From: Microcaldota archaeon
Lineage (GTDB): Archaea > Micrarchaeota > Micrarchaeia > Anstonellales > Bilamarchaeaceae
Direction: 5' to 3'
NCBI GenBank assembly: GCA_029557835.1
Contig: JAKQHW010000026.1
Coordinates: 1-35,674 of the forward strand
DNA length: 35,674 nt
This document shows positions 1 through 35,674 of this stretch, piece by piece. The position numbers and the translations under genes were made by a program. The notes below the pieces were generated by a model. It did not search any database, was not told the DNA's origin, and was given only the letters and a program-made list of their open reading frames with translations. Every line of letters starts with the position of its first letter. Within the stretch, counting starts at the first letter, position 1.

Positions 1-1
1 A

Positions 2-1087
2 ATACCCACTTATAACGTCAAATCCACCCTGCTCAAATGCATAAACTCCATAAAGGCCTCGGATTATCCGGGCGAAATGGAGATAATAGCGGTGGACGAC
101 GGAAGCACGGACGGCACCCGCGAGCTCCTCAAGGAGATAGACGGCATAACGCCCATCCTCAAGGAAAAGAACGAGGGGAAGGCCGCGTCCATAAACAAGG
201 CGGCCAAAATCGCGAGGGGCGAGGTGCTGGTTTGCGTGGATTCGGACTCCTACCCGGAGCCAAACGCGTTCCGCGAGGGGGTCAACCTCCTCATGCAGTC
301 CCCCGAAGTGGGCGCGGTCACCTGCTTCATACGGGTGGAGAACCCAAACTCCCTCCTCAAGAAAATCCAGGACATCGAATATCTCACCGGGTTCGGCTTC
401 TCCCAGATAACCACGCGCGCCCTCGACGCCATTTTTGTCACCCCCGGCCCGACCACCATCTTCCGCAAGTCCGTGTTCCTGGAGGTGGGGGGATACGACG
501 AGGAGAACATAACCGAGGATTTGGAGATGGCCTGGCGGCTCAGGAAGCACGGGTACAGGATAGACTACACCCCCGAGGCGGTGAGCTACACGGACGTCCC
601 AGGAGACCTCCCCACCCTTTTCAGGCAGAGGATGAGGTGGTACAGGGGCAAGCTCTTCAACCTCCGCAAGCACAAGGACATGATGCTCAACCCCAAATAC
701 GGCTATTTCGGCACCTTCATCTTCCCGTTTTCGTTCACCGCCGAGTTCGCCGGGATAGTCCTCAGCTTCTCGTTCCTCTACCTCATCCTCAACCAGCTGT
801 TCTGGTCCGCAAGGTACGTATGGTCGAACTTCATGCTCGGCGCCCCCCTCCTCGACCTGAGCAGCATGCTGATGGTGGGCGGGGCCGTTGTGCTCATGGG
901 CCTCATCCTGGTGAGCCCCTGGTTCCTCACGGTGTACCTGAGCCATGTCATAGGGGGCAAGAGGTTCACCCTTTCCGACGCCCCTGCCGCCGCCCTGTTC
1001 CTCCTCTTCTACGGCACCATTATATCCTTTTTCTACTGCATAAGCTTCTTCAAGGAAGTAAACCGGAGTGATTACAGATGGAAGTGA
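2..1087 (+). CDS. GT2 family processive-type glycosyltransferase, 5' truncated
   Basis: The reading frame is open from base 2, so the gene starts upstream of the window; the first visible residues (PTYN) belong to the family's N-terminal beta strand. Seen: a nucleotide-binding DDGSTDGT motif, a DSD (DxD) metal/UDP-sugar motif, an ITED segment with the likely catalytic acid, and RQRMRW, which matches the Q/RxxRW motif of processive GT2 enzymes. Hydrophobic stretches after the catalytic domain predict three or more C-terminal membrane helices. By family this is a membrane enzyme moving sugars from an NDP-sugar to a growing glycan or lipid acceptor at the cytoplasmic face. The substrate cannot be told. 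Its last 10 bases overlap the start of the next gene, so the two are probably cotranscribed. Confidence 0.88.
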   Translation: MPTYNVKSTLLKCINSIKASDYPGEMEIIAVDDGSTDGTRELLKEIDGITPILKEKNEGKAASINKAAKIARGEVLVCVDSDSYPEPNAFREGVNLLMQSPEVGAVTCFIRVENPNSLLKKIQDIEYLTGFGFSQITTRALDAIFVTPGPTTIFRKSVFLEVGGYDEENITEDLEMAWRLRKHGYRIDYTPEAVSYTDVPGDLPTLFRQRMRWYRGKLFNLRKHKDMMLNPKYGYFGTFIFPFSFTAEFAGIVLSFSFLYLILNQLFWSARYVWSNFMLGAPLLDLSSMLMVGGAVVLMGLILVSPWFLTVYLSHVIGGKRFTLSDAPAAALFLLFYGTIISFFYCISFFKEVNRSDYRWK

Positions 1088-1728
1088 AGAAAGACGTCAT
1101 AGGCAAGGCGGTGCTGCTCACAGCGCTGCTGTTCGCGGCTTCGATGTACGCGGGCTACCAGATAGAGTCCGGCAAATACGCGGAATCCGAGGCGCGCATC
1201 TCCGAGCTGGAGGCCGGCATAGAGAACTCCCTCCTCTTTTCCATGTTCCTGCGCACCCACAGCGACAGCTCGGTGTGCGGCGTCCTCAAGTCCCAGCTCG
1301 ACGAGACCGCTCAGCACACCTACAACCTTTACGGGGAACTCGAGGAGGCCGGGAGCACCAGCGTCTTCCGCAACTACGGGCAGCTGAGGAAGAAGTATTT
1401 CCTCGCGAACATGCGCTTCTACCTGATGCTGAGGGAATACAAGCAGTCCTGCAACGACACCGAATTGGAGCCGGTCCTGTTCTTCTACTCCGCCTACAAC
1501 GAATGCCCCCAGTGCGTGGCCCAGGGCCGCGTCCTGGACTCCGTGCGCTACGAGTGCCCCGAAGTGCGCGTTTACGCGTTCCCGGCAGATGCGCAGGAGA
1601 TAGAGATGATAAGGACCTTCAAATCCTATTACAGGATAGAGGAAACCCCCTCCATGGTGGTTAGGGACCGGACATACCCTGGCCTGGTGCCCAAGGATGA
1701 GATAAAATCCATCGTCGGCTGCGGCTGA
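1078..1728 (+). CDS. Membrane-anchored thioredoxin-like protein
   Basis: 216 residues. A membrane helix at about residues 9-27 is followed by a helical stretch and a C-terminal thioredoxin-like domain. C143-P-Q-C146 sits after a hydrophobic strand (VLFFYSAY), as in the thioredoxin CxxC, and E-T-P191-S matches the cis-proline loop. Additional cysteines at about 67, 125, 160 and 215 could form disulfides. The ATG lies inside the 3' end of the glycosyltransferase gene, indicating translational coupling. A role in thiol/disulfide exchange outside the membrane is inferred from topology; the low similarity to classic thioredoxins means a non-redox scaffold is possible. The gene ends one base before the convergent nusA stop codon. 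Confidence 0.72.
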   Translation: MEVKKDVIGKAVLLTALLFAASMYAGYQIESGKYAESEARISELEAGIENSLLFSMFLRTHSDSSVCGVLKSQLDETAQHTYNLYGELEEAGSTSVFRNYGQLRKKYFLANMRFYLMLREYKQSCNDTELEPVLFFYSAYNECPQCVAQGRVLDSVRYECPEVRVYAFPADAQEIEMIRTFKSYYRIEETPSMVVRDRTYPGLVPKDEIKSIVGCG

Positions 1729-1729
1729 C

Positions 1730-2158
1730 TCAGAATGTGCGCCTGGTCCTGAGGAAAAGGTCCGCCCCGAATTTCTTCTTGACCATCGCCTTGAGCCCCT
1801 TTATCCTGGAGCCCGCCTTCCCTATCGCTATCCCGCGCTGGACGTCCGGCACGGTAACGAAGAGCGCGACCTGCCCTGGCGCCCTCCTCTCCTCCACATC
1901 AAGTATCTGCACGTTGTTCAGGAAGCCGCGGAGGAAGTCCTCCGCGCTGTCCGCGTCCTTCGCTATCATCACGTTCGGGCCCAGCCTGGCCCTCAGCTTC
2001 CTTATGTTCGCGCCTTCCTTCCCTATCGCCTTCCCCAGCGACATCGGGTCGACCAGGAACACATACCCGCCCTCTATCTTCGCCATGTCAGAGGGTATCA
2101 CCCCGCATAGGGATGCGAAAAGGTTGATTATCCCCAAATCATCCTGGGTTATTTCCAC
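1730..2158 (-). CDS. nusA: Archaeal transcription factor NusA (tandem KH domains)
   Basis: 142 residues, the usual size of archaeal NusA, which consists of two KH domains without the bacterial N-terminal RNA polymerase-binding region. Both KH loops are visible: GKEGANIRKL near residues 45-54 and GKAGSRIKGL near 113-122. It binds RNA and is thought to act in transcription elongation or termination. The start is GTG (2158), four bases after the L30e stop codon. In most archaea rpsL, rpsG and elongation factor genes follow nusA; here the operon ends and convergent genes follow. Confidence 0.95.
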   Translation of the reverse strand: MEITQDDLGIINLFASLCGVIPSDMAKIEGGYVFLVDPMSLGKAIGKEGANIRKLRARLGPNVMIAKDADSAEDFLRGFLNNVQILDVEERRAPGQVALFVTVPDVQRGIAIGKAGSRIKGLKAMVKKKFGADLFLRTRRTF

Positions 2159-2162
2159 TCTC

Positions 2163-2585
2163 TCACTTCTTCTTCGCGAAATCCAGTATGTTGGAGACCC
2201 CTTCCTCCCTCACGGTGAGCAGGAGCACGGGGTGAGGCTTCCCGCATATCGAGCCCAGCTCTATGCTCGTCCCGGGGAACTCGACCACCGGTATCCCGGA
2301 AAGCCTTGCGTATTTCCCCGCATCCTCCCGGACCGCTTTCGGCGCATTGCCCGCCATGACCGCCATCTTGGCCTTCCCTAGCAGGAGGTCGCGCGCGCTC
2401 TCCTTGGAGCCGAAGCAGACCTTGCCGCTCTCCACCGCGAGCCTTATCGCCGCGGAAAGGGGGTTCTCCCTCTCCTTCTGGCTCTTCCTTTTCCGGACCA
2501 CTTCCTTCTTCTGCCTCCTGGCCCTGCTGCCCTTCTGCTTTTCCGGCTTGCCTTCGGTTTCTTCCAGATCAACGTCCTCTTCCAT
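2163..2585 (-). CDS. rpl30e: Ribosomal protein L30e (L7Ae/L30e/S12e family) with basic N-terminal extension
   Basis: 140 residues. The C-terminal ~100 match the L30e fold: a helix ending in GKVCFGSKES, a strand (KMAVMAGNAP), and the loop before GIPVVEFPGTSIELGSICG, typical for the family's RNA-binding face. L30e normally has about 100 residues, so the first ~40, rich in Glu then Lys/Arg, are an extension. It sits between rpoA2 and nusA, the standard archaeal position, and is a 50S subunit protein. An SD-like GGTGAA precedes the ATG by a few bases. Confidence 0.93.
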   Translation of the reverse strand: MEEDVDLEETEGKPEKQKGSRARRQKKEVVRKRKSQKERENPLSAAIRLAVESGKVCFGSKESARDLLLGKAKMAVMAGNAPKAVREDAGKYARLSGIPVVEFPGTSIELGSICGKPHPVLLLTVREEGVSNILDFAKKK

Positions 2586-2596
2586 TTCAATTCACC

Positions 2597-3613
2597 CTAT
2601 TTCTTCGCCTTCATCCTCAGCCTGATCTTGCCAGTGCCTATAGGTATTGTCTGGCCCACGATTATGTTCTCGGTCACCCCCACGAGGTTGTCCTCCTCAG
2701 CGGTGACCGCCGCGTTCACGAGGTGCTTTATCGTCTCCTCGAAAGCCGCCCTCCCGAGCACGCCCGCCTTCTCGCCGCTGAGCCCGTGCCTGCCTATCGA
2801 TTTCACCTTCCCGTCCGCGCACATCGCGTCCGTGAGGAGCATTATGTGCCTGGGGTCCACCGCGAGGTTCTGGAGGTCCATGACCTGCTTCACCTCCATC
2901 TCCAGCGACTTCCTCGCCGCCTCTATTCCGAAAACCTTCAGTATCTCCATCACGTTGTTGGTGTAGATGCGGGAAGCGTCCACCTCCTCGTGCGCCGAGA
3001 CCTCCTTTATGTTGAAGCCGCTGGCCCTCACGAAGTACTCCCCCTCCGCGTCCCTAACCACCACCGCCTTCTTTATTCCCGCAATCCCCTTCACCAGGGT
3101 CTTGCCAAGCTTCCCGGTGAGCTTCCTGAGGGACTTGAGCACAGGCTCGTCCCCCTCCTTCCTGACCTTGACCACGAACGCGCGCTCCTCGCCCTTCTCG
3201 ACCTCGAGCGCCCCCGCCGCCTTCTTCACGGCCTTCTCCACCATCGCGGATGTCACGCGGAGGGCCTTCGCGTCTTCCGGCCTAATCCTCACCACTATGT
3301 TCTTCTTCCACATCTCCTCGCGTACGTCCGCCACCTCAGACAGGTGCACAGACTCTATCTTGTCCGCGAACTCCGCGGCCTTCGCCTCGCTCCTGGAATG
3401 GGCGGATTTCAGGTATATGTTTATCAGGGGCTTCTTAGGCTCCTTCTTGGCGTCCACCAGCTCGATGAGCCGCGGCAGGCCCGTGGGCACATGCTCCGCG
3501 ACGCCCGCGTAGTGGAACGTCCTCATCGTCATCTGCGTGCCCGGCTCGCCCAGGCTCTGCGCGGCGACTATCCCAACAGCCGAATAAGGGTTGATTGTTT
3601 CTTTCTTTGCCAT
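2597..3613 (-). CDS. rpoA2: DNA-directed RNA polymerase subunit A''
   Basis: 338 residues from ATG 3613. An upstream in-frame GTG at 3622 would overlap the rpoA1 stop; the ATG is preferred because GGTGTGAT lies just upstream as a ribosome-binding site. Subunit A'' is the C-terminal part of the bacterial beta' equivalent. Near its N-terminus it carries the trigger-loop signature ([20 protein letters not shown]), and near its C-terminus the TGKIRLRMK tail. It completes the catalytic centre together with A'. The gene follows rpoA1 directly. Confidence 0.97.
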
Positions 3614-3618
3614 CAGAA

Positions 3619-6081
3619 TCACACCGTGTCAACGTCATCCTGCTTCGCCATCTCGGCGTATTTGGCGCTCGAGGCGAGCATCGGGTCGTTCGCGTCCCCC
3701 CCATACAGGAACTCTATTATCGCGCCCCTCCCGTTCCTCACCGCAAACTGCTCGTCCACCACCAGGTCCTGCAGCGCGTGTATCAGCCGCCTCTGCATGT
3801 AGCCGCTCCTCGCGGTCCTTATCGCGGTGTTGACCAGCGACTCCCTGCCCCCCATGGAATGGTGGAAGAAATCGTCCGGGCTGAGCCCATGCCTGAAAGA
3901 GGCCATCACGAACCCGCGCTCCCTTCCAGTGAGCGCGCCCCTCTTGTAAAAAGGCAATGTCCTCCCCCTGTATCCCCTCGTGAGCCTCTTGCTCCTCACC
4001 GCCTGCTGCCCCAGCATCGCGGACATCTGGATCGCGTTGAGCAGGCTCCCCCTGGCCCCGATCTTGGCCATGATTATCGAGGAGTTCTCCATCCCGAGGT
4101 CGCTTTCCACCACTTTCCCGACATCCTCCCTGGCCTTGCTTGCGACCATCATTATGTTGCCTTCCAGCGTCTCCTTGAGCGTAAGCCCCGGGGACCTCTC
4201 CAGCTTACCGTTCTTGTACTGCATGATCAGGTTCTCTATCTCCCGGTTCGCCTTCTCGTCTATGTCCCTCACCTTCTTCTCGGCCGGGCCGCTGAGGGAA
4301 TAGTTCTTCATCGACACGCTCAGCCCCCTCCAGGAGAGCGCCTCAAGGCACATGTTGGTGACGTTGTCCAGGAACTCCCTCGCCGCCCCCGGCCCGTGCG
4401 CCACGAATATCTGCTCCAGCAGCTGCTTCTCCAGCGCCCTGCTCTCCACGGCGCCCTTAACCAGCTGCCCGTTCTTCACCACTATCTCCTCGCCAAGCTT
4501 AGACTTCAGCTTCGCGTTAAGCCCCTTCGGCAGGAGCAGGGAGAAAAGCTCCTTCCCGGAGTACATCCCGTTCTTCCCCGGCTTCGGGAGCTCTTTTATC
4601 CCGGCAATCATGAGCAGCCTGGACGCATCCGCCTTGTCGAATTCCGCCCCGTCCTTGGTCATGAAATAGGATGCGGACACATGGTCCTCCTGCGGCTTTA
4701 TTATCGCGTGCCCGTGCCTCGGGGATATGATCTGGTTCTCCACCTTCATGAGGAACCTGGCCTCGGCCTGCGCCTCCTGCGTCTGCAGGACGTGCAGGTT
4801 CATCTCGTCCCCGTCGTAGTCCGCGTTATACGGCGCGGTGACTGTCGGGTTCAGCCTGAAAGTCTTCCCAGGGATGACCTTCACCTCGTGCGCCATCATG
4901 GAAATCCTGTGCAGGGACGGCTGCCTGTTGAAGAGGACTATGTCCCCGTCCTTGAGCTGCCTCTCGACCGCCCAGCCCACCTTCAGCTCCTCGGCCATCG
5001 CCTCCCGCATCTCGTCAACGATCCTTACCTTCTTCCCGTCCGGCCTGAGGATGTAGAGCGCCTTCGGGTATTCTTTGGCCAGTATGTACTTCTTGCATTC
5101 GTCCACGTTCCATTCCGTGACCTCCATCGGCACGGTCAGCTCCTCCGCGACCGCGGGCGGCACGCCCACCTCGTCTATCCTCAGCCTAGGGTCCGGGGAG
5201 ATGACGGTACGGGCGGAGAAGTTGACCCTCTTCCCCAGCAGGTTGTACCTGAACCTCCCTTCTTTCCCCTTCAGCCTCTGCGCGATGGTCTTCAGCGCCC
5301 TCCCGCTCCTGTGCCTCGCGGGCGGTATGTTCGCGGTCTCGTTGTTCATGTAGGTCGTCACGTGGTACTGGAGCAGCTCCCACAGGTCCTCTATGATCAG
5401 CTGCGGCGCACCCGCGTTTATGTTCGCCTCCAGTTTTTGGTTTATCCTTATGATGTCAACGAGCTTGTGCGTGAGGTCGTCCTCGCTCCTCTCCCCGCTT
5501 TCCAGGGTTATCGACGGCCTTATGTTCACCGGGGGCACAAGCAGCACCGACAGCACACCCCATTCCGGCCTCGCGTATTCCGGGTCGTAGCCCAGCTTCC
5601 TCAAATCATCGTTCGGAACCCCGGCCACCCAGTCCCTTATGTCCGTGGGCAGCATCTGCACCCCGTCCCTGAAGAAGGTCGTCGGCTTCAGGTATTTCAC
5701 ATCCGGTATCTTCGTCCCGCAGTTCGGGCATTCGCCCTTCGCCTTCCTGCCGCTCTCCTCGACCACCCGCTTGCATTCCGGGCATGACGCCTTCATTATA
5801 TTATAGATATATTTGGCGAGCTCCACGTGCACGACCGGCCTGACCAGCTCGATGTGGCCGAAATGCCCCGGGCACTCCTTCACGCGCCCCCCGCAGCTCT
5901 TGCACCTCAGCCCCGGGTCCACCACCCCGAGCCTCGAGTCAACGAGCCCCCCGTCTATGGGATACCCGTCGTCGTCGTACGTGTCCGGGATTATCACGCG
6001 CGCGGCGGAAATCTTCCTCACCATGTCCGGCGAGAAAAGAGAAAACTTTATTTTTCCGATAACTTTTTCAACCTCTTCCAT
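3619..6081 (-). CDS. rpoA1: DNA-directed RNA polymerase subunit A'
   Basis: 820 residues, somewhat shorter than the usual ~870-900. Zinc ligands C60, C63, C70, H73 form the N-terminal clamp zinc site, and C100, C103, C118, C121 a second one. The catalytic Mg-binding loop, near residue 416, reads NADYDGDEM, with tyrosine where most archaea have phenylalanine; all three aspartates are kept. The rudder/lid region with [12 protein letters not shown] is present. It forms the active centre with A'' and B'/B''. An SD-like GGTGG lies 8 bases before the ATG, and the rpoB1 stop is 10 bases upstream. Confidence 0.97.
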
Positions 6082-6091
6082 CGTTCCACCA

Positions 6092-7930
6092 TCAGGCCTT
6101 TTCCTTCAGCAATATCCTAGGGAGTATGAACATAGACCTTATCTCCCCGAGCAGCAGCTTGAACGCATAGCTCATCTCTATGGGCACCACGTCGCTGCTC
6201 CCGCACAGCGAGCACAGGTACTTGTTCTTCACCACGTCGTGGTGCGCAAGCATCCCGCACTCCTGGCACACGTACTGCCTGGTCTTGTCGCTCTCCTCCA
6301 GCAGCCTCTCCCTCACGACCATGCTGGCCCCGTACCCTATCAGGCAGTCCCTTTCCATCTCCCCGAACCTGAGCCCGCCTTCCCTCGCCCTCCCTTCGGT
6401 GGGCTGCAGGGTGAGCAGCTGGACCGGCCCCCTGCTCCTCGCGTGCATCTTGTTGGAGACGAGGTGGTGCAGCCTCTGGTAGTAAATCGGGCCGATGAAC
6501 AGTTTCATCTTTATCCTTTTTCCCGTCACCCCGTCGTATACCCATTCCTCACCGTGCTCGTCAAGCCCCGCCTCTTTCAGGGCCTTCGCATAATCCTCCT
6601 CCGTGTTCCCGGTGAACGCGGTCCCGTCCATTATCCCGCCCTTCATCGATGCCGCCTTCCCGCCCAGCGTCTCGAGCAGGTGCCCCGCGGTCATCCTTGA
6701 GGGGATTGCATGCGGGTTGAGTATCAGGTCAGGCACTATCCCGTCCTTCGTGAACGGCATGTCCTCCTCCGGAAGCATGAGGCCGACCACCCCCTTCTGC
6801 CCGTGCCTCGAGGCGAACTTGTCGCCCACCTCCGGCACCTTCTCGCCCCTCATCCTTATCTTCACGAGCCTGTTCCCGCTCGGCGCCTCGGTGACCATCA
6901 CCGAGTCCACGACCCCCTTCTCCCCGCTCTTCATGGAAAGGGAGCTCTCCCGCTTCTTCTCCTCCACAACCCCGAAAACCGAAATCTCTTCAAGGAACCT
7001 GGGCGGCGAGGTCTTCCCCACCAGCACCACCTTCCCCTCGACCTTGCTCTCCGGATGCACCACCCCGTCGTCGTCCAGGTGCCTGTATGCCTCCTCGCCC
7101 CTGAATCCAACGGTGTCCGGGCCGGGTATCTCTATCTTGTCCTTCTGCCCGCCCGGATACAGCCTCTCCTCGCTGTCGTAGGTCTTGAACATCATCACGC
7201 GCCCGAGCCCGCGGTCTATGGCGCTCCTGTTCACCACAACCCCGTCTCCCATGTTGTATCCTTTGTAGGTGGTGATTGCGACAACGAAGTTCTGGCCCGC
7301 CGCCTTCTTCTTCATGTCCAGCACCTTGTACCCGTCCGTCTGCACGAGCGGCTGCTGGGGGTAATACATTATGTATGCCCTTGTGTCGAACCTCTGGCTG
7401 AAGTTGTTCGCGTACACGCCCAGGGACTGCTTGGTCATCGAGCACGCCATCGTGATCCTCGGCCCGGAGTTGTGCTCCGGGTAAGGCAGCATCGAGGAGG
7501 TTATCCCGAAAATCGCGGATAGCACCGATTCCAGGTGCGTGTGCTCCGGGGTGAGCTCCTCCTCAGTCATCGCTATATATGTGTTCTCCTCCTCCTCGGC
7601 GTCGAGGTATTCTATGACGCCCATCTTTATGAGGTGTTCCCAGGTCAGCTGGCCCGCTTCCACCTTCTTCAGTATCTCCGGGGTGAGCCGGCTCTTCCCG
7701 TTCTCCACGACCACGTACGGCTTCCGCACCCTTCCCGCGTCCGTGTTTATGTGTATCTCGTTCGCCCTCTCGTTATAGTACGTATTCGTCTCATAATTAA
7801 GCTCGTTAACCCTCCTTTTCTCCCTCATCCTCTGCACGAGCCCTGCGCCGTCAGCGTGGAACCCGACCAGGTTCCCGTTAACGTAAATCGCGCACTTTCC
7901 CCTTTTCCTTTTCTTCTTCTCTTCAGCCAT
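6092..7930 (-). CDS. rpoB1: DNA-directed RNA polymerase subunit B'
   Basis: 612 residues: the C-terminal half of the split B subunit. Visible family signatures are GEKVPEVGDKFASRHGQKGVV-type catalytic/NTP-contact residues, NPHAIPSRMT, and GRAREGGLRFGEMERD near the C-terminus. A zinc ribbon at C555, C558, C573, C576 precedes the conserved AFKLLLGE-type end. Split B genes occur in methanogens, haloarchaea, Archaeoglobi and some other archaea, while Crenarchaeota and Thermococci have one fused gene. It is separated by 13 bases from rpoB2 and is in the same transcription unit. Confidence 0.97.
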   Translation of the reverse strand: MAEEKKKRKRGKCAIYVNGNLVGFHADGAGLVQRMREKRRVNELNYETNTYYNERANEIHINTDAGRVRKPYVVVENGKSRLTPEILKKVEAGQLTWEHLIKMGVIEYLDAEEEENTYIAMTEEELTPEHTHLESVLSAIFGITSSMLPYPEHNSGPRITMACSMTKQSLGVYANNFSQRFDTRAYIMYYPQQPLVQTDGYKVLDMKKKAAGQNFVVAITTYKGYNMGDGVVVNRSAIDRGLGRVMMFKTYDSEERLYPGGQKDKIEIPGPDTVGFRGEEAYRHLDDDGVVHPESKVEGKVVLVGKTSPPRFLEEISVFGVVEEKKRESSLSMKSGEKGVVDSVMVTEAPSGNRLVKIRMRGEKVPEVGDKFASRHGQKGVVGLMLPEEDMPFTKDGIVPDLILNPHAIPSRMTAGHLLETLGGKAASMKGGIMDGTAFTGNTEEDYAKALKEAGLDEHGEEWVYDGVTGKRIKMKLFIGPIYYQRLHHLVSNKMHARSRGPVQLLTLQPTEGRAREGGLRFGEMERDCLIGYGASMVVRERLLEESDKTRQYVCQECGMLAHHDVVKNKYLCSLCGSSDVVPIEMSYAFKLLLGEIRSMFILPRILLKEKA

Positions 7931-7943
7931 GAGAGCGACCCCC

Positions 7944-9413
7944 CTACTTCTTCCACTCCTTCTCTATCCCGAACTTGTTCAGCATGTCCATGACCTCGGC
8001 CTCATCCCCGCCCTTGGTCACCTGCGCCAGCATCGAAAGGTTCTTCACAAGCGAGCAGCTCGGCCCCTCCGGAGTCTCGCTCGGGCACAGCTTGCCCCAA
8101 TGCGTCCCGTGCAGGTCCCTCGCCTTGAAGTGCGGGTGCTTCTTGCTCAGGGGCGATATCACCCTCCTCGCATGTGAGAGCGTCGCGAGGTTGCTTGTCC
8201 TGTCCAGCAGCTGCGAAACCCCGGTCTGCCCCGCAATCCAGTTGCCAGTCGCCATCGCATACTTTATCCTGTCCACGAGCGTGTCCTGCCTCACGAGGGT
8301 GTGCACCTGCAGCTTCCTCCCCCTCGCGTCCGCCCTGCTGGCCTGGTATACTATATCCTTCACCAGGAACTGGAACGCATACCTGAACAGCTCCTCCATC
8401 AGGCTGCCGACCAGCTTCACCCTCTTGTTCGCATAATGGTCCTTGTCGTCCGGCTTCATCCTCTTGTGCGCTACGCGCACCGCCTTTTCCGCCATCTTTA
8501 TGAGGTAATACGCCTTCATCCTCCTGTCCGCCTTCTCCACCCCGAGGTGGGGCAGCAGGTAAGTGTCCAGCAGGTTGTCCAGCCTGTTGAGCCTGAACTC
8601 CTCCGGCTGGCCCGGGGATATCTTCTTGCTCAGCGTCTGGACCGCCTCGTCCCTGCTCTTGCTCTCCTCCAGCTCCAGGCTGAGCAGGACGTCGTTCCTC
8701 ACTATCGGCTCTCCGGAGAAGCTCGCCTTTATGTCCTCGTCCTTGTCAAGACCGAGCACCCTGAGCACCTGCATCAGGGAAAGGTCGGTCGGCGTCGCAG
8801 GGAACTCGCACTTCAGCATGCCTTCCGCGCTCCTGCTCACCACGCACCTCGCCCTGAACCCGTGCCTGGTGGAGAACACCTTCGCGACGACCCCCCCGGT
8901 CTCGACCGTGGTCATGACCTTGTTCGGCACCAGGTCCTCTATGCCCACCAGCACCCTCTCGCTTCCGTTGACTATGAAATATCCCCCCGGGTCGTCCGGG
9001 TCTTCCCCGTTCTCAATCAATTCATCCTTGGTCTTGCTGCCCAGGTAGCATAGCCCGCTCTTCACCATCACCGGTATCTCCCCGATGTAGACATCCGAAT
9101 ATGTGGGCCTCTCTATCCCGTTGAAAAGCGGGACGATGTCAAGGAACATCGGCGCGGCATAAGTGATGTTCCTCAGCCTCGCTTCCGAGGGAAGTATGGG
9201 CCTGTACCCGCCCTTTACTTCATAGAACCTGGGCGGCTCGACCCTTATCTTGCCCAGCCTGAGCGAGAACCCCTCCACATGGGTGTCTATCTTCCCCACG
9301 CGGTCCACAATGCTCTGCATCCCCGTGTCTACGAAGCGGTTGTAAGAATCAAGCTGCTGCTTCACGAGGCTGTTTGTCCTGAAATAGCAATCCATCAAGG
9401 CGTCTACCATCAT
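7944..9413 (-). CDS. rpoB2: DNA-directed RNA polymerase subunit B''
   Basis: 489 residues: the N-terminal half of the B subunit (protrusion, lobe and fork regions). Family signatures seen include GSERVLVGIEDLVPNK in the protrusion, and CPSETPEGPSCSLVKNL near the C-terminus, matching the fork (usually EGPNCGLVKNL). Two consecutive ATG codons (9413 and 9410) follow GGTGGG; the second has the better spacing, so the true start may be three bases in. It lies 16 bases after rpoH and is followed by rpoB1. Confidence 0.97.
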   Translation of the reverse strand: MMVDALMDCYFRTNSLVKQQLDSYNRFVDTGMQSIVDRVGKIDTHVEGFSLRLGKIRVEPPRFYEVKGGYRPILPSEARLRNITYAAPMFLDIVPLFNGIERPTYSDVYIGEIPVMVKSGLCYLGSKTKDELIENGEDPDDPGGYFIVNGSERVLVGIEDLVPNKVMTTVETGGVVAKVFSTRHGFRARCVVSRSAEGMLKCEFPATPTDLSLMQVLRVLGLDKDEDIKASFSGEPIVRNDVLLSLELEESKSRDEAVQTLSKKISPGQPEEFRLNRLDNLLDTYLLPHLGVEKADRRMKAYYLIKMAEKAVRVAHKRMKPDDKDHYANKRVKLVGSLMEELFRYAFQFLVKDIVYQASRADARGRKLQVHTLVRQDTLVDRIKYAMATGNWIAGQTGVSQLLDRTSNLATLSHARRVISPLSKKHPHFKARDLHGTHWGKLCPSETPEGPSCSLVKNLSMLAQVTKGGDEAEVMDMLNKFGIEKEWKK

Positions 9414-9429
9414 CCCACCAGGCTAAAGC

Positions 9430-9696
9430 TCAAACGACCAACCGGTAATAATCGTATTCCCCGGTCTCATCCCTTCTCCTTATCTTCACGACGTCCCCGG
9501 CCTTCGCCCCTATGGCAACGGCTGCAGGGTCGTTGTAGTTCATCCTGGGAAGCATGCTCAGGTCAATTCCGAATTTTTCAAAAAGTTGCTGCTTCCCTTC
9601 CTCCCTCATCACTTCCATCTTGGGGACAAGATGGTGCTTTAATACGTCGATGTTCTCCGTTTCCTTGCTCAATGTCACACCCGGGCGGCTAGGCAT
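9430..9696 (-). CDS. rpoH: DNA-directed RNA polymerase subunit H
   Basis: 88 residues from ATG 9696. RpoH is usually ~75-85 residues. The HHLVPKMEVM strand, IDLSMLPRMNYNDPAA and IGAKAGDVVKIRR match the family (equivalent to the C-terminal domain of eukaryotic RPB5). The frame extends upstream to an ATG at 9750, but the TATA box at 9766-9777 predicts a transcript start near 9747, which disfavours that codon. An in-frame GTG at 9678 is another option. It is the first gene of the polymerase operon. Confidence 0.93.
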   Translation of the reverse strand: MPSRPGVTLSKETENIDVLKHHLVPKMEVMREEGKQQLFEKFGIDLSMLPRMNYNDPAAVAIGAKAGDVVKIRRRDETGEYDYYRLVV

Positions 9697-9764
9697 TATC
9701 CAGCAACCCCGCTGGGAATCGCTGAATAAAGATGAGGCTAGCAGTGGCATCTAATCTTAAAGGG

Positions 9765-9779
9765 ATGTATTTAAAAAGG
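9765..9779 (-). promoter_or_regulatory. Promoter of the RNA polymerase operon
   Basis: On the minus strand this reads ACCTTTTTAAATACAT, a good archaeal BRE/TATA element. The expected start of transcription, about 25 bases downstream, is near 9747, giving a leader of about 50 bases before rpoH. No other strong TATA element lies between rpoH and nusA. Confidence 0.65.
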
Positions 9780-9808
9780 TTATCCATGCGCGTGCAATAG
9801 ACATTGCC

Positions 9809-10339
9809 TCAAAAATCCTTCTCATCTTCGCCCGGCCCAGGCTCCCGCACATTCTTCCCCAGTAGCCTGTCCAGCGCCCTCCCATATCTCCCCCCGAGCC
9901 TGGCGGCTATGCCCTCAACGCTCTTGGCGTCGAACTCGCCCAGGTGCCTTTTCACTATCTCAAAAACCGCCATCTCCGCGACCGCGCAAACGGCGGGGCT
10001 CCTGTCGCTCAATGCCATCTTCAGGCACCTGAGCGCGCCCCTATCCCCTATTTTTGAGAGTATCAGCGCCGCGTTCGCCCTTATGCTGTGGTCGGAATGC
10101 GAAAGCGCCTCAAGCGCAGCCGGCATGCACTCCCTCCCCGCGCCATGCATCTCCCCAATCGCAAGATAGGGCATCTTCTCGGCCGGGCTGTTGAGCCATC
10201 TGATTAGCCTTTCGTTCATCTCTTCGGCTGTTTCAGCCTTATGCCCCTTCCCGAAAACCATCTTCCCTTTTCCTGCTTCCGGAACGGCCATTTCCGCCTT
10301 TTTGCCTGTTGGAGGCTGCATGCGCATATATCCCACCAT
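9809..10339 (-). CDS. Small HEAT-repeat-like protein
   Basis: 176 residues from ATG 10339; in-frame ATGs at 10327 and 10321 are alternatives. The N-terminal ~55 residues are Lys/Gly-rich and look unstructured. From about residue 55 there are paired helices: AALEALSHSDHSIRANAALILSKIG followed by a second ALRCLKMALSDRSPAVCAVAEMAVFEIV unit, with the proline/aspartate turns of HEAT repeats (sequences here are split over two repeats). Such proteins are usually protein-binding scaffolds. The partner is unknown. A second, shorter protein of similar character is encoded at 21065-21451. Confidence 0.6.
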   Translation of the reverse strand: MVGYMRMQPPTGKKAEMAVPEAGKGKMVFGKGHKAETAEEMNERLIRWLNSPAEKMPYLAIGEMHGAGRECMPAALEALSHSDHSIRANAALILSKIGDRGALRCLKMALSDRSPAVCAVAEMAVFEIVKRHLGEFDAKSVEGIAARLGGRYGRALDRLLGKNVREPGPGEDEKDF

Positions 10340-10356
10340 CAATTTTTATGTGCACA

Positions 10357-10369
10357 AATCTTTATAACT
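10357..10369. promoter_or_regulatory. TATA element between divergent HEAT-like and CDF genes
   Basis: The sequence AATCTTTATAACT reads as TATA in both directions (TTATAAAG on the minus strand). Minus-strand initiation would fall near 10338, at the ATG of the HEAT-like gene (leaderless). Plus-strand initiation near 10390 would give a ~30-base leader for the transporter. Confidence 0.45.
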
Positions 10370-10423
10370 CGCAACGCATTCCCCCCATCATTCTTTTAAG
10401 ATGTGCGCAAACAATCCCTTCCG

Positions 10424-11275
10424 ATGAACAAGGAAACGAAAGCCAGTTTTTTCGCATGGCTCATCAACATAATCCTATTCGCAGTCAAGCTTGCCGCAGG
10501 CCTGCTCTCCGGCTCCCTGGCGGTCCTTTCCGATGCGTTCAACTCCCTCACGGACATAATATCATATCTAATCGTCTTCATCTCAGTCAAAATATCCGGG
10601 AAGAAGCCGGATGCCGGCCATCCCTATGGACACAGGGGCGCCCAGCCCATCGCCGCATTCATAGTCGCCGTTTTTCAGGGCGTGCTCGCATTCGAGATAA
10701 TCCGGGCAGCCGCATCCAACCTGCTTTTCGGGGAACCCGCCGTTTCCGTAACCTCATTCACCTTCGCCGCCCTTGCCTTCAACATAATCGTCAAGTACGC
10801 CATGTCATTCCAGTTGGGAAAATACGGGGAAGAGCTCAAGAGCGCCTCCCTCTGCGCCATTTCGGTGGATTCCCGCAACGACGTCCTCGCCTCCTTCATC
10901 GCAATAATCGGGATAGCCGGGGCCCTCTATGGAATCCGCACGTTGGATGACATCGCCGCAATTGCAATCGCCCTGTATATCGCATATTCCGGATACCGGA
11001 TGGCAAAGGAGAACATGGACTATCTGATGAGCGCCAGCCCGCCCAGGAAGCTCCTGGACGAAATACGCGCCGCCGCGGAATCCGTCAAGGGCGTCAAAAA
11101 GGTCGAATCGGTAAGCGCCCATTATATCGGCGACCGGGTGCACGCCGAGATAGAGATAATCCTCAGCAGGAGCCTTAAGCCCAGGGAATCCCATTCAATA
11201 GGCGAGAGGGTCCAGAAGGAAGTGGAGAGGATGAGGATTGTGGAGCGTGCTTTTATCCATATCGATTTCGAGTAG
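10424..11275 (+). CDS. Cation diffusion facilitator transporter, N-D-D-D (Mn-type) metal site
   Basis: 283 residues from ATG 10424; a GTG at 10403 would add seven residues. The order of six membrane helices followed by a cytoplasmic ferredoxin-like domain (residues ~205-283, with HAEIEIILS) is typical of CDF exporters, which swap divalent metal for protons. The helix 2 site is N40-S-L-T-D44 and the helix 5 site is D149-S-R-N-D153. In zinc exporters the helix 5 site has histidine (HxxxD); N-D/D-D sites are associated with manganese exporters such as streptococcal MntE. Manganese or iron export is therefore the best guess. The conserved GHPYGH loop after helix 2 is present. Confidence 0.87.
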   Translation: MNKETKASFFAWLINIILFAVKLAAGLLSGSLAVLSDAFNSLTDIISYLIVFISVKISGKKPDAGHPYGHRGAQPIAAFIVAVFQGVLAFEIIRAAASNLLFGEPAVSVTSFTFAALAFNIIVKYAMSFQLGKYGEELKSASLCAISVDSRNDVLASFIAIIGIAGALYGIRTLDDIAAIAIALYIAYSGYRMAKENMDYLMSASPPRKLLDEIRAAAESVKGVKKVESVSAHYIGDRVHAEIEIILSRSLKPRESHSIGERVQKEVERMRIVERAFIHIDFE

Positions 11276-11375
11276 AAGACGAAGAAGTAGGTATCTATCC
11301 TTTAAGCGTTGGAAAAGGTAAATTTATTGCCCCCTAAAAAACCTTCTTAAACCTTGCCCTCAATCTTATTGCCAT

Positions 11376-11837
11376 ATGAAACTTCTGCTTGAATGCCTCG
11401 TCGCATCTTTCATCGCGCTCTTTGTGCTCAACTGGCTTGGCCTGAACGTCTCGCTCCTCGCCGCTGTGACCTCCTTCTTCGTAGTCCTCCTCATAATCGT
11501 GCTGATAGAGGAAAAAGGGGGCCTTTCCCCGCGCTACATACTCAGGACCTTCCGCCTCGAGCGCTCGATAATCGCAACCGCGCTCGTATTCGCCCTCCTC
11601 TACCTGGTCGCAATAGTCTTCTCAGTCATAAACACCAAGATGAGCGCATACATAACCCCATTCGTTATCTCAATGGAATCGACCATAGGCCTCATCGGCC
11701 TGGCGCTCATCGCAGGCATCTCCTACCGCCTTTTCTACCACTTCATGTACAAGGAAATAGATGTGGACACCGGCCTGCAGCTGGTCAAGAAAGTGGGGAG
11801 CCAGATAGACCGCAGGATGCCCAAGAAAAAGGAATGA
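11376..11837 (+). CDS. Four-helix membrane protein of unknown function
   Basis: 153 residues. Hydrophobic segments at about 3-22, 25-45, 62-84 and 97-118 predict four membrane helices, with a positively charged C-terminal tail (KKVGSQIDRRMPKKKE). I recognise no family motif. A weak TATA-like TTCTTAAACC about 25 bases before the ATG suggests a near-leaderless mRNA. It stands alone between the transporter and a convergent gene. Confidence 0.7.
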   Translation: MKLLLECLVASFIALFVLNWLGLNVSLLAAVTSFFVVLLIIVLIEEKGGLSPRYILRTFRLERSIIATALVFALLYLVAIVFSVINTKMSAYITPFVISMESTIGLIGLALIAGISYRLFYHFMYKEIDVDTGLQLVKKVGSQIDRRMPKKKE

Positions 11838-11878
11838 CCCATATCCTTCCCTAATATGCGCGGGCCACATCCAGCTTC

Positions 11879-11900
11879 GGCGTTTTGCGGTGAAATCGCC
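11879..11900. terminator. Possible hairpin between convergent genes
   Basis: GGCGTTTT and AAATCGCC pair as an 8-bp stem with one mismatch and a 6-base loop, located between two convergent stop codons. No T-run follows on either strand, so a terminator role is only suggested by position. Confidence 0.25.
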
Positions 11901-11904
11901 GCCA

Positions 11905-12315
11905 TCATTCCCCGATAACCTTCACCAAAACCCTTTTCTCCCGCTGCCCGTCAAATTCACAGTAGAATACCTGCTCCCAGGGCCCGAAGTCCAATTCCCC
12001 TTTGGTCACAGGCAGCACAACCTGGTGCCCCATCAGCTGCCTCCATATATGCGCGGCCGCGTTGTCCTCGCCCACATTGTGCTCATATTCGCCCCCATAC
12101 GGCACAAGCCCCTCCAGCACCCTCGCATAGTCCCTTTTCAGCCCGCCCTCCTCGTCGTTCACTATCACCGCGGCGGTTATGTGCATAGGGTTCACCAGCG
12201 CCAGCCCCTCCTTCACCCCGCTCTCGCGCACCACCTTCTCCACCTCCCGCGTTATGTTGACGAACTCGATCCTTTTCGCGGTCCTGAATTTGAGGTATTC
12301 GGTTTTCGATTTCAT
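11905..12315 (-). CDS. YjbQ/UPF0047 family protein
   Basis: 136 residues, the normal length of the family. Characteristic blocks are NPMHITAAV (H45; usually NPHTTAAV), an acidic segment with [24 protein letters not shown], and [16 protein letters not shown] near the end. Bacterial YjbQ has weak thiamine-phosphate synthase activity in vitro, but the cellular role of the family is unsettled. The His-rich pocket is thought to bind a metal. It is a single gene, divergent from the 12369 gene across an AT-rich promoter region. Confidence 0.88.
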
Positions 12316-12331
12316 GCGCCGCTTTACGCAT

Positions 12332-12346
12332 CAATCTTTTTTAATT
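12332..12346. promoter_or_regulatory. Shared AT-rich TATA region
   Basis: TCTTTTTTAATTCAT lies 23-30 bases from the start codons of both flanking genes (ATG 12315 on minus, ATG 12369 on plus). It reads as a TATA-like element in both directions (GAATTAAAAAAG on minus), consistent with leaderless or very short leaders on both sides. Confidence 0.45.
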
Positions 12347-12368
12347 CATCCCGCCATAACCAGAAGGC

Positions 12369-12845
12369 ATGAAAGCAAAGCCCGAGAATCCCGCACACGC
12401 ACCTGCGCCCCATGCCCCGAAGAACGTTTTCGCCGCAAAGGCGGCCGCATTCATGCTCACCCTCTCTTACGCATGCTCGTCCTTCTCCCCTGCGCAGGCC
12501 CCATCCGCGCCCGCGCGCACCTCCCGAATATCCTCCGAGCACGGGAAGGTGGGCGTTTGGAGCTTCAGGCGCTTCGGGGATTTTGCCTGCGAATTCCTCA
12601 ACACCGAGTCCGGGGCTTCCGTATCCATAGGGAGGGAGATGGTGGTGGTCAGGCGGCCCTCCCTTTCCGGAACGGAACTGGAGAGGAATTTCCCGCTCGG
12701 CGGCATAGGACTGGATTCCCTTGGCGCGGCCTCCAGCGGCGGCTCGCTCATCCTCACCTTCCCGGGCCCCTCAGGCAAATTCTTCGAGATGACCGTCTCC
12801 CCAGGAGGGGAAAACCCGGCCCTGCGCACGTTCGTCCGCGAGTGA
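12369..12845 (+). CDS. Predicted secreted or lipid-anchored protein, unknown
   Basis: 158 residues. A Pro/Ala-rich, basic N-terminus of ~22 residues precedes a short hydrophobic stretch (AAAFMLTLSYAC) that may be a signal peptide. The cysteine at residue 36 sits in a poor lipobox (Tyr at -2). The rest is a beta-rich domain with many Gly, Ser and Phe. No family is recognised. The first 20 codons are unusually proline-rich, so the true start could be further in, although the upstream TATA element fits ATG 12369. Confidence 0.55.
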   Translation: MKAKPENPAHAPAPHAPKNVFAAKAAAFMLTLSYACSSFSPAQAPSAPARTSRISSEHGKVGVWSFRRFGDFACEFLNTESGASVSIGREMVVVRRPSLSGTELERNFPLGGIGLDSLGAASSGGSLILTFPGPSGKFFEMTVSPGGENPALRTFVRE

Positions 12846-12861
12846 TGCCGGAAACAATAGC

Positions 12862-12870
12862 ATTATAATA
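12862..12870 (+). promoter_or_regulatory. TATA box of the 12902 gene
   Basis: ATTATAATA is a clear TATA element. Transcription would begin near 12891, downstream of the ATG at 12878, and therefore selects ATG 12902 as the start of the next gene. Confidence 0.6.
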
Positions 12871-12901
12871 CTTGTAAATGGAGCGTAAGCAAGGTGTCAA
12901 A

Positions 12902-13225
12902 ATGAAAGCAACCCTGACGCACATAGGGGCGATTTCCCTGGGGAAACTGCTCGCAATATGGTCCTTCGTGCTCGGCGCGATACTGTACGTGTTCTACCTC
13001 CTGCTCACGCTCATGATGTCCCTGTTCGGGCTGGTCGCAGGGGACCAGAACGCTCTCGCGGGCGGCATAATCGCGTTCCTCATGACTGCAATCTTCGGCT
13101 TCATAGGGCTGATATTCTACTCGATAGGGATGTTCATCTTCGGGTTCCTCGCCGCGGTGGTCTACAACATCATCCTCGGCGTGGGCGGCGGAATAGATAT
13201 TGACCTGAAGGAAAGGACGAACTGA
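12902..13225 (+). CDS. Small membrane protein resembling archaeal DUF3566-like proteins
   Basis: 107 residues from ATG 12902, chosen over ATG 12878 because the TATA box places the transcript start between them and GGTGT precedes 12902. Two long hydrophobic spans (about 16-45 and 55-92) contain several glycine-rich turns, and the protein ends GVGGGIDIDLKE. Small archaeal proteins with an N-terminal HIGAISLGKL-like start and a C-terminal GGIEIEL-like end are common, and I place it with them by memory of that pattern. Function is unknown. It is convergent with the next gene, with an 11-base gap. Confidence 0.65.
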   Translation: MKATLTHIGAISLGKLLAIWSFVLGAILYVFYLLLTLMMSLFGLVAGDQNALAGGIIAFLMTAIFGFIGLIFYSIGMFIFGFLAAVVYNIILGVGGGIDIDLKERTN

Positions 13226-13227
13226 TT

Positions 13228-13250
13228 AGTTTTTTCTTATTTTGATTTTT
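13228..13250 (+). terminator. Oligo-T terminator
   Basis: AGTTTTTTCTTATTTTGATTTTT starts three bases after the stop codon of the 12902 gene: three T-tracts with no hairpin, as used by archaeal RNA polymerase. It overlaps the last codons of the convergent 13237 gene. Confidence 0.6.
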
Positions 13251-13854
13251 CTGATGCAATATTCGCAGCCATGACCGAAACCCAGTAAATTACGAGGAAG
13301 GCCAAAAGGAAGGGATAATCCGTGAAGAAGCGCACGACCAGCCCTGCGCAGCCCGCGGCAACCAGCGCGGCCGGGACTTCCGCCCCGGCAGCATCCTTAT
13401 CGTAATCAAAAAGCCTGGCATAGCCATAGTTATTAAGGGACGGGAACATGCCGAAAACTATTGCGCTCCTGGCGAAAGCAAGCAGCGGGAAAATTATTGG
13501 AAGGAGGTCGATGATGTTGGAGCTTCGGAGGAACTCCATGTAAACCTGGAGGGCACCTGCCAAGGAAAACGGGATTAGCGTTGCAAGGGCCACCAAAACC
13601 ATGAGAGTCGCCAATACGTCGTCCGGCACACCCTCCACGAGCGCATACTTCACCGAGAGGAATTGGACATAAATGAAAACCAGGAAGGCGATACCAAAAA
13701 CTACCAGGCACTGCACATTGCCCAATATGGCGGTTCCAAGCAGAATCTGCCCGATAAACGCCATCGCTTCCGCGCTATATAATATGAAAACAATGATGAG
13801 CGATAGCGTTATGGCAAAGAGGTCAATTTCCCTGAATTTTGGCAAAAACTCCAT
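13237..13854 (-). CDS. Polytopic membrane protein, unknown
   Basis: 205 residues with about six hydrophobic segments (roughly 11-30, 33-52, 54-72, 82-104, 113-135, 165-200), separated by short polar loops; the longest loop (~136-160) contains FDYDKDAAG. No recognisable motif. It starts 50 bases downstream of tRNA-Asn on the same strand with no clear promoter of its own, so it may be read through from the tRNA promoter. Confidence 0.65.
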   Translation of the reverse strand: MEFLPKFREIDLFAITLSLIIVFILYSAEAMAFIGQILLGTAILGNVQCLVVFGIAFLVFIYVQFLSVKYALVEGVPDDVLATLMVLVALATLIPFSLAGALQVYMEFLRSSNIIDLLPIIFPLLAFARSAIVFGMFPSLNNYGYARLFDYDKDAAGAEVPAALVAAGCAGLVVRFFTDYPFLLAFLVIYWVSVMAANIASEKSK

Positions 13855-13903
13855 AACATCTCTTCGGATTATGCTGAATCCAACCGGATTATGATTGATC
13901 CAA

Positions 13904-13976
13904 CGCCCCGGATCGGGCTCGAACCGATGGCCTCCTGCTTAACAGGCAGGCGCTCTACCAACTGAGCTACCGAGGC
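13904..13976 (-). tRNA. tRNA-Asn (GUU)
   Basis: 73 nt on the minus strand. The acceptor stem GCCTCGG pairs with CCGGGGC (one G-U); the D arm holds AGTTGGTAGA; the anticodon stem CCTGC/GCAGG encloses loop CTGTTAA with anticodon GTT; the T arm is ATCGG-TTCGAGC-CCGAT. The discriminator base is G, as expected for Asn. CCA is not encoded (TTGG follows). No intron is present in the anticodon loop. The 5' end lies four bases after the T-run of repeat copy A. Confidence 0.97.
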
Positions 13977-13980
13977 AGTC

Positions 13981-14072
13981 AAAAACGCGGGGGAGGCGTC
14001 CCCCCCATTTTTAGACGTCATTCTGACCCCCCTCAACTTCACTTCATCACTCTTTACCCGTACTCCTTACGC
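13981..14072 (-). repeat. Intergenic repeat element, copy A
   Basis: 92 nt. The 73-nt core (14000-14072) aligns without gaps to 18984-19056 and 34691-34763. On the minus strand it begins GCGTAAGGAGTAC, contains GGGTCAGAATGACGTCTAAA, and ends in a G-run. A hairpin (GGGGGA-CGCC-TCCCCC, 13989-14004) then leads to GCG and TTTTT, as in an intrinsic terminator. The CTAAAAAT box in the core lies about 34 bases upstream of tRNA-Asn and could alternatively be its TATA box. Confidence 0.8.
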
Positions 14073-14130
14073 GTTTCATTTCCGTTGAGAGAGTGGAATA
14101 ATTCTACCCCTAATCTTTTTATAAAACTAT

Positions 14131-14244
14131 TTACGCTTCCTCGCAGAACGAGTAGCCGCAGTTCGGGCACCCCCTGCACCCCTCCCGGTATATTATCGCA
14201 AAGCCGCAAACCGGGCAGATCCTCTTCCTTTCCTCTTCGTCCAC
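14131..14244 (-). CDS. 37-residue zinc-ribbon protein
   Basis: A short gene from GTG 14244 to TAA 14131, preceded by GGGGGGAGAGGT. It contains C10-P-V-C13 and C23-R-G-C26-P-N-C29-G-Y-S-F-C34, i.e. two CxxC knuckles plus extra cysteines. The pattern resembles the C-terminal zinc ribbon of class II ribonucleotide reductases and of small archaeal zinc-ribbon proteins (EGC..C.NCGYS.C). It could bind nucleic acid, a protein partner or, as in reductases, shuttle electrons. A TATA box at 14263-14276 sits in front. The strongly patterned cysteines make chance unlikely. Confidence 0.72.
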   Translation of the reverse strand: MDEEERKRICPVCGFAIIYREGCRGCPNCGYSFCEEA

Positions 14245-14262
14245 ATACCTCTCCCCCCGCCC

Positions 14263-14276
14263 GGGTTTTAAACTTT
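14263..14276. promoter_or_regulatory. Palindromic TATA between zinc-ribbon and carbonic anhydrase genes
   Basis: GGGTTTTAAACTTTT contains the palindrome GTTTTAAAC and can serve both directions: start near 14246 on minus (zinc ribbon, nearly leaderless) and near 14295 on plus (carbonic anhydrase, ~11-base leader). The same string GGTTTTAAACTTTT occurs at 34864-34877, before the last gene. Confidence 0.55.
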
Positions 14277-14305
14277 TCCGGTAGAAATCCAATCAGGTGT
14301 CTTTT

Positions 14306-14875
14306 ATGAATAGAAATCCGAAGGACGGAGAGGAGGCGTTGTCCCTCCTTTTGGATGGCAACAGGAAATTCATGGCCGGTAAGCTCACCCAATACGACCT
14401 TGCCGCGAGGAGGAGGGAGCTGCTAGCGGGCCAGCACCCGTTCGCGACGGTGCTCTGCTGCTCGGATTCAAGGATAGACCCGGTAAAGATATTCGACGCC
14501 AACCTGGGGGAGATATTCACCGTCGAATCCGCAGGCAACGTCGTGGACGACATCGCAATCGGCAGCATAGAATACGGGACAGGCCACCTCCACACCCCGA
14601 TCCTGGTCGTGCTCGCGCACGAGAAGTGCGGCGCCGTGACGACCTGCTGCGCGGGCGCGGTCTGCACCGGCCATCTCCCCAGCATAATGAAAAGGATAGA
14701 GCCCTCCGTTGTGAAGGGCGACGTGGAGGCGAGCACGGATGCCAGCGCCAAATCCACCAAAAAATGCATAATAGACAACAGCGAAGAGGTCCGCAACCTT
14801 GTGCTGGAGGGGAAGCTCAGGGTCGTCGTCGCAAAATACTGCCTGGAGAGCGGAGAGGTAAAGATACTGGAATGA
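14306..14875 (+). CDS. Beta-class carbonic anhydrase
   Basis: 189 residues from ATG 14306, with GGTGT eight bases before it. It catalyses reversible hydration of CO2 to bicarbonate. Zinc ligands are C52 in CSDSR, H105 and C108 in HEKCG; D54 and R56 are the conserved catalytic dyad. Glycine-rich SAGNVVDD is also typical. The length suits the compact archaeal/bacterial clade of the family. It precedes aRF1 by six bases and is probably cotranscribed, a pairing with no evident functional link. Confidence 0.95.
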   Translation: MNRNPKDGEEALSLLLDGNRKFMAGKLTQYDLAARRRELLAGQHPFATVLCCSDSRIDPVKIFDANLGEIFTVESAGNVVDDIAIGSIEYGTGHLHTPILVVLAHEKCGAVTTCCAGAVCTGHLPSIMKRIEPSVVKGDVEASTDASAKSTKKCIIDNSEEVRNLVLEGKLRVVVAKYCLESGEVKILE

Positions 14876-14881
14876 TTCAGC

Positions 14882-16084
14882 ATGGCCGGGGAAAAGGAAT
14901 ATGAACTTAAGAAGATGGTGCGCAAGCTGAGGGAGTTCAGCGGCAGCGGCACCCAGCTCATCTCGGTATACATCCCGGCCGGCTATCCAATCCACGAAAC
15001 GGGCGGGAAGCTCCGAGAGGAGGTCTCCCAGGCCTCTAACATCAAGTCCAAGCAGACGCGGACCAACGTAACGGACGCGCTTGAGAAGATAATAAACTAC
15101 CTGAAGATGTTCAGGAAGACGCCAGACAACGGAATTGCGATATTCGCCGGCAACATCTCGGACAACCCCGCAAAGACCGACATCCAGCTCTTCTCGCTTG
15201 AGCCCCCGAGCAAGCTCAACGTTTCCATATACCGGTGCGACTCCCGCTTTTTCCTCGAGCCCCTCGAGCGCATGATGGAATCCAAGGATTCCTACGGGGT
15301 GATCGTGCTTGACGGGCGGGAGGCTACGCTCGCGATAGTCAAGGGCACCGACATCCAGGTCGTGGACCGGCTCATCTCCCACGCGCACGCAAAGGTCCGC
15401 AAGGGGGGGCAGAGCCAGAGGAGGATAGAGCGCCTGATAGAGGAGTCGATAGAGAAATACTACAAGCGGGTCGGAGAATCGGTGGACAAGCACCTCCTCG
15501 GGAGGGTAAAGGGCATAGTGGTGGGCGGCCCCGGCCCCACAAAGGAATTTTTCGTAAAGATGTCCCCATTCAATTACCAGATAAAGGTGATGGGGGTCGT
15601 GGACACCGGCTATACGGACGATTTCGGGGTGAGGGAGACACTCTCAAAGGCCGAGTCCATCCTGGAGGGGCAGGAGATGGTGCGCGAACGCGCACTCGTG
15701 GAGCGCTTCATAAAGGAGGTCGTGAAGGAGGGGCTTGCCACCTACGGGCTGAGGGAGACCATGGAGGCGGTCGAGACCAAAAGGGCCGACACCGTTCTGG
15801 TCTCAGAAGGCCTCACATTCAACCTTGTCGAGTGGAAATGCTCATCCTGCGATGAGTCCCTCTCCAGGCCGACCAAGGACGAGCCGAAGCCGGTAAAGTG
15901 CCAGAAATGCGGCGCGGAGATGGAAGTAATGGGCGTGATCCCGCTCATTGATTACCTGATTGAGAACGCCGAGCAGAAGGGCATAAAGATGGAGGTGATA
16001 TCCACCAATTCGGTCGAAGGCAACCAGTTCCTGCACGGATTCGGGGGGATAGGCGCCTTCGTCAAATACAGGAAAAACTATTGA
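14882..16084 (+). CDS. prf1: Archaeal peptide chain release factor 1 (aRF1)
   Basis: 400 residues, near the usual ~410. It recognises all three stop codons and triggers peptide release. Seen: stop-codon-reading motifs NIKS (53-56) and YRCDSRF (117-123, YxCxxxF), and the catalytic GGQ at 175-177. The C-terminal domain has a mini zinc-ribbon-like CSSC ... CQKC pair that would contact partner GTPase/ABCE1. Its stop codon overlaps the convergent 16078 gene by 7 bases. Confidence 0.97.
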   Translation: MAGEKEYELKKMVRKLREFSGSGTQLISVYIPAGYPIHETGGKLREEVSQASNIKSKQTRTNVTDALEKIINYLKMFRKTPDNGIAIFAGNISDNPAKTDIQLFSLEPPSKLNVSIYRCDSRFFLEPLERMMESKDSYGVIVLDGREATLAIVKGTDIQVVDRLISHAHAKVRKGGQSQRRIERLIEESIEKYYKRVGESVDKHLLGRVKGIVVGGPGPTKEFFVKMSPFNYQIKVMGVVDTGYTDDFGVRETLSKAESILEGQEMVRERALVERFIKEVVKEGLATYGLRETMEAVETKRADTVLVSEGLTFNLVEWKCSSCDESLSRPTKDEPKPVKCQKCGAEMEVMGVIPLIDYLIENAEQKGIKMEVISTNSVEGNQFLHGFGGIGAFVKYRKNY

Positions 16085-16704
16085 GCTTCTTCCCCCTCTT
16101 CCGGATTTTCAGGCACATCCGCACCCGTCCCGTTCTGCTCAACACTGGTGTTCAATGCGGGCGGGATTGCGGGGAACGACGGCCCCGCCGGGCGCGCGCC
16201 TATGTTGCAATCGAACTGGACGTAGTTCTCCCCTATGCCCACCACCAGCTCATTCTCAAAAATCCTGGTCTCGTTGTATTTCCTTATGTACACTATCGAC
16301 TTTCCTGGCGCATCCCTCGCCGAGCCTATCTCCGACAGGCACTCGGAAAGCGGGACTGTCTTCGCGGTCCCGTCCTCCAGCGTGGTTATGCATTCCGAAT
16401 CAAGCGAGAATATCCTCTTGTCTATGTTGCCTATCGCCGTGCTGTATGATATGTCCACCGCGCACTGCATTATGTTCCGCCTGATGCTGTTCTCGCTTGC
16501 GCCCCTCAGGTCCATAACCACATACATCTCGGATGATGATGCAAGGTTGTCCGCGAAATCCTCCATATATGCCTCTTCCTTTCCGGCCCATAGGTCCGCT
16601 TCCTCCCCCTGGGGCTGCATGAAATATATGTAAGTGCCTATCGCAACCGCCAAAACCGCCAGCACAACGGCCGCCACAGTTTTCCCGTTCACTCCATCAC
16701 CCAT
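16078..16704 (-). CDS. Membrane-anchored extracytoplasmic protein with four-cysteine domain
   Basis: 208 residues. An N-terminal helix (about 9-28) serves as signal anchor, followed by an exported domain. Cysteines occur in IMQC, SECIT, LSECL and QFDC; the tail is Glu/Pro-rich with NGT and NTS sequons. The spacing and surrounding pattern match the C-terminal domain of the 710-residue protein encoded just upstream, suggesting a duplicated domain. The gene overlaps that protein's 3' end by 16 bases, so the two are one operon. Function unknown. Confidence 0.68.
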   Translation of the reverse strand: MGDGVNGKTVAAVVLAVLAVAIGTYIYFMQPQGEEADLWAGKEEAYMEDFADNLASSSEMYVVMDLRGASENSIRRNIMQCAVDISYSTAIGNIDKRIFSLDSECITTLEDGTAKTVPLSECLSEIGSARDAPGKSIVYIRKYNETRIFENELVVGIGENYVQFDCNIGARPAGPSFPAIPPALNTSVEQNGTGADVPENPEEGEEAQ

Positions 16705-18821
16705 TCGTTTCCAGGGCCGGCCTGCGCCTGTGCCGCGCCCGCCTCAACCGGGACCGAAAGCATTGTGGCGACCTCGCAGCCCTGGAAATACTGCTCGTCC
16801 CCGGTGAATATGGCATTGTCCACGAAAACCACCGAGAACTCCGGCCTCGTTGGAATTGCGGAATACTTGAGCGTTATCATCGGCTCCTCGACCGCATTGT
16901 AGCAGCCCTCAAGCGTGCCCCCCTGCATCGTTATGCAGTCCCCGTTCACCTTTTCGTATATTGTTACCTGCCTCGGCGACAATTTGTCCGCCATCTTCTG
17001 TGCGCAGGATTTCATGTGCGCCAGCGCCCCAGGGCTGACGCCCTGCCCTTCGACGATTATCGCGACATTCCCGGATTTTGCGAGCGAAGCCCGGTATTCG
17101 GAGAAGTCCGCATCCGATGACGCCCCCTTCAGCGTGAAGTACGCGCCGGCGGAAACCGCTCCGACCGCGAGCAGGCCCATCCCTAGGAAGACGAATCCCA
17201 CAAACATGGCGCCCCTGCTTTTCCTCCTGCTGGCCACCCTTGCGAAAAAGAACAGGAACCCCAGCGCAAGCAGCGAGCCAAGCGAAAAGAATGAAAGAGT
17301 GGACAGCATAAGCGGCGTGAACTCCGAAAGGTGCTCCTTGTCCTCCCGGCTCATTGGCTGCACCGCAGCCGCTACGTCCAGCACCCCCTCGTTGGTGTTC
17401 CTTGCCGCGGCCATGAAAGGGCTCATGTAAACGCTTCCAGAGGAAACGCCCCTGACAATCGGCTCGGCGGCCCGGGTTATCTCCAGGTAGCCATCCCTCA
17501 TCTCCGTATACCTCTCCGGGGCCAATCCGGCCACGAACCCGCGGTCCAGGTTCTTCTTCCTTGCGGAAAGAGCAGCCGCAGTTGCCGCCTGCTCTTCGTT
17601 CAGGTTCGAGGTTTCCAGTATGAATATCGAAACCGCGGCCTCCCCCCGGGCCTGCTCGGTTGAATTGTAAATCTCCCACTGCCCCGGGACTGCGGCCCCC
17701 ATCCTCGCCGTCCTGGCCCTCAGCTCGTCCATCGATGCGTTTATGTCCGCGAACTGCCCGGCCAGAAGGTCCGCATCAACCTTCGCAATCAAGGCGTCGA
17801 TCCTGTCCGCATCCGCCTTCACTGAATTATTCGCGACCACCGCTAGCAGCGCCCTCGCATCCGAAACCGCCCTCTGGGATGCCGCCTTCTGCGGGTCATA
17901 ACTCGAACGGTAATACGCGCGCGCCGCATTGTCCTCAGCCATCCTCACCCGCGCATCCGACCTCTCGCCAATCAGCGTACCGAGCGCGCTGTAGTCCCCC
18001 AGCATCTCGGTCTTCCTCAACAGAGCATCTATCTTCACTTCCGCGCCCTCAAGGTGCTCCTCGTCTATGAGTATCCTCGGGCATAGCCCGATGCAGTCCC
18101 TGCACCTGTCCTCGCCCCTCGGGAGCCTGAACCGGGTGGATTCAAGGGCCGCCTCATCCTCGAGCATCCCCGGTATCATCGCCTTCAGCTCAACCAATGA
18201 CTCCCTTATGTTGCTGCCGTTCATATTGTCAAAAAGCTCCTCCGCCCTTTTCTCGCATTCGGTCAGGCGGTTGCTCGCAAAAGAGAACGACTCTATGTCC
18301 GGCTGTATGTCCGAAAGCTTTGAGCATCCGAGCGCATCCCCGTATTCCTCGCACATGAAGAGCGCGGTATAATGGCAGTTGCTGCTGTTCGTGCATGGGA
18401 ACACATTGAGGAACATGCTGTACCTGCAGACCTCCTCCTCCATGCCCATCCTTTCCTTCATCCCCGGCAGCTGTACTTTTGTGTTGGGATAATCATCCCC
18501 GTTGTTCCTGCTGTCATGGTATGCCCCGAAGTCCGCCCTCAGCGCCGCAATCTCCGCGTCGGTTGGATAGTAAAGGTCGGTGAAATGCTTGTTCACGACC
18601 CGCCCTATGAGCGCATGGTCCGTTATTATGCTGTGGCTCCCGTCAATGAGGAAGGTCGGCTCCCCCCCGATATACACCAGGGTGTAAGGCACCCCGCCAA
18701 CAATAAAGGTGCTCTGGTCCGTTATCGCCTCGCCCGGCGCAAGATACTGCGTAAGGTCGGCGGAGAATGCTGCGGGGAGCAGCAGTAATAGTCCTACTAC
18801 GAGGCTGGTGGTCGGTCGCAT
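16689..18821 (-). CDS. Large exported membrane protein, unknown
   Basis: 710 residues with a clear signal peptide (about 1-20, ending AAFSA). An N-terminal ectodomain with cysteine clusters (residues ~130-170 and CRDCIGLC near 245) is followed by a long helical, alanine-rich region with NxS/T sequons. Two membrane helices near 520-545 and 555-580 flank a basic loop (ASRRKSRG), and a C-terminal domain with four cysteines resembles the next gene's product. Topology suggests an S-layer-associated or cell-surface assembly. The ATG lies 27 bases from a strong TATA box, implying a leaderless mRNA. Confidence 0.72.
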   Translation of the reverse strand: MRPTTSLVVGLLLLLPAAFSADLTQYLAPGEAITDQSTFIVGGVPYTLVYIGGEPTFLIDGSHSIITDHALIGRVVNKHFTDLYYPTDAEIAALRADFGAYHDSRNNGDDYPNTKVQLPGMKERMGMEEEVCRYSMFLNVFPCTNSSNCHYTALFMCEEYGDALGCSKLSDIQPDIESFSFASNRLTECEKRAEELFDNMNGSNIRESLVELKAMIPGMLEDEAALESTRFRLPRGEDRCRDCIGLCPRILIDEEHLEGAEVKIDALLRKTEMLGDYSALGTLIGERSDARVRMAEDNAARAYYRSSYDPQKAASQRAVSDARALLAVVANNSVKADADRIDALIAKVDADLLAGQFADINASMDELRARTARMGAAVPGQWEIYNSTEQARGEAAVSIFILETSNLNEEQAATAAALSARKKNLDRGFVAGLAPERYTEMRDGYLEITRAAEPIVRGVSSGSVYMSPFMAAARNTNEGVLDVAAAVQPMSREDKEHLSEFTPLMLSTLSFFSLGSLLALGFLFFFARVASRRKSRGAMFVGFVFLGMGLLAVGAVSAGAYFTLKGASSDADFSEYRASLAKSGNVAIIVEGQGVSPGALAHMKSCAQKMADKLSPRQVTIYEKVNGDCITMQGGTLEGCYNAVEEPMITLKYSAIPTRPEFSVVFVDNAIFTGDEQYFQGCEVATMLSVPVEAGAAQAQAGPGNEWVME

Positions 18822-18843
18822 GGGGCTTTTATTGCCCTTACTT

Positions 18844-18853
18844 ATTTATAAAG
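18844..18853 (-). promoter_or_regulatory. TATA box, leaderless promoter of the 18821 gene
   Basis: Minus strand CTTTATAAAT. The predicted start at about 18824 is within three bases of ATG 18821, and no Shine-Dalgarno sequence is present, so the transcript should be leaderless. Confidence 0.7.
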
Positions 18854-18910
18854 TTTTTGAATTGAAGTGGGCCCAGCCCTTCAGCTTCACTATATTTTCC
18901 CTCCCCCAGA

Positions 18911-19056
18911 AGAAACGTGGGGGAAGCTAATTCGCTCCCCACCCTCCTTCACTGCAATTCCCTGCAACGGGGCGTCGACCGAACCCCCCCATTTTGAGGG
19001 TTCATTCTGACCCTCCTTCACTTCGCTTGGCATCGCTTTGCATGTACTCCTTACGC
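18911..19056 (-). repeat. Intergenic repeat element, copy B
   Basis: 146 nt. The core 18984-19056 aligns ungapped with copies A and C, including GGGTCAGAATGA and the opening GCGTAAGGAGTAC. About 40 bases further on, the hairpin 18917-18942 (GTGGGG-AGC ... GCT-CCCCAC) is followed on minus by a weak T-tract (GTTTCTTC). The core's first bases overlap the last codons and stop of the 19051 gene, so it lies at that gene's 3' end and upstream of the 18821 promoter. Confidence 0.78.
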
Positions 19057-19740
19057 ATTTCTGATCAGTTTTACTATATTTTCTCTCCCGCGCTTTATCC
19101 TCTTCACGTATCCCTGCGCTTCCAATCCCGAAACCAGAAGGCTCATCTTCGCCTCCGTGCATTTCATTATCTCGCGCAATTCCTTCTGGTTCCTCATCCC
19201 CTCGCTGTTTCCCAGTATCTCCAGCACTTTTTTCTCTTCCTCATCCAGCTTTTTCTTTTCCAAATGAATTTTCTCCACCGCCCCCTCCAGCATTTTCCTT
19301 TTCATGAAGAAATACGCAAGCGCAACTACCGCAACACCCAAGGCCGCCCCCAAAAAAATTAAAGGCGCCAAATCGTGCTCCTGCTCCGGAATTTCCTCAT
19401 CCAACCCCGGCACATCAAAACCAACAACGGCCTCGAACTCGTCCGGTGCAAACAGCACGAAATCATAAGAGGCGCCGCCCTCCCCGAGCATTATCCGGTC
19501 TTCGGCGTATCCCCCCAGTTTCCCTTCCGGGTAATAGAACGCCTTCACAGTGTACTCCCCGGCGGGAATGTCCATCGCATATGTTCCGTCCGTTGAAAAT
19601 GCCTGGTAGGTGGAGGCCCCCTCCGCCTTCACCACAACCCCCTGCACAGCATCAAAGCTGTCCATGCTGTAGATGCTCCCGCTCAGGTTCGCGGCATGCA
19701 ATGCAGCAAGAAGCGCAAAAAGCGCCCAAAAGGCCCTCAT
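19051..19740 (-). CDS. Membrane-spanning winged-helix regulator with exported beta-sandwich
   Basis: 229 residues. A signal peptide (1-16) is followed by an exported domain (about 18-115) with the GEYTVKAFYYPEGK pattern of carboxypeptidase-regulatory/PEGA-like beta sandwiches. One membrane helix (about 126-147) leads to a Lys/Glu coiled coil (150-170) and a cytoplasmic winged-helix domain (170-229; NQKELREIMKCTEAKMSLLVSGLEAQGYVKRI, shown here as the helix-turn-helix and wing). This topology is known in archaeal membrane-bound transcription regulators and suggests signal sensing outside and DNA binding inside. Palindromes in its promoter may be its own operator. Confidence 0.75.
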   Translation of the reverse strand: MRAFWALFALLAALHAANLSGSIYSMDSFDAVQGVVVKAEGASTYQAFSTDGTYAMDIPAGEYTVKAFYYPEGKLGGYAEDRIMLGEGGASYDFVLFAPDEFEAVVGFDVPGLDEEIPEQEHDLAPLIFLGAALGVAVVALAYFFMKRKMLEGAVEKIHLEKKKLDEEEKKVLEILGNSEGMRNQKELREIMKCTEAKMSLLVSGLEAQGYVKRIKRGRENIVKLIRNA

Positions 19741-19760
19741 GAGTCCCTATTCGTAAAAAA

Positions 19761-19784
19761 GCTTTCATAAAGCTTTCGCGAAAG
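19761..19784. promoter_or_regulatory. Adjacent palindromes in a divergent promoter
   Basis: Two abutting inverted repeats: GCTTTCATAAAGC (19761-19773, perfect arms of five) and CTTTCGCGAAAG (19773-19784, perfect 12-bp palindrome). The first overlaps the likely minus-strand TATA (CTTTATGA), the second lies just before the plus-strand TATA (GATTTAAATG at 19789-19798). This geometry suits an operator controlling both genes. Confidence 0.5.
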
Positions 19785-19788
19785 TTTC

Positions 19789-19798
19789 GATTTAAATG
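19789..19798 (+). promoter_or_regulatory. TATA box of the 19829 operon
   Basis: GATTTAAATG gives an expected start near 19820, a 9-base leader before ATG 19829. Confidence 0.5.
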
Positions 19799-19828
19799 CC
19801 CGGTTCGAAGCCGGTGCTGGTGATTTGC

Positions 19829-20797
19829 ATGAAAAAGGCGATTTGGGCGCTTGCCCTGTTCGGGCTGATGTTCGCGGCCGCAAACGGCGCGGGCGCATCC
19901 CAGGACGTGAGGCAAAGCGTATTGGAGATGAGGTATGCGCAGATGGAATGCAGGGCGAATTTCATGTATGCATCCATGGGCAGCGCAGAGGACGCTGGCG
20001 GAAACCTTTCCGGTGACCGGAGAAACATGGAATCGGCCATGACACATCTGAGGGCATATGCCGTTTCAGGAGACGGCGCTGGTTTCAACCAACATATGGC
20101 CCAGACGCAAAACGCGTTCTCGGTAGCGGTGCGCAACATACATGGCGCAAGGGCCGGGGCGCTGAATGCCGCGGGCTCATGCAACGGCGGCGATGGCGGG
20201 CAAGGCGGCCAGGGCCAGGGCGGTGCACCAGTGTCCATATCCCCGGGATGCCAGGCAAGGACCCAGCTTTTGAACCAGCTCCGCACACGGCACGATGCGG
20301 CAAACTCAGAATATGCCGAGTGCATGAAGTCTGCCGTAAGGGGCAGGGTAAGGGCGGAAGTTTCGGAATTCAAAGGATGGGCAGCAAGGAGCCGGACGGC
20401 TGTAAGCGGCATGGAATCCCGCGGCTATACGGTTGCAGGGCTGAACAGGATAATGAATCAGGCAGAGGCCGAGGCGGATGCGCTTGAAGCGGAAGCGAGT
20501 TCCGGCACGGATGCCGATGCCCTCCTTGAGAGAAGGCAGGGGCGCCTTGGAAAGATATTCTATCTCTGGGCCCAGTTTCAGCAGGAAAGGATCGGCCTCC
20601 TGCTCGACCGCTTCCAGGGGAGGACCAGCGGATACGAGACCGAGATTGCGGAGATAAGGGCGATACTCGCCAATGCCGCGAGCCTTGGAGATGATGAGGC
20701 CTACACCGCAGAAGAGGCGCAGGAGTCCAGGCGGCTTGTCGGAGTTGCCGCGCAGCAGTTCGGCGCGCTTGTCGGAGAAGCGAGGGGAGAGGAATGA
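19829..20797 (+). CDS. Secreted helical protein, unknown
   Basis: 322 residues from ATG 19829; an upstream in-frame ATG at 19796 lies before the predicted transcript start. The signal peptide (1-21) ends at NGAGAS. The mature part is helical and alanine-rich, with a Gly/Gln-rich linker (GGDGGQGGQGQGG, about 121-133) separating two helical halves, and five or so cysteines. No family recognised. Its stop overlaps the next gene's start (ATGA), indicating an operon with a lipoprotein and a HEAT-like protein. It faces the membrane-bound regulator, which may control it. Confidence 0.7.
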   Translation: MKKAIWALALFGLMFAAANGAGASQDVRQSVLEMRYAQMECRANFMYASMGSAEDAGGNLSGDRRNMESAMTHLRAYAVSGDGAGFNQHMAQTQNAFSVAVRNIHGARAGALNAAGSCNGGDGGQGGQGQGGAPVSISPGCQARTQLLNQLRTRHDAANSEYAECMKSAVRGRVRAEVSEFKGWAARSRTAVSGMESRGYTVAGLNRIMNQAEAEADALEAEASSGTDADALLERRQGRLGKIFYLWAQFQQERIGLLLDRFQGRTSGYETEIAEIRAILANAASLGDDEAYTAEEAQESRRLVGVAAQQFGALVGEARGEE

Positions 20798-21054
20798 AGG
20801 AAGGGCTTTTTGCGCTCCTTTCCGTTTCCTTTCTTCTGCTGGGATGTGCCGGTGGAGGCGCCGGGATAAGTTCCGGCGAAATCCCCCCTGACGAGATTGG
20901 TTTCGGCCTGGAGGATGACGGAACGTCCCTCCCACAGGCAGTCCCTTCAGGCACCGTCAGCTCCATGGACATCAGCGACGAGGACCTGGCCCTTGATGAC
21001 CTGTACATAGACCTTGGGGATGACAGCACGGCGCTTCCGGAGGCCGTAAGTTGA
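20794..21054 (+). CDS. Small predicted lipoprotein
   Basis: 86 residues. The N-terminal hydrophobic segment ends in a good lipobox, LLLGC (cysteine at residue 18), followed by a Gly/Ser spacer and an acidic tail containing a repeated theme: DDGTSLPQAV near 42 and DDSTALPEAV at the C-terminus. The internal repeat might bind a protein or metal; that is inference. The start overlaps the preceding stop by four bases. Confidence 0.68.
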   Translation: MKEGLFALLSVSFLLLGCAGGGAGISSGEIPPDEIGFGLEDDGTSLPQAVPSGTVSSMDISDEDLALDDLYIDLGDDSTALPEAVS

Positions 21055-21064
21055 GGTGAAGAAA

Positions 21065-21451
21065 ATGATGAAGGAGTTCGAGTCCGGTGCAAATGCCGCG
21101 GAAGGCAGGAAACCCGTCCGCGCCAGCCCCCTGCTCGGGAACCAGAGGATGGCAAGGCTGGTCAGGGACCTCTTCAGCGAGGCCCGCAATGAGAGGGTTT
21201 TGGCTGCACGGGAGCTCAGGCACATCGCAGGCAAGGGCGGGGACATATCCGAGGCATTCCCCGCCGTCCTCGCCTCCCTCCGCCAAAGGGAGCGCGATGT
21301 TGCGGACAACCTCCTTTGGGCGGCCAGGTATGCGCACAGGAATGGCTTCGACATATCCAATATGCTCCCATCCATCGCCATTCTGCGCAATTCGGGGGAT
21401 GGAACCACCCGCGGGCTCGCAACAATAATCTGCGAAACCGCGGGAGGGTAA
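21065..21451 (+). CDS. HEAT-like helical protein
   Basis: 128 residues from ATG 21065 (a GTG at 21056 and an ATG at 21068 are alternatives; GAGGTGA sits just upstream). It is predicted soluble and all-helical: helices with ERVLAARELRHIAGKGGD and DVADNLLWAARYAHRNGFD resemble HEAT units, similar in style to the 9809 gene. As the third gene of a secreted protein/lipoprotein operon but lacking a signal, it probably acts on the cytoplasmic side. Function unknown. Confidence 0.6.
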   Translation: MMKEFESGANAAEGRKPVRASPLLGNQRMARLVRDLFSEARNERVLAARELRHIAGKGGDISEAFPAVLASLRQRERDVADNLLWAARYAHRNGFDISNMLPSIAILRNSGDGTTRGLATIICETAGG

Positions 21452-21454
21452 CCC

Positions 21455-21473
21455 TTTCTTTATTTTTTCCCTG
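21455..21473 (+). terminator. Oligo-T terminator
   Basis: TTTCTTTATTTTTTCCC follows the stop codon of the 21065 gene by three bases and overlaps the end of the convergent amidohydrolase gene. It fits hairpin-free archaeal termination. Confidence 0.55.
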
Positions 21474-22770
21474 CCCCCAGCACTTCCGCCGCCCTTTCCA
21501 TTATTTCATGGGAGTTCGCGACAAGGATTTTCCTCCCCTCCATCAGCACCTTCCCGTCGCAGACCACCGTGTCCACGGCCGAAGGGAACGCCGAATACAC
21601 AATTTGGCTGACGGGCTCGTTCAGGGGTATGAACGCGAGATGGTTCGTGGAAAGCAAAAGCAGGTCCGCCTTCTTCCCCTTCGCGAGCTCCCCCGTATCC
21701 GAAAACCCGAGCGATTTCGCGCCCATGGATGTCCCCATTTTGAACGCTTCCCCATACCTCATCGCGTTCGGGTCGTGGTGGTACACCTTCTGCATCAGGC
21801 AGGCGAGCCTCATCTGCTCCATCATGCTGAAGTTATAATATGCCGCGACATCGGTCCCAAGCCCCACGGCTATCCCCATCTTTAGCATTTTGGGGATGCG
21901 GGCGGTACCGCTCGCAAGGAACATGTTCGAGCCCGGGCAGTGCGCAACCTTCACCTTCCTTTTTTTGAGAAGCTCGAGCTCCTTGTCCGTGCACCATATG
22001 CAATGCGCAAGCAGGGTCCTCTCATCCAGAAGCCCCAGCTTCTCGAAATGCCTCACAGGGCCGGTCCCATACATGTCCACGTCCCCCTTCCTCTCCAGCA
22101 CGTTCTCGTCCGTGTGCGTGCGGAAGAAAACCCCGTATTTCCTTGCCATCTCCCCCGCCCCGCATAGCAATTCATCCGTGCAGGTGAGCGCAAACCTGGG
22201 GGTGAGCGCATAATGCAGCCTCCCGTTCCCCTTCCCGTGCCATTTCCTCAGCAGTCTCTCGCTCTCCCTGAGCGCGAAATCCGTATCCTCCTCCTGCCCC
22301 GGGGGAGAGTTCCTGTCCATCAGCGTCTTCCCAATCATCCCCCTAAGCCCGAACCTCTCCGCTACCCTGAACGCCTCCTCAGTGTGCCTGACCGCGGTGA
22401 AGTCCGAAAAGGATGTGGTCCCACATCTTATCATCTGCAAATATGCGACCTCAGCGCAGGCCCTCGCCCTTTCCCTGTTCAGCCCCCCTTCCCACTTCCA
22501 TATGTATCTCTTGAGCCACCCGAGCAGCGTCATTCCCGGGGTCAGCCCTTTTGTAGCCACCTGGTAGGAGTGCATGTGCGCGTCCACAAAACCAGGGCAC
22601 ACTATCCTGTCCTCCCCGCCGATTGAATCCGAGAACTTGTGCCTTCGCCTCAGCTCGCTTCTTTTCCCCATGTCCACTATCCGGCCCCCCTCGACCGCCA
22701 CCGACCAGTTCTCCCTCGCCCCGCCGGGGGTTAGCACCCACTTTCCCCAAAATTCCCAGATTTTCCCCAT
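21460..22770 (-). CDS. ATZ/TRZ-type amidohydrolase, guanine- or adenosine-type deaminase
   Basis: 436 residues from ATG 22770. Metal ligands of the amidohydrolase barrel are visible: H65-M-H67, H219 in RTHTDE, H256 in LLAHC, and D307 in GLGTD. TPRFALTC (190-197) and the GWLKRYIWKWE helix resemble guanine deaminase; SNMFLASG and MEQMRLACL resemble the S-adenosylhomocysteine/methylthioadenosine/5'-deoxyadenosine deaminases. It should hydrolytically deaminate a purine or purine nucleoside. The exact substrate is unresolved. It follows the small membrane protein gene by four bases, so they form an operon. Confidence 0.82.
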   Translation of the reverse strand: MGKIWEFWGKWVLTPGGARENWSVAVEGGRIVDMGKRSELRRRHKFSDSIGGEDRIVCPGFVDAHMHSYQVATKGLTPGMTLLGWLKRYIWKWEGGLNRERARACAEVAYLQMIRCGTTSFSDFTAVRHTEEAFRVAERFGLRGMIGKTLMDRNSPPGQEEDTDFALRESERLLRKWHGKGNGRLHYALTPRFALTCTDELLCGAGEMARKYGVFFRTHTDENVLERKGDVDMYGTGPVRHFEKLGLLDERTLLAHCIWCTDKELELLKKRKVKVAHCPGSNMFLASGTARIPKMLKMGIAVGLGTDVAAYYNFSMMEQMRLACLMQKVYHHDPNAMRYGEAFKMGTSMGAKSLGFSDTGELAKGKKADLLLLSTNHLAFIPLNEPVSQIVYSAFPSAVDTVVCDGKVLMEGRKILVANSHEIMERAAEVLGAGKK

Positions 22771-22774
22771 TCCA

Positions 22775-23104
22775 TCACTTCCCCAGCACTGCAATGGCCG
22801 CCGCCACCCCGGCAAGCAGAAGCGCGAACATGTTCACGGGCCCGGGCATGTTCTGGAATATCAGGTAGTTCATCACAAGCGTTGCCAGTATCAGCACAGC
22901 CGTCCAGATTATGTGCGCGGTTATGAAACTGCTTTGAGCAGTCCCGTCGTGGTATCCCCAAGCGATGAAATACTGCGCAAGGAGGAGGATAGGCACCATC
23001 ATCGCAAAATTCCTTATGTTGAACTCGTTCTTTGAAAGCCATCCGTTGCCCAGCTGTATGCCCAGGGCTCCCACCAGCAGCATGATCACAAATATGTATT
23101 CCAT
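22775..23104 (-). CDS. Four-helix small membrane protein, DMT/SMR-like size
   Basis: 109 residues from ATG 23104, with GGGGGTGG eight bases upstream. Four hydrophobic segments (about 3-20, 31-48, 60-82, 87-107) are connected by short loops. Length, helix number and a late helix with LLAGVAAAIAVL recall small multidrug-resistance or half-EamA transporters, but the hallmark glutamate in the first helix of SMR exporters is absent, so function is uncertain. It is cotranscribed with the deaminase, so metabolite transport is a speculation. Confidence 0.62.
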   Translation of the reverse strand: MEYIFVIMLLVGALGIQLGNGWLSKNEFNIRNFAMMVPILLLAQYFIAWGYHDGTAQSSFITAHIIWTAVLILATLVMNYLIFQNMPGPVNMFALLLAGVAAAIAVLGK

Positions 23105-23152
23105 AACCCGTCCACCCCCTTTGGCGTCCGCCATGCAGCCGTTTCCAGCGCA

Positions 23153-23163
23153 ACATTTTAATA
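23153..23163 (+). promoter_or_regulatory. TATA box, leaderless promoter of the exchanger gene
   Basis: ACATTTTAATA centred near 23159 predicts a start at about 23186, one base before ATG 23187; no ribosome-binding site is present. A leaderless mRNA is expected. Confidence 0.65.
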
Positions 23164-23186
23164 CCTCATTCCGGAAACCCATTGCA

Positions 23187-24179
23187 ATGATATTCGAGGC
23201 ATTGGTGCTAGTCGCCGCGCTCGCAATCCTTGCGAAATCCTCCGACCTTGTCAGCGACAAGTCCGTGGTGCTTGCGGAATATTTCCGCATCTCGCAGATG
23301 GCCATCGGGTTCATCCTCATCTCCGCCTCGACCTCCATACCGGAGCTTGCGGTCGCGGTGGTCTCGGCCTCGACCGGGCAGGGCGCCCTCTCTGCAGGGA
23401 ACGTTTTCGGAGCAAACGTCGCGGACATACTCTGGGTAGCGGGGATATGCGCGTTCGTATACGGCCTCAGGCTGAGCAGGAAGGACCTCGTCGATGTCGC
23501 CGCGGTAATACTCGCCACCACCGCGATAATGGTCTATTTCGTATATTCCGCGTTCGTGCTAGGCTCCCCGACCATCGACGGGACGGAGGGCGCGGTCCTG
23601 GTGCTGGCGTTTTTCGCATACGTCTTCTACGTTCTCAGGAAAAAGAAATTCGCGGACGGAGACGGCAACAAGGTGGCCCGGCGCGATGCGGCGCAGGCGT
23701 TCGCCATATTCTTTTTCGGCATAATCCTTGTGCTGGTGAGCTCAGGCTTCGTGGTGGACTATGCGGTCCGCATATCCGAGGCATCCGGCCTTTCAAGGAG
23801 CCTGATAGGGGGGACAATAATCGCGCTGGGCACAACCCTTCCAGAATTGTCCGTGGCAATCGCATCAATGCGCAAGGGCAGGCACGGGCTCGCGCTCGGC
23901 AACGTGCTAGGGAGCACGGTGATAAACATGACGCTCGTGCTGGGGGCGGGCGCATTGATAAACACGATAACGATAGGCGTCCCGGCCTCCTTCCTCACCA
24001 TACTCCTGTTCGCCATATTCTCAAACGTGCTCGTTTTCTATTTCTCGCTCACAAGAACGAAGATAGGCAGGGCCGCCGGCGCCTTCCTCCTCGCCCTCTA
24101 TTCCCTCTACATAGTCCTTCTCCTCTACTCGGAAAGCATGCCGCCCATAGCGCAAGGTTTTAATTCCCCGCCGCTGTAG
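23187..24179 (+). CDS. CaCA-superfamily cation exchanger (Na+/Ca2+ type)
   Basis: 330 residues, about ten membrane helices in two inverted halves, the NCX design. Alpha-1 repeat: SASTSIPEL (E53) and GNVFGANVADI (N77). Alpha-2 repeat: ALGTTLPEL (E220) and GNVLGSTVINM. Both key glutamates are kept. In typical exchangers the residue after GS in alpha-2 is Asn or Asp; here it is T244. A cytoplasmic loop around 150-170 is charged. It should move Ca2+ or another cation against Na+ or H+. An upstream long open frame exists, but the TATA box fixes this start. Confidence 0.88.
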   Translation: MIFEALVLVAALAILAKSSDLVSDKSVVLAEYFRISQMAIGFILISASTSIPELAVAVVSASTGQGALSAGNVFGANVADILWVAGICAFVYGLRLSRKDLVDVAAVILATTAIMVYFVYSAFVLGSPTIDGTEGAVLVLAFFAYVFYVLRKKKFADGDGNKVARRDAAQAFAIFFFGIILVLVSSGFVVDYAVRISEASGLSRSLIGGTIIALGTTLPELSVAIASMRKGRHGLALGNVLGSTVINMTLVLGAGALINTITIGVPASFLTILLFAIFSNVLVFYFSLTRTKIGRAAGAFLLALYSLYIVLLLYSESMPPIAQGFNSPPL

Positions 24180-24198
24180 CCCTTCCGAGGTGTCACAA

Positions 24199-24582
24199 GT
24201 GGTTGAGAAAAAACTCAAGAGAGGGCTGCAGGCGCTGGTCGGCCCATGGGCGTACATTGCGGGCATGGTGATAACGGTTGTCGCGGGCTTCGTCTTCCCG
24301 TTCAACCTCATAACCCCGTCCGAGGCGACCATGACGGTGATAGGGGTGCTCTCGGCGCTCGGTATTGCGGTCGGCCTGCTCAACATCAGGGACATTGAAA
24401 AGACCAAGTTCCTGATAGGGGTGCTCACGCTCCTGGTTGCGGGCACGCAGATAACCCTGCTGACCTCCAACATCCAGTACCTTGGCAACCAGATACAAAG
24501 CGCAGTATTCTACCTGATGGCGTTCACGATACCGGCCGCCACGGTGGTTGCGATAAAGGTAATACACGAGGTCGCCTCGTAG
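24199..24582 (+). CDS. Four-helix membrane protein, unknown
   Basis: 127 residues from GTG 24199, chosen because GAGGTG lies six bases upstream; GTG 24190 is the alternative and would suit the TATA-like GTTTTAATT at 24157-24165. Helices at about 15-35, 44-62, 71-90 and 98-120. A basic N-terminus (VEKKLKRG) precedes the first helix. No known motif; similar proteins may exist in related archaea. It may be cotranscribed with the exchanger. Confidence 0.6.
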   Translation: MVEKKLKRGLQALVGPWAYIAGMVITVVAGFVFPFNLITPSEATMTVIGVLSALGIAVGLLNIRDIEKTKFLIGVLTLLVAGTQITLLTSNIQYLGNQIQSAVFYLMAFTIPAATVVAIKVIHEVAS

Positions 24583-24596
24583 GGTTTTGGTTTCCC

Positions 24597-25244
24597 ATGC
24601 GCATAGGGCGGATGCTCCTTCTTATGCAGAGGGAGTCTTCCAGGAGGGGGGCCCCCGTCCTTTCCGTCGAATCAGCGATTGGGAGGGGTCCCTTCGCCAT
24701 CCTCTCATTCACCGTCCTCTCCGCCCGCACCCGGGACGAAACGACAATAAGCGCCGGAAGGCGCCTCCTCTCCCGCGCGCCCACCCCGCATAAGCTCGCC
24801 CGCCTCACCCTCCCGCAAATCCAAAAGCTGATTTACCCTGTCGGATTCTACAAGACAAAGGCCAGGCACCTCCACTCCCTCTCCAGGACGCTCATCCGCA
24901 ATTTCAGAGGGGAGGTCCCCGGCGATTTCAAATCCCTCATCTCCCTCCCAGGGGTGGGGAGGAAGACCGCCAACATCGTGCTCGCCTCCGCCTTCGGGAA
25001 GCACACGATAGGCGTGGACACCCATGTGCACCGCATAAGCAACCGCCTGGGCCTGGTTAAAACAAAAACCCCTGGGAAAACTAATGATGCGCTGGACAGG
25101 CTAATCCCTGAAAAATACAAGAAAAAGCTGAACATGTCCATGGTTGCTTTCGGCCAGACCGTTTGCACACCTCTCCGCCCAAAATGCCGGGAGTGCCCGC
25201 TTTCCAAAACCTGCCCGAAAATAGGCGTTCATCCTAAAGCGTAA
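24597..25244 (+). CDS. nth: Endonuclease III (DNA glycosylase/AP lyase)
   Basis: 215 residues, normal length. It removes oxidised pyrimidines and cleaves abasic sites in base excision repair. The helix-hairpin-helix LPGVGRKTANIV (118-129) contains the catalytic lysine K123; the catalytic aspartate is D141 in VDTHVHR. A [4Fe-4S] cluster is bound by C190, C197, C200 and C206 with the exact C-x6-C-x2-C-x5-C spacing. It is convergent with mevalonate kinase, with an 11-base overlap of the 3' ends. Confidence 0.96.
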   Translation: MRIGRMLLLMQRESSRRGAPVLSVESAIGRGPFAILSFTVLSARTRDETTISAGRRLLSRAPTPHKLARLTLPQIQKLIYPVGFYKTKARHLHSLSRTLIRNFRGEVPGDFKSLISLPGVGRKTANIVLASAFGKHTIGVDTHVHRISNRLGLVKTKTPGKTNDALDRLIPEKYKKKLNMSMVAFGQTVCTPLRPKCRECPLSKTCPKIGVHPKA

Positions 25245-26103
25245 ACGAGAACGCGCCGAAATCCCCCAGTTTCCCGGCAATCTCCCTTGCCTTCGCCGCA
25301 TCCGGGGCCAGGATAAGCACGCATCCCCCTCCGCCAGCCCCGGTTATCTTCGCGCCCAATGCCCCTTCCCCGAGCGCAATCCCCCTTATCTCCTCTATTT
25401 TTGGGGTTGAGAGCCCGAGCCTCGCCAGCAGCTCGTTGTTGTTGTCCATAACCCTCCCCAGCGCTTCCGCATCCCCTTTTCGGAGCGCCTCCAGCGCCTT
25501 CTCCACAAGCCAGCCCTCCGCCTCCTCCATCGCCCCGTATTCCTCCGGCTTCCCTTCCCTAAAAGACGAAACCATCTCCACCAGCTCCCGGGTCGGCCCC
25601 TTTTTTCCCGAGTTCGCTATCACAAAATGGAATTTCCCGCCCAGCGCGACCGCCTCCGGTCTTTCCCCCTTCCTGAAAAGGAGCGCCCCCCCGTGCGAGG
25701 CCAGCGCGTTGTCTATCCCCGAAGGATTCCCATGGAACACCTTCTCCCCTTCGAAGGCAATCTCAGCCGCCTCGGCATCCCCCATCCCCTTCCCGGCGGC
25801 CTTCCCTGCCGCGCGCGCAAGCGCCACGCAGTAGGATGCGCTCCACCCCACCCCCGCACCCGCGGGAAGCCCGCTTTCCACCCTGACCTCGAAATCCGCA
25901 TCCCCGGCAACCCTCTCCAATATCCTCCCTGTCGCCTCCTTCAGCAAATCCCCGCACTGGAATGAGAACGCAAGGGAGGGCGCCCTCCTCACCCTCACCA
26001 CCGTTTTCAGGGGTATCCCTATCCCTATCCCCCTCGCCCCGTGGACCACGAAATGCTCGCCTATGAGTATGGCCTTCCCATACCCCTCGCCCTCAAACCA
26101 CAT
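25234..26103 (-). CDS. mvk: Mevalonate kinase (GHMP family)
   Basis: 289 residues from ATG 26103. It phosphorylates mevalonate to 5-phosphomevalonate in archaeal isoprenoid lipid synthesis. Motifs: YGKAILIGEHFVVHG (K10), the phosphate loop PAGAGVGWSAS (80-90), E120 and GNPSGIDN with catalytic D131, and TGAGGGGCV near the C-terminus. In the phosphate loop the usual GLGSSA is GVGWSA, with tryptophan replacing the first serine. It starts at a TATA-directed leaderless position and diverges from the phosphoglycerate mutase gene. Confidence 0.93.
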   Translation of the reverse strand: MWFEGEGYGKAILIGEHFVVHGARGIGIGIPLKTVVRVRRAPSLAFSFQCGDLLKEATGRILERVAGDADFEVRVESGLPAGAGVGWSASYCVALARAAGKAAGKGMGDAEAAEIAFEGEKVFHGNPSGIDNALASHGGALLFRKGERPEAVALGGKFHFVIANSGKKGPTRELVEMVSSFREGKPEEYGAMEEAEGWLVEKALEALRKGDAEALGRVMDNNNELLARLGLSTPKIEEIRGIALGEGALGAKITGAGGGGCVLILAPDAAKAREIAGKLGDFGAFSFTL

Positions 26104-26126
26104 ATGGAGAAAAAGCCACCAAAAAC

Positions 26127-26137
26127 TATTTAACTTT
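26127..26137. promoter_or_regulatory. Single TATA shared by mvk and apgM
   Basis: CTATTTAACTT lies in the middle of a 52-bp intergenic gap. Minus-strand initiation near 26105 and plus-strand initiation near 26157 both fall within two bases of the ATGs (26103 and 26156), implying two leaderless transcripts from one element. Confidence 0.6.
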
Positions 26138-26155
26138 CCTCTTTTTACCCTTACC

Positions 26156-27367
26156 ATGGCCAAAGCTATCGTTCTGGTGATGGACGGCGTGGGTGACCTT
26201 CCCGACGCAAAGGGATACACCCCCCTCTCGGCAGCCCTGAAGCCCAACATGGACCGGCTCGCCGAAGAGGGTTCCACCGGGCTTTTCTCGTCCATCGGCA
26301 GGGGCATCGTCCCCGGAAGCGACACTTCCCACCTGAACATCCTGGGATACGAATATGAGAGATATTACCCGGGAAGGGGCCCGCTCGAGGCGCTGGGCGC
26401 AAAATTCCCCCTCAAGGACGGGGACATAGCGTTCCGGGCAAATCTCGCCACCGTGGACAACGGGAAGATATGGGACAGGCGCGCGGGAAGGATAACCACT
26501 GAGGAGGCCAGGGTTTTCGCGAAATACGTGCAAAAAATGCCCCTCGGCAACGGGGTGGAAGCCATCTTCCAGCCCACCGTGGAGCACCGCGGCATCCTCG
26601 TTTTGAGGGGCAAGAACCTGAGCCCCAGCATCACCCCGACCGACCCGCATGCCTCCTCTGTCCCGCTGCCGAAATCCCTCCCCCTGGACCCGAAGGACAA
26701 GGCCGCAAAGCGCACCGCCGAGTCCCTCAACAAATTCACGAAGATGTGCATGCAGAAGCTGGAAAAGGCCAGGGAAAACAGGGAGAGGAAGCGCCCTGTG
26801 AACGCAATAATCGCCCGCGGCGCCGGCACCTATTCCCAGATAGAGCCCATGTTCCAGCGCTTCGGCGTCCGTGGCGCCTGCATCGCGGGAGGGGCCCTTT
26901 ACCGGGGCGTCGCCGCATATGTGGGCATGGACATAATTGAGGTGAAGGGCGCGACAGGCACCTTCGAGACCGACCTGAAGGCAAAGGGGAAGGCCGCGCT
27001 CCAGGCCCTCTGGTCCCATGATTTCGTGTTCGTGCACGTGAAGGCCACGGACTCGTTTTCCCACGACGGCAAGTTCGACGAGAAGAAGAACTTCATAGCG
27101 AAGGTGGACAAGGAACTGATGCCCACACTCCTGCGCGGCAACTGCCACATAATCATCACCGGGGACCATTCCTCGCCCGTGAAAAGGCGCGCCCATTCCG
27201 GCGACCCCGCCCCATTGCTCATCTGGGGCCCGGACGTCCGCAGGGACCAGTCCAGGAAATTCGACGAGTTCGCATGTGGGGAGGGGAGCCTCGGGAATGT
27301 CAGGGGGACCGAACTATTCCACATAATGCTCAACCTAATCGAAAAGCAGAAGATGTGCGGGACGTAA
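26156..27367 (+). CDS. apgM: 2,3-bisphosphoglycerate-independent phosphoglycerate mutase, archaeal type
   Basis: 403 residues, standard for ApgM. It interconverts 3- and 2-phosphoglycerate in glycolysis/gluconeogenesis. It belongs to the alkaline-phosphatase superfamily: D10 in VMDGVGD, the nucleophile serine in PGSDTSHL (around S55-S58), DSFSHDGKFDEK and TGDHSSPV-type metal ligands. The phosphorylation-domain insertion spans roughly residues 60-280. ATG 26156 is favoured over an upstream ATG at 26063 because of the TATA box. Confidence 0.95.
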   Translation: MAKAIVLVMDGVGDLPDAKGYTPLSAALKPNMDRLAEEGSTGLFSSIGRGIVPGSDTSHLNILGYEYERYYPGRGPLEALGAKFPLKDGDIAFRANLATVDNGKIWDRRAGRITTEEARVFAKYVQKMPLGNGVEAIFQPTVEHRGILVLRGKNLSPSITPTDPHASSVPLPKSLPLDPKDKAAKRTAESLNKFTKMCMQKLEKARENRERKRPVNAIIARGAGTYSQIEPMFQRFGVRGACIAGGALYRGVAAYVGMDIIEVKGATGTFETDLKAKGKAALQALWSHDFVFVHVKATDSFSHDGKFDEKKNFIAKVDKELMPTLLRGNCHIIITGDHSSPVKRRAHSGDPAPLLIWGPDVRRDQSRKFDEFACGEGSLGNVRGTELFHIMLNLIEKQKMCGT

Positions 27368-27395
27368 TAAAGAAAGAAAATGGAAAATAAAGAAA
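27368..27395 (-). terminator. T-rich terminator of the pilus operon
   Basis: Directly after the pilin gene stop, the minus strand reads three T-rich tracts (TTTCTTTATTTTCC, TTTTCTTTCTTTATT). This is a hairpin-free archaeal terminator in the gap of 29 bases before the convergent apgM stop. Confidence 0.6.
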
Positions 27396-27396
27396 T

Positions 27397-27924
27397 TCAG
27401 GAGACCTGGGCGATCCTTGAGATGACGTTCGCCTTTATCTGGTGCCTGACGGTCTGGTCTATATCGTTCGCGTAGTTGTACCAGACCACCATCTTGCCCC
27501 TGAATTCCTGGTTGGGCTGGCTTACAATCGGGTCCCCGCGCGAATCAACGCAGGGCACGCCCACCAATGTGATCGAGGCGCCGGCATTAAGCTGGTCCTG
27601 GACCTGGACGCTTGCTGGAGTAACCCTCCCGTGTGGGGGCACCTCGTTCCCAGGCGCGTTTGTGCACATTATCTCCTTGACCACTATGTTCTGCCCGGCC
27701 TGGTTCCACACCTTCACATTCATCTTCAGGTTCCCGTTGCCGTCCACATACAGCTGGGGCGGGGGCTCGTTGCATGTGAAGCCCGCCTGCTCGAAAAGGC
27801 AGATTTCCGGGGCCCTGAACGGGTTCAGGAATATGAGCGCGGCAATCACGAGCACAATCGCAAGTATCGCCCACCCATATGTCATCAGGTATTCCATGGC
27901 CGCTTGGCCTTTCAGGTTGCTCAT
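27397..27924 (-). CDS. Type IV pilin-like protein with class III signal peptide
   Basis: 175 residues from ATG 27924 (GAGGTG six bases upstream). A short basic leader (MSNLKG) precedes QAAMEYLMTYGWAILAIVLV; prepilin peptidase would cut after the glycine, and the E at +5 and hydrophobic helix are as in archaeal pilins. The mature domain (about 40-175) is beta-rich with cysteines at about 43, 51, 87 and 147 that could pair. It is the last gene of the pilus operon and so probably a major or minor subunit. Confidence 0.85.
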   Translation of the reverse strand: MSNLKGQAAMEYLMTYGWAILAIVLVIAALIFLNPFRAPEICLFEQAGFTCNEPPPQLYVDGNGNLKMNVKVWNQAGQNIVVKEIMCTNAPGNEVPPHGRVTPASVQVQDQLNAGASITLVGVPCVDSRGDPIVSQPNQEFRGKMVVWYNYANDIDQTVRHQIKANVISRIAQVS

Positions 27925-27934
27925 CTCATACACC

Positions 27935-28993
27935 TCATATCATTGTCGCGAATATCGACTGCAGGAAAGATGACACCACGAAATAAACCATGTATGCCAC
28001 CACCAGCATGAACGGGAAGAACTTCAGCCCCTGCGTCTTGGCGCCGGTCTGTATCGTCCCAAGCAGCAGCGACGCGATCAGGCACGTCACGAATATGGTC
28101 GCCACGCTGAACCACTGGAACTCGTCCGAGGTTATTACCGGCGCGGAAGGCTGCACAAACGTCATCTGGGGCACCTGCCCGCCCAGCCCGCCCGGAGGCA
28201 GGTAGGAGAACGCGATCGCAAGCACCTCTATCAGCCTGCTCGCGACCGAGAACAGGAACGGGGTCCCCAGCACGGACGCAAAAACGAGGAATATCACATA
28301 GACCAGCAATGTGGACGCTATGTCCTTCTTCTGTATCGCCACCTCCCTTGCATCCTCCGCTGTTATTTCCAGTATCTCCGCGACCTCCCCCCCGGTCGCC
28401 ATCGCCTGCTTCACAAGCAGCACGGTCCTCTCCAGTATCTTCGAATTGAACCTCATCGCGAGCCTGTCCAGCGCCTTTTCGAACGGCTCCCCGCTGAACG
28501 AGCTCTTTATCACATTCTTCACTTCTATGGAAAGTATCCCGAACTCGGGCTTCGCCGCATACCACATCGCCTGGTCCACGGTCATGCCGGAACGCACGTT
28601 CGCCGAGATGAGGGCGAGGAAATCTGGCAATGCCGCCTCAACCGCGGACTTGCGCGCCTCCCCCTGCAGCTGCAGGAACACCCAGGCGAGCATCCAGACC
28701 GAGAACGTGACCGCGCCCGCCGCAACCAGCAGCGTGAGCAGGTATATCGCGAAATCCGGGAGGTAGAAGCCCTCCCCCATCACCGCGAGGAGGAAGTTCT
28801 GCAGCACCGAATAATTGAGCATGACCAGGAAAGCGAACACCGCGAGCAGTGCGGTTATCAGTATCAGGAAGCCGGCGAAAGCCTCCGCGGAATGGCCGTA
28901 CCCGGCCCCGCGAAGCATCCTCTCCATCCCCCTTATCCTCTCCCTTGAGAGGAGCCTCCCGACCGCCTCATAAAAGTTGTTGAACATCATCAT
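27935..28993 (-). CDS. Pilus platform membrane protein (TadC/FlaJ-like), second copy
   Basis: 352 residues. A type II secretion F-like domain lies at about 120-245: LPDFLALISANVRSGMTVDQAM, shown as helix starts, plus GGEVAEILEITAEDAREV. Hydrophobic helices flank it (about 40-62, 80-112, 232-270, 300-350). Such proteins form the inner-membrane platform that couples the ATPase to pilin assembly. Three consecutive ATG codons follow GAGGG, and the third has the best spacing. Its stop codon overlaps the Shine-Dalgarno region of the pilin gene. Confidence 0.88.
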   Translation of the reverse strand: MMMFNNFYEAVGRLLSRERIRGMERMLRGAGYGHSAEAFAGFLILITALLAVFAFLVMLNYSVLQNFLLAVMGEGFYLPDFAIYLLTLLVAAGAVTFSVWMLAWVFLQLQGEARKSAVEAALPDFLALISANVRSGMTVDQAMWYAAKPEFGILSIEVKNVIKSSFSGEPFEKALDRLAMRFNSKILERTVLLVKQAMATGGEVAEILEITAEDAREVAIQKKDIASTLLVYVIFLVFASVLGTPFLFSVASRLIEVLAIAFSYLPPGGLGGQVPQMTFVQPSAPVITSDEFQWFSVATIFVTCLIASLLLGTIQTGAKTQGLKFFPFMLVVAYMVYFVVSSFLQSIFATMI

Positions 28994-28996
28994 CCC

Positions 28997-29884
28997 TCAT
29001 ATAACATATTTCGGCCTCGAGCTCTCCACCATCGCCAGGAACAGGAACTGCACTACCGAAATCATCACGAACACCAGCAGCAGTATCGAGGCGTCAATCC
29101 CGAACCTGGACGAGCCTATGAGCGAGAGCAGTATCACCGCGAAAGCCAGCCCCAGCGACGGGAAGATTATCCCGAAAATCATGTAGAACATCACCAGCGG
29201 GTTCAGCTTCTGCCCGTACGCCTTCAGCGCGATCACCTGCTCCCTGAACACCTGGTTGAGCACGACCTCCAGGGAGTCCGCGACGTCCGAGCCCGAGTTT
29301 ATCGCGTTGGCTATCTGCAGCATTATCCTGTTGAAATCGTTCGAGGGGCAGTTCTGGATGACCTCCCTTATCGCCTGCGTCATCGACATCCCGAGTGTCA
29401 CCTTCTCCACTATGTGGTTGAACTCCATGCTTACCGCGCCGTATCCCCTCGAGACGCCCACCAGGGAATCGAAGAGCGGCATCCCGGATTTGAGCGCAAT
29501 CAGCAGGTGCCTACCCGCGAACACCAGCTCGTAGTCTATGTCCCTTTTCCTTTTCGTTATCTTCACGTCGGGGTACAGCATGAAATACTGGTAGCACATG
29601 AAAATGTAGGCGAGGAAGAGCGGGGCCAGCCATATGGCTTCGACATTTATGGATTCGAAGAAAAAGAACGTCAATACGGTGAGCACCACCGCGCCGATTA
29701 GCGCGGAAACCACCACGCCGTTCAGGAACTCCTCCGGGCCCTTTTCTATCCCGGCCATCGTGAGCTTCTTCTTCATGTTCGGGTAATACGGCATCAGCCA
29801 TTCGGACACGGCCATCAACGGCTTCGCGCCCTTGCCCTTCTCCCGCACGGGGAGCGCAACCGGGGTAACTTTTGTCTTTTCCAT
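28997..29884 (-). CDS. Pilus platform membrane protein (TadB/FlaJ-like), first copy
   Basis: 295 residues with a type II secretion F-like domain around 125-235 (RHLLIALKSGMPLFDSL; NSGSDVADSLEVVLNQV). Helices at about 55-75 and 80-100 precede it and two follow (~235-285). The 28993 gene encodes a second, diverged member, which recalls the TadB/TadC pairing rather than a single fused archaeal FlaJ. GGTGGTGAG is an SD site in front of ATG 29884. Confidence 0.88.
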   Translation of the reverse strand: MEKTKVTPVALPVREKGKGAKPLMAVSEWLMPYYPNMKKKLTMAGIEKGPEEFLNGVVVSALIGAVVLTVLTFFFFESINVEAIWLAPLFLAYIFMCYQYFMLYPDVKITKRKRDIDYELVFAGRHLLIALKSGMPLFDSLVGVSRGYGAVSMEFNHIVEKVTLGMSMTQAIREVIQNCPSNDFNRIMLQIANAINSGSDVADSLEVVLNQVFREQVIALKAYGQKLNPLVMFYMIFGIIFPSLGLAFAVILLSLIGSSRFGIDASILLLVFVMISVVQFLFLAMVESSRPKYVI

Positions 29885-29901
29885 CCGCTCACCACCTATC
29901 C

Positions 29902-31275
29902 TTATCCACCGCCCGTATTTATGCCTTTCCGCGCCCTTATGCGCCTGGCTTCCGCGAGGGCCTCCTCCCTCGCCATCTCCCCTCTCGAATATTTGGAGTA
30001 TTCCAGCGGCTCCTCCGCCTGCAGGAGCGCCAGCAGGTCCTCTTCGGTCTCGAACCCTGCCGCAGGGCCGCCCCTAGCCTCCGCCTTCCTCTTCTCCACT
30101 TCCGAATCTATGTCGCTCCATACCGCCTGCCTCAGGGAGAGGAACTCCGCGGCGTACGTGTCCGCCGCCTTCTCGGCCATTTCGCCCGCCCCCTTCAGCT
30201 TCCCCTTCTTCTCAAGCTGCCCGAATTCAGAGGAATGCTTGCCCACAAGGTATTTCTCATAGCTGGACGCAAGCCCGCCCACCTGCTCCCTGAGCTGCTC
30301 CGCCCTGGAGACGAAAGCCGGTAGCGCATCCGCCGCCTTCCCAAGCGCCGCCTCCTCCTCAAAATATTTCACCAGGGGCGCGAAGGCCCTCTCATACGCC
30401 TCGTTCACCGCCTTCTTCGCGGCCGCCAGCTCGTATTCCTGGTCGTTCCTCACGACCGCCATGATGTCCGCCTTGGGCGCGGCCGCACCCGCGGCCTTCT
30501 TGCCCGCCTCGGACAGTATCGTCTTGAGCGCCACTATCTCCTTCTTTATCTCCTCTCTCCTCTCGTTGGATTTCTCCCTGAAAAGCTCGCGCGTGAGCTC
30601 GAGCATCCTCTTCTTCACTTCCTCCGTGTCCACCTTCTTCCCGGCCTTGACCTCGCTCCCGAACTGCTTCTCTATCCTTTCCACCGTCTCAGTCGCCCCC
30701 TCCAGGGGCGAGACCATCAATATCGGCGGAATCCTTATCCTTATTTCCGGAACCTGCGTGGCCGCCCGCGGCCTTGGCGGCGGCGCCGCCCGCCTCTCCG
30801 CGATTGCCACCGGCACTTCTCCCCTGCCCTTTTCCTCCTCCTCAAATTCCGGTTTTTCCTCCCTCTTCTCTTCAAATTCGACTTCTCCTGCCCGGGCTTC
30901 CTCTTTTGCGGGCCCGATTTCCATTTCCGGCTCGGGGGGCGGGGGCGCAGGAGGCGCTGCCGCCTCCACTTCTTCCCTGCGCGGCACCATCGCCTCCATG
31001 ACCGCGCTGACCTTCTCCTCCGCGGGGGCCGCGGCAGGCGCCGGCGCTGCAGGCGCCTCTGCCCCGTACATCTTCATCAGCATCTCGCTGCCCGCAATGA
31101 CCTTTTCCACACGCCCGTTAAGCGTGAGCGCCTCTTCATAGCCCATCTCGGAGAACTCGGGCGGCGAGAACTCTATCCTCCTCCTGGCCGGCCCCCCCTC
31201 CCCTTCCGGGGCGGAATATTCCAGGGCCTTTGCCTCCACGGAACGGACAATCCCCGCCGCTTCCTCAAACTCCAT
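29902..31275 (-). CDS. Pro/Ala/Glu-rich coiled-coil protein of the pilus operon, unknown
   Basis: 457 residues. A short N-terminal domain (1-72) is followed by a low-complexity linker rich in Pro, Ala and Glu (about 73-180), a short conserved-looking stretch (VPEIRIRIPPILMVSPLEG near 185-203) and a long helical, coiled-coil region to the end. No signal peptide or membrane helix, so it should be cytoplasmic. It lies between the ATPase and platform genes, suggesting an adapter or regulator of pilus assembly. No family recognised. Confidence 0.68.
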   Translation of the reverse strand: MEFEEAAGIVRSVEAKALEYSAPEGEGGPARRRIEFSPPEFSEMGYEEALTLNGRVEKVIAGSEMLMKMYGAEAPAAPAPAAAPAEEKVSAVMEAMVPRREEVEAAAPPAPPPPEPEMEIGPAKEEARAGEVEFEEKREEKPEFEEEEKGRGEVPVAIAERRAAPPPRPRAATQVPEIRIRIPPILMVSPLEGATETVERIEKQFGSEVKAGKKVDTEEVKKRMLELTRELFREKSNERREEIKKEIVALKTILSEAGKKAAGAAAPKADIMAVVRNDQEYELAAAKKAVNEAYERAFAPLVKYFEEEAALGKAADALPAFVSRAEQLREQVGGLASSYEKYLVGKHSSEFGQLEKKGKLKGAGEMAEKAADTYAAEFLSLRQAVWSDIDSEVEKRKAEARGGPAAGFETEEDLLALLQAEEPLEYSKYSRGEMAREEALAEARRIRARKGINTGGG

Positions 31276-31278
31276 CTA

Positions 31279-32865
31279 TCAGAACACCCATTTCTCGTTC
31301 CTCTTCACGCTGTCCAGCACCTCCTCCCTGTTGAGGTAGTAGTGCGAGACAATCGAGCCGACCTCGTTGACCGACTCATACCCGTTCTTCACCATCCAGT
31401 TTAGCACATCGACCTTCTCCCAGACGTTCTCCTCTATCTCCTTGTCCGTGAGCCCGGAATACAGGTGCAGTATCTCGGAAATCCTGGACGCCCTCCCCAC
31501 CTTCGGGGTCTTGTCCGCCTTCGCGTCCCACCTGTAAACCACGTTGTATTCTCCGTTCTTGTGCACCTCCGCGAACTCCAGCGTCCTCCTGAGGTTGAAC
31601 CTCCTGTGCCTGAACTGCACCACCACTCCCGCAAGCGCGTCCAGCATCTCCTCCGGCACGTTTATCGGCGGGTTGGTGAGCCTGGATATGGCCTGCTCCG
31701 TGTTGTCCGCGTGCAGCGTCGCGTACACGCTGTGGCCGGTGTGCATCGCCTCGAAAAGTATCTCCGCCTCCTTCTGCCTCCTGACCTCCCCGACGATTAT
31801 TCTGTCCGGCCTCTGCCTGAGCGCGTTCACCATCAGGTCCAGCATGGTTATCTCGCCCTTCCCCTCCGGATTTGGCTCCCTCGTCACCATCGGCACCCAG
31901 TGGAGGAAGGACGGGAGGGTGAGCTCCCTCGTGTCCTCTATGCTCACTATCCTCTGGTTCGCGGGGATGAGCCCGGCAAGCGCGTTGAGGAAGGAAGTCT
32001 TTCCGCTTCCTGTGCCGCCCGCCACCACCAGCGAGAGCTCGTTCTGCACGCACAGCCATATCATGGCCGCGACCTCCGAGGTTATCGTCTGGCCCCTTAT
32101 GAGGTTTGTTATGGTCCAAGGGTTCTTCGAGAACTTCCTGATGACCATTGTATTCCCGAAATTGGAAACCGGGAATAGCGTCGCGTTCACCCTGTCCCCG
32201 GTGGGGAGGTGCGCGTCTAGAAGCGGGGTCAGGGTGTTTATCTGCCTGCCCACCTTCCTCGCCACCAGCGATGAGAAGTCGTATATCTGCTCCTCGTCCT
32301 TGAGCCTTATGTTGGTCTTGCACCATCCGTGCTTCTTATGGTATATCCACACCGGCTCGCTCGAATTGTTGACCGCAATTTCCTCCAGGAAATCATCGTG
32401 TAGCGGGGTCTCAAGCTCGCCCAGCCCGAGCGTGCTCTGCACGAGGTAGGACGCGAGTATCCCCTGCTTGTCCTCCGAGAGCATCGGAAAGTTCCTCTTC
32501 AGGACTCTCGCCGCCGCCTCCTGGAATTTCCTCTTGACCTCCGGCACCTTCTTCGGGTCCAGTATCTCGGTTATGTCCAGCTTGACCTCGGTTATCAGTT
32601 CGCCCCTCAGCTTCGTTTCAAGGAGGAGCTTGGTCCCTCCCGCGATGCCCGGTATCGAGACATTGTACATGGGCACGAACCCGCCCCTCATCTCCACGGT
32701 TATCTCGACAGGGATGTTCTCGCTGAGGAAGCTGTAGGAATCGACCACCTTTTCCCTCTGCCTCTCGCGCGGCTCCACCGGCGCGGGCTCGTCCTCGAGC
32801 GGCGCCGCCGGCTCTTCCCTGAACCTGCTGACAATCCCCTTTATTTCCTCTTTTCGCTCATCCAT
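31279..32865 (-). CDS. Type II/IV secretion-type pilus assembly ATPase (TadA/FlaI family)
   Basis: 528 residues, typical of FlaI/TadA/PilT superfamily. The N-terminal region (1-180) precedes the ATPase core: Walker A GGTGSGKTS near 283-291, an Asp-box SIEDTREL, Walker B-like DRIIVGEVR near 352-360, and the His-box HTGHSVYATLHAD. It powers pilin insertion by acting on the platform proteins. An SD-like GGTGAGGG lies upstream of ATG 32865. Its partners are the two F-like proteins of the same operon. Confidence 0.94.
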   Translation of the reverse strand: MDERKEEIKGIVSRFREEPAAPLEDEPAPVEPRERQREKVVDSYSFLSENIPVEITVEMRGGFVPMYNVSIPGIAGGTKLLLETKLRGELITEVKLDITEILDPKKVPEVKRKFQEAAARVLKRNFPMLSEDKQGILASYLVQSTLGLGELETPLHDDFLEEIAVNNSSEPVWIYHKKHGWCKTNIRLKDEEQIYDFSSLVARKVGRQINTLTPLLDAHLPTGDRVNATLFPVSNFGNTMVIRKFSKNPWTITNLIRGQTITSEVAAMIWLCVQNELSLVVAGGTGSGKTSFLNALAGLIPANQRIVSIEDTRELTLPSFLHWVPMVTREPNPEGKGEITMLDLMVNALRQRPDRIIVGEVRRQKEAEILFEAMHTGHSVYATLHADNTEQAISRLTNPPINVPEEMLDALAGVVVQFRHRRFNLRRTLEFAEVHKNGEYNVVYRWDAKADKTPKVGRASRISEILHLYSGLTDKEIEENVWEKVDVLNWMVKNGYESVNEVGSIVSHYYLNREEVLDSVKRNEKWVF

Positions 32866-32881
32866 ATGCCCTCACCGGTGA

Positions 32882-34585
32882 TTACCCTACATCCCACAGT
32901 CTCTTTATTAAATCCTTTAATTCTTTCCTTTTTTGCTCGAACTCGCCCTGCTCCTCCGCGGTGAGCCTTATGCGCTCCTCCCTATCTGCGGCCTCCTTCG
33001 GGCCCGGCGCCCCCTCCCTCAATGAGATGAGCTCAGCCTCCCTCGCGAGTATGCGTATGTTCTTCTCGATCCTCGCCGCCTTCTCGTTCAGCTCCGTGAT
33101 AAGCGCCCTTGCCTGCTCGAGCCCCTCCTTCTTCTCCTCCAGCTCCGCAAGCATGCGCACCGCGTCCTTCACGTTCTCGCTCCCCAGCGCCTCAGTCAGG
33201 TCCCCCAGCTTCCTCGTGGTCTCACCCTTGAGCGCAACCAGCTGCTTCGAAACTGCCTCGCTCTCCTCATTTATTCGTTCCAGCTGCGCGAGATGCTGGT
33301 CCACAGAAAGCTTGGTCTTCGCCTTTATCTTCTGGAAAGTGGAATATGTGGCCGTCTCCTCCTCCATCGCTTCCTTCACTTCCTTGGCCTGCTTCGACAT
33401 CGCCTTGCCTGCCTTCTCCACCTCGCCCCTGAGCTCCTCCAGCTCGCGCACCACCTCCCCGAACTGGAGCACATCCCCGGTCACCGCGCTCAGGTTCCTC
33501 TCGAACCTCTTGTACTCCTCAACAAGCTGCTCCTCCCTCCTCTCTATCCCGGACACCTGCCCGACGAGCGTGTCCTTGTCCGGGAGCTTCTCCATAACCT
33601 CGTGCGCCACCTTCAGCGCGTCCTCGTACTGCGCCACAAGCTCCAAATCCTCCTTCAGGTGGTTCTCTATCTCGGGCATGTTCCTTTTTATCGCCTCAAG
33701 CTTCGAGTAGTTCTCCTCCAGCTCCTTCCTCACGGAGGTGGAACTCTTGGACACGTTCGCCATCAGCTCCCTCACGGTCTGCAGCACCTCTGCGCTCTGC
33801 CTGAATTCCGAGATGAGTTCCTTCACGCTTCTGGATTCGTCCCTCACCTTCATGAATTCGCCCTGAAGGCGCTCCATGTCCCCCTTCAGCCCGGAAACCT
33901 CAACCCTCTTGTCCCCGCGCGGCGCCCTGCTCAGCGCAAGGTCCGCCTTGGCCAGCACGTCCGCCACGCGCCTCTCCAGCGCCTCCACCCTTGACCTGTA
34001 TTCCTCCAGGTCCGCGGCTTTCTTCCCCGTGCCCTCCCTGCCCATTATCTTCTGGTGTTCCCTCAGCTGCTTCTCCAGCTCGGAAACCGACTCCCTTATG
34101 GAGCCGACCTTGCCGGCCAGCTCCTCGATCCTATCCATCGTCTGCTTGGATACATCGCCCCTCCTCTCGCCCATCCCCTTCACTTGTTTCGAGAGGTCCT
34201 CGAGGCTCCGGAAACTCTCTTCAAAATGCGAATAGAGTTTTTCTATGCTCTCCGCCTGCTGCCTGAGCTCCTCCCTCCCTTTCCTCTGCACCTCCTGCAG
34301 CTGCCTCAGGTCGCCCTCCAGCACCGCTTTCCTCTTTTTGAATTCCGCCTTCTCGGCCTTCACCTGCTCCGGGGCCGGGGAAACCCATACAAGCCTCACC
34401 TCAGTGAGCTTGTACTCTATCCGTATCACCTTCTCATCCTCGAGCACGTGCGCCCAGTCCTCTATGGTCGCCGGCGGTATGCCGAGGAGCTTCGCCGCCA
34501 TGTTGAGCTCTACCTGCTTTTTCTCCTGCACAAGCCGTATGAGTGAGTCTACGCCCGTGGTTATCAGCAGTTCGTCGAACTCCAT
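32882..34585 (-). CDS. Winged-helix plus long coiled-coil protein, first gene of pilus operon
   Basis: 567 residues from ATG 34585. The N-terminal ~65 residues look like a winged helix (LNMAAKLLGIPPATIEDWAH, then VLEDEKVIRIEYK), followed by ~480 residues of heptad-rich coiled coil with no membrane helix. An extended open frame upstream crosses repeat copy C and has no ribosome-binding site. The TATA box at 34608-34615 gives a start at about 34586, so the mRNA is leaderless. It may organise the pilus machine or act as a regulator; both are inference. Confidence 0.72.
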   Translation of the reverse strand: MEFDELLITTGVDSLIRLVQEKKQVELNMAAKLLGIPPATIEDWAHVLEDEKVIRIEYKLTEVRLVWVSPAPEQVKAEKAEFKKRKAVLEGDLRQLQEVQRKGREELRQQAESIEKLYSHFEESFRSLEDLSKQVKGMGERRGDVSKQTMDRIEELAGKVGSIRESVSELEKQLREHQKIMGREGTGKKAADLEEYRSRVEALERRVADVLAKADLALSRAPRGDKRVEVSGLKGDMERLQGEFMKVRDESRSVKELISEFRQSAEVLQTVRELMANVSKSSTSVRKELEENYSKLEAIKRNMPEIENHLKEDLELVAQYEDALKVAHEVMEKLPDKDTLVGQVSGIERREEQLVEEYKRFERNLSAVTGDVLQFGEVVRELEELRGEVEKAGKAMSKQAKEVKEAMEEETATYSTFQKIKAKTKLSVDQHLAQLERINEESEAVSKQLVALKGETTRKLGDLTEALGSENVKDAVRMLAELEEKKEGLEQARALITELNEKAARIEKNIRILAREAELISLREGAPGPKEAADREERIRLTAEEQGEFEQKRKELKDLIKRLWDVG

Positions 34586-34605
34586 GATTCCCCTTTTAAA
34601 AAGCA

Positions 34606-34620
34606 CCTTTATAAAAGTTG
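34606..34620 (-). promoter_or_regulatory. TATA box, leaderless promoter of pilus operon
   Basis: Minus strand CAACTTTTATAAAGG. Start predicted near 34586, next to ATG 34585. A second TATA-like CTTTTTAAAAG follows at 34593-34603. Confidence 0.65.
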
Positions 34621-34625
34621 CGACC

Positions 34626-34763
34626 AAAAACGCGGGGAGGGCAAAAAACCCTCTTCGCCCCGAGCCCCATATATCGGGGCACGGGCCGAATCCCCCCATT
34701 TTTAGGTGTCATTCTGACCTCCTCCCACTTCACCAGGCAACGCTTTGCGCTCCCCCCTTGCGC
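34626..34763 (-). repeat. Intergenic repeat element, copy C
   Basis: 138 nt. The core 34691-34763 aligns without gaps with the other two cores (GAGGTCAGAATGACACCTAA on minus). A hairpin (34633-34662; stem CGGGG plus AGGG with a small bulge) follows, then TTTTT on the minus strand after CCCCGCG. A second potential hairpin, GCCCC-ATATATC-GGGGC, lies between. The sequence AAAAACGCGGGG is identical to that of copy A. Confidence 0.8.
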
Positions 34764-34863
34764 AATGCAACCTTTGTTCATGCGTGGTTCCATTTGTCCA
34801 TATCCGCCAACGTGCCATCTTCCTTGGAATTAATGCTGGGTCCAGACACGACTGGGCGCATAA

Positions 34864-34880
34864 GGTTTTAAACTTTTATC
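34864..34880 (+). promoter_or_regulatory. TATA region of the 34905 gene
   Basis: GGTTTTAAACTTTTATC matches the carbonic anhydrase promoter box. Expected starts fall between 34895 and 34902, a short leader; GGAG lies 11 bases before the ATG. The 34764-34863 stretch upstream holds nothing I can assign. Confidence 0.5.
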
Positions 34881-34904
34881 AAAAAACCTTTTCGGAGATT
34901 TCGG

Positions 34905-35674
34905 ATGGCAGGCAAAGGCGAAGGCACAGGCTCCCTCATACAGAAGCTCGAGGAAACCAAGGTACAGATGCTTAAGAACAAGAACAAGATCCTCAAGAGA
35001 TTCGGCAAGCCCGGGCTCAAGGCGTACCGGGGTATAGTGAAGGGCGGCGTATCTTTGGGGGAGCTATCCGAGAAATCCGGCATCCCCGAGGGGGAACTCG
35101 CTGAAATAGTAGAATTCATGGAAAAGGCCGGCATTGTCGAGGTCTCAGGGGAAATCCCGGCAAAGCCAGCCGCAGGGGGGGAAAAGAAAGCGGCTCCGCC
35201 CCCGAGGGAAATCCCGCGGCCGCCTGCCCCTGCCCCTCCGGCCGCGCCGCCCAGGCCTCCGGCCTCCAGGGAGGAAAAGCCGAAGCCCGGGGCGCGCAAG
35301 CCCTCCGGTTTCGAGATAAAGCCGATTAGCGACGAGGAGATCGGGGAGGAGGAAGAGGCGGAGGAAAAGAAACGCAAGGAGGAGTTCCGCAGGCAGCCCC
35401 CCGAGGTCGAGCCCGAGGAAATCGCGCCCCCTCCGGAACCGCCGCCCCGCAAGCCTGAATCTAAGCCCCCCCCGGGCATAACGCCAATAGAATTTGAGGA
35501 AAAGGCCCCGGCCCCTCCGAGGGAACCCCCCAGGGCACCGCGGGAACCGCCAAAGGAGGAGCCGCCGCCCCTTCCTCCTGAAGAGGAAGCAGTGGAGGAA
35601 GAGCCCGAGGAGGAATTCCTTACCCCCTCCGAGAAGGCGATAAGGGAGAGGTACGGGGAAACCGGGCTTCTTGT
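34905..35674 (+). CDS. Winged-helix and Pro/Glu-rich protein, 3' truncated
   Basis: The frame is open from ATG 34905 to the window edge (256 codons visible). The first ~75 residues are helical with a helix-turn-helix-like segment (LGELSEKSGIPEGELAEIVE, then FMEKAGIVEVSG) similar in style to the divergent coiled-coil protein. The remainder is low complexity, mostly Pro, Glu, Arg and Lys, probably a disordered linker before a further domain lying outside the window. It is divergent from the pilus operon and may belong to the same system. Confidence 0.7.
   Translation, partial: MAGKGEGTGSLIQKLEETKVQMLKNKNKILKRFGKPGLKAYRGIVKGGVSLGELSEKSGIPEGELAEIVEFMEKAGIVEVSGEIPAKPAAGGEKKAAPPPREIPRPPAPAPPAAPPRPPASREEKPKPGARKPSGFEIKPISDEEIGEEEEAEEKKRKEEFRRQPPEVEPEEIAPPPEPPPRKPESKPPPGITPIEFEEKAPAPPREPPRAPREPPKEEPPPLPPEEEAVEEEPEEEFLTPSEKAIRERYGETGLL

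Follow-up and report, generated by a model that had tools for sequence, protein, structure and literature searches.

TTRs (ToxR, CadC, TcpP, and others) unite a DNA-binding domain and a transmembrane (TM) segment in one protein; they are mostly single-pass, and archaeal ones exist as well (PMC10269533). In Sulfolobus acidocaldarius, ArnR and ArnR1 are membrane-anchored HTH one-component regulators of a surface-structure promoter. In ArnR, an HTH at the N-terminus is combined with a putative HAMP and sensor domain and with two TM helices at the C-terminus; the surface-structure promoter contains paired inverted repeats, TCGAC-N5-GTCGA, both boxes of which are required for binding (PMC6396743).

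The regulator analyzed here lies in the window, the whole 35,674-nt stretch of DNA that was examined, from a 0.94-Mb draft genome that rpoA1, rpoA2, and aRF1 identify as archaeal. Like the TTRs, it is one protein in which a predicted DNA-binding domain is joined to at least one TM region. ToxR and CadC carry their DNA-binding domain at the N-terminus and the outside domain at the C-terminus; here, the arrangement is the opposite, and the promoters are of the archaeal TATA type. Compared by architecture with ArnR, the winged helix is C-terminal, a single TM helix is combined with a signal peptide, and the sensor domain is exported; because the domain order and the number of TM helices differ, the regulator is not classed as ArnR. 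The two systems are alike in having inverted-repeat boxes in the promoter of surface proteins, different in sequence but similar in layout. ToxRS-type co-component systems couple a membrane regulator to genetically linked envelope partners; this is an analogy only, and the partners here are the proposed regulated output and are divergently encoded. The general kind, a transmembrane one-component regulator, is known, but the output is undescribed, and the locus looks like a previously undescribed compact surface-sensing circuit. We put the probability of a dedicated membrane-spanning regulator–operator–operon circuit at about 0.75, a figure that covers neither the direction of control nor the tether nor the signal discussed below.

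Features of the regulator–operon locus

19051..19740, minus strand: regulator ORF, 229 aa, transmembrane one-component (ORF list, DUF7343 match, homologues family-wide)
19066..19242, minus strand: DUF7343/MarR-like winged-helix DNA-binding domain (profile match, invariant positions)
19300..19377, minus strand: predicted TM helix, regulator residues 122-147 (Kyte-Doolittle maximum 2.51, single strong segment)
19761..19773, no strand: palindrome 1 (outer), GCTTTCATAAAGC, read from the sequence; conserved part, the CTTTC half-site 19762-19766
19764..19771, minus strand: TATA-like sequence of the regulator, TTTATGAA, inside palindrome 1, about 31 nt before the regulator ATG
19770..19787, no strand: extended inner palindrome and proposed operator, AAGCTTTCGCGAAAGTTT, 8/9 pairs match
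19773..19784, no strand: palindrome 2 (inner), core CTTTCGCGAAAG, CTTTC-NN-GAAAG
19790..19798, plus strand: operon TATA box, ATTTAAATG, 39 nt 5' of the ATG, as in most orthologues
19819..19824, plus strand: Shine-Dalgarno sequence GGTGAT of the secreted-protein gene, with a similar GGTG in orthologues
19829..20797, plus strand: predicted secreted protein of 322 aa, all-alpha, without a Pfam or NCBIfam family
20794..21054, plus strand: predicted lipoprotein, 86 aa, with lipobox LLGC (C18), linker, and acidic C-terminal motif DISDEDLALDDLYIDLGDD
21056..21451, plus strand: HEAT/ARM-type cytoplasmic protein, 131 aa, by profile match to ARM-type repeats
21452..21469, plus strand: T-rich stretch directly 3' of the operon, a possible archaeal terminator, read from the sequence

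The regulator begins with a signal-peptide-like stretch, continues with a beta-type domain that is exported and a single TM helix, and ends with a winged helix. An earlier note, made from the DNA letters, had described it as a membrane-spanning one-protein regulator of 229 residues with a winged helix, and this description holds: there is one TM segment (residues 122-147), and the winged helix matches Pfam DUF7343 (PF24034) with 48.3 bits against a curated cutoff of 27.6 (E=9e-13). The same domain is matched by 15/15 regulator relatives, the alignment of 15 homologues shows the invariant positions QKE...S....LE...K..K.GR, and the regulator is the only DUF7343 match in the genome. Basic residues directly following the TM helix fit the positive-inside rule, so that the predicted topology places the beta-type domain outside and the winged helix inside. 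The designation of the exported beta-type domain as a beta sandwich is based on a match to CarbopepD_reg_2 with 14.4 bits and E=0.04, below the Pfam cutoff of 32.2; weak CarboxypepD_reg-like matches were obtained for 3/15 members of the regulator family. Literature searches for DUF7343 and COG2512 were empty or irrelevant, and no paper naming DUF7343 was found.

The first operon gene encodes a protein predicted to be all-alpha (pLDDT 81, pTM 0.70, single-sequence model), whose cysteines C41 and C165 do not vary among 21 aligned relatives. Comparison with Pfam, NCBIfam, PDB sequences, and PDB folds yielded nothing convincing. Of the 43 genomes searched within the family, 32 contain the gene; elsewhere in the order, its occurrence is sporadic. 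In the genome of the window (G000; the other G-numbers denote the genomes compared), there are fragments of a second paralogue, C27:4281-4568 and C35:5-592, the positions of which suggest one gene split between contigs.

The ORFs of the secreted protein and the lipoprotein overlap by 4 bp (ATGA). The second product was correctly identified as a lipoprotein, with a hydrophobic signal and the lipobox cysteine C18; a motif related to DISDEDLALDDLYIDLGDD also occurs earlier in the protein. Across 20 lipoproteins neighboring secreted genes, the lipobox G-C is invariant, and there is little in common beyond the lipobox and the clade-specific C-termini, namely, I/L-S/T-D/E-E-D-L...DL.IDL.DD in most of clade I, ISEE.IIEP-like in clade II, and LF.IDT..P-like in clade III. 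Most likely, the lipoprotein would hold the secreted protein at the membrane via this clade-specific acidic motif, an idea that draws solely on gene pairing and motif conservation.

For the third gene, the ATG at 21065 (128 aa), behind GAGGTGA, appears the more likely start. Its profile matches an engineered repeat protein with E=4.6e-8 and, at about 1e-4, designed Armadillo repeats; its relatives read as longer repeat proteins, a Pfam search gave no match, and the single-sequence model produced generic helix bundles alone. The HEAT label originally given to this product is, accordingly, supported as HEAT/ARM-type by the profile match. Short HEAT-type proteins related to it are expanded in G014 (L183, L188, and other loci).

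The inner palindrome as a candidate operator

The regulator and the operon are divergent and separated by 88 bp. The two palindromes that had been proposed to abut over or beside both TATA boxes are indeed present, sharing one base (19773), but the outer one is not conserved as a palindrome. The inner core ends 5 bp from the operon TATA box, which has no recognisable BRE. The regulator TATA-like sequence has comparable counterparts in G011, G014, and G056, and its distance of about 31 nt to the ATG suggests a leaderless regulator mRNA. An RNA-level hairpin was rejected because neither transcript is expected to contain the inner repeat: the repeat is located 5' of the operon TATA, and the regulator mRNA, judging from the position of its TATA, would be leaderless. 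Dinucleotide shuffling of the intergenic region, repeated 300 times, never produced CTTTCNNGAAAG with 0 mismatches; for the score of the 9-bp-arm palindrome, such shuffles gave P=0.02.

Among orthologues, the operon TATA mostly lies 37-40 nt 5' of the start codon, and the TATA-aligned intergenic regions share the composite CTTTC-NN-GAAAG-TTT-NN-ATTTAAA, with 0 mismatches in G000, G001, G004, G011, and G056, 2 in G014, and 3 in G016. Hence, of the two palindromes that the earlier note suggested seeking in relatives, the inner one keeps its fixed spacing 5' of the operon TATA (exact in 5 genomes, variant in 2); in G012, G013, and G057, it is degraded or unrecognisable despite the kept gene order. 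The outer one retains palindromic form solely in G011 (11-bp core) and elsewhere is represented by its CTTTC half alone, and was therefore rejected as an independent conserved operator. This half-site (19762-19766) is 11 bp from the operator CTTTC in the window; across relatives, it is found 11-12 bp upstream of the operator or, in G001 and G004, at 21 bp with CTTCC at 11, that is, a spacing of roughly one or two DNA turns.

Within the 0.94-Mb genome, the palindrome+TATA composite is present a single time. When 11 whole genomes were scanned with the 24-base composite, with at most 3 mismatches allowed and a backwards control, nine matches were returned. All six with at most 2 mismatches map to the regulator/secreted intergenic region; the three with 3 mismatches are the G016 intergenic site, the G056 palindrome read in reverse, and a stray in G020. 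As the backwards control also produced 3 matches at 3 mismatches, this level is noise. Clade I intergenic regions contain 19 CTTTC/GAAAG half-sites compared with 4.2 expected, a number reached in 0/300 shuffles. A chance origin of the inner palindrome was rejected on the basis of the shuffles, the conservation in relatives, and the genome-wide uniqueness.

Gene order in related genomes

The divergent regulator|secreted order was found in G000, G001, G011, G012, G013, G014, G016, G056, and G057; in G004, the regulator and secreted halves are located at the ends of two contigs. Counting this split case, the same gene order, with a small lipoprotein gene after the secreted gene in each case, is kept in 10 genomes from seven genera, as the earlier note had proposed to look for. 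Of the three-gene output that it envisaged, the first two genes are kept together in these 10 genomes, but the third belongs to the module in this genus alone: apart from the window, only G001 and G004 have a HEAT/ARM gene after the lipoprotein. The secreted gene of G007 has neither a regulator nor a lipoprotein next to it.

Regulator orthologues in G005, G017, G040, and G044 face unrelated exported proteins, and those in G003, G005 (second copy), G006, and G009 face lipoprotein or exported genes; this variety points to a general rule of a membrane regulator facing a gene for an exported protein. At L048, L050, L132, and L133, regulator orthologues stand opposite large unrelated secreted proteins, apparently the same switch with another output. 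A further regulator subfamily, L056-L059, is located opposite genes for lipoproteins or other exported products; some of these loci have half-sites of the GAAAG type ahead of TATA.

A second putative regulator–element pair

Clade I and clade II regulators separate in the tree at 100/100 support; they share DUF7343 but differ in the exported domain. In G005, G024, G042, G043, G044, G053, and others, clade II regulators lie upstream of paralogues of the secreted+lipoprotein genes, and the respective promoters carry GTTCC-N4-GTTCC-N8-TATAAATA-NN-GTTCC, where GTTCC repeats flank the TATA box. A scan of 14 genomes for this element identified nine places, all upstream of such secreted genes, and zero control matches. 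GTTCC/GGAAC half-sites number 30 against 2.2 expected in clade II and 0 in clade I; CTTTC/GAAAG half-sites in clade II number 3, with 3.0 expected. In clade III, the secreted+lipoprotein pair occurs without a regulator. The regulator clade and the DNA element thus co-vary while the output remains constant, which strongly supports a dedicated membrane one-component circuit; we regard this co-variation as the strongest evidence for what appears to be a real regulatory link.

In the loci L118-L128, clade II regulators are mostly directly upstream of the secreted+lipoprotein paralogues. At G043:C8, a secreted paralogue carries the GTTCC element with no DUF7343 gene in the 7 kb upstream examined, suggesting a trans-regulated second copy (L122:7100-7260). 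At G009:C58, the element is also present, and other genes intervene between the regulator and the secreted gene.

The proposed circuit and alternative explanations

In the proposed circuit, the winged helix, probably as a dimer, would bind the inverted repeat CTTTC-NN-GAAAG close to the operon TATA, on its 5' side, as we infer from conservation, uniqueness, and the clade-specific co-variation. An extra half-site roughly one or two DNA turns upstream would reach the regulator's own TATA. The sole output would be the operon for the secreted helical protein and the lipoprotein, plus the HEAT/ARM protein in this genus. Occupancy would most likely activate the operon and repress the regulator's own promoter; we lean slightly toward activation of the operon over its repression. 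The exported domain would read an envelope or surface condition, possibly the state of the secreted/lipoprotein pair; the nature of this signal is a tentative suggestion. More speculative, and rather doubtful, is the notion of a closed surface feedback peculiar to this archaeal order, in which the lipoprotein-held secreted protein would be read by the exported domain, and in the building or rewiring of which two different sensor domains and two unrelated operator codes would have come to serve one and the same output pair.

Whether the regulator activates or represses the operon is the sole difference between this circuit and a variant to which we assign somewhat less than even odds, namely, that dimers anchored in the membrane would block TFB/TBP at the palindrome and let go only upon a signal from outside. 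Such blocking is compatible with the 3' arm of the inner palindrome touching the BRE position and with the outer palindrome covering the regulator's own TATA, and the clade II sites on both sides of the TATA rather suggest repression. The clade I site, however, lies wholly upstream of the operon TATA, the lack of a BRE there fits a promoter that needs help, and ArnR, the membrane regulator known from archaea, activates transcription at inverted repeats (PMC6396743). Regulated intramembrane proteolysis, whereby a signal would cause the winged helix to be cut from the membrane and to act as a soluble factor, seems unlikely: the charged linker of about 20 residues (147-166) between the single TM helix and the winged helix would permit cleavage, but it is not conserved among orthologues, and inspection of the module showed no protease gene.

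Two readings would dispense with the link between the regulator and the palindrome or the operon. Since the BREs of archaea often resemble GAAA and the inner palindrome adjoins the TATA at a constant distance, it might be a lineage-specific core promoter element (a BRE/TATA variant), with the regulator acting elsewhere. This is improbable, however, given that GAAAG[CT]TT before TATA is absent from the 19 TATA-bearing background promoters taken from sampled stretches of the same genome and is present in only 4/127 TATA-bearing promoters of the relatives' loci, all 4 facing a DUF7343 regulator; furthermore, the composite is essentially unique per genome, and clade II has another element in the same place. 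Still less credible, to the point of being very improbable, is that the gene order was kept merely by slow genome rearrangement. Some outer neighbors are also kept between genera, such as the purP-like gene adjoining the regulator in G012, G013, G014, and G057, but the link recurs in clade II with a different geometry and a different element, and the GTTCC element accompanies secreted paralogues that have no adjacent regulator (G043:C8) or are separated from it (G009:C58).

Surface sensing in small-genome archaea is little known. The dedicated circuit favored here offers a case where, in each of two independent clades, sequence alone sufficed to match the regulator, DNA element, and output, with an exported protein/lipoprotein pair that has no described family. 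It also predicts a rule for the DUF7343 family, whereby clade I would read CTTTC-NN-GAAAG and clade II GTTCC repeats.

Genomic surroundings

In G001 (L043:8911-9210) and G004 (L044:15679-15981), a small lipoprotein gene ends beside the 3' end of the regulator gene; none was noticed in the window. On the other side, an amidohydrolase gene (5'-deoxyadenosine deaminase-like; 21460-22815, opposite strand) lies between the operon and a Na/Ca exchanger gene, which in G001 directly follows the HEAT/ARM gene. Elsewhere in the window, positions 16078-18821 encode tandem exported/membrane proteins of 710 and 208 aa for which no family was found, and positions 27935-34699 contain a cluster of a type IV pilus/archaellum-type ATPase and a membrane protein together with a large coiled-coil protein.
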